The position numbers and the translations under genes were made by a program. From the NCBI GenBank assembly GCA_016194375.1, contig JACQBU010000040.1, positions 1 through 36,508 of the forward strand: a DNA stretch of 36,508 nucleotides, written 5' to 3'. This DNA comes from Nitrospinota bacterium (GTDB taxonomy: Bacteria > Nitrospinota_A > UBA7883 > JACRGQ01). Positions within the stretch are counted from its first letter, which is position 1, and every line of letters starts with the position of its first letter. The notes beneath the pieces were generated by a model. That model searched no databases. It was not told the origin of the DNA and worked only from the letters and a program-made list of their open reading frames with translations. This document shows, one piece after another, positions 1 to 36,508 of the stretch.

Positions 1-270
1 AAAAAAAAAACGACCGGTCGTATATAAAATTGCACGCGCCATATTCCAAATTTTATATTACAATGTTTTTGTTGTAGATATGTTGCTGGTCATTAGGCAC
101 AATCTATGCACCTTGACGGGTGGGAACAGGAGTCTTTAAACTTGAGAGGGCTGTTTTAATGAAACACGCGAAGGTTGTTTTAGGATGGGGAGAGTGCGAA
201 TTCAAACGGTCGCAAGCGCCCGAACCGGCGGGGTCTGAAGGTTAGCCGAACAGGTTAATATCAGCTTTTT
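1..270. other. Upstream region of the pilin operon, no gene seen
   Basis: AT-rich at its left end. It begins with an A10 run followed by the 10-bp palindrome CGACCGGTCG (11-20). A weak promoter-like pair is TTGCAC (30-35) and TATATT (54-59) with an 18-nt spacer. A second -10-like TAATAT (256-261) lies nine bases before the first pilin ATG, which has no clear Shine-Dalgarno sequence. No open frame here resembles a protein I know. Confidence 0.35.
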
Positions 271-876
271 ATGGAAGAGACGGCGCCTTTGGAAAAAAAT
301 TCATTCCCATCAGACCCCACTTGTTCGCGCGGGTTCGCGCCCCCGACTGGCGGGGAGGACGCGTTTACCCTCTTGGAAACGCTTGTCGCCATAGTAGTTT
401 TCTCAATCGGGCTTATGGCGGTCTCGTCCATCTCGATAGCCACGGTGAAGGGCAACTCGCTTTCAAGGCATAATTTGGACGCCAGCGTTTTGGCGCAAAA
501 CAAGATGGAAAACCTAAGAACCCAGTCCTCACTACTGTTGGGCAGTCTCGGAGCCGACGGCCTGCTCGGCACCGGCCTGCCCAATTCCTTGGACGGCTCG
601 GACGACCAGTTCCCTTCCGACTTGCAGGCAACAAACGCGGCGGGCGGTCTGGCTACGGACCCGGCGACAATGTTTGCGAATCCCGACCACGCGGTTGACC
701 TCGGCGGAAATCCCGTGGTCCCCCCCCTTACGCCGACCGTCTCCCCGAAGATTGCCTGGCTGGTGCGGAACAACGTTCCCGGGCCGGGGCTGAAGTTCAT
801 CACCGTGGTCGTCGGCTGGAAGGAAGGGCGCATTAATATGTACACGGTCGTCTCCAACTCGTTGGCGATGCATTGA
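271..876 (+). CDS. pilV: Type IV pilus minor pilin, PilV-like
   Basis: Minor pseudopilin of the type IV pilus tip complex, predicted to be processed by prepilin peptidase and held in the inner membrane before assembly. The 201-residue protein has a long 31-residue leader ending Glu-Asp-Ala, then the class III prepilin signature FTLLE (residues 32-36, Glu at +5) and a hydrophobic helix to about residue 54. The residue before the cleavage point is Ala rather than the usual Gly. The assignment as PilV rests on this signature and on its place ahead of PilW-, PilX- and PilY1-like genes. Its stop codon overlaps the TTG start of the next gene. There is no obvious Shine-Dalgarno sequence before ATG 271, so the exact start is uncertain. 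Confidence 0.82.
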   Translation: MEETAPLEKNSFPSDPTCSRGFAPPTGGEDAFTLLETLVAIVVFSIGLMAVSSISIATVKGNSLSRHNLDASVLAQNKMENLRTQSSLLLGSLGADGLLGTGLPNSLDGSDDQFPSDLQATNAAGGLATDPATMFANPDHAVDLGGNPVVPPLTPTVSPKIAWLVRNNVPGPGLKFITVVVGWKEGRINMYTVVSNSLAMH

Positions 877-1772
877 GCATGGACATGCTTCGGAAATCTT
901 GGCTTAAATTCATGGGTCGCACGGCCTTGGGCTCCGAACGGGGAATGACCGTCATTGAGTTGGCGGCCGCCTTGGTGATAGCCTCCATAATCGGCATCGG
1001 AATTTCCAGGGTGTTCACCGCGAACAACTATCTTTTTCGCGGGGAAAGAACCGTCGCCACGCAGTACACGAACACCCGCCTTGTTATGGACGAGATGACG
1101 AGGGCCGTCAGGATGGTCAATTTGAACCCGACGGAGGCCGGCGGCGGGGTTTTCGGCCTTCAATCGTTGGACTCCTGCGCGGGCGCGACCGGGGCGTTGT
1201 CCCAAAACGCCGTTCCCGCCGGCGCGGTGAGTTGCATTTATTTCACCAGGGATTTCGACTTGAACGCCAACGGAAACACCCAGGAAAACGGTGCGCTGGA
1301 TTTTGACGCGAACGAGGTCGTCGGTTTTTATTTGAACACCTCGGCAGGGGCCTGTCCCGACACGAATTTCAGGCCCGTCGGCGCGTCCTGCGCAAACTCG
1401 CTTATGATCGCCAACGTAAACCCGGCCAACGGACAGATATCGGATTGGAGGGTCAAATTCCAGAACGTGATGCTGTTTCAGGTGGATTACCTGTTCTCCA
1501 ACGGCAACTGGGCCTCCTCGGGAACGTCCACCCAGTCCCCGTTTTTTGGGCAGACCACGGTGCCGCTCCCGGGTTTCGGCACGGCCCTTTTCAACACTTA
1601 TACCAATCCCCCCAACGGCAACACGCTCAACACCGGGTACGGTTTCGGGGATGTGACCGCAATATCCATAGCGTTGACGACCAGGTCGGATAAACCGCAC
1701 GACCTTACCAGACAATATGTCTATGATACGGTCGTCACAACGCTAAGGCTACGCAACACTTATTTTAATTAG
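873..1772 (+). CDS. pilW: Type IV pilus minor pilin, PilW-like
   Basis: Minor pilin expected to join the PilV-, PilX- and PilY1-like proteins in a priming or tip complex. Cleavage is predicted after Gly24 of SERG, followed by MTVIE (Glu29 at +5) and a hydrophobic helix. Around residues 127-148 it has acidic, Asn/Gly-rich DxDxNxNG-type stretches, a pattern that often binds calcium and recurs in PilW-family proteins. The frame opens at TTG 873, overlapping the upstream TGA; ATG 879 two codons later is equally possible. At 299 residues it fits the family. It is translationally coupled to its neighbours and shares their orientation. Confidence 0.82.
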   Translation: MSMDMLRKSWLKFMGRTALGSERGMTVIELAAALVIASIIGIGISRVFTANNYLFRGERTVATQYTNTRLVMDEMTRAVRMVNLNPTEAGGGVFGLQSLDSCAGATGALSQNAVPAGAVSCIYFTRDFDLNANGNTQENGALDFDANEVVGFYLNTSAGACPDTNFRPVGASCANSLMIANVNPANGQISDWRVKFQNVMLFQVDYLFSNGNWASSGTSTQSPFFGQTTVPLPGFGTALFNTYTNPPNGNTLNTGYGFGDVTAISIALTTRSDKPHDLTRQYVYDTVVTTLRLRNTYFN

Positions 1773-1780
1773 GCCATAAG

Positions 1781-2455
1781 ATGAAAAATCGGGTTATTAC
1801 CGCCTTGTCGAACGAAACCGGCGCGGTCTTGGTGCTGGCGCTGATGACGACGACCATTCTTGCGATTTTGTCCCTGACCGCGATTATAACCTCGATACAA
1901 GGGTTGCACATGGGCGCCGAATACCGCGCCTATCAGAACTCCGTTTATGTGGCCGACGGCGGGACCGACTTCACGTCCGGCCTGATATCGCGAACAATCT
2001 CGCAGATAAACGGCAACACGGTCGCGAGTCCGGACCAGACCGTCAACGCCTACGTCTCCTTTTGCACGGGCGCGGGGTCGACTTACGGGTGCAACGCCCC
2101 GATGACGGCCGGCTCCGGATGGGCCTATTTCCAGCAGAAGGTCAACGGCATGACCGTCACGTTTACCACGAGCACGCCCGATTTGGCCTCCACGTCCCCG
2201 AACGTCAAGCTTTCTTATCCGACCACGGGGGAGACGGTCAACCTGGTCGTGGAGTATGTCGGAAGCCACATATTGCCCGGCTCATCCACGGAGTCGGCGG
2301 CCCGTTACGAGGGCATAGGCGCGGGCACGTCCGGCGGGGTTGGGATCCTCTACCGGGTCGACGCGTACAATTCAAACAACAAATTAAACGTTTCGGAAAG
2401 CTCGACTGTTAGAGCCACGTTTCAGTGCATTGACGGAGGTGGAAGATGCTTGTGA
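1781..2455 (+). CDS. pilX: Type IV pilus assembly protein, PilX-like
   Basis: A 224-residue protein with a short basic N terminus, then Gly14-Ala-Val and a hydrophobic segment (about residues 15-37) resembling PilX N-terminal domains, which lack the canonical FTxxE motif. The remainder is a globular, Thr/Ser/Gly-rich periplasmic domain. It lies 8 bp after the pilW-like stop, and its own 3' end overlaps the PilY1 start by 10 bp. Position between pilW- and pilY1-like genes is the strongest support for the name, as the sequence is weakly conserved outside the helix. Confidence 0.75.
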   Translation: MKNRVITALSNETGAVLVLALMTTTILAILSLTAIITSIQGLHMGAEYRAYQNSVYVADGGTDFTSGLISRTISQINGNTVASPDQTVNAYVSFCTGAGSTYGCNAPMTAGSGWAYFQQKVNGMTVTFTTSTPDLASTSPNVKLSYPTTGETVNLVVEYVGSHILPGSSTESAARYEGIGAGTSGGVGILYRVDAYNSNNKLNVSESSTVRATFQCIDGGGRCL

Positions 2456-5400
2456 GAAAATGGTTCGTGAGGGCTCTATTTTGCGCCGCTATAATTCTGT
2501 CCTCCGGAAGAGCCTCGGTGGCGACCACCCAGTCGGCGGACGACTACTATGATTTTCCGCTGGCAAACATCACGACCCTCCCCAACATACTCGTGTTCTT
2601 CGACGTCTCCGGCAGTACCACAAACTACGCCTACCCTAACAACTCCTACTCGTCCGGCACCACGTATTTCGGAATGTTCTCGGACAACCGGACCTGCAAC
2701 TCGGGCGCGGGGGCGATGTACAGCTATGATTCCGGCAACAATTATTTTTATCTCGACCCGGCCGGCGGCTGGTCGGGGAATTTCCTGAATTATGCCACGA
2801 TGCAGGAGATTGACGTGGCGAAAATAGTCTTCACCGGAGGCGTGACCTACCCGTTGTCGTCAATATCCGGCGGCGTGGCCTCGTATCCCGGAAGAAACAA
2901 CATCACCGGCGGCACGCGCGGCACGCCGGGAATCAACGTGCTCATAGGCTCCGGTCCCCCAAACCCGTACACCCCGCAGTCCGGCGCCGTGCCGTCCACG
3001 GGAACCGTTCCGTACGCCAACCCGGGCACCGTAACCATCACGGTGCACCAATCCAACAACGTCAACAACGGCAATCCATATTTCACCGCGAGTTATACGA
3101 GCGGGAGCGACGCGACAAAATACTCCCTGATGGTCAAAAAGGATTCTTCAGATTCGTGCGAGTCGGCTAATTTCACCGACGGCGACGTTTCAGGGGTCAT
3201 TCAAAGAATGAGGTCCGCCGCCAGATGGGGCCTCGCGCAATCCAACGTGGCCGGAGGCGGCAACAACGAGGTGCCCGAGCCGATTATCGGCACCGGTTAC
3301 AGCCAGACCTATCTCGCGAGCGTTGACGCGCTGACCCCAAACTCCCAGACGGTGTTCGCCAAGGCGTATTACGATTCAATGTTGGGATATTACAGCCAGA
3401 TGCAATCAATCGGGGCTCCCGCGCCCATTGACGCCGCCCACTTTGCCGCCGCGATCAACTTGGGCGAGGTGAACGACCCGTATTTTTACGCCAACACCGA
3501 ACAGAAGGCCTCCTGCGCCAAGAGCTACATCCTTGTGTTGACCGACGGAAACGCCAACGGCGCGTGGAACGCCAGCGTGATGACGAATTACGACTCGACC
3601 CACGGTTGGAACGACAGTCAGATATACCAACCCGGCGGAAACACCTACTCCCAATTTTCCGGAGCGGCCCTGTTTGGGCGCACGACGGACATAAGGCCGG
3701 ACCTTCCGGGCAACCAGACGGTGGCCACCTACCTTGTGCAGATGTTCGCCCAATTCCTGCCCAACATTCCGTTGATGGAAACCGGGGCGCAGGCCGGCGG
3801 GTTTAACGACTCCAACGGGAACAACGTGCCAGACCTGTTGAGCGAGTACGCCTCGCAGGCCAAGACGTACACGACAGCCCCGACCAACTACGTGGTGAAC
3901 CCCGTGCCGAACAATTATTTTCTGGCGACCGACGGCTCGCAAATCGAGACCGAAATTATGAGCGCCATCAACTCGCTTCTTAAACAGGCCGCATCCGCCA
4001 CCGCCGTGTCGGTCCTCTCGACCTCGGCCAACGGCGCGGGGAGCATATATCAGGCGTTCTTCGTGCCGTCAAAAACCGTCTCCATCAACAGCGGGTCGGT
4101 CACCTCCGTCACCACGACGACTTTTACAAACACGGGGACGACCACCGCCACCAGCACGAGTAGCTCGTTTAACACCAGCACCGCCAGGACGACCAGCACG
4201 GCGGCGACCACGACCACCGCGACGAGCACCACGTTGACAATATCCACCACCACATCCACCAGCACGCTTACCGGAGCGAACGACAGCGGCTTTACCTGTC
4301 CGGCGGGGGACACTTGCTCAAGCAGTCAAATCGGTGGCTCGGGAAGCTCCAAAGTTTTCCAAAATATTGACTATCATCCCACGACCAGCACGAGCCACAC
4401 TTCCAGCACGGCCACGAGCCTTGGCACGAGCACCGTCACGAGCCGTAACACGAGCACCGTCTCGAGTTATAGCACCAGCACAAGCACGGCGGTGACGACC
4501 GGCACCGGCACTAACACAAACACGATCGCCGCCTTCAACACCCTCGACCTAGTCTGGCTGGGAGATTTGATGCAACTAAGCGTGGACGCGAACGGCGCGC
4601 TGAGGGACGTCGCAGGAAATTGCATAGGGTTTTCGTTTGACACCGTAAATTTCGTGACGAACGTGCAATGGTTCGCCTTGGGCGCCAACGGGGTTTGCAC
4701 GACCACCAGTCCTTCCGCCGTCACCCCCTTGCTTTCCTTCACGGCGTACAACTGGAACGCCGGGCCGCAGTTGCTGGCCCAAACGCCCGATTCACGGACG
4801 ATTTTCACCTCCATAGGCGGGGTTGCAACGCAATTTACGACGGCAAACGACATGACGCTTTGCAAATATATGAACGTGGACTCGTACTCGACCTGCGCCG
4901 CCTCCCACTCCAACACCGACAACCTAATCAACTGGGTCAGGGGGCAAAACGTTCCGGGTTACCGAGACAGAACGTACGACAACTCGAATAACCAGTACAA
5001 ACTAGGCGACATCCTTCATTCCACCCCGACCGTCGTGGGTGCCCCGCAGGAAGACTACAACCTGTTGTACAAGGACTCCGGCTTCGCCACGTATTTCGAC
5101 TCCAACGTGACGCGGCAGAGGGTCGTGTTCGCCGGGGCGAACGACGGCATGCTCCACGCCTTCGACGCCGGCAGTTTCTCCGGCGGCGCCTTCAGCAACG
5201 GCTCCGGGAACGAGATTTGGGCGTACGTCCCGTACAACCTTCTCCCGCACCTGCAATGGCTCGCCGACCCGACGTACGGACTGGGCGGCTCCCATATAGA
5301 GTACGTGGACTCCAAGATGAAGGTTACGGACGTCAACTTCGGCACGACGGCCAGCCCGAACTGGAAAACCGTGCTTCTGGGCGGCATGAGGCTGGGCGGC

Positions 5401-6741
5401 GGAAAAATAAACAAAGGGAACAAATCATCGGACAATTCTCTGACCTACCGCTCAGCATATTTCGCCATTGACATCACGGTCCCGACCGCGCCGGTGGTGT
5501 TGTGGGAGGTTAACGCCTCGAACTGGGGCGCATTTAATACCACACCCTCCGCGCTGGGATTCACCATGTCCTACCCGGCGGTCGCCAAAGTGGGCGACTG
5601 TTTTTACGCCGTCGTCGGGAGCGGCCCGAAGGTTTCGTACGTGCCGGATTATGACGGAAATTCCGACCGAGCCGGGTCCGTTTTCGTTATCAACATCAAC
5701 TCCTGCTCCGCCTCGGGCGCGGCCGCCGGCTCGGCCACCGGGTTCTCGACGACCGACGCGTACTCCTATTTTTCGGACCCGATAGCGGTTGATATAACGT
5801 TGAGTCCCAACAAGCCGCTTGTGGGAGCATCCGGGACGTCTTACGGAACCGACGTGCTCTACATCGGCGAAACTTATTCGACGACTTATCCCACGCCAAA
5901 CCCGAACGGTTCGGCGTTGCGGAGCCGAATGTGGCGTTTGGTGACGAACAACGACGTAAACCCGGCAAACTGGAAATTCGGGATGCTTTACACCACGCCG
6001 GCGGGCGCCCCCATTTCGGCGGCGGGGGCGGCCTCGAGCGACTACTCCGGCAACATATGGTTGTTCTGGGGCACCGGCAGGTTGTTGAGCGCCGCCGACC
6101 AGACCGACGTCCAATCCCAGGCCTTCTACGGGGTGAAGGAACCGTGCTGGCGCACCTCCAACCGGACGTGGGACAACAGTTGCCTCGCCGCATCCGTCTT
6201 GGCGCCGTCTCTCTCCTCGGGCAACCTTGTGAACGTAACCGGAACCGTCGTCACGACGACGGGCGCTGTGTCCGGCGGGGGCTCGGGCTCGACGACCTTC
6301 AGCGGACTGACCGCCGCCGTCCAAGCCAAGGCCGGGTGGTACTTTACTCTTACCTCGTTGTTGCCGGGCAACGCGGCGACCGAAAGGGCCATAACCAAGC
6401 CTTCGGTATTGGGGGGCCTCGTCCTGTTCAGTTCGTTCATACCCAACAATTCGAATCCGTGCGCCCAAAGCGGCAGTAGCTTCACTTACGCGGTTTACTA
6501 CCTGACCGGAACGGCCAGTCCGGTCTCGGCCATAGGCACGTACGCTTCCGGCGGCTCGACCGTCGTTTTGTCAAGGACCGCGACGGCGTCCACGGGCATG
6601 GCCTCGAACATCGCCTTGCATTCCGGCACGGAAAAGGGCGTGACCGCCTTTATTCAGATGAGCACGGGAGAGGTCGTAACCATTTCCGCCATTCCCCCGA
6701 TCACGGCAAAGAGCGGGATTATTTCATGGCGGGAGTTGTGA
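2446..6741 (+). CDS. pilY1: PilY1-type pilus tip adhesin
   Basis: Large secreted adhesin (1431 residues) that caps type IV pili and influences pilus extension, surface sensing and attachment. A signal peptide covers about residues 1-26. A von Willebrand A-like domain follows, with the metal-site motif DVSGS at residues 53-57 and a later LTDGN strand. A calcium-type motif DSNGNNVPD spans residues 455-463. The C-terminal half is the PilY1 beta-propeller, including FAGANDGMLHAFDAG from about residue 893 and a second calcium-like DYDGNSD at 1068-1074. Between these halves lies an unusual Thr/Ser-rich insertion (about residues 546-692). The start ATG has a good GGAGGTGG Shine-Dalgarno sequence inside the upstream gene. 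Confidence 0.93.
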   Translation: MLVRKWFVRALFCAAIILSSGRASVATTQSADDYYDFPLANITTLPNILVFFDVSGSTTNYAYPNNSYSSGTTYFGMFSDNRTCNSGAGAMYSYDSGNNYFYLDPAGGWSGNFLNYATMQEIDVAKIVFTGGVTYPLSSISGGVASYPGRNNITGGTRGTPGINVLIGSGPPNPYTPQSGAVPSTGTVPYANPGTVTITVHQSNNVNNGNPYFTASYTSGSDATKYSLMVKKDSSDSCESANFTDGDVSGVIQRMRSAARWGLAQSNVAGGGNNEVPEPIIGTGYSQTYLASVDALTPNSQTVFAKAYYDSMLGYYSQMQSIGAPAPIDAAHFAAAINLGEVNDPYFYANTEQKASCAKSYILVLTDGNANGAWNASVMTNYDSTHGWNDSQIYQPGGNTYSQFSGAALFGRTTDIRPDLPGNQTVATYLVQMFAQFLPNIPLMETGAQAGGFNDSNGNNVPDLLSEYASQAKTYTTAPTNYVVNPVPNNYFLATDGSQIETEIMSAINSLLKQAASATAVSVLSTSANGAGSIYQAFFVPSKTVSINSGSVTSVTTTTFTNTGTTTATSTSSSFNTSTARTTSTAATTTTATSTTLTISTTTSTSTLTGANDSGFTCPAGDTCSSSQIGGSGSSKVFQNIDYHPTTSTSHTSSTATSLGTSTVTSRNTSTVSSYSTSTSTAVTTGTGTNTNTIAAFNTLDLVWLGDLMQLSVDANGALRDVAGNCIGFSFDTVNFVTNVQWFALGANGVCTTTSPSAVTPLLSFTAYNWNAGPQLLAQTPDSRTIFTSIGGVATQFTTANDMTLCKYMNVDSYSTCAASHSNTDNLINWVRGQNVPGYRDRTYDNSNNQYKLGDILHSTPTVVGAPQEDYNLLYKDSGFATYFDSNVTRQRVVFAGANDGMLHAFDAGSFSGGAFSNGSGNEIWAYVPYNLLPHLQWLADPTYGLGGSHIEYVDSKMKVTDVNFGTTASPNWKTVLLGGMRLGGGKINKGNKSSDNSLTYRSAYFAIDITVPTAPVVLWEVNASNWGAFNTTPSALGFTMSYPAVAKVGDCFYAVVGSGPKVSYVPDYDGNSDRAGSVFVININSCSASGAAAGSATGFSTTDAYSYFSDPIAVDITLSPNKPLVGASGTSYGTDVLYIGETYSTTYPTPNPNGSALRSRMWRLVTNNDVNPANWKFGMLYTTPAGAPISAAGAASSDYSGNIWLFWGTGRLLSAADQTDVQSQAFYGVKEPCWRTSNRTWDNSCLAASVLAPSLSSGNLVNVTGTVVTTTGAVSGGGSGSTTFSGLTAAVQAKAGWYFTLTSLLPGNAATERAITKPSVLGGLVLFSSFIPNNSNPCAQSGSSFTYAVYYLTGTASPVSAIGTYASGGSTVVLSRTATASTGMASNIALHSGTEKGVTAFIQMSTGEVVTISAIPPITAKSGIISWREL
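4081..4520 (+). repeat. Thr/Ser-rich low-complexity tract inside PilY1
   Basis: Imperfect repeats built from ACC/ACG/AGC codons encode two Thr/Ser-dominated tracts, split by a short segment with two cysteines (CPAGDTC). The tract interrupts the junction between the vWA-like half and the propeller. It looks like a flexible, possibly O-glycosylated mucin-like stalk, and such DNA is prone to slippage and length change. The glycosylation idea is inference. Confidence 0.75.
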
Positions 6742-6751
6742 GGACCCGCCC

Positions 6752-7504
6752 GTGGTAGGTGCGAATTTATTCGCACCCATGACACGACAAAGGAGAAGCC
6801 GCCGGTTTTCATCGGCCTTGGTTTTGGCGCTCTTGGTCATTGCCTCGGCGGCCCATGCCGATGACCGGCTTTCTTTCCCGGTTACAAAATGGGATTTCGG
6901 CAAGACCGCCTCCTCCGGAAAAAAGAGGCATGTCTTCAAGTTCAGGAACAAGGGGAAGGAATCCCTGAATATCACCAAGTTAACACCGTCCTGCGGATGC
7001 GCGGCGGCGGTCGCGGGGAGCTCCGAGATAGCGCCGGGGGGCGACGGATCCATAAAAGTGGAGTTCGATCCGGCGGGACTTGAGGGGCGCCACGAGTCGA
7101 CCGTTTTGGTCGCGGCGGACGACGGTTCGGAGGTCACGCTGACCGTTTCGGCGGACGTTGAACCCGCCCGACCGGCGACCGTACTCGTCACTCCCTTGAA
7201 GCCCGTTCTCAAGGTTACGCCAACGGTGGTCAACCTGGGAAAAATGAAGGAGGGCGAGGCCGTGCAATACAAGGTGGTGGTGGAAAACGCGGGATACGGC
7301 GACCTTTTTTTAACCAATCTGACCGACGCGAACGAGGCCGGCGTTCCCTTGAACAGCAAGCCGATAGGAAACGGCAAAAAGGTGGAGATAACCTTCTTTT
7401 ACACCCCGCTTGGCAAAGGGAAGATTAAAGACTCCGTCTTGATACGGTCGAACGACCCCCGCCGCCCGGAAGTCAGGATAAAACTTAAGGGCGTCGTGAG
7501 ATGA
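6752..7504 (+). CDS. Secreted DUF1573 domain protein
   Basis: A 250-residue exported protein. The N terminus is basic (RRSRR) followed by a hydrophobic core ending AHA (cleavage predicted near residue 36). The mature part begins with the DUF1573 Ig-like fold: WDFG, then LTPSCGC with the family's SCGC motif at residues 80-83. A second similar beta domain follows (VVNLGKMKEG near residue 160). Function is unknown; these ASH/Ig-like domains usually act as periplasmic binding or scaffold modules. It starts 10 bp after pilY1 and may belong to the operon. GTG 6752 has GAGGA seven bases upstream. ATG 6779 gives a cleaner signal peptide but follows a perfect hairpin, so the start is ambiguous. Confidence 0.82.
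   Translation: MVGANLFAPMTRQRRSRRFSSALVLALLVIASAAHADDRLSFPVTKWDFGKTASSGKKRHVFKFRNKGKESLNITKLTPSCGCAAAVAGSSEIAPGGDGSIKVEFDPAGLEGRHESTVLVAADDGSEVTLTVSADVEPARPATVLVTPLKPVLKVTPTVVNLGKMKEGEAVQYKVVVENAGYGDLFLTNLTDANEAGVPLNSKPIGNGKKVEITFFYTPLGKGKIKDSVLIRSNDPRRPEVRIKLKGVVR
6758..6777 (+). repeat. Perfect REP-like hairpin at the DUF1573 start
   Basis: An 8-bp perfect stem (GGTGCGAA / TTCGCACC) with a TTTA loop lies between the GTG and ATG candidate starts. From memory it resembles dispersed GTAGGxGCGAAT palindromes seen in some deltaproteobacterial genomes. It could hide the ATG or stabilise the 5' end of a processed mRNA. Confidence 0.7.
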
Positions 7505-7836
7505 GGGCGTAAACAACCAAGGTTGAAACCCGACGATTGAGACGCGCCGGTTGGCGGCCGGCCAGGAAGAGATACGGTCCCCTAATTCACCCGCGCATCG
7601 GCCGACGGGCGGCTTTTTTCTTGCGGACACCTTGCTTTTCTGAAAACAGGTGTTAATTCTAAAAGGCCTTCGGCGAACGGCATTACGGAGCCGGAAACGC
7701 CAGACCGCGATTAAACAATGCGTTGCGCCAATTGCCGACGGTTAAATAACCCGCGGGAAAGCGGGAGGGGTCAGGAAAATCCGGAGGGAAACGAAGCCAT
7801 CCGGGCAAGGACAACATTATTTTTGGAGGATAATTA
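7505..7836 (+). other. Intergenic region between the pilus operon and groES
   Basis: No gene seen in 332 bases. It holds a terminator-like hairpin with a T6 run (7601-7619), a weak promoter-like pair TTGCTT (7632-7637) and TAATTC (7654-7659), and a small hairpin CCCGC / GCGGG (7750-7765). I found no CIRCE inverted repeat, so HrcA control of groESL is not supported here. Confidence 0.5.
7601..7619 (+). terminator. Possible intrinsic terminator of the pilus operon
   Basis: Short stem GCCG / CGGC with loop ACGGG followed directly by six T residues. The stem is short, although alternative pairings with upstream CCGC could lengthen it. It lies about 100 bp after the DUF1573 stop. Confidence 0.45.
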
Positions 7837-8133
7837 ATGGCAATAAAAGTGAGACCGCTGGCGGATCGAGTTTTGGTAAAACCGCTGGAAGAGAAGGAAA
7901 TGAAAAAGGGCGGGATTATAATCCCTGACACCGCCAAGGAAAGGCCGATGGAGGGGGAGGTCGTGGCGACCGGTCCCGGCAAAATCGGCGAAGACGGCAA
8001 GGTCATTCCCCTTTCGTTGAAAAAAGGGGACAAAATCCTGTACGGCAAGTACTCCGGCACCGAGATAAAGCTCGACGGCACGGAGTATCTCCTGATGAGG
8101 GAGGACGACGTCCTGGGAACGATAGAGAAATAA
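7837..8133 (+). CDS. groS: Co-chaperonin GroES
   Basis: The 98-residue heptameric lid of the GroEL chaperonin in the cytoplasm. The sequence is canonical throughout: [15 protein letters not shown] at the start, the mobile-loop region [17 protein letters not shown] (about residues 18-34), and the C-terminal [16 protein letters not shown] 7837 is preceded by a strong TTGGAGGATAATTA Shine-Dalgarno region. It is followed by groEL after 42 bp, the usual bicistronic layout. No heat-shock operator was recognised upstream. Confidence 0.98.
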
Positions 8134-8175
8134 CCGAACCAAAATTCGAACCAAATTTTAAGGAGAAAAGCGTAA

Positions 8176-9816
8176 ATGGCAGCAAAACAACTTCTGTTCC
8201 ATGAGGCCGCGCGGGCGAAAATGCTCAAGGGCGTGGACGTGATGGCAAACGCCGTAAAGGCTACCCTCGGCCCCAAAGGCCGAAACGTGATACTCGACAA
8301 GAAATTCGGGGCGCCCCTTATAACCAAGGACGGCGTGACCGTGGCAAAAGAGATAGAGCTCAAGGACCCCTACGAGAACATGGGCGCCCAGATGCTCAAC
8401 GAGGTCGCCAGCAAGACCTCCGACGTCGCCGGCGACGGCACGACCACGGCGACCGTGCTGGCCCAGTCCATCTTCCGCGAGGGGATAAAGATGGTCGCCG
8501 CCGGTGCGAACCCGATGGACGTCAAGCGCGGCATCGACAGGTCCGTCGAGGCCGTCGTGGCAAAGCTGAAAAAACTGTCCAAGCCCACCAAGGACAAAAA
8601 GGAGATCGCGCAGGTCGGCACGATTTCGGCCAACTCCGACTCCACCATCGGCAACCTAATCGCCGAGGCCATGGAAAAGGTCGGCAAGGACGGGGTCATC
8701 ACCGTCGAGGAGGCGAAGAGCATGGACACGTCCCTCGAGGTCGTCGAGGGGATGCAGTTCGACCGCGGCTACCTTTCCCCGTATTTCGTCACCGACGCGG
8801 AGAGGATGACCTGCGTTCTGGACAACCCGCTCGTCCTAATCAACGAGAAGAAGATATCCAACATGAAGGACCTCCTGCCGGTGCTCGAGAAGATAGCCCG
8901 GCTCGGAAAGCCGATCCTCATAATCGCCGAGGAGGTCGAGGGGGAGGCGCTCGCGACCCTCGTCGTCAACAAGCTCCGCGGCACCCTCCAATGTTGCGCC
9001 GTCAAGGCCCCCGGGTTTGGCGACCGCAGGAAGGAGATGCTCAACGACATAGCGGTCCTGACCGGCGGCCACCTCATATCCGAGGACCTCGGCGTGAAGC
9101 TTGAGAACATCGAGACCAACGACATGGGCACGGCCAAGCGCATCGTCATCGACAAGGAGAACACCACCATCGTCGAGGGGAAGGGTTCCGCCAAGGAGAT
9201 AGAGGGACGCGTCAAGCAGATACGCGCCCAGATAGAGGAGACCACCTCCGACTACGACCGCGAGAAGCTCCAGGAAAGGCTGGCGAAGCTCGTCGGCGGC
9301 GTCGCCGTCATAAACGTCGGCGCGGCCACCGAGGTCGAGATGAAGGAGAAAAAGGCCCGCGTCGAGGACGCGCTTCACGCGACCCGCGCCGCGGTCGAGG
9401 AGGGCGTCGTCCCGGGCGGCGGCGTGGCGCTCATCAGGTGCATAGACTCCCTCAAGAAGATAGAGACGGACAACAAGGACCAGGAGACCGGCGTCAACAT
9501 CGTCCGGCGCGCCCTGGAGGAGCCGCTTCGCCAGATAGTCGAAAACGCCGGGCTTGAGGGCTCCGTCGTCGTGGACAAGGTGAAGTCCGAAAGGGAGGAA
9601 ATAGGCTTCGACGCGGCCACGGAAAAATACGTGGACATGGTGAAGGCCGGGATAATAGACCCCACCAAGGTCACCCGCTCGGCTCTTCAGAACGCGGCAA
9701 GCGTGGCCGGCCTAATGCTGACCACCGAGGTGTTAATCACCGAAATTCAGGAGGAAAAATCGGCGGCCCCTGCAGGCGGCGCGCCCGACATGGGCGGCAT
9801 GGGCGGAATGTACTGA
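8176..9816 (+). CDS. groL: Chaperonin GroEL
   Basis: Double-ring ATP-dependent folding chaperonin, 546 residues, standard length. Seen directly are the nucleotide-binding stretch [11 protein letters not shown], the [11 protein letters not shown] loop (about residues 85-95), and the late [13 protein letters not shown] motif. The C terminus ends in the Gly-Gly-Met repeats typical of cavity-lining tails (GGMGGMY). An AAGGAG Shine-Dalgarno sequence precedes the ATG. It is co-transcribed with groES and closed by a strong terminator. Codon use is more C/G-ending than in neighbouring genes, as expected for high expression. Confidence 0.99.
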
Positions 9817-9841
9817 CCGCGCCATAGTCCTCGGCAAACAC

Positions 9842-9874
9842 GGCCCGTCTTGGCGACAAGGCGGGCCTTTTTTT
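9842..9874 (+). terminator. Strong intrinsic terminator of groESL
   Basis: An 11-bp stem (GGCCCGTCTTG with CAAGGCGGGCC, one G-U pair) closed by the GNRA tetraloop GCGA and followed by seven T residues. It lies 25 bases after the groEL stop. The minus-strand reading lacks a good T run, so it chiefly protects the convergent uxs gene from groEL read-through. Confidence 0.93.
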
Positions 9875-9890
9875 ACCCCGCCCGCCGGCG

Positions 9891-10820
9891 CTATTTGCCG
9901 GAGAAAAACTCGATCGTTTTGACCAGTCCCTCGTGGAGCGTCCATTTGGGTTCGTACCCCAGCCGCTGGCGGGCCTGGGTTATGTCCGGCCGCCTTTGTT
10001 TGGGGTCGTCCCCTGGAAGCGGCCTGAAAACGATCTCGCTCGTGGAGCCGGTGGTCTTTTTTATCAGCCGGGCCATTTCCAATATGGTCATCTCCTTCGG
10101 GTTGCCGATGTTGATTGGAGTCGTCACGTCCGAAAAAAGGAGGAGCATCAGGCCGTCTATAAGGTCGTCCACGTAGCAAAAGCTCCTCGTCTGGGAACCG
10201 TCGCCGTACACGGTCATGGGCTCGCCGTTTAGCGCCTGCACGATGAAGTTAGGGACGGCCCTGCCGTCGTTGGTCCGCATCCTCGGCCCGAAGGTGTTGA
10301 AGATTCGCGCTATCCTCACGTCCGCAAGCCCGGCGCGCCCGTACGCGGCCGTCAGCGCCTCGCCGAACCGCTTTGACTCGTCGTAGCACGAGCGCACGCC
10401 GGTCGGGTTCACGTTCCCCCAGTACGATTCCGGTTGCGGGGAGACCAGCGGGTCTCCGTACACCTCGGATGTGGAGGAAAAGAAATAGACGGCCTTTTTT
10501 TCCCTGGCAAGCTCGAGACAGTGTCGGGAACCGAACGCGCCGACCATCAGGGTCTCCAACGGGTGCTCCGAATAATCCACGGGGCTCGCCAGCGAGGCGA
10601 GGTTCACGACGTAGTCGAGCGGTCCGGCGAATTCCAAGCCGTTGTTTATGTCGTGCGCGACAAAGGTGAAACGCGGCTCGGTTGAAAGGTGGCCCAGGTT
10701 GCGCGCGGCCCCCGTTATCATGTTGTCCACGCCGACGACGCGGTGTCCGTCCGCCAACAGCGCGTCGGCGAAGTGCGAGCCGAGAAAACCGGCGACGCCG
10801 GTCAACAAGACGTCGGCCAA
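9891..10820 (-). CDS. uxs: UDP-glucuronate decarboxylase (UDP-xylose synthase)
   Basis: Short-chain dehydrogenase/reductase that converts UDP-glucuronate to UDP-xylose using bound NAD. The 309 residues begin immediately with the NAD-binding GVAGFLG (Gly8/11/14). They include SSTSEVYGDP (about 115-124), a stretch that in this family precedes a PQPExYWGNVNP segment, and the catalytic Tyr146-x3-Lys150. This sequence separates UXS from general epimerases. The start is TTG, placed directly after the TAA of ugd without a spacer, so the two are almost certainly translated from one mRNA. The product would feed cell-surface polysaccharide or glycan synthesis. Confidence 0.92.
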   Translation of the reverse strand: MADVLLTGVAGFLGSHFADALLADGHRVVGVDNMITGAARNLGHLSTEPRFTFVAHDINNGLEFAGPLDYVVNLASLASPVDYSEHPLETLMVGAFGSRHCLELAREKKAVYFFSSTSEVYGDPLVSPQPESYWGNVNPTGVRSCYDESKRFGEALTAAYGRAGLADVRIARIFNTFGPRMRTNDGRAVPNFIVQALNGEPMTVYGDGSQTRSFCYVDDLIDGLMLLLFSDVTTPINIGNPKEMTILEMARLIKKTTGSTSEIVFRPLPGDDPKQRRPDITQARQRLGYEPKWTLHEGLVKTIEFFSGK

Positions 10821-12143
10821 TTACGCCCCCTTCTCGGGACGGTTGTTGGGGGACTTCCTACCGAGGCCGAAATACTCGAAGCCGAGCCGCCTTTTTCTTT
10901 CGGGGTCGTACATGTTCCTGCCGTCGAATATGACGGGGCTTTTCATCGTCCGCCTAATCTTCTCAAGGTTGAGGAGTTTGAACTCCCTCCATTCGGTTAT
11001 CAAAAGCATAGCGTCGGCCCCGTTGCAGGCCTCGTATGCGTTCTGGCAGAAGGCGACGGGCGGCAGGAGTTTTTTCGCCGCGTTCATTGCCACGGGGTCG
11101 AACGCCCTTATGACGGCCCCCTCGCCGTGAAGGGCCTTGATTATCTCCACCGACCTGGCGTCGCGCATGTCGTCCGTGTTCGGCTTGAAGGAGAGGCCCA
11201 GCACCGCGAACGACTTCCCCCGCAGTTCGGGGAACCTGCGCCTGATCAGCGCCACGAACCTGTCCACGCGGCCGTCGTTTATCTCCAGAACCTCCTTGAG
11301 AAGGCCGAATTCGTACCCCAGCTTGCCGGAGGTGTGAAGCAGGCTTTTGACGTCCTTCGGGAAGCAGGAGCCGCCGAAGCCCAGCCCGGCGCTGAGGAAC
11401 TGGGCCCCGATGCGCGGGTCGCGCCCCACTCCGTTGGCCACGTCCCCGACGTCCGCGCCCACCAGCTCGCAGATGTTCGAAATGGCGTTGATGAACGATA
11501 TCTTCAGGGCCAGGAAGGAGTTGGAGGCGTATTTGATTATCTCGGCGGAATACACGTCGGTTATTATCATCGGCGCCTGCAGGGAGGAGTAGAGCTCCAA
11601 AAGCTTGAACGCCACCCGTTTTTCGTCGGCGCCGATTATTATCCTGTCCGGCTTGAGGGCGTCGTGCACCGCCTGCCCCTCCCTTAAAAATTCCGGGTTC
11701 GAAACGACGTCGAATTGGTGGTCGGCATTACAATTTATTCGTATGATGTTCTTCACCATGTCGCCCGTGCCGACCGGCACGGTGCTTTTGTTCACGATTA
11801 TCTTGTAGCCGTTCATGTGCGTCGCGATTGTCTCGGCGACCGCCCCCACGGCGGAAAGGTCCGTTTCTCCGCCATCGGACGACGGGGTGCCTACGCAGAT
11901 GAAGATGATTTCCGCGAATTCCACGGCGGACTTGGCGTCGGTCGAGAACCTGAGCCTCCCCTCGTTGTGGTTGCGCTCCACAAGCTCCCCGAGCCCCGGT
12001 TCGTAGATCGGCATCACCTGCCGGTCGAGGCTTTCTATCTTGGAGGAGTCGTTGTCCACGCATATCACGTCGTTGCCGAGCTCGGCGAAAACGGTGCCGG
12101 TGACGAGCCCCACGTATCCCGTTCCTATCACGCAAATGTTCAC
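10821..12143 (-). CDS. ugd: UDP-glucose 6-dehydrogenase
   Basis: Oxidises UDP-glucose to UDP-glucuronate in two NAD-dependent steps, supplying the substrate of the next gene in the operon. The 440-residue protein has the N-terminal Rossmann motif GTGYVGLV (7-14), the CVGTPSS segment (83-89), STVPVGT (120-126), and catalytic Cys260 within GFGGSCFPKD. The C-terminal UDP-binding domain ends in a short Lys/Arg/Pro tail. It lies 21 bp after fmt and abuts uxs. Together the pair gives a two-step UDP-xylose route. Confidence 0.96.
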   Translation of the reverse strand: MNICVIGTGYVGLVTGTVFAELGNDVICVDNDSSKIESLDRQVMPIYEPGLGELVERNHNEGRLRFSTDAKSAVEFAEIIFICVGTPSSDGGETDLSAVGAVAETIATHMNGYKIIVNKSTVPVGTGDMVKNIIRINCNADHQFDVVSNPEFLREGQAVHDALKPDRIIIGADEKRVAFKLLELYSSLQAPMIITDVYSAEIIKYASNSFLALKISFINAISNICELVGADVGDVANGVGRDPRIGAQFLSAGLGFGGSCFPKDVKSLLHTSGKLGYEFGLLKEVLEINDGRVDRFVALIRRRFPELRGKSFAVLGLSFKPNTDDMRDARSVEIIKALHGEGAVIRAFDPVAMNAAKKLLPPVAFCQNAYEACNGADAMLLITEWREFKLLNLEKIRRTMKSPVIFDGRNMYDPERKRRLGFEYFGLGRKSPNNRPEKGA

Positions 12144-12164
12144 GTCAACAAGCCCCCTTGGTCC

Positions 12165-13094
12165 CTACAATTCGCCGAGGCGGTCGACGTTTGCCGCCAC
12201 CCTCGCCCCGCGGGCCCACTCCGAAGCCGTCATGGCTTTTTTCCCCTCGGGACGCACCTCAAGAATCCTCAATCTACCATTTCCCGCCCCCACCTCCAAG
12301 TCTTCGGACAGTATCGTGCCGGGCGGGGCCCCGGCCCCGGCGCACAGTTCGGAGCGCAGAATTTGGATCCTGGTCCCCTTGAAGAAGGTGAACGCGGCGT
12401 GGGTCGGCGAAAGCCCCCGTATCCGCCTGTCCACCGCCTCGGCCGGAAGGGACCAGTCGATTTTTCTTTCCGACGGCTCGATTTTTTTGGCGAAGGTCGC
12501 AATGGATTCGTCCTGCGGAACGGGCGTCAGGGTTCCCGCCCCGAGCCGTCTTATGGTTTCCGACATTAGGTTTGCGCCGACGGTTTTCATTTCCGCCTCG
12601 AGGTCCCCGGCCGTGGTGCGCGGACCGATGATAATTTTCCCGGACTTCAGGTAAATTTCCCCCGCGTCCATCCTGCGGTTCATCTTCATCGTCGTAACTC
12701 CGGTGAAGGGAAGCCCTTCCATTACGGCGCGGTTGATGGGCGCGGCTCCGCGTAGTAGCGGCAGGAGCGACGCGTGAAGGTTCACGCATCCCAAACGGGG
12801 CGTTTCCAAAAGCTCCCTTTTCAACAACTGGCCGAACGCGACCACGACGATGACGTCGGGGTTTTGCCGCCTGATTTCAAACAGCGCATCCGGCGCGTTC
12901 ACGTCGTCGAATTGAAGCGCCGGGATTCCCAACTCCGTCGCCCGTGTTTTTACCGGGGTGGGGGCGATCCGCCGGCCCCTTCCGGCGGGCCTGTCGGGCT
13001 GGGAAACCGCCAGAAGCATTTCGTGTCCGTCCGAAAAAAGCCGCTCCAAAGCGGGGACGGCTATTTCCGGAGTCCCTAAAAAAACCGTCTTCAC
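12165..13094 (-). CDS. fmt: Methionyl-tRNA formyltransferase
   Basis: Transfers a formyl group from 10-formyltetrahydrofolate to initiator Met-tRNA. From GTG 13094 the protein is 309 residues, the normal length, starting MKTVFLGTPE. The catalytic triad is visible as Asn105, His107 (VNLHASLLP) and Asp143 (RMDAGEI). The C-terminal domain follows. The frame stays open further upstream, but the GTG overlapping the def stop (GTGA) gives the family-length protein and a coupled start. def-fmt adjacency is a common arrangement. Downstream ugd follows after 21 bp. Confidence 0.95.
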   Translation of the reverse strand: MKTVFLGTPEIAVPALERLFSDGHEMLLAVSQPDRPAGRGRRIAPTPVKTRATELGIPALQFDDVNAPDALFEIRRQNPDVIVVVAFGQLLKRELLETPRLGCVNLHASLLPLLRGAAPINRAVMEGLPFTGVTTMKMNRRMDAGEIYLKSGKIIIGPRTTAGDLEAEMKTVGANLMSETIRRLGAGTLTPVPQDESIATFAKKIEPSERKIDWSLPAEAVDRRIRGLSPTHAAFTFFKGTRIQILRSELCAGAGAPPGTILSEDLEVGAGNGRLRILEVRPEGKKAMTASEWARGARVAANVDRLGEL

Positions 13095-13582
13095 CGCGTT
13101 TTTGGGGACGCGGCTAAAAATGATTCCACCGCGGCCGCGCGGGACTCTGGGGGAAGGCGGTCCCATAACAACATCCCGTCGAGGTGGTCTATCTCGTGGA
13201 CGAACGCCCTCGCCGTATATCCTGCCGCGTCAACCCTCATCTCGTTGCCGAACGCGTCGCGCCCCGTCACGACCACCCTTAGGGGTCGCGGAATCTTGAA
13301 ATAGGCGCCCGGTAGGCTAAGGCACCCCTCGTCCTCGACCTTTACGCCCCGTGCGCCGGAAATTTCGGGGTTTACGACGACAAGCGGCCCGGACTCCTCG
13401 CTCGAAACGACGATTATGCGCCTGTTTATACCCAGTTGCGGCGCCGACAACCCCATGGCGATGGACCGGGCCAACGCGCCCTCGAGTTTCTCGGCGATTC
13501 GCGCGACCTCCGCGCCGAAGGAGAGGACGGGTTCGGATTTTTGGGTGAGCCGTTTGTCGGGATAAGTTATTATTGGAACCAT
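13091..13582 (-). CDS. def: Peptide deformylase
   Basis: Removes the formyl group from nascent proteins, pairing functionally with fmt downstream. The 163-residue enzyme shows the three family motifs: GLSAPQLG (44-51), EGCLSLPG with metal ligand Cys87, and HEIDH with ligands His129 and His133 and catalytic Glu130. Motif 1 has Ser where many members have Ala. The start ATG is one base away from the start of the divergent radical SAM gene, leaving no room for a normal intergenic promoter. Confidence 0.95.
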   Translation of the reverse strand: MVPIITYPDKRLTQKSEPVLSFGAEVARIAEKLEGALARSIAMGLSAPQLGINRRIIVVSSEESGPLVVVNPEISGARGVKVEDEGCLSLPGAYFKIPRPLRVVVTGRDAFGNEMRVDAAGYTARAFVHEIDHLDGMLLWDRLPPESRAAAVESFLAASPKTR

Positions 13583-13583
13583 A

Positions 13584-14447
13584 ATGATACGGGCTGATTT
13601 TATAACGGGCCGCGGAAACCTACAACAGATAAGGGCGCTCTACGGGCTTATGGGGAAATGCAGGCTCTGCCCCCGGCGATGCCTTGTCCGGCGGCTGGAG
13701 GGGCGCCGCGGGGTCTGCCGTAGCGGGGTCGTCCCGGTCGTGGCGAGCGCCACGCTTCACCGCGGGGAGGAGCCGCCGATAAGCGGCAAAAACGGGTCCG
13801 GCACGGTATTCTTTTCCGGTTGCAACATGGGTTGCGTGTACTGCCAGAACTACCCGATTTCGCAGTTGGGAGTCGGAAAAAAGACGACCGTCGCGGAATT
13901 GGCGGAAAAAATGCTGGGCCTCCAGCGGGCGGGCGCGGAGAACGTCAACTTCGTCACGCCCACCCATTTCGCGGCGCAGACGGCGCACGCGGTGTTGCTC
14001 GCGCGGCGCGGGGGGCTTTCCGTCCCCGTCGTGTGGAACAGCTCCGGCTACGAGTCCGTGGAAACCATAAGACTGCTGGACGGGTTCGTGGACGTTTACC
14101 TGTGTGACTATCGGTACGCCACGCCGGAGCTTGCGAAACGGTATTCCGGGGCGGAGGACTACCCGCTCGTGGTCGAGGAGGCGATCGAGGAGATGCTTCG
14201 CCAATGCAGGGTCATCATCCGCCACCTATGCCTGCCGGGCCAGCTCGCGGAGACGGAGAAGGTTCTCGGAAGGATTAATGCCCGGTTCGGAAACCGCGTC
14301 GAAATAAGTTTTATGAGCCAGTATTTTCCCGCGCACAGGGCGGACGAATATCCGGAGATAAACAGAAGACTCGGGGCGTGGGAGAAAAGGGAGGCGCGGA
14401 GGGTGTTGGACAGCTCCGGCCTGGAAAACGGCTGGCTTCAGGAATGA
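13584..14447 (+). CDS. PflX-like radical SAM protein (COG1313 family)
   Basis: A 287-residue radical S-adenosylmethionine protein related to pyruvate formate-lyase activating enzymes but of the PflX/COG1313 type, whose substrate is unknown. The N terminus has four cysteines (26, 29, 33, 45) in a CRLCPRRC...C pattern, a likely extra metal or Fe-S site. The radical SAM cluster motif is Cys80-x3-Cys84-x2-Cys87 (SGCNMGCVYC). The N-terminal cysteines argue for starting at or before Met23. ATG 13584 is chosen, though ATG 13650 is possible. No pflB-like glycyl radical enzyme is in the window. It converges with DUF2851, separated by 3 bp. Confidence 0.85.
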   Translation: MIRADFITGRGNLQQIRALYGLMGKCRLCPRRCLVRRLEGRRGVCRSGVVPVVASATLHRGEEPPISGKNGSGTVFFSGCNMGCVYCQNYPISQLGVGKKTTVAELAEKMLGLQRAGAENVNFVTPTHFAAQTAHAVLLARRGGLSVPVVWNSSGYESVETIRLLDGFVDVYLCDYRYATPELAKRYSGAEDYPLVVEEAIEEMLRQCRVIIRHLCLPGQLAETEKVLGRINARFGNRVEISFMSQYFPAHRADEYPEINRRLGAWEKREARRVLDSSGLENGWLQE

Positions 14448-14450
14448 GCG

Positions 14451-15995
14451 TCAGCGGCGGAAAGTCTTGAGGTATTCGACGAAGGCGCAGTCGGCGCATC
14501 CGGCGGGGGCGCGGTGGCAGAAGTCCTTGTATATCTGTAAAAGCGCCTGTTGCCGCCGGAGGGGTTTCGCGAGGCCCCGGTTTTCGATTCCGAGCATGTT
14601 CCGCGTCATGTAGTCGGTAATTCCGCTCGACGCCGGCGGCGGAAGCGACCTGTATATCAGCACCAGCCTGTGTTCCATTTTCGGGTCGTTGTCCGTCCGG
14701 CAGACGGCGAGGTAAAAGGGTATGAGGCAGTCCGCCACGAGCGATATGGCCTTGTCTTTTCCGATGAGTTTTTTGGGCGTCCGCGTTTGAAGGGAAAGTG
14801 AATAATGAAAGTCCCAGAACGGGTCGGACACGGACGTGAAATGCTCCATCAACCTTTTTACGAACCTTCTCGTCTCCACATGGCCGGAATCCGAGGGGAG
14901 GGAGTCCAGCAGTTTCGCGTACCCCCCGGCAAAGGACGCGCCGCCCGCGCCGGAAGCCGCCAGAAAGGAAAAAGCCGCCATGCGCCTTTCGGGATAATTC
15001 GCAGGACGGCAACCGGCCAGGGGCCAGTCCCGCTCGGCGAACATCGGCGCCATGTCGCTAATTCTCACTCTTTTCAGGGACGAGACGAAATCGTCGTCTT
15101 GAACGTTGGGGGATTCGTCGAGTTTGCCGGCGAGCCTAAAATATGCGGATTGGGCGCACAAGCCGGCCGGGACGCCGGGGTTTTGTCTTGATATTTCCGA
15201 TATCGTCCCCAGGCCGGCGCGGCGGGCCATCCTTCCAAACTGTTTGTCGAACGTCGAATAGCCCATGCACTCGAACATCAATTCGTAAAGCGTGTCGGAC
15301 GGGTTCCGGTTTTCGCTCCCGTCCAATATCCGGTTGGACTTCATGAGCATCCTGCCGTCCCCCACGAGGTCGAGGAGGTTCGCGACGTCCTCCGGCCTCA
15401 TTCCCGCCATGATTTTCCGGCACGGCGCCCCGTTGTCAACCCTGCCCGTCAGCGGGTTTTGGGCCGATTCGAGTTCCTCGTGAAGTTTTTCTATTTGGTG
15501 CCTCAGATAAAGGCCTATCTCAAGCTCCGGAATCTCCCTCCCAGTGGAGGTTCGTGCCGCCGGGGAGTTCCCGCGACGTTCCGCGAAAACGTGAAGCGCG
15601 ACGCGGTCATATGCCGGGGAGTTTTGGTGGCCGTGGTCCCACCACTCCTTCGCGTCCTTGTGTATCTCCACCTCCCCGCGGATTTTTCTGCCGCCTATCA
15701 CAAGGGAGGCGTTTTTGAAGTCCGGCCCCGCCGAGCGGTTCAGCCTTCCCGGACTTAAGACCTTGACCGGCACTCCGAGGGTCGTCTTCAGCCCGCCCGT
15801 CTCGTACAGGCCGTTGCGCCAGACAAGCTGAAGGAGGTGCTCCGTGAATTTGGACTGGTGCGGGGGCAGATACCTGTTTTTCGGCGTCTCCGACACCATG
15901 GGGTTGTTGGCGTCCCGGAGAAATAGGAGGTAGTCGGCGCGGAACTTCAACGATGGGCGGCCGGTCGAATCTGCGAATTCTTCCGAGCCCGCCAT
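14451..15995 (-). CDS. DUF2851 family protein
   Basis: A 514-residue cytoplasmic protein of unknown function matching DUF2851 by its N-terminal block: GRLNRSAGPDF, an IRGEVEIHKDA strand, and the WWDHGHQ...YDRVALHVF segment. The EIH/DW/HGH layout resembles nuclease-like active sites, but that is a guess. The C terminus has closely spaced cysteines (HRAPAGCADC) suggesting a small metal site. It is the last gene of the mtaB-SAM hydrolase operon, starting 3 bp after its neighbour's stop. Met33 is an alternative start. Confidence 0.8.
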   Translation of the reverse strand: MAGSEEFADSTGRPSLKFRADYLLFLRDANNPMVSETPKNRYLPPHQSKFTEHLLQLVWRNGLYETGGLKTTLGVPVKVLSPGRLNRSAGPDFKNASLVIGGRKIRGEVEIHKDAKEWWDHGHQNSPAYDRVALHVFAERRGNSPAARTSTGREIPELEIGLYLRHQIEKLHEELESAQNPLTGRVDNGAPCRKIMAGMRPEDVANLLDLVGDGRMLMKSNRILDGSENRNPSDTLYELMFECMGYSTFDKQFGRMARRAGLGTISEISRQNPGVPAGLCAQSAYFRLAGKLDESPNVQDDDFVSSLKRVRISDMAPMFAERDWPLAGCRPANYPERRMAAFSFLAASGAGGASFAGGYAKLLDSLPSDSGHVETRRFVKRLMEHFTSVSDPFWDFHYSLSLQTRTPKKLIGKDKAISLVADCLIPFYLAVCRTDNDPKMEHRLVLIYRSLPPPASSGITDYMTRNMLGIENRGLAKPLRRQQALLQIYKDFCHRAPAGCADCAFVEYLKTFRR

Positions 15996-15998
15996 GCC

Positions 15999-16832
15999 TT
16001 ATCGGGGACGCTTTCGGGCGCGGCCGACGGAAACGCGGTCGCCCGTTTTCAGGCCGAACTCCTCCAGCGCGTTGCCGTCGGGAGAAAATATTTCAAGAAG
16101 TCCGAAGCCGTTGATGACGGCGCCCGGCGTTCCTTTCGGGACGGCGCGGTAGAACGGGCTGACGCCCCGCACCTCCAAGTTTCGAAGCGTGACGGCGGCC
16201 CGTGCCGCCCCGGCCGTCCTCAACATTTCTTTTTTTATGTTGGTGAAGGCGTTGCCGAACCGGTCAAAATAAATAATTTCGCCCGACACGCCCCCGTCCT
16301 TCCGGCGGCGCGGCCTCGGCCGGTCCAGCTTCACCAGTTTTTTTAAGGCCGGCCCGAACTCCTCAACGGGGGTCGAGGCCAGGCGCGCCGCGACCGGTGC
16401 GAAGACGTCCCTGCCGTGGAACGTGGCGCTGACCTCCGCCGTTAAAAATCGGCGACTCTTAATGACGACGGATTTTTTGACCCTCGAGTCCAAGGTCGAG
16501 AACACCCCGTTGTTCGGCCCGACGTAAAAGCATCGTTCCGTTTGAATTATCACCGGCTCCCTGCCGGAGCCGACGCCGGGGTCCACCACGCAGACGTGTA
16601 TCGTACCTTCCGGAAAATACCGGCCGATCGAGGCCATGAAAAATGACGCCTTGTTAACGTCCTGCGGAGGAATTTCGTGGGTGACGTCCACGATGGAGAG
16701 GGAAGGGTTTATCGAGAGAATCACCCCCTTCATCATCCTCACCCACGGGTCGGCGAGCCCAAAGTCGGTCGTGAGAGTGATAATGCCGCCCGTGCCGCCG
16801 GTTTTTGCCCCGGGTTTCCCTGCCCCCTTCAT
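15999..16832 (-). CDS. SAM hydroxide adenosyltransferase (DUF62)
   Basis: Member of the DUF62/fluorinase-chlorinase superfamily, whose common bacterial members hydrolyse S-adenosylmethionine to adenosine and methionine. The 277-residue protein shows ITLTTDFGLADPWV, the SIVDVTHEIPPQD strand, VVDPGVGSGR and FYVGPNNGVFS, all characteristic. The C-terminal beta domain has FDRFGNAFTNI, where the family places its substrate Asn. It overlaps mtaB by four bases (ATGA), so it is co-translated with a SAM-consuming enzyme. Its physiological role, perhaps SAM homeostasis, is not settled. Confidence 0.9.
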   Translation of the reverse strand: MKGAGKPGAKTGGTGGIITLTTDFGLADPWVRMMKGVILSINPSLSIVDVTHEIPPQDVNKASFFMASIGRYFPEGTIHVCVVDPGVGSGREPVIIQTERCFYVGPNNGVFSTLDSRVKKSVVIKSRRFLTAEVSATFHGRDVFAPVAARLASTPVEEFGPALKKLVKLDRPRPRRRKDGGVSGEIIYFDRFGNAFTNIKKEMLRTAGAARAAVTLRNLEVRGVSPFYRAVPKGTPGAVINGFGLLEIFSPDGNALEEFGLKTGDRVSVGRARKRPR

Positions 16833-18088
16833 GCCCGCGCCGCCGTACCGACCACGCCAGAATCGGTCGTTCGTTCGACGACGACGCTTGCCAGCGCCCC
16901 CCTGGGCGGCCTGTCGCCATGGAACTCGACTTCGACGAACGTGTCGCTCTTTCCCCGGCCTAGTCCCCTCGGTCCGTCCGCCTCCACGAGGATTTCGACC
17001 TTCTTCCCGACAAGGGACCGCCTGAAGGCGAGGTTTTTACGGGCGGCGACTTCCTTCAGCGCGTTCGTCCGCTCCTTTTTAACCGAGGAAGGCACGGAGT
17101 CCGTCATGGCCCCGGCCTTGGTTTGCGGCCTCGGCGAATATTGGAAAACTTGCGCGTAGCTTAACGGAAGCGCGTCAAGCAGACGCATGGTTTGTTCAAA
17201 ATCCTCCTCCGTTTCGCCGGGGAACCCGGCCATCACGTCGCACCCAATGGCCAGCCCGGGCATCGCCCGCGCCGCCTTCTCCACGGCCTCGGAGTACTGG
17301 GCGGAACTGTGGGGCCTTTCCATCAGGTTAAGAATCCTGTCGCTTCCGCTTTGCATCGGGACGTGGAGATGTCGGCAGACGGACGGCGTCCGCGCCATCA
17401 GGTTGATTAAATCGTCGGTCACGTCGGTCGGATTGACGGAGCTTAACCGAAACCTCGCCCCGCCGGTCAACGTAAGCAGTCCGATTAGGGACGCGAGGTC
17501 GGTTTTGTCCGGCAAATCCAGGCCGTAGCGGCCGAGGTTTATCCCGGTCAACACTATCTCCCGGGTGCCGTCCCTTATAAGCTCCCCCGCCCTTTTGACG
17601 ACGAACTCCGGCCGGGCCGACCTGCTCCTGCCCCTTACGACGCGCACCACGCAGAACGAGCAGGTCTCGTCGCACCCGTTTTGCAACTTGAGGTATGCGG
17701 CGGAGCGGTTTTCCAACCTGCCCGCCGTCAGCTCGAGGAATTTTTCGGCCCGCCTGACGCCCCCCGTACGGGACGCCGGTTCTTGAACCGGACGCCTTAT
17801 GTCGAATTTTTCCTCGTTGCCAAGCACCAGGCCGACCCCCTTGATGCCCCTCAGGGAATCCGGCGAGAGTTCCGCCAGGCATCCGGCCGCGACTATGAGC
17901 GCGCCCGGGTTCTCCTCGACCGCCCTCCTTACGGCGTGCCTGCTCTTGGCCTCGGACTTTTTCGTGACCGCGCAGGTGTTGACCACGACCATGTCCTCCC
18001 CGGTTTCCCCCAGTCGCTCCAGCATCTCGGCGGACTCGTGGCGGTTGAACCTGCACCCGCAGGTGATTATTTTTTTTTCCGGGACCAT
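16829..18088 (-). CDS. mtaB: tRNA ms2t6A methylthiotransferase MtaB
   Basis: Radical SAM enzyme adding a methylthio group to t6A37 of tRNAs reading ANN codons. From ATG 18088 it has 419 residues. The N-terminal UPF0004 domain carries the first cluster cysteines (Cys12, Cys39 in NTCAV, Cys70 in AAGC). The radical SAM motif is Cys139-x3-Cys143-x2-Cys146 followed by RGRSRS. A TRAM-like C-terminal domain follows. The GCRFNRHES start distinguishes MtaB from MiaB and RimO. An upstream TTG at 18118 is possible, but it lies inside a consensus promoter whose predicted transcription start coincides with ATG 18088. Confidence 0.93.
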
Positions 18089-18094
18089 GGAACA

Positions 18095-18123
18095 ATTATC
18101 TTGCGCGGAAGTACCCAAGTCAA
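18095..18123 (-). promoter_or_regulatory. Sigma70-type promoter of the mtaB operon
   Basis: On the minus strand TTGACT (18118-18123), a 17-base spacer and GATAAT (18095-18100). Only six bases separate the -10 box from the mtaB ATG, so the transcript should begin at or next to the start codon, giving a leaderless mRNA. Confidence 0.75.
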
Positions 18124-18131
18124 TTTTGGGG

Positions 18132-18137
18132 TATAAT
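18132..18137 (+). promoter_or_regulatory. -10 box of purF
   Basis: Perfect TATAAT on the plus strand, six bases before GTG 18144 and three before TTG 18141. No good -35 is visible at the usual distance; that area is occupied by the divergent mtaB promoter. No Shine-Dalgarno sequence can fit between, which again suggests a leaderless start. Confidence 0.6.
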
Positions 18138-18143
18138 ATTTTG

Positions 18144-19565
18144 GTGAAGGTCGAGCAGGACTTGGAGCGGAAGTTTAATGACCAATGCGCCGTGTTCGGC
18201 GTTTACGGCCATCCCGAGGCGGCGAACCTGACGTATCTCGGCCTTTATTCGCTCCAACACAGGGGGCAGGAAAGCTCCGGAATAGTGACGTCCGACGGGT
18301 CGTCCCACTTCATCGAGGTCGGGATGGGGCTCGTCCAGGACATCTTCAACCAGGAAAAACTCTCGCACCTCCACGGCGACCTTGCGATAGGCCACAACCG
18401 GTATTCGACGACCGGCGAGTCGCTCCTTAAGAACGCCCAGCCGCTCGCGGTGGACTACTCCCTCGGCTCGCTCGCGATAGCGCACAACGGGAACCTCGTC
18501 AACGCCGTCGAATTAAGAAACAGGCTTGAGGCCGACGGCTCCATTTTCCGCTCCACCATGGACACGGAGGTGATAATCCACCTCATCGCTAGGGCGGAGT
18601 CGAAAAACTTCGTCAGCCGGGTCGTCGAGGCGCTCCTCCAGGTGCGGGGGGCGTACTCGCTCCTTCTGCTCACCGAGCAGGAGATGGTCGCGGTGCGCGA
18701 CCCGCACGGTTTCAGGCCGCTGGCCATGGGGAATTTGGACGGGGCGCACGTCTTCGCCTCCGAAACATGCGCCTTCGACCTCATCGGCGCGAAATACGTG
18801 CGCGACGTGGAGCCGGGGGAGATGGTGGTGGCGTCGCCTCAGGGGATCAAGTCGTACTTCCCGTTCCAGAAAAAAAACAGGGCGCAATGCGTCTTCGAGT
18901 TCATTTATTTCGCCAGGCCGGACAGCACCGTGTTCGGCCAGCCGGTCTACTCGATAAGAAAGCGGATGGGCATGGAGCTCGCCAAGGAACATCCGGTGGA
19001 CGCGGACCTGGTCATAGCCGTGCCGGACTCCGGCGTGCCGGCCGCGCTGGGCTACGCGGAGGAGTCGAGGATAAAGTTCGACATGGGCATGATAAGGAAC
19101 CACTACGTCGGAAGGACGTTCATAGAGCCGTCGCAACAGATTCGCCATTTCGGGGTCAAGATAAAACTCAACCCCGTAAGGGGGCTCATTGAGGGAAAGA
19201 GGGTCGTGGTGGTGGACGACTCCATCGTCCGCGGCACCACCTGCAGAAAGATAATCGAAATGATCCGGCTCGCCGGGGCGAAGGAGGTGCACATGAGGAT
19301 AAGCTCCCCCCCGACCACCAGCCCCTGCTATTACGGAATCGACACCCCCACCAAAGGGGAGCTGATAGCGTCGAGCAAATCCGTGGAAGAGATAAGGAAA
19401 TACCTCGGGTGCGAAACCCTGGCCTATTTGAGCCGTGACAGGATGCTGGACATCTTCGGAAAGAATAGGGACGACTTTTGCACCGCCTGTTTCACCGGCA
19501 ACTACCCGGTCCTAATGCCGGGGATGGACATGCTTCAGCCGAACCTCTTCGAAACCGTAACCTGA
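18144..19565 (+). CDS. purF: Amidophosphoribosyltransferase (first step of purine synthesis)
   Basis: Converts PRPP and glutamine to phosphoribosylamine. From GTG 18144 it is 473 residues with a 14-residue propeptide before the nucleophile Cys15 (QCAVFGVYG), as in PurF enzymes that are processed to expose Cys. The glutaminase domain shows [10 protein letters not shown] and GHNRYSTTG. The PRPP-binding loop is [13 protein letters not shown]. Cysteines in SPCYYGID and [10 protein letters not shown] match the 4Fe-4S type of PurF. Start options are TTG 18141 or GTG 18144; longer starts would run into mtaB. It is transcribed divergently from mtaB and converges with the DUF4124 gene. Confidence 0.96.
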
Positions 19566-19605
19566 TTTTCCGCCGCCCAAAGGCCCCTTTTTCAGCGACG
19601 ACGGG

Positions 19606-20205
19606 CTACTTATTCTCCCCCGACTCCGGGGAACCGACCGGAATTGTCTGACCACCCGTTTCGACATAGGTGGTTTGCCATGACAGGCTTGAGCCGAACC
19701 TTCTTATCGAACCGAAATCGACCTCAAAGACCCCGGCTACCTTTGCCGACTCCCCCGGCTCCAGGCGCCCGTTTCCCTTCTCACCGCTGACCTGGAAGGC
19801 TCCCGCGGACTGTTCGGCTCCGTCCGCCTTTACCACGACTATGGCCAGGATTGCGTCGGATACGCTGGAGTCGAGAAAATTCTTCACCTCCCCCTCAAAC
19901 GCGGTTTTCCCCTCCCCCGCGCTCTTGTATTTCAGCTGTGACGTGAACCGAACGCCGTCCTTCCCCTTGTCTTCATTTTTGGGCTTCGTCGAACCTTCCT
20001 CCTCCCCGGCCTCCCTTTCAGGAACGGCCACAAGGGAGGCGGAGGGGCGCAGGGCCACGGGAACGTCCCCGTAATCCTTGGCATACAAGGTCTTGCCGGA
20101 AGCGTCGGTATAACGGTACATCCTCTTGGATTCGGCGTCGGCCGGCCGGGCGATGAAAACAAGGACGGCCGCCCCGATTAATACCGCGGTTTTAATCGTC
20201 TCCAT
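19606..20205 (-). CDS. Periplasmic DUF4124/FxLYD-like protein
   Basis: A 199-residue exported protein. The signal peptide ends near ADA (residue 24). The mature protein opens with a DUF4124-like strand, MYRYTDASGKTLYAKDYGDVP (29-49), then a charged Glu/Lys linker. It ends with an FxLYD-like beta domain (about 100-185): a GEVKNF strand, a central AIVVVKADG strand and LEPGESAKVAG. Function is unknown; both modules are common in envelope proteins. A longer open frame exists upstream, but ATG 20205 gives the only sensible signal peptide. The start lies 7 bases from a TAATAT box with no Shine-Dalgarno sequence. Confidence 0.75.
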   Translation of the reverse strand: METIKTAVLIGAAVLVFIARPADAESKRMYRYTDASGKTLYAKDYGDVPVALRPSASLVAVPEREAGEEEGSTKPKNEDKGKDGVRFTSQLKYKSAGEGKTAFEGEVKNFLDSSVSDAILAIVVVKADGAEQSAGAFQVSGEKGNGRLEPGESAKVAGVFEVDFGSIRRFGSSLSWQTTYVETGGQTIPVGSPESGENK

Positions 20206-20212
20206 GGGGATA

Positions 20213-20218
20213 ATATTA
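20213..20218 (-). promoter_or_regulatory. -10 box close to the DUF4124 gene start
   Basis: TAATAT on the minus strand, seven bases before ATG 20205, with no recognisable ribosome binding site. Overlapping TATTAT is an alternative register. Confidence 0.4.
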
Positions 20219-20266
20219 CACCATTGGCGGTCGAAATACCCGGCCTCACGAGGAACCAATTTCATT

Positions 20267-20275
20267 TGGTATAAT
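20267..20275 (+). promoter_or_regulatory. Extended -10 promoter of rubrerythrin
   Basis: TGG followed by a perfect TATAAT (20270-20275), i.e. an extended -10 element, without a recognisable -35. It leaves a leader of about 67 bases before the rubrerythrin ATG, which has an AAGGAGG Shine-Dalgarno sequence. Confidence 0.6.
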
Positions 20276-20348
20276 CGGTTGCGTCGCCGCGGAATCCTTG
20301 GCGAGGGAGGTCGAAACCAAAACGCTAAATGCTTAAGAAGGAGGTTCG

Positions 20349-20882
20349 ATGAAAAAATGGAAGTGTCAGGTCTGCGGATACATTCACACCGGCGACGCGC
20401 CGCCGGACGTCTGCCCGGTTTGTTATTCGCCGAAGGAGAAGTTCGTCGAGACGAAGTCGGACGAGGGGATGACCCTCCCAGCCTACGTCGACTCCAACAT
20501 AAAGGGGGAGACGTGGGAGGTGACCCACTATATGGCGATGGCGTTGAAGGCACAGACGCTCGGATTGGGGGAGGTGGCGGAGGAGCTATACAGAATAGCC
20601 TCGGAAGAGGCGTACCACGGCGCCAATTTCATCCACCGCGCCGGCAAAATCCCGGCCGTCAAGTCAAAGATTGACACGGCCAGCCAGCTCGCGGACGACC
20701 TGAAAAAGGACATGGAAATGATGCTTGCGGGGGAACTCGGGGCCCACAAGGGGAAGAACCAGGCGGCCTCCCTCGCCCGGGCCGAGGGGCACCACGAACT
20801 GGCCGGCTTTTTCGCCATTGCGGCGGCGGACGAAGCGAGGCATGCGGAGATACTAAAGGGACTTATGAAGAGACATTTTTAG
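20349..20882 (+). CDS. Rubrerythrin with N-terminal rubredoxin domain
   Basis: Non-haem di-iron protein that reduces hydrogen peroxide in anaerobes and microaerophiles. The 177 residues carry a rubredoxin-like iron site at the N terminus (Cys6, Cys9, Cys22, Cys25: CQVCGY...VCPVC), then a ferritin-like four-helix domain. The latter's Glu/His ligands are visible in helices with EEAYHGANF and DEARHAEIL. This 'reverse' domain order differs from classical rubrerythrin, where rubredoxin is C-terminal. It stands alone with its own promoter and two inverted repeats downstream. Confidence 0.95.
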   Translation: MKKWKCQVCGYIHTGDAPPDVCPVCYSPKEKFVETKSDEGMTLPAYVDSNIKGETWEVTHYMAMALKAQTLGLGEVAEELYRIASEEAYHGANFIHRAGKIPAVKSKIDTASQLADDLKKDMEMMLAGELGAHKGKNQAASLARAEGHHELAGFFAIAAADEARHAEILKGLMKRHF

Positions 20883-20909
20883 GCATTTGTCGCAGGGAGT
20901 ATTTCGCGA

Positions 20910-20994
20910 GTTTCGACATAAGTCAGGTCGCCGCAAAGTTTGTCGAAACGAGTTTTATGCGGCCCGCCCGTCGCCGGAATTGTGGCGGGCCGCA
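20910..20994. repeat. Two consecutive inverted repeats after rubrerythrin
   Basis: First: GTTTCGACA (20910-20918) and TGTCGAAAC (20941-20949), a perfect 9-bp inverted repeat with a 22-base spacer. Second: an 11-bp perfect stem from 20958-20968 (TGCGGCCCGCC) to 20984-20994 with a 15-base loop. Neither has a T run, so simple intrinsic termination is doubtful. They could be a repeat element, mRNA-stabilising hairpins or a protein site. Confidence 0.6.
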
Positions 20995-21022
20995 AATCTT
21001 CCAACCCCCTCGGCGGAAAAGT

Positions 21023-21031
21023 TGATATAAT
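21023..21031 (+). promoter_or_regulatory. Extended -10 promoter of tRNA-Gly
   Basis: TGA followed by TATAAT (21026-21031), 14 bases before the mature tRNA 5' end. No clear -35 was found. Confidence 0.55.
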
Positions 21032-21045
21032 CGTGCCTCGCATAC

Positions 21046-21120
21046 GCGGGAGTAACTCAACGGTAGAGTGTCAGCTTCCCAAGCTGGAGGTTGCGGGTTC
21101 GAATCCCGTCTCCCGCTCCA
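21046..21120 (+). tRNA. tRNA-Gly (anticodon CCC)
   Basis: Full cloverleaf of 75 bases with an encoded CCA end. The acceptor stem is GCGGGAG pairing with CTCCCGC. The anticodon stem TCAGC/GCTGG encloses loop TTCCCAA, giving anticodon CCC for GGG codons. The T arm holds GGTTCGAAT. Confidence 0.95.
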
Positions 21121-21260
21121 CAATCAACCGCGCCCGCCCGACAGCCTGTTTAATCATGGAACCAAAACGAAGCGTTCAAACGCGGGCTTTCGCGGGATTT
21201 GACAAAGCCCGGGGGTTGTTTGAAAGTTAATTAAATAATTTTTAACAAGGAGAAATCCCC

Positions 21261-21680
21261 ATGTCGGTCCCAATAAATTGTCCGGCTGTTTTAGTCGCGG
21301 CGTTGGCGTAGGTTGTCCTCGGTTTTATTTGGTACGGGCCTCTTTTTGGCGAAAAATGGGCCGGCATACAGGGGGTGGACCTGTCCGTGAAGCCGTCCGC
21401 CCGATTAATGGCCAGAAATTTGACGATCACCACGGTCGGCTCACTTTTGACGAGTTGGATTTTGGCGCACGCCCTGTCCTTTGCGAACGCGTTTCTTCAC
21501 ACGAGCGGCCCGGCGACGGGAGTGATGGTCGGCTGGTTTAACTGGCTCGGATTTGTCGCCCCCGTCACAATCGGGCCGGTGTTGTGGGAGGGCAAACCCT
21601 GGCTCCTTTGGATTATTACCTCCGGCTATTACCTCGTGTCCCTCGTCATGATGGGAGTAATCCTTGCCCTCTGGGCCTAG
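21261..21680 (+). pseudogene. DUF1761 membrane protein interrupted by an amber codon
   Basis: The frame from ATG 21261 (AAGGAG Shine-Dalgarno upstream) encodes a DUF1761-like protein. It opens with an N-terminal helix PAVLVAALA, then TAG at 21309-21311, and continues in frame as VVLGFIWYGPLFGEKW. That WYGPLFG segment is the family hallmark. The rest has three or four hydrophobic helices (STILAHAL-type, LGFVAPVTIGPVLW, LLWIITSGYYL, VMMGVILALWA). The total is about 139 codons, the usual size. One stop codon in an otherwise intact gene suggests recent inactivation, a sequence error or read-through. TAG is used as a normal stop in several neighbours, including this gene's own end. Re-initiation at GTG 21375 would give 101 residues lacking the signature. 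Confidence 0.75.
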
Positions 21681-21801
21681 AACCGTCCCCTTGCTTGGAC
21701 CACAATCATGGAACGTAAGGGCCGGAATTTGCGGGACTCTATTTAAATTTTTTCATGTGCGGGATTTGGCGGGGGAGCGCGAATCGTAGTACCTTGTAAA
21801 C

Positions 21802-22176
21802 ATGCCGTGCCGGGTGACAAGGGAGGAGTTTACGGCGCTTGCGGAGGCCGCGCTGGCGCGCATCCCGCAAACGTTTAGGAAACGCCTCAAGAACATCTCG
21901 ATCATCGTGGAGGATTATCCGTCGCGCGAGACCGCGCACGGCGTTAACGCGACGCGACGAGACCTGCTGGGCCTCTTCGCCGGCTCCGGATACCCGGCAA
22001 AGAATCTCTCTTTCACGATACCCTCCCTGCCGGACAAGGTTTACCTGTACCAGCGAAACATCGAGCGGTACTGTTCGTCGAAGGAGGAGCTTTCGGAGGA
22101 GATACGCAAAACGCTCATTCACGAAATAGGGCATTACTTCGGCCTTTCGGAGGAGGAACTGCGGCGGTACGAATGA
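21802..22176 (+). CDS. Zinicin-like metallopeptidase family protein
   Basis: A 124-residue cytoplasmic protein of the COG3824/PF06262 zinicin-like family. The zinc-binding motif is His107-Glu108-Ile-Gly-His111 with the following GLSEEEL giving the third ligand region, as in minigluzincin-type folds. The central segment LLGLFAGSGYP and the LPDKVYLYQRNIE strand match the family layout. Substrate and role are unknown. ATG 21802 has no clear Shine-Dalgarno sequence. It stands alone between a broken DUF1761 gene and tRNA-Asn. Confidence 0.87.
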   Translation: MPCRVTREEFTALAEAALARIPQTFRKRLKNISIIVEDYPSRETAHGVNATRRDLLGLFAGSGYPAKNLSFTIPSLPDKVYLYQRNIERYCSSKEELSEEIRKTLIHEIGHYFGLSEEELRRYE

Positions 22177-22296
22177 CCCCGTGCTTTCTTTTGTTCCCCT
22201 TCGCGGGGCCGTCCGGAATGCTCGCAAGAAACATTTCCGCCGGTCGGTGGAAAATCGGCGTTGGGTGACGCATGACGACGGCCGCGGCGCATGCTA

Positions 22297-22325
22297 TTGA
22301 CAGCGGGGGCGAGTGAAAGCATAAT
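22297..22325 (+). promoter_or_regulatory. Near-consensus promoter of tRNA-Asn
   Basis: TTGACA (22297-22302), a 17-base spacer and CATAAT (22320-22325). The predicted transcription start near 22332 is followed at once by a hairpin, then the tRNA. It is the best-matched sigma70 promoter in the window. Confidence 0.85.
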
Positions 22326-22333
22326 TGCATATT

Positions 22334-22357
22334 CCGCCTTAGGACCGATTAAGGCGG
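22334..22357 (+). repeat. Hairpin in the 5' leader of tRNA-Asn
   Basis: Perfect 8-bp stem CCGCCTTA / TAAGGCGG with an 8-base loop, 14 bases before the mature tRNA. It may assist 5' processing or terminate upstream transcription; the following T content is scattered. Confidence 0.6.
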
Positions 22358-22371
22358 GTTTCGTGTTTTGT

Positions 22372-22447
<76 letters not shown>

Positions 22448-22495
22448 AAAATACTTCTGTTGCTCTCCGCAAAATTCTCAGTATTTTCATTCCTT

Positions 22496-22524
22496 TTGAC
22501 CTCGTGGTATCTTGATACTATAGG
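22496..22524 (+). promoter_or_regulatory. Candidate hicBA promoter
   Basis: TTGACC (22496-22501), a 17-base spacer and TATAGG (22519-22524), the latter overlapping the TAGGAG ribosome binding site. A short HicB-bound operator could lie over this region, but none was recognised. Confidence 0.45.
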
Positions 22525-22533
22525 AGAAAAATT

Positions 22534-22734
22534 GTGAAACTACTTATCCATATAGAACAGGACGAGGACGGATATTTTGTCGCGGAAGTGCCCGCCCTGC
22601 CTGGTTGTTTGTCGCAAGGCAAAACAAAGGAAGAGGCCGCCTTAAACATCAAGGAGGCGATTGAAGTCTGGCTTGAATCGATGGAATCCAAGAAAAAATA
22701 CCCCAAGGACGAATTGGTCGAGGTGGTAGTTTGA
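22534..22734 (+). CDS. hicB: HicB family antitoxin
   Basis: Antitoxin of a type II toxin-antitoxin pair, neutralising the HicA RNase. The 66-residue protein is the partial RNase H-like HicB fold: DEDGYFVAEVPALPGCLSQG (12-31), then EEAALNIKEAIEVWLE. It lacks the extra C-terminal DNA-binding helix-turn-helix or ribbon-helix-helix found in longer HicB proteins, so autoregulation would need the fold alone or another factor. It starts at GTG with a TAGGAG ribosome binding site. The gene order is antitoxin first, with hicA beginning on the base after its stop. Confidence 0.93.
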   Translation: MKLLIHIEQDEDGYFVAEVPALPGCLSQGKTKEEAALNIKEAIEVWLESMESKKKYPKDELVEVVV

Positions 22735-22953
22735 ATGGGAGGATTGAGACTTTGCTCCGGCTCCGAGGCCGTCAAGAAATTCTTGAAGGCCGGTTGGTTC
22801 GTTGAGAGACAAAAAGGCTCGCATGTCGTTATGGAAAAATACGGGCATGAACACAACCTCTCGATTCCGCAACATTCGGAATTGGGCCGAGGGCTCCTCC
22901 ACAAGTTAATCAAACAGGCAAATCTCTCGGTCGACGAGTTTAACGACCTATGA
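22735..22953 (+). CDS. hicA: HicA family mRNA interferase toxin
   Basis: A 72-residue double-stranded RNA-binding-like toxin that cleaves mRNA. Motifs are SGSEAVKKFLKAGWFVERQ, then KGSH with the catalytic His30, and ISIPQH-type SIPQHSELGRGLLHKLIKQA. The ATG follows the hicB stop directly, so expression is coupled. The pair sits just after tRNA-Asn, a common landing place for mobile modules, though no flanking duplication was seen. Confidence 0.93.
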   Translation: MGGLRLCSGSEAVKKFLKAGWFVERQKGSHVVMEKYGHEHNLSIPQHSELGRGLLHKLIKQANLSVDEFNDL

Positions 22954-23142
22954 AGAACCAACTTAATTCTTCGCCCCGCACGAATGCCTGACTGTCGTTT
23001 TCCACTGCCCAAAGTCGTTTGGTTTGGGGAGCCATAATATTTCCTTTATGGCCAAATTCCAAGACCCGCCCCTTAATTTGTTATAAAATCACATATTCGG
23101 ACATAGGGGTTGCCAACAATTTTGCCGGCGGAATAATGACGA
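22954..23142. other. Intergenic DNA after hicBA, no gene seen
   Basis: No convincing open frame or RNA signal in this AT-richer stretch. Together with the candidate small RNA it makes up the roughly 400-base gap before the arsC-like gene. Confidence 0.4.
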
Positions 23143-23170
23143 TTGACTTTGGCCGCGCAAGGGGTAAAAT
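23143..23170 (+). promoter_or_regulatory. Strong promoter before the candidate small RNA
   Basis: TTGACT (23143-23148), a 16-base spacer and TAAAAT (23165-23170), each 5 of 6 to the sigma70 consensus. The predicted start, near 23177, falls two bases before the first stem of the structured region that follows. Confidence 0.7.
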
Positions 23171-23176
23171 TTAACT

Positions 23177-23261
23177 AAGCCCAAGGTTCGATGTAGGCGA
23201 CTGCAACGAGCATCGAAAGCGCCCGATGAGTTCATTCCACGTCGGGTTTGTTGGGCCTTTT
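23177..23261 (+). ncRNA. Candidate three-way-junction small RNA
   Basis: About 85 bases fold into a closed three-way junction. P1 is GCCCAA (23179-23184) with TTGGGC (23251-23256). P2 is TTCGATG (23187-23193) with CATCGAA (23211-23217) around a 17-base loop. P3 is CCCGA (23222-23226) with TCGGG (23242-23246), extendable by G-U pairs. Junction strands are only 2-3 bases. A short T4 run follows P1. I recognise no known RNA family. It ends 95 bases before the arsC-like gene, so it could be a stand-alone RNA or part of that gene's leader. Confidence 0.5.
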
Positions 23262-23355
23262 CATTTCCATACGCGGCGCGGACCCCGCCCCGTGGTTTCC
23301 AAGGCGCGGCCTTTTATGAACGGAATGGGTCGGACAAACGGAGGCTGAAAAGGGC

Positions 23356-23781
23356 GTGCCCGTGAAAATCCTTTTTCTGTGCGTGGCAAACTCCGCCAGA
23401 AGCCAGATGGCCGAAGGGCTGGCCCGCGACCTGTTCGGCGGCGAGGCGGAGATAATGAGCGCGGGGAGCCGCCCGACGGCGCTGAACCCGACCGCAGTAA
23501 AGGTGATGGACGAGGCGGGAATAGACATTTCCGGCCAGTCCTCGAAGTCGGTTGATTCCCTATCCGCGTCTTTTCTGGAAAATCTCGACGCGGTGATAAC
23601 CCTTTGCGCCGACGAGGTCTGCCCCGTGCTCCCGACGCCCGTAAAAAAGCTCCACTGGTCGTTTCCGGATCCGGCGGGGGTCAAGGGTTCCGACGAGGAG
23701 GTTTTAGCCGCCTTTCGGCATGTCAGGGACGGCATTCGCAACAGGCTGGTTGAATTCGGCGCGAAACGCGCGCTTCTTTAG
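23356..23781 (+). CDS. arsC: ArsC-type arsenate reductase / low-MW tyrosine phosphatase fold protein
   Basis: A 141-residue protein of the thioredoxin-coupled arsenate reductase family, which shares the low-molecular-weight tyrosine phosphatase fold. The P-loop is Cys9-VANSARS with MAEG following. The further redox cysteines are Cys84 and Cys89 ([11 protein letters not shown]), as in the three-cysteine ArsC mechanism, and the WSFPDPAG segment carries the general-acid Asp. No arsR or arsenite transporter is nearby, so an arsenate role is likely by family but unsupported by context. GTG 23356 or 23362 may start it. It converges with the SAP protein, 5 bp apart. Confidence 0.85.
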
Positions 23782-23786
23782 GAAAA

Positions 23787-23999
23787 CTAGTCCCTTTGAC
23801 ACTCGATTATCCAGCGACATTTTTTTTCTGAACAGATTGAGTCGAGCTTAAAACAGGCGGTTGTTCCCTGCGCGAGCTGTATCGTCCTAATCAGGTCGTC
23901 CTTCCTGTAAAATTTCTCTAGCGACAGGATTCCATGGACCGCCGCGATCTCCCTGATTTCTCCCATCGTCAGCTCCTCTCCCGAGATATTCATCACCAT
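23787..23999 (-). CDS. SAP/Rho-N-like small protein with C-terminal cysteines
   Basis: A 70-residue protein. The N-terminal part MGEIREIAAVHGILSLEKF-type helices followed by KDDLIRTIQLAQG match the SAP/Rho N-terminal mini-domain, usually nucleic-acid binding. The C terminus has ACFKLDSICSEKKCRW...C, a pattern of cysteines typical of a widespread small family with this arrangement. Function is unknown. ATG 23999 is preferred over longer starts because GGAGGG lies just upstream; ATG 23993 is possible. Confidence 0.75.
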   Translation of the reverse strand: MVMNISGEELTMGEIREIAAVHGILSLEKFYRKDDLIRTIQLAQGTTACFKLDSICSEKKCRWIIECQRD

Positions 24000-24180
24000 T
24001 TCACGCCCTCCATCGTAAAATTTTGACACGATTAAAGTCTTATCGGGAAAAAGGAGCGCGAACTTAAATTCGCCTGGCCGATTCCCTGCAAGACACGACC
24101 AATCATATTCTCATCGGGTTATAATATTATTAAAATATGGTTGGCGCAAGGTTAAAAAACGGGGCGGACGAAAAAAACGG
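24000..24180. other. Intergenic region upstream of the SAP gene
   Basis: No gene seen. On the minus strand TTGCGC and TATTAT are spaced by 17 bases around 24114-24142, giving a possible promoter with a leader of roughly 120 bases. That leader holds a small hairpin GCGAA...TTCGC near 24057-24072. Confidence 0.35.
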
Positions 24181-24576
24181 TCAGCTGTTTTTGTCGGGGG
24201 AAAGCGCCTCCTTGACGGCCCGCATCGCCTTTTCAATCCGCTTCAGGTCGCCGCGCCGCCCTTTTTCGGGCTTGACGGCCAGCCGTTCCAAAATCGAGGT
24301 CGCCTTTGCAAGGTCGGGTTTTTTGTTTTTCTTCCGGCCCCCCTTGGCGGGGGCGGTGGTTATCAGCTCGACGGCCTCTATAACGTCGCGCTCGATGTTT
24401 GACGATATCGTTCGGCAGAGCGCCTTGCTCGTCAACCGCAGGTTGTTCAAGTAGCTCCGCAGGTCCTTCGCCTTGCCGGACAGCGCCGGTTTGGCGGGGG
24501 TTTTAGGTTTGGACTGCGCCGGTTTGGCTGGGATTTTAGGTGTTGGCACTTCCGCCGGAGTTTCGTTGATAGTCAT
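24181..24576 (-). CDS. Lys/Pro/Ala-rich basic protein of the polyphosphate operon
   Basis: A 131-residue protein I do not recognise as a named family. Residues 1-35 are a low-complexity KIPAKPAQSKPKTPAKP-type tail, resembling histone H1-like AKP repeats. The rest is a basic, helical segment (LRSYLNNLRLTSKALCRTISSNIERDVIEAVELI, then GGRKKNKKP and a final KR-rich helix). No signal peptide or membrane segment. It is the last gene of the ppx operon, its ATG overlapping the preceding stop (ATGA). Its charge fits binding to polyphosphate or nucleic acid, which is inference. Confidence 0.7.
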   Translation of the reverse strand: MTINETPAEVPTPKIPAKPAQSKPKTPAKPALSGKAKDLRSYLNNLRLTSKALCRTISSNIERDVIEAVELITTAPAKGGRKKNKKPDLAKATSILERLAVKPEKGRRGDLKRIEKAMRAVKEALSPDKNS

Positions 24577-25322
24577 TCCGTTTTTTCCTCGTTTTCAACG
24601 GCGGTCGCGGGCGCCGCGGCGGCGGGCGGGGGCAGGGCGTGCAAAATCTCGCCGATTCTGGCCTGCAATTCGTTCGTGATGGTGCGCTGAAGCCTGTTTC
24701 CGTTTATTATCTGAAAACCGTACGCGCCCTGCATCGAGTTGAACGTGTGTTGAAGGCGCGTCTGGTAGTTGATGAAACATTCGTACATGTCCCCGGAGCG
24801 CCTGATGTCCATCCCCGACTCCCAATAGTCCAACACGAGGTTTTTGCGGAGCGTCCTCTCGGCCAGAACCTTGGGCGGCACCTGGATGTAAAACACCGCG
24901 TCGGGCACGAGGGCGATCCCGTAAACCCCCCTTATCCATTCCGGGTCGGAGCCGCGCACTATTTCCCGCGCCATCAGGGTGTAGATGTACCTGTCGGCAA
25001 GCACTATGAAGCCGGAGCGAAGGGCCGGGATGATGCGGTTTTCGAGCTGGTCCGCGAAATCCGTGGCGTAGAAAAGGCAATGGGTGATGGAGCTCATTAT
25101 GTTCCCCCGCTTGGCCCTTTCAAGCTCCTCCCCGACCAGCGTGGAGCGCCTCAGCCCGACCGTCAGCGTCGGGTAGCCTATCCGCTCCAGCCAGTCGCTC
25201 AAAAGGCGTATTTGGGTGGAGCGGCCGGAGCCGTCCGACCCCTCGATGACTATCAGCCTCCCTTTTAGGCCGCTGACGTCGACGTCCGGCAGGCCCCGTC
25301 CGAAAAACCGGTCCGCGCTCAT
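24573..25322 (-). CDS. Thymidylate-kinase-fold protein B with Walker A lysine replaced
   Basis: A 249-residue P-loop kinase-fold protein, paralogous to the gene upstream. The P-loop reads GSDGSGRST, so the invariant Walker A Lys is Arg (codon CGC). It keeps the ADRY motif, HCLFYATDFADQLENRI, ARE-V-RGSDPEWIR and PDAVFYIQVP, which align with its sister. It lacks the TMP-binding sequence of housekeeping Tmk (no REPGGT-like loop). An Ala/Pro-rich tail ends it. ATG 25322 overlaps the upstream stop (ATGA) with GGAGG eight bases before, so the longer GTG 25337 start is less likely. It may be a pseudokinase or a binding partner of its sister. Confidence 0.83.
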   Translation of the reverse strand: MSADRFFGRGLPDVDVSGLKGRLIVIEGSDGSGRSTQIRLLSDWLERIGYPTLTVGLRRSTLVGEELERAKRGNIMSSITHCLFYATDFADQLENRIIPALRSGFIVLADRYIYTLMAREIVRGSDPEWIRGVYGIALVPDAVFYIQVPPKVLAERTLRKNLVLDYWESGMDIRRSGDMYECFINYQTRLQHTFNSMQGAYGFQIINGNRLQRTITNELQARIGEILHALPPPAAAAPATAVENEEKTE

Positions 25323-26011
25323 TTCCTGTCCCTCCACTTGAACCTGGGCAGGTCTATTTTCTGTCGGATGATGTTCCTTAGTTTTTCCTGTTGCACGTTC
25401 GGAGGCTCGCTTCCGTTGACCATCGTGAAGTTGAATTCCACCGCCATGTTCAGGTATTCCTCGTATATCCGGCTTTGAAAGAGCCTGAAGCTTTCCTCCG
25501 GGTCGGTCGAAAGCCCCAGGTCAAGCCCGGCCTCGTGATATTTTAGCTCTGGGCGGCCCCCGAGTATGCGGCTCACGGCCGTCTCCACCGGCACTTTGAA
25601 AAAGAACGTTATGTCCGGCTGGATGACGAAGCTGTACATCTCCCTAAGCCACGACGGATCGCACCCCCGCACGGCGTCGCGGGCGAAGGCGGTGAACATG
25701 AAACGGTCCGCCAGGACGATGAAGCCGGCGCGCATCAGGGGAAGAATCTGCCGCTCGTACCTGTCGGCGAAATCGGTGCAATGAATCAGCGAAAAGGTCG
25801 TGGGGGTCAGCAGTTTGCGCTTTTTCCCCTTTCGCGTGGCCTCCTTCACGAGGTCGGACGAGTTCCACTCGGTGAACGCGACCTTGAACCCCTCCAGCTC
25901 GAGCCAGCGTTTGACGAGGTATATCTGCGTAGATTTCCCCGAGCCGTCGAGCCCCTCGACGGCGATGAGCTTTCCCGGAGTCTCTTTTAAAGGCTGTTTA
26001 CGCGGCGTCAT
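25319..26011 (-). CDS. Thymidylate-kinase-fold protein A
   Basis: A 230-residue P-loop kinase-fold protein with intact Walker A GLDGSGKST and the ADRF motif. It diverges from housekeeping Tmk: the dTMP-binding REPGGT region is replaced by TEWNSSDLVKEA, and a distinctive TPTTFSLIHCTDFADRYERQI helix follows. LKYHEAGLDLGLSTDPEESF is another family stretch. It likely phosphorylates a nucleotide or other phosphoacceptor, but the substrate is not evident. ATG 26011 lies 11 bases after the ppx stop with GGGTGGG upstream; a longer GTG start would intrude into ppx. It sits between ppx and its degenerate paralogue. Confidence 0.85.
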   Translation of the reverse strand: MTPRKQPLKETPGKLIAVEGLDGSGKSTQIYLVKRWLELEGFKVAFTEWNSSDLVKEATRKGKKRKLLTPTTFSLIHCTDFADRYERQILPLMRAGFIVLADRFMFTAFARDAVRGCDPSWLREMYSFVIQPDITFFFKVPVETAVSRILGGRPELKYHEAGLDLGLSTDPEESFRLFQSRIYEEYLNMAVEFNFTMVNGSEPPNVQQEKLRNIIRQKIDLPRFKWRDRK

Positions 26012-26022
26012 ACTGCCCACCC

Positions 26023-27531
26023 CTACTCTATCACCAGCTTCAATTGGTAAAATTCCTCGAACAAGTCGCACTTCTTGGCGAGCTTCCACTTTTCAATCAA
26101 CATGTCCCCGTTTCCCCGGAGCCTTAGGACCGCCTTTGTCTTGGACAGGTCGAGCGTAAACCCGGTCACAAGCCCGTCGTGTTCCGTGTCCATGGCGTCG
26201 GCCAGCCTCAGCAACGCGGCGAGTTTCAACGTTATCATCCGCGACTTGGGCTGGAGGTCCGCGTAACCCTCGTGACGGACGTTCGGAGTCGCCATCCTAT
26301 GATAGCGGGCGACGTTGGCCACGATAGCCTGTTGGTTCCTGTCCAGCCCTACTATCGGCGTGTTCGAGAGCAGATAGAACGTGTGCTTGTGGTGCCTTGA
26401 AACCCCGATGAACGAGCCGACGTCGTGCAAAATGGCGGCGACTTCCAGCAAGACCCGGTGTTCCGGGCCGAGTTTGTGTAGTTCCTTCGTCGCGTCAAAA
26501 AGCGCGCCGGAAAGTTTTAGGACGGTTTCCCCGTGGGCCTCGTCGTAGGAGTATTTACGGCCCATGTGCCGCGCCGAATCAAGCGCCTGTTCCAGGGCCG
26601 TCCCGTCGCCGCCCGCGTAAAGCCCGGCCCAGATGTCCAACAACAACCCCTCCCGCACCCCGACGCACGGAACCAATATTTCGTCCACCTCCGCCAGCTT
26701 TGCTATTCGCAGGAGGACTATGGCGGCGGGCAGGATGACGTCCGCCCTGTCCGGGCGAAGCCCCATCCCGCGTATCCGGTCCTCGTACGAGGTGGCCTGA
26801 AGCTTCTTGACGAGGGCGCCGAGGTTTTCGACCGAGACGACGTCGTTTTTGTCCGCGCCGAGCGTCTCCCGGCACAACTCCCCGAGCGACTCGATGTTTC
26901 CGCCCGTGCCGGCGCAGACGTCGATCTTCTGGGAGCCTATCTCCTTCTTTAGGTCCTTTTTCAGGCCGCCGACGTATTCCTGCACCATCTGGCCAAACTC
27001 GCGCTCGTCCTGTTTTTTCCCTTTTAGCGCGCACAGCAGTCTCACGGAGCCGAGGTCGAAACCGGCGGTGGATATCATCCTGCCGTTTTTCGCGAGCGTC
27101 AGCTCGACGCTCCCGCCCCCGACGTCCACCAAGAGGGCGAGCTTCTGGCCCAGCTTGACCTTGTCCTTTACGGCGAGGTGGACGAGGCGGGCTTCCTCCG
27201 CCCCCCCGATCACGTTTATTTCCATGCCGACCTTTTTTCCGACCGCCCCCACGAACTGGACGCGGTTCGTCGCCTCGCGCAACGCGCTTGTGGCCACGAC
27301 CTTCGAGACGACCACCCCGTACCGGTTCATGACCCCCTTGAAGCGCTCGAGCGCCTTTATGGCTTGGTCGGCCAGTTTTTCGGATATGGAGCCCTGCGAA
27401 AACACGTCCTGCCCCAGACGAACCGGCTCGCGCGCCCGTTCGACGACGTCCGGCCCCTTTTTCTGGTCCACGTTCGCCACGATCAGGCGCATCGCGTTGG
27501 AACCGATGTCAATTCCGGCTATGGCGGGCAT
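26023..27531 (-). CDS. ppx: Ppx/GppA exopolyphosphatase with C-terminal HD domain
   Basis: Cytoplasmic phosphatase that releases phosphate from polyphosphate chains and/or hydrolyses pppGpp. The 502 residues follow the full-length plan. The ASKHA-fold N-terminal half has GIDIGSNAMRLIVA (6-19) and the second phosphate loop LVDVGGGSVEL (about 134-144). The C-terminal HD-like half has ILHDVGSFIGVSRHHKHT. It heads an operon with two kinase-fold genes and a basic protein. Start ATG 27531 has GGAAGG upstream. The promoter region contains a Pho-box-like array, suggesting phosphate control. Confidence 0.93.
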   Translation of the reverse strand: MPAIAGIDIGSNAMRLIVANVDQKKGPDVVERAREPVRLGQDVFSQGSISEKLADQAIKALERFKGVMNRYGVVVSKVVATSALREATNRVQFVGAVGKKVGMEINVIGGAEEARLVHLAVKDKVKLGQKLALLVDVGGGSVELTLAKNGRMISTAGFDLGSVRLLCALKGKKQDEREFGQMVQEYVGGLKKDLKKEIGSQKIDVCAGTGGNIESLGELCRETLGADKNDVVSVENLGALVKKLQATSYEDRIRGMGLRPDRADVILPAAIVLLRIAKLAEVDEILVPCVGVREGLLLDIWAGLYAGGDGTALEQALDSARHMGRKYSYDEAHGETVLKLSGALFDATKELHKLGPEHRVLLEVAAILHDVGSFIGVSRHHKHTFYLLSNTPIVGLDRNQQAIVANVARYHRMATPNVRHEGYADLQPKSRMITLKLAALLRLADAMDTEHDGLVTGFTLDLSKTKAVLRLRGNGDMLIEKWKLAKKCDLFEEFYQLKLVIE

Positions 27532-27587
27532 TTAACGACCTTCCACGCTAATTATTTTCTGACGCTAAAGATGGATAACACGTGGTG

Positions 27588-27649
27588 ATTATAATATGAA
27601 GCATGGTTAAACGATAGTTAAGGCGGCGTTGGCGGACGGTTAAAATCGG
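27588..27649 (-). promoter_or_regulatory. Pho-box-like operator and -10 of the ppx operon
   Basis: Reading toward ppx, TTAAC-like cores occur at exact 11-bp steps: plus-strand GTTAA at 27606, 27617 and 27639, with a degenerate GTTGG at 27628. A perfect TATAAT (27588-27593) follows 11 bases after the last core, with no normal -35. Eleven-bp direct repeats of TTAAC type are the binding pattern of PhoP/PhoB-family response regulators. The array also lies 32 bases upstream of the CHAD gene's -10 on the other strand. Confidence 0.6.
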
Positions 27650-27680
27650 GCGCGGCCCGGCATTTGTCGCCGCTTTTGTG

Positions 27681-27686
27681 GATAAT
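27681..27686 (+). promoter_or_regulatory. -10 box close to the CHAD gene start
   Basis: GATAAT six bases before GTG 27693. If used, GTG 27693 is the translation start and the mRNA is leaderless. If GTG 27678 is the start instead, this sequence is simply codons 2-3. Confidence 0.4.
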
Positions 27687-27692
27687 GGAGCC

Positions 27693-28472
27693 GTGAAGCG
27701 AGATTCAAAAAAAATTAAGCTTAAACGAAACGCCGAAATAACCCCTTTTGTTTCCGCGCAGGCGGCCTTGTTGCGGAAACTGATAAAAAAAACAAAGGCA
27801 AAGCCCGCGACGGGAAGAGTCCACGATTTGAGGGTGTGCGTCAGAAGGCTGAGGACGGCCCTGTGGCTCGCCGGCCACGACAAGAAAATCCCGCGCCTTG
27901 GCGCCCTGTCCGGGTCGTTGCGGAACCTTGGAAAAATTCTTGGCGGACTTCGCCAGCTCGACGTCGCGATCGCCGACGCCAAATTTTACCGCCTGCCGGT
28001 CGGCGATTTAAAGGTCCGCCGAAAAGAGGCGCGCAAGGAGGCGGACGCCGCGTTGGCGCCAAAACTGGGCGCCGCTCTTTATAAGAAATTAGGGCGGCTT
28101 GTTCGCGTCTTAAACGAACGCGGCGGCGGGCCGTTAAAAGGCGCCTCAAAACTTCTCGGGCGCGTAAAAACGCTCAAGGGCCCGTCCCCGGCGCCCGGCG
28201 CGAAGGGGGAGTTCCATCTGTTTAGGATTTTCATGAAAAAAGTCCGCTATACCATCGAGGCGTTCGGTCTTAAACCGGGCCCGATAAAAACGCTCCACGA
28301 CCAACTTGGAAAAGCACACGATCTGGAGGTTCTTCAACGGCTGGTCGGAAAAAACGGAGCCGTCCTAAAAGACGAAATCCTGTTTCGAAAACGGGCGGCA
28401 AAAATTGCGGGACCCGCAGTGCGGCTCGCGCGCGGGCGGCTGGCCGCCATAGCTGACGCGCGCAAAAAATAA
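27693..28472 (+). CDS. CHAD domain protein (polyphosphate-binding fold)
   Basis: A 259-residue all-helical CHAD protein. CHAD domains bind inorganic polyphosphate through conserved Lys/Arg/His and locate to polyphosphate granules. The family blocks are VHDLRVCVRRLRTALW (about 39-54), LGKILGGLRQLDV, FHLFRIFMKKVRYTIEAF and LHDQLGKAHDLEVL. The usual RDxDV is altered to RQLDV. The protein is extremely rich in Lys and Arg. It is divergent from ppx and shares its control region. No CYTH domain is fused, unlike many CHAD proteins. GTG 27678 is an alternative start. Confidence 0.88.
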   Translation: MKRDSKKIKLKRNAEITPFVSAQAALLRKLIKKTKAKPATGRVHDLRVCVRRLRTALWLAGHDKKIPRLGALSGSLRNLGKILGGLRQLDVAIADAKFYRLPVGDLKVRRKEARKEADAALAPKLGAALYKKLGRLVRVLNERGGGPLKGASKLLGRVKTLKGPSPAPGAKGEFHLFRIFMKKVRYTIEAFGLKPGPIKTLHDQLGKAHDLEVLQRLVGKNGAVLKDEILFRKRAAKIAGPAVRLARGRLAAIADARKK

Positions 28473-28498
28473 GCGGGAGTCCGCGAGGCGGGCCGCTT
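28464..28498 (-). terminator. Intrinsic terminator of the FlgO-like operon
   Basis: On the minus strand AAGCGG pairs with CCGCTT around an inner CCGC/GCGG stem, followed by a T-rich run (complement of 28464-28469). It overlaps the 3' end of the convergent CHAD gene. Confidence 0.6.
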
Positions 28499-28506
28499 TC
28501 AAAAGG

Positions 28507-28543
28507 CCGGGGCGGTTTTCAAGGACCGTCGCCGGGGTTTTTT
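28507..28543 (+). terminator. Possible intrinsic terminator of the CHAD gene
   Basis: Stem CCGG...GCGGT with ACCG...CCGG, containing one mismatch and a bulge, followed by GG and six T residues (28538-28543). The imperfect stem makes strength uncertain. Confidence 0.5.
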
Positions 28544-28544
28544 C

Positions 28545-29147
28545 TCACTGGCCGAACTCGGTCAACAGGCCGTCCGCCTCGTCGGTCCTTTCTATCTCAT
28601 AGCTCGCGGTGGAAAGGACCCTCGGGGATTTGAGGTCAATCAGCCGGGCGTTGATGATGACCGTTTTGGAGGTTGCGATGTACGTTCCCGCCAGGACCGC
28701 CATGGCGTTGGTGGCTTTCGTCAAGTCGGCGGCGTCGCGCGTCAGTATGAATTCCCCGCCGTCCCTCCTGACAAAAATGTCCTGCGATTTCCTGAACTCG
28801 ACGACGTGAAACCCCTGCCTGGACATCTCGTCTATCATCTTTTCGGCCATCATCCGGCCGAAAACGGAGGTCTTGCCGAGGTCGTTTAGGTCCACGAACG
28901 TCGTTATTACTATCGGCATGCCGGACATTTTTGGCTTGGGCATGTTGGCGGCTATGGTCACCCCCACGTAGCGGGCGCCGAACCTGTCCGGGTTGAGCCT
29001 TGGCTGGTTTTCTCCGGAGTCGTTTTGAAGCTGGCTCGCGGCGGGGACGGAAAACACGTCCGCGCTCCCCTGCGGGCCGCCGTACCCGAGCAGGGAGCAG
29101 GAGGAGGCGGCTACAAGGATTGAAAAAACGGCAGTCAACCGCCTCAT
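28545..29147 (-). CDS. FlgO-domain lipoprotein
   Basis: A 200-residue envelope protein. The signal peptide ends in a lipobox-like AASSC (Cys17), predicting lipidation. The FlgO-type domain shows PIVITTFVDLNDLGKTSVFGR, then AEKMIDEMSRQGFHVVEFR, and the GEFILTRDAADL stretch. FlgO is an outer-membrane lipoprotein tied to flagella in Vibrio, but the domain is also found outside flagellar loci. It follows a second FlgO-domain gene by a four-base overlap and ends before a minus-strand terminator. No flagellar genes flank it. Confidence 0.82.
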   Translation of the reverse strand: MRRLTAVFSILVAASSCSLLGYGGPQGSADVFSVPAASQLQNDSGENQPRLNPDRFGARYVGVTIAANMPKPKMSGMPIVITTFVDLNDLGKTSVFGRMMAEKMIDEMSRQGFHVVEFRKSQDIFVRRDGGEFILTRDAADLTKATNAMAVLAGTYIATSKTVIINARLIDLKSPRVLSTASYEIERTDEADGLLTEFGQ

Positions 29148-30016
29148 CTCCCCTTCCCGACCTTTCCCGCCGTCGAATCCGCGCGGCCGGCCGGGTTGTC
29201 CAGCAATTCCCGCATGAAGGCGTCCTCCTTGTCCATGACGATGTCGAACGACGCGGCCGCCATGATTTTTTTGGTCGGGCGCGAGACTATCTCCGCGTGC
29301 ACTTCCAAAACGTCCCCGGCCTTCTTGTACGTGCCGGTTAATATCGTGTTGCCGGTGTGCGAAGCGATTTCGCCGGGCCGCGCGGCAAGAATCGGCGTCC
29401 CGGTTCCCGGCTCGGCCGTCGCCATGTCGGCAAGGCGGTGCTCGACCACCCCGAACCCGAGTTTGTGCATCTTTTCCATAAGCTCCTCGGCCATGTACCT
29501 CCCGAAGGAGCCGGATCCGTTCGTCCCGTCCGAATCCGAAAAAGTTGCGACGAGCAGGTCCGAACCCGCGTCATTGAGGTTTTTAGCCAGCGCGTCGGCA
29601 AGCTCGCTTATCTTGAACGCGAGCAGTTCCCCCGGCCTCGACCTAAGGGGGGCGGTCGGGCGAATCCGCACCAGTTCGGACCGGGGGCGGTCCTCGACGT
29701 CCATCTCGCGTAGCCGTAGTTCCTCGGCCTTCACCCGTTCCAATTCATCCAGCCGTATTCCGCGCTCCTCAGCCTCGGCCTTGGCCAATTCCTCGGCCTG
29801 CGCCTTTTCCAACGCGGCGACCCTGGCCTGTTCGATTTCTTCCGGCGTGGGCTCCTTTCGTTGTTCCCCGCCGGCAGGCGCGGCAAAACTCTGCCCCGAA
29901 TCGGCGGGCTTGGTTGAATCCCCAAGTTTTTGCAACTCCTCCCCGCGAACGGTTTGGGCGGCGATGCCGACAAACAACGCCGCGATTACTGCGCAACCCA
30001 TTGATATGCTTCTCAT
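29144..30016 (-). CDS. Exported FlgO-domain protein with coiled-coil linker
   Basis: A 290-residue protein with a signal peptide (to about VRGE, residue 26), a Glu/Ala/Arg-rich region at about 52-108 likely to form a coiled coil (repeated EEIEQ..., KAQAEELAKAEAEE), and a C-terminal FlgO-like domain. The latter reads ISELADALAKNL, then DLLVATFSDSDG and SFGRYMAEELMEKMHKLGF. It overlaps the lipoprotein gene downstream, so the two FlgO domains are probably partners. The mRNA leader holds a hairpin directly before its GGGAAGGGAG ribosome binding site. Confidence 0.8.
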   Translation of the reverse strand: MRSISMGCAVIAALFVGIAAQTVRGEELQKLGDSTKPADSGQSFAAPAGGEQRKEPTPEEIEQARVAALEKAQAEELAKAEAEERGIRLDELERVKAEELRLREMDVEDRPRSELVRIRPTAPLRSRPGELLAFKISELADALAKNLNDAGSDLLVATFSDSDGTNGSGSFGRYMAEELMEKMHKLGFGVVEHRLADMATAEPGTGTPILAARPGEIASHTGNTILTGTYKKAGDVLEVHAEIVSRPTKKIMAAASFDIVMDKEDAFMRELLDNPAGRADSTAGKVGKGR

Positions 30017-30027
30017 TTGGCTCCCTT

Positions 30028-30064
30028 CCCGCCTGTCTTATCAATAAAACAAGGCGGGTTTTTT
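30028..30064 (+). terminator. Hairpin with plus-strand T run, in the FlgO-like gene leader
   Basis: Stem CCCGCCT (30028-30034) with AGGCGGG (30052-30058), then six T residues on the plus strand, where no plus-strand gene lies nearby. For the minus-strand FlgO-like mRNA the same hairpin sits immediately upstream of the ribosome binding site. Confidence 0.5.
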
Positions 30065-30126
30065 CCGTAATATGCGGGCGTGGAACGCTTGCTCATATTA
30101 CTGAATCGGAATCAGCCTAAATTTAC

Positions 30127-30957
30127 TTAACCTGTCTTTTTGTCTAAGCCGGTAAATTTGGCTATCGCCCCGAAGTAAAGCCCGGGGTTGACCAGGAACA
30201 TGTCGGTGTGGGCCGCCCCCTCGACGACGACTATCTCCTTCGGGTTCGGGGCGAGCTCGTAAAGTTTCCTAGTATGGTAGGGGGAGATGAGGTCGTCCCT
30301 GTCCCCCACGATGAACAGGACCGGAACCTTGAGGTTTGCTACTTGGGCGGCGTTGTCAAAGTCGGAGGATGCGAGAAGCCAAATCGGCGCGTGGGGATAA
30401 AAATCCTTCGCCATCTGCCTTATGGAGACGAGCGTCCCCTCCAAAATGACTCCCTTGCATTTGACGCCGTTAGCCAGCCTCAACGCCGGTATCCCGCCGA
30501 GCGACTGCCCCAAAATGAACACGGAGCCGGGATTTACCTTGCGCGTGTTGACCAAATAATCGAATGCCGCGGCGGCGTCCTCGACGTATCCTTCCTTCAC
30601 GGCCATGCCGCCGCTCAGCCCGAAACCGCGGGGTTCGTAAATGAAGACGTCCAGCCCCATGTCAACGTACCCCTTTATCACCCCGAGCCTGTTGGCGGCG
30701 GTTCCGGCGTTCCCCTGAACGTAGAGAATCAGGGGGCGGCCGGGGGCCCCGTGAAAATACAGGCCGTGGACCTTTTTGCCTCCGGAGCTGAAAAAAACCT
30801 CCTCCGGGGCGAGGCCGAATTCGCTCGGGGAGTAGTCGTAACCGTGCGACGGGTGGAGGAGGGAGTTCGTCTCGTGCCACCTGCCGAGCGCGAGCGCCGC
30901 CGCGAGAAGGAGAAAAAAACCGGAGGCGGCGTTGAGCGCGCTTTTTTTCCAACTCAT
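30127..30957 (-). CDS. Alpha/beta hydrolase, membrane-anchored (BEM46-like)
   Basis: A 276-residue serine hydrolase with one N-terminal hydrophobic segment (about 8-24) that anchors or exports it. The catalytic set is the nucleophile elbow GQSLGG, the acid in VGDRDDLIS and the His in GAAHTD. An oxyanion-type VQGNAG and the YEPRGFGLSGG turn fit BEM46/ABHD13-like proteins. The substrate is unknown. ATG 30957 lies 25 bp after cobQ and six bases after a TATATT box without a ribosome binding site. The upstream part of the open frame is Pro/Arg noise and is rejected. Confidence 0.87.
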   Translation of the reverse strand: MSWKKSALNAASGFFLLLAAALALGRWHETNSLLHPSHGYDYSPSEFGLAPEEVFFSSGGKKVHGLYFHGAPGRPLILYVQGNAGTAANRLGVIKGYVDMGLDVFIYEPRGFGLSGGMAVKEGYVEDAAAAFDYLVNTRKVNPGSVFILGQSLGGIPALRLANGVKCKGVILEGTLVSIRQMAKDFYPHAPIWLLASSDFDNAAQVANLKVPVLFIVGDRDDLISPYHTRKLYELAPNPKEIVVVEGAAHTDMFLVNPGLYFGAIAKFTGLDKKTG

Positions 30958-30963
30958 CGGAAC

Positions 30964-30969
30964 AATATA
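30964..30969 (-). promoter_or_regulatory. -10 box close to the hydrolase start
   Basis: TATATT on the minus strand, exactly six bases before ATG 30957. No -35 is evident and no Shine-Dalgarno sequence is present. Confidence 0.4.
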
Positions 30970-30982
30970 TCCCAAATTTTCA

Positions 30983-32545
30983 TTATTTTGCCGGCGGCGG
31001 GTCGAGGGGGACAGGGACGCCCGCCATGGCCGTGATTTTTTCCATGTCGAGGTGGCGGCGAAAGAAGGCGGCCAGCTTGTCGTATTCGTCGTCTGGCGAG
31101 GAGTCGCGGCGGGCGGCCCGGGTGGCGCCGGCGGCGATTTCCGCGTTAAGTTGTCCGGAGTCAAGCGACGGGTTCAGCGACTCCAAGAACGCCCGCCTAA
31201 AACCGGGCTCGTCAAAAAGTCCGTGTACGTACGCCCCCCATATCCTGCCGTCCCCGGAGGCCGCGCCGTCAAAATGCTCCGTCCCGTCCGCCTCGGACAA
31301 CGACGCGAACGGGGCGAGCCCCGCGCCGAGGGCGGTCACGCCCATGTGTATCTCGTATCCGGTTATCCTGTGTCCGCCGGCGACCGTCTTGCCGGTCACG
31401 CGCGCGAGCTTTTTCTCGCCGGAAAAAACCGTTCTCACGTCCAAAAGCCCCAGGCCGAACGAGTAGCCCACGGCCCCCTCGACCCCCTGGGGGTCCTCCA
31501 CCGATTTCCCCAGCATCTGGTAGCCGCCGCAGATTCCGGCCACGCGGCCCCCCGCCGCCACGTATGCGTTGAGGTACAAGTCCCACCCCTTTTCCCCGAG
31601 CCACTCCAGGTCTTTCCTGGTGTTTTTGCTTCCCGGAAGGATTAGCAGGTCGGCGCCCTCCAGCGGCCTGGGCCGAGTCAGGTAGCTTAGGTTCACGACC
31701 TCCTCCCTCTCCAGCGGCTGGAAGTCGGTGAAATTTGAGATGTGCGGAAGACGCAGGACCGCGATGTTTATCCTCCCCTTCTTCACGACGTCCGCCGGGT
31801 CGAGAACGTCGTCCAACGCCACGCCGTCCTCGTGCTCCACGGCGATGTCGTCGAAATGCGGCACGACCCCCAGCACCGGGACCCCCCCCCTGCTTTCGAT
31901 GAACCTTATCCCGTCCGCGAAAAGCGAAACTTCCCCCCGGAACCGGTTTATCACGACCCCTTTCACAAGCGCCCGCTCGGCTGGGGCCAGAAGGTCCAGC
32001 GTGCCGAGGACCTGGGCGAACACGCCCCCCCTCGAGACGTCGGCCGCCAAGATGACCGGGGCGGAGCAGGAAAGCGCGGTTCGGAAGTTCGCCAGGTCCT
32101 GGTCGCGCAGGTTCACCTCGGCGCACGAACCGGCCCCTTCGATTATCACGAGCTCGTGTTGCGCTCGAAGGCGGTCGAGGCTTCCCTGGGTGACCATAAA
32201 GGTGGCGTCCCTGTTCCCCCTGAACTCGGAGGACGAGGCCTCCCCGGCCACCCTTCCGAGCAGAACCATCTGGGAACGGTTGTCGCCGGACGGCTTTAGC
32301 AGAAGCGGGTTCATGTCGACGGTCGGCTCCAACCTGGCGCACCGGGCCTGCACGGCCTGCGCGCGCCCTATCTCGCCGCCGTCCAAGGTCACGTAGGAGT
32401 TGTTGGACATGTTCTGGGCCTTGAATGGCGCGACTTTTACGCCGAGGTCGCTGAAGATGCGGCACAGGGCGGCGGTCAACACGCTCTTGCCGACCTCGGA
32501 GCCGGTTCCGAAAACCGCGAGGCAGGCGGCGGGTTTAGCCGCCAA
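30983..32545 (-). CDS. cobQ: Cobyric acid synthase
   Basis: Glutamine-dependent amidotransferase that adds four amides to adenosyl-cobyrinic acid a,c-diamide in vitamin B12 synthesis. The 520 residues show the DTBS-like P-loop GTGSEVGKS (13-21), FKAQNMSNNS, and the PLLLKPSGDNRSQM block. The C-terminal glutaminase domain follows, with catalytic Cys in GICGGYQMLG, a GYEIHMG motif, and the late YVHGLF His. It starts at TTG with GGGGG upstream. No other cobalamin gene or B12 riboswitch is in the window, so the rest of the pathway is elsewhere or only late salvage steps are made. Confidence 0.96.
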   Translation of the reverse strand: MAAKPAACLAVFGTGSEVGKSVLTAALCRIFSDLGVKVAPFKAQNMSNNSYVTLDGGEIGRAQAVQARCARLEPTVDMNPLLLKPSGDNRSQMVLLGRVAGEASSSEFRGNRDATFMVTQGSLDRLRAQHELVIIEGAGSCAEVNLRDQDLANFRTALSCSAPVILAADVSRGGVFAQVLGTLDLLAPAERALVKGVVINRFRGEVSLFADGIRFIESRGGVPVLGVVPHFDDIAVEHEDGVALDDVLDPADVVKKGRINIAVLRLPHISNFTDFQPLEREEVVNLSYLTRPRPLEGADLLILPGSKNTRKDLEWLGEKGWDLYLNAYVAAGGRVAGICGGYQMLGKSVEDPQGVEGAVGYSFGLGLLDVRTVFSGEKKLARVTGKTVAGGHRITGYEIHMGVTALGAGLAPFASLSEADGTEHFDGAASGDGRIWGAYVHGLFDEPGFRRAFLESLNPSLDSGQLNAEIAAGATRAARRDSSPDDEYDKLAAFFRRHLDMEKITAMAGVPVPLDPPPAK

Positions 32546-32661
32546 GTTTCCCCCGATCTTCGTCCGAGAACCCGTCCGTGCAGATTACTGGCAACTCCGG
32601 TCTTTTCACCTTTCGGATGATACCCCGATTCGCCGCCGGGGAAAAGCGTCAACAGGGGCTC

Positions 32662-32675
32662 CGTACCGCGGTACG
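32662..32675. repeat. 14-bp perfect palindrome between cobQ and the next gene
   Basis: CGTACCGCGGTACG, fully symmetric, between the divergent cobQ and the 87-residue gene. It suits a dimeric repressor site, but no regulator gene is adjacent. Confidence 0.5.
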
Positions 32676-32750
32676 CGTTGTTTGGAAGTATTTCATACCG
32701 GCGTATTTTTTATGATGATATTATGATTCAGGAGGAGGGCGAGGAGAGTC

Positions 32751-33014
32751 ATGAACTATAGGGACAAGAGAAAGCAGGAGATGTACGACTGGTTTCACGA
32801 GCGCTTTATAGTGCCGGAGGCGTTCAATCCGGGAAAAGGCGTGCTAGCAAAATACCAGTACTCGTGCGACGGGCCGTATTGCCCAAGGGATGTTCTTCTC
32901 TCCAATTTTAAGGGCGTGTATCCCGACGAGTTGATTAACTCCGTGGCAGGGGACTTGGAGTTGGAGAGAATGGAGTGGTATATGCGAAAAACCGAGGCTC
33001 CCGTCGCTTTTTGA
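32751..33014 (+). CDS. Small protein of unknown function
   Basis: An 87-residue cytoplasmic protein that I do not recognise. It is rich in aromatic and charged residues (RKQEMYDWFHERF), has two cysteines (YSCDGPYCPRD) and no membrane segment. It has a strong GGAGGAGGGCGAGGAG ribosome binding region, and the base composition and codon use match real genes. It is alone between divergent cobQ and the GAF/HD-GYP gene. Confidence 0.6.
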   Translation: MNYRDKRKQEMYDWFHERFIVPEAFNPGKGVLAKYQYSCDGPYCPRDVLLSNFKGVYPDELINSVAGDLELERMEWYMRKTEAPVAF

Positions 33015-33108
33015 CGGATTAACAACCACGACCGTGAAATTACGGCTCGCCAAAAAAAGCAGGTTGATTAAACCGTAGTCCGGCAGTTCACCGCCCGCCC
33101 CGCCCCCG

Positions 33109-33138
33109 TTGAGATGGAATTTCCGCTGAACTTATAGG
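33109..33138 (+). promoter_or_regulatory. Candidate promoter of the GAF/HD-GYP gene
   Basis: TTGAGA (33109-33114) and TTATAG or TATAGG with a 17- or 18-base spacer, with GATAAT overlapping at 33138-33143. It lies about 75 bases before an AGGAGG ribosome binding site. Confidence 0.4.
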
Positions 33139-33214
33139 ATAATGCCCTCGTCTAATTTGCGGGTCTTTCAGACTAGAAAAAAAACGGCAGGGTAAAGTTA
33201 GGAGGACGGCCGAG

Positions 33215-34957
33215 ATGCCCGATAATAACGATCAACCGCCCGCCTCTTGGAAGGACAAAAGGCTCGAGTCCCTGCTCGGGTCGGTTCAAGACGAGATCAG
33301 CCAATACGCCAGCCGGCTGACCTCCCAGATAAGCCGCCTTTCGGAAATAGGAATCGCCCTCTCCTCCCAACACGACCTGGACATACTGCTTGAAATGATA
33401 GTCGAGGAGGCGCGGCTCTTCACGCTCGCCGACGCCGGGACGCTCTACATACTGGAGAACAACAGCCTGCAGTTCAAAATACTCCAGAACGACACGTTTA
33501 GGGTGAGGATGGGCGGGACTTCCGGCCAGGAAATAAAGCTTCCGCCGGTTCCGCTCTCCAAATCAAACGTCTCCGCATACGCGGCGATAACGGGCGAGAC
33601 GGTGAACATCCCCGACGTCTACAACGCGGACGGGTTTGACTTCACCGGCCCGCGCAAATACGACGAGGCCACCGGATACAAGTCCACCTCGATGATCGTC
33701 GTGCCCATGTTAAACCTGGAGGGGGACGTGATAGGGGTGTTGCAACTCCTGAACGCGAAGGACCCGCGCACGAACAAGGTGGTGCCGTTCGCGGAGGAGT
33801 TCGTGTCCCTCACAAAATCGCTGGCCTCCCAGGCGGCGGTCGCCATAACGAACGCCAGGCTGTTTCGCGACATGGAAAACCTGTTCGACTCGTTCGTGAA
33901 CGTCATGGCGACCGCGATAGACGAACGCTCCCCCTACACGGGCGGCCACATAAAGAAGGTGGCGGCCCTTGGCCTGCTGATGTGCGAGGCGATAAACGAC
34001 CTCAACGACGGCAAATATCCCGAAATCAAGGCCTCCTATTTGGAAAGGTTCAAAAACCGGCGTTTTTCAAAGGACCAACTGAAGGAAATGAAGATTGCCG
34101 GATGGATGCACGACCTCGGAAAAATAACCACCCCGGTGCACATCGTGGACAAGTCCATGAAGCTGGAGACGATCATAGACCGCATCGAGCTGGTGAAACA
34201 AAGGTTCCAGGCCATAATCGCGGTCGAGCAAAACAAATGGCTGGAGCGGAAGATTTCCATGTTGGAGTCCGGCAACTCCCCGCGGGAAATCACCGCCGCC
34301 GAGGCCGCCGTGGAAGAGCGTATAGCCAAGATAAGGGACGACCTTAGGTTCCTCACGAGCGCCAACAAGGGGGGGGAGTTTATGGACGACGGGGCGGTCA
34401 ACAGGGTCAGGGAAATCGCCTCCCAAAGGTACTATTTTGAAGGCGTGGAGACGCCCTACCTCACGGAGAGCGAGGCCGAAAACCTGGTGATAAGGAAGGG
34501 AACCCTGTTGGAATCCGAGAGAAAGTTGATGCAGGACCACATCGTGCTGACCATAAGGATGTTGGAGAAAATTCCGTTCACCAAAAAGTTGGCAAACGTC
34601 ACGAGGTTTGCCGGCGCCCACCACGAATCCCTTAACGGAACCGGATATCCCAACCACCTCAAGGGGGACGAAATACCGTTGGAGGGGCGCATCCTGGCCT
34701 TGGTTGACTTCTACGAGGCCCTGACCGCCTACGACAGGCCGTACAAGAAGTCGATTCCAGTGGACAAGGTGTATGAAATCATGAAAATGGAGGTGGAGCG
34801 CGGGAAGCTGGACGGCGATCTTTTCGACCTCTTCGTAAAAACGGGAATACACGAAAAATTGCAAAAAATGTTCCCGTCGGCCAACGTGCAACAACCGCCC
34901 CCCCGCCAACCGACGCCGGCCCCCGTCGCCGAACCTTCCGCCGCGCCAAAAAAATAA
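33215..34957 (+). CDS. GAF and HD-GYP domain signalling protein
   Basis: A 580-residue cytoplasmic protein. An N-terminal helical stretch precedes a GAF sensor domain (about 55-215; ends ASQAAVAITNARLF). The HD-GYP domain follows, usually a cyclic di-GMP phosphodiesterase. It has TGGHIKKV, the metal-binding pair His299-Asp300 (MHDLGK), His469-His470-Glu (HHESLNGTGYP) with Asn in place of the signature Asp, and an intact GYP. Between HD and HHE the gap is about 170 residues, roughly 110 more than the compact domain. The insert is helical and coiled-coil-like. A Pro-rich tail ends it. It may link a GAF-sensed signal to c-di-GMP and hence pili or motility. Confidence 0.92.
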   Translation: MPDNNDQPPASWKDKRLESLLGSVQDEISQYASRLTSQISRLSEIGIALSSQHDLDILLEMIVEEARLFTLADAGTLYILENNSLQFKILQNDTFRVRMGGTSGQEIKLPPVPLSKSNVSAYAAITGETVNIPDVYNADGFDFTGPRKYDEATGYKSTSMIVVPMLNLEGDVIGVLQLLNAKDPRTNKVVPFAEEFVSLTKSLASQAAVAITNARLFRDMENLFDSFVNVMATAIDERSPYTGGHIKKVAALGLLMCEAINDLNDGKYPEIKASYLERFKNRRFSKDQLKEMKIAGWMHDLGKITTPVHIVDKSMKLETIIDRIELVKQRFQAIIAVEQNKWLERKISMLESGNSPREITAAEAAVEERIAKIRDDLRFLTSANKGGEFMDDGAVNRVREIASQRYYFEGVETPYLTESEAENLVIRKGTLLESERKLMQDHIVLTIRMLEKIPFTKKLANVTRFAGAHHESLNGTGYPNHLKGDEIPLEGRILALVDFYEALTAYDRPYKKSIPVDKVYEIMKMEVERGKLDGDLFDLFVKTGIHEKLQKMFPSANVQQPPPRQPTPAPVAEPSAAPKK

Positions 34958-35124
34958 GGCGGAGCGACGCTTCCAGCCGCCCTCCGGTTACCCCCAAAAC
35001 CCCTTTTGTGCCTCGCTCCGGCTTAAGCGCGGCGTCAATCGGGTGGCTCTGGCATTTAGTATTAAAATTTGCGATAATTCCCAAAGACGGACCGGGCGGT
35101 CAGGCCCATTCGCCGTGGAGGAAC

Positions 35125-36117
35125 ATGGAGACGCACGACCTGTTGATAAAAGCATGCGAGGACGACAACCCGAACGTTAGAAAAGCCGCGGCGTCCGCCC
35201 TCGGGGATTTGCGCGCAAACGCCGCCAAAAACGCCCTCGTAAAACTGTTGCGGGACAAGGAGCCGCTCGTTTGCGAGGCGGCCGTCTACTCGCTGGGCAA
35301 GATCAACGCCGTGGACGCCGCGGAGCACATAGCCAAGATGCTGGGCGGCGACGGCGACCTCCGAAAGGGAATAATGCAGGGTGTGTCCCTAAGGGGGGAC
35401 GAGGAGGCGGACAAACCGGCCCCCGGCGGAAGCCCCCTCCCGGGGGGCCTCGGAAAAAAGCCGACGACCAACTGGAGGGTCAGGAAGGCCGCCGCGCTGG
35501 TCCTGTGCAGGATAAGGCCGGACGTCGCCGTTCATCCGTTGATGGAGGCGCTTTCGAACGAAAACGAAAACGTCAGGGTGGCGGCCCTGACGGGGCTCGG
35601 AAACATGGAGGCGGAGGAGGCGTCGCCGCAGATAACGGAGCTTTTAAAATCCGAATCGTGGGAAGTTAGGAAAAGCGCGGCCTCGGCACTGGGGAGAATA
35701 GGCCGCGCCTCCGCCGTTCCGGCCCTGCTGGGCCTGTTTTCCGACCCGAGGTTCGCCGTGCGCATAGAGGCTGTAATCGCCCTCAACCACATCAAGTCCG
35801 AGGCGTCGCTGGAGCCGATGGCGGCCGCGTTGAAGCGGGACGACAACCCGGACGTGAGGCGCACCTTGGCGGTCGCAATCGGAAACATGAAGGCCGACCA
35901 ATCAATCCCGGCGCTCGCCGAGGCGTGCAAGGACGAGGCGTGGCAGGTCCGCAAGGCGGCCGTGAACGCGCTGGGTAACTTCAGGACGCGGGCCGCGATT
36001 CAGCCGGTCATCGAAGCCCTCGCCGACCAGAGCGACGAGGTGCGCATGACGGCCGCGACATGCTACCCCAGAATGGCCGCCGCGGCCTCCACGGAAAAAG
36101 GAAGCGATGGAGCGTAA
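35125..36117 (+). CDS. HEAT-repeat protein
   Basis: A 330-residue alpha-solenoid made of PBS-lyase-type HEAT repeats, recognisable by recurring NVRKAAASALGDL, EVRKSAASALGRIG and QVRKAAVNALGNF units at about 31-residue spacing. A Gly/Pro-rich loop at about 92-116 interrupts the array. Such solenoids are protein-binding scaffolds; the partner is unknown. ATG 35125 has GTGGAGG upstream, and the longer open frame before it is ignored. Its stop overlaps the next gene by 11 bases, so the two are coupled. Confidence 0.85.
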   Translation: METHDLLIKACEDDNPNVRKAAASALGDLRANAAKNALVKLLRDKEPLVCEAAVYSLGKINAVDAAEHIAKMLGGDGDLRKGIMQGVSLRGDEEADKPAPGGSPLPGGLGKKPTTNWRVRKAAALVLCRIRPDVAVHPLMEALSNENENVRVAALTGLGNMEAEEASPQITELLKSESWEVRKSAASALGRIGRASAVPALLGLFSDPRFAVRIEAVIALNHIKSEASLEPMAAALKRDDNPDVRRTLAVAIGNMKADQSIPALAEACKDEAWQVRKAAVNALGNFRTRAAIQPVIEALADQSDEVRMTAATCYPRMAAAASTEKGSDGA

Positions 36118-36508
36118 GGACGAAGGCGGGACCGAAGCCGGGAAAAAGCGAAAAACCGAGCTTGACATAGAAGCCGTCTCCGCGCCGAAGGCCGGGCCGC
36201 CCCCGCCAAAAGGGGCGCCGACGCCGCCCGCGCACGCCGGGGAGGAGCCGTCGGGAAAAAAGCCGCCGGCCGGAAAAAAAAGGACAATTGTAATCGCCTC
36301 CTTGGTCGCGTCGCTCACGGCCGTGTTGGTATTCCTACCGGCGGTTGTGTCGCGGCATCTCGCAAAAAGGAAGGAGGCGGAAACGGCGGCAAAACGGCGG
36401 GAGGAAACGGCCAAAAAACCTGGGGAGAACGCCGCCGCCCCCGCCCCCGCTCCCGCCGCCCCCGCGCCGCCGCTCGAAAACCCCGCCCCGACTTATAACT
36501 TTACGATG
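36107..36508 (+). CDS. Partial single-pass membrane protein, possibly FliL-like
   Basis: Open to the window end; 134 codons are visible. It has a Lys/Pro-rich cytoplasmic N terminus, one hydrophobic segment (about residues 60-82), a charged stretch and an Ala/Pro repeat (APAPAPAAPAPP), then ENPAPTYNFTM. The topology and the sequence entering the periplasm resemble FliL, but too little is present to be sure. It starts inside the HEAT gene with an 11-base overlap. Confidence 0.4.
   Translation, partial: MERKDEGGTEAGKKRKTELDIEAVSAPKAGPPPPKGAPTPPAHAGEEPSGKKPPAGKKRTIVIASLVASLTAVLVFLPAVVSRHLAKRKEAETAAKRREETAKKPGENAAAPAPAPAAPAPPLENPAPTYNFTM

Follow-up and report, generated by a model that had tools for sequence, protein, structure and literature searches.

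The PhoP box of Bacillus consists of TT(A/C/T)ACA repeats at 11 bp. In E. coli, the Pho box follows a rule of 8-bp repeats with a 3-bp linker, placed 10 bp upstream of a -10 element TAN3T/A (PMC1906773); the units GTCAT, GTCAT, TACAT and GTCAC recur at 11 bp upstream of pstS, with TATTTT 10 nt further, and at phoA two units are followed by TATAGT, also 10 nt further. The cyanobacterial SphR Pho box is built from the unit CTTAACCT, again 8 bp plus 3 bp (PMC1906773), and the Pho box consensus is known to vary between species (PMC4415409). An exopolyphosphatase gene can belong to such a regulon: BF2646 of Bacteroides fragilis is PhoB-dependent (+42.1 under phosphate limitation; PMC3547664).

The window analysed here, by which we mean the whole stretch of 36,508 nucleotides (36.5 kb) from a Nitrospinota bacterium (genome G000), contains an array of this kind upstream of ppx, at 27606-27643 on the minus strand. 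Read directly on that strand from 27643 to 27606, it runs TTAACcgtccg, CCAACgccgcc, TTAACtatcgt and TTAAC(C), and then TATAAT follows; the four cores lie at 27643-27639, 27632-27628, 27621-27617 and 27610-27606 (on the plus strand, GTTAA at 27606, 27617 and 27639, and GTTGG at 27628), and their spacing is exactly 11 bp. The array points at ppx, whose gene start is at 27531, and the -10 hexamer TATAAT (27588-27593, minus strand) lies 12 nt from the last TTAAC core, that is, 11 bases after TTAACC. There is no separate -35 hexamer in this promoter; the array sits in the -35 position. The first-pass annotation had given the same cores, the same exact phase and the same stand-in for a -35, and direct reading bears all of this out. 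Its TTAAC-type repeat holds for the cores, three of the four units being perfect and the second (CCAAC) departing from the consensus, but was drawn too strictly: judged from the sequences, what repeats is [GT]T[AC]A[CT], which lines up in register with GTCAT of E. coli. An exact TTAAC-N6-TTAAC pattern, set at the wrong strictness, was dropped; it has six matches in the genome, only that at ppx being at a recognisable phosphate gene.

The Bacillus box, by its description, has a TTAAC-like core at 11 bp as here, with a Gram-positive regulator. The E. coli Pho box is alike in its 11-bp direct repeats, its [GT]T[AC]A[CT] register, the four units at pstS and the recognition helix of PhoB (see below), and unlike in its GTCAT-type rather than TTAAC-type unit and in the gap to the -10, which is 12 nt at our ppx. 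The cyanobacterial SphR box shares the TTAAC core and the 11-bp period, as the first-pass annotation had said of cyanobacterial Pho boxes, and has at least three units (PMC1906773); its lineage and regulator are different. Going by sequence likeness, the element is a Pho box whose unit is of the TTAAC type, a new example of an already well-known kind.

We consider it very probable that PhoB acts on this array as its operator (Pho box), switching on ppx and the genes that follow when phosphate is scarce, and that the same operator stands in front of pstS and a porin gene. The repeats might instead have arisen by chance in an AT-rich intergenic stretch: the intergenic DNA is TTAA-rich, TTAA-N7-TTAA taken alone is weak evidence (2 seen against 0.34 expected), and a degenerate pattern by itself yields chance matches; at two mismatches, some three to four background matches per genome are to be reckoned with, and in G000 control matches are almost as numerous as real ones (6 against 4). 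A coincidence of this sort is nevertheless extremely improbable given how the array scores. An 11-column unit matrix was trained on the pstS upstream arrays of seven genomes (G000's own pstS included, ppx excluded) and scanned over the window, over 4 Mb of random DNA with 59% GC and over 206 kb of loci selected for their protein families. In the window the ppx array scores highest, at 23.7 bits, above all 200 dinucleotide shuffles of the window (maximum score 2.6 +/- 3.9, largest 17.0 bits), and the random DNA contained nothing above 18 bits. In the 206 kb, chosen by family and not by motif, scores above 18 bits fell at only four kinds of site: the pstS arrays, the array of a Na/Pi-cotransporter gene in G002, the upstream region of pstS in G003, and a second array of the window, described below. 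A period test in the window with a broader matrix gave 26.9 and 24.7 bits at 11 bp, 19.5 bits at 10 bp, and 5.3 bits or less at 9, 12 and 13 bp. Chance is also opposed by the conservation of the array in three genomes and its recurrence at other genes, as set out below. When the pstS arrays alone were put into a fully position-specific model (R2), a genome-wide search with it missed the ppx array; because of this, and because the degenerate pattern is noisy, the significance of the array is carried jointly by the unit matrix, by conservation and by gene context. A further model (R1) had ppx, pstS and the second array in its training set, and only its other matches are counted as evidence.

Similar arrays stand at other phosphate genes of the family. 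They are found upstream of pstS in seven genomes, G000 and six relatives (G001, G004, G005, G006, G008 and G010), upstream of genes for Porin_O_P (phosphate-selective porin) proteins in G000 and G006, and upstream of a Na_Pi_cotrans-PhoU gene in G002, the last being a blind match of the pstS-only model (E = 1.7e-5). Arrays at a Porin_4 gene in G001 (E about 0.01) and a MIP channel gene in G005 (E about 0.1) are weak by themselves. A TANNNT -10 hexamer follows the last core by exactly 10 nt in 13 of the 16 arrays compared, counting for pstS of G000 the hexamer TAGTCT, which was the script's second choice; it follows at 11 or 12 nt in the remainder. This 10-nt distance is that of E. coli pstS and phoA. 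Polyphosphate kinase genes were sought as possible targets too: PPK1 (PF02503) was not detected in G000, G001 or G006, and PPK2 was found in G000 and G001 and not detected in G006, with no array above 18 bits at the two PPK2 loci (L172 and L173). For an uncultured family this makes a Pho regulon readable: the matrix is usable, the promoter geometry is nearly fixed, and the predicted targets are pst, porin, Na/Pi transport and ppx genes.

Close orthologues of Ppx occur in two of the 59 relatives searched (G001 and G006, 67% and 58% identical), and in both a four-unit array lies upstream of ppx and points to it, the third unit being degenerate in G006. More distant ppx loci (for example that of G030, 38%) have no array upstream. 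In G000 the array is flanked by ppx on one side and on the other by a divergent gene (27678-28472, plus strand) for a CHAD-domain, polyphosphate-binding protein (PF05235, 3.1e-17). From this position a real PhoB operator could repress ppx, or could mainly serve the CHAD gene; we think either most unlikely, since the orientation of the array and its distance from the -10 toward ppx fit the activating layout of E. coli, and G001 and G006 keep the array without a CHAD neighbour. Upstream of ppx, G001 has a gene for a hybrid kinase/response regulator and G006 an unrelated one; because this neighbour differs, the CHAD gene is not tied to the array. The first-pass annotation had read the array as a Pho-like operator and looked to conservation upstream of ppx and to similar arrays at pst, pho and ppk promoters. 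The ppx arrays are present in both orthologues despite the changing neighbour, and other arrays were found at pstS, at Porin_O_P genes and at the Na/Pi-cotransporter-PhoU gene. The pst part of that expectation stands; for the ppk part, no PPK1 gene to bear the box was detected. The presence of the same operator in front of phosphate-uptake genes indicates that the Pho reading was right, and the regulator genes of G000 lend it further support.

G000 has one detected Trans_reg_C (OmpR/PhoB-type) protein, and its gene adjoins phoU, in the order pstB-phoU-phoB-phoR. Its best NCBIfam match is PhoB (TIGR02154) at 258.7 bits, below the equivalog cut-off of 296.2; the kinase, whose match is to PnpS/PhoR, likewise stays below its cut-off, and PhoU and PstB are above theirs. 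The recognition helix of this PhoB (RTVDVHIRRLR), together with T217 and R219, is identical to that of E. coli PhoB; the E. coli helix is here paired with units of the TTAAC type. Another OmpR-family regulator, for example of the CtrA type, might occupy the array and make its control independent of phosphate: the CtrA motif given in the literature is TTAA-N7-TTAA (PMC11264516), which two units of the array form literally, at 27607-27621. Such a site has very little probability in our view, since the PhoU-linked PhoB is the sole Trans_reg_C protein detected in the genome and scores 258.7 bits as PhoB against 145.5 bits as CtrA, no CtrA orthologue being found in G000, and since the arrays have four units rather than two and lie at phosphate genes. 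As G000 is ~94% complete, a further regulator could be missing from it.

We infer PhoB binding, activation (not repression) by it, phosphate as the signal, and co-transcription of the operon. When phosphate is low, PhoR would phosphorylate PhoB, which would bind the four 11-bp units head-to-tail, where a -35 element would otherwise stand, and recruit RNA polymerase to the -10. This would switch on ppx and the following genes, and stored polyphosphate would be broken down to phosphate; ppx is thus probably activated under phosphate limitation. The same operator would drive the phosphate-selective porin and pstS, and behind pstS probably the whole pst-phoU-phoB-phoR cluster. The pst genes of G000 are divided between two contig ends, and this last step follows the layout of G001, where a single contig has pstS, phoU and phoB in this order on the same strand. 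The G001 order suggests that phoB too, the gene of the regulator itself, is probably expressed under the pstS array.

The first gene of the putative operon, ppx (26023-27531, minus strand), encodes a 502-aa exopolyphosphatase of the Ppx/GppA type with domain III (PF02541, 1.5e-44; PF21447, 5.8e-26), with TIGR03706 as its best NCBIfam match, below that family's cut-off. Two genes for thymidylate-kinase-like proteins (both PF02223) follow on the same strand, A at 25319-26011, which is below the dTMP-kinase equivalog cut-off, and B at 24573-25337; the last gene (24181-24576, minus strand) encodes a 131-aa protein whose homologues in G001 and G006 occupy the same position. The pair behind ppx is conserved in G001, G006 and G030; in G030, which is outside this phylum, the pair is 63% and 59% identical and Ppx only 38-39%. 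A separate dTMP kinase above cut-off is present in each of G000, G001 and G006, and the two thymidylate-kinase-like proteins are not the housekeeping enzyme. A neighbourhood of PPX, dTMP kinase and CHAD is named in a figure legend of a study of biomining archaea (PMC10892726). Any role of the pair in polyphosphate use is a guess. BF2646 of B. fragilis shares with our ppx an exopolyphosphatase product and, on our reading, membership of a Pho regulon, but it adjoins the polyphosphate kinase gene BF2645, whereas here no PPK1 was detected in the three genomes and ppx is paired with the thymidylate-kinase-like genes. It is conceivable, if rather doubtful, that the Pho-controlled operon is a new type of module for polyphosphate use, in which Ppx and two non-housekeeping thymidylate-kinase-like proteins, maybe transferring phosphate between polyphosphate and nucleotides, serve a lineage that lacks a detectable PPK1. 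The apparent link of this conserved operon of ppx and twin thymidylate-kinase-like genes to phosphate starvation makes the role of the kinases testable.

The second Pho-box-like array of the window lies behind this operon, at 24112-24155 on the minus strand (TTAACcttgcg, CCAACcatatt, TTAATaatatt and ATAACccgatg, from 24155 to 24112). It is the next-best match of the window with the pstS-only unit matrix (22.2 bits), and R1, whose training set contained it, also matched it genome-wide; its -10 hexamer TATGAT (24102-24107, minus strand) is exactly 10 nt past the last core. Downstream is a gene for an 80-aa protein (23787-24029, minus strand) with a weak similarity to Rho_N (E=0.034, below cut-off). 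Homologues of this protein occur in nine of the ten family members searched and are multi-copy in the family; the other copies of the gene that were fetched have no array. Convergent with the 80-aa gene is one for a 141-aa protein (23356-23781, plus strand) which by eye resembles low-molecular-weight phosphatases/arsenate reductases, and at 22534-22953 (plus strand), near a tRNA-Asn gene, two adjacent small ORFs, 66 aa and 72 aa long, resemble a HicB/HicA toxin-antitoxin pair when judged by eye. On the other side of ppx, at 28545-30016 (minus strand), FlgO-domain proteins are encoded, two side by side. Elsewhere in G000, the loci L001 and L006 (contigs C17 and C131) contain spurious ORFs that have recurring phrases in common, THNLVCT and RRGDP among them, which suggests a dispersed DNA repeat in this genome.
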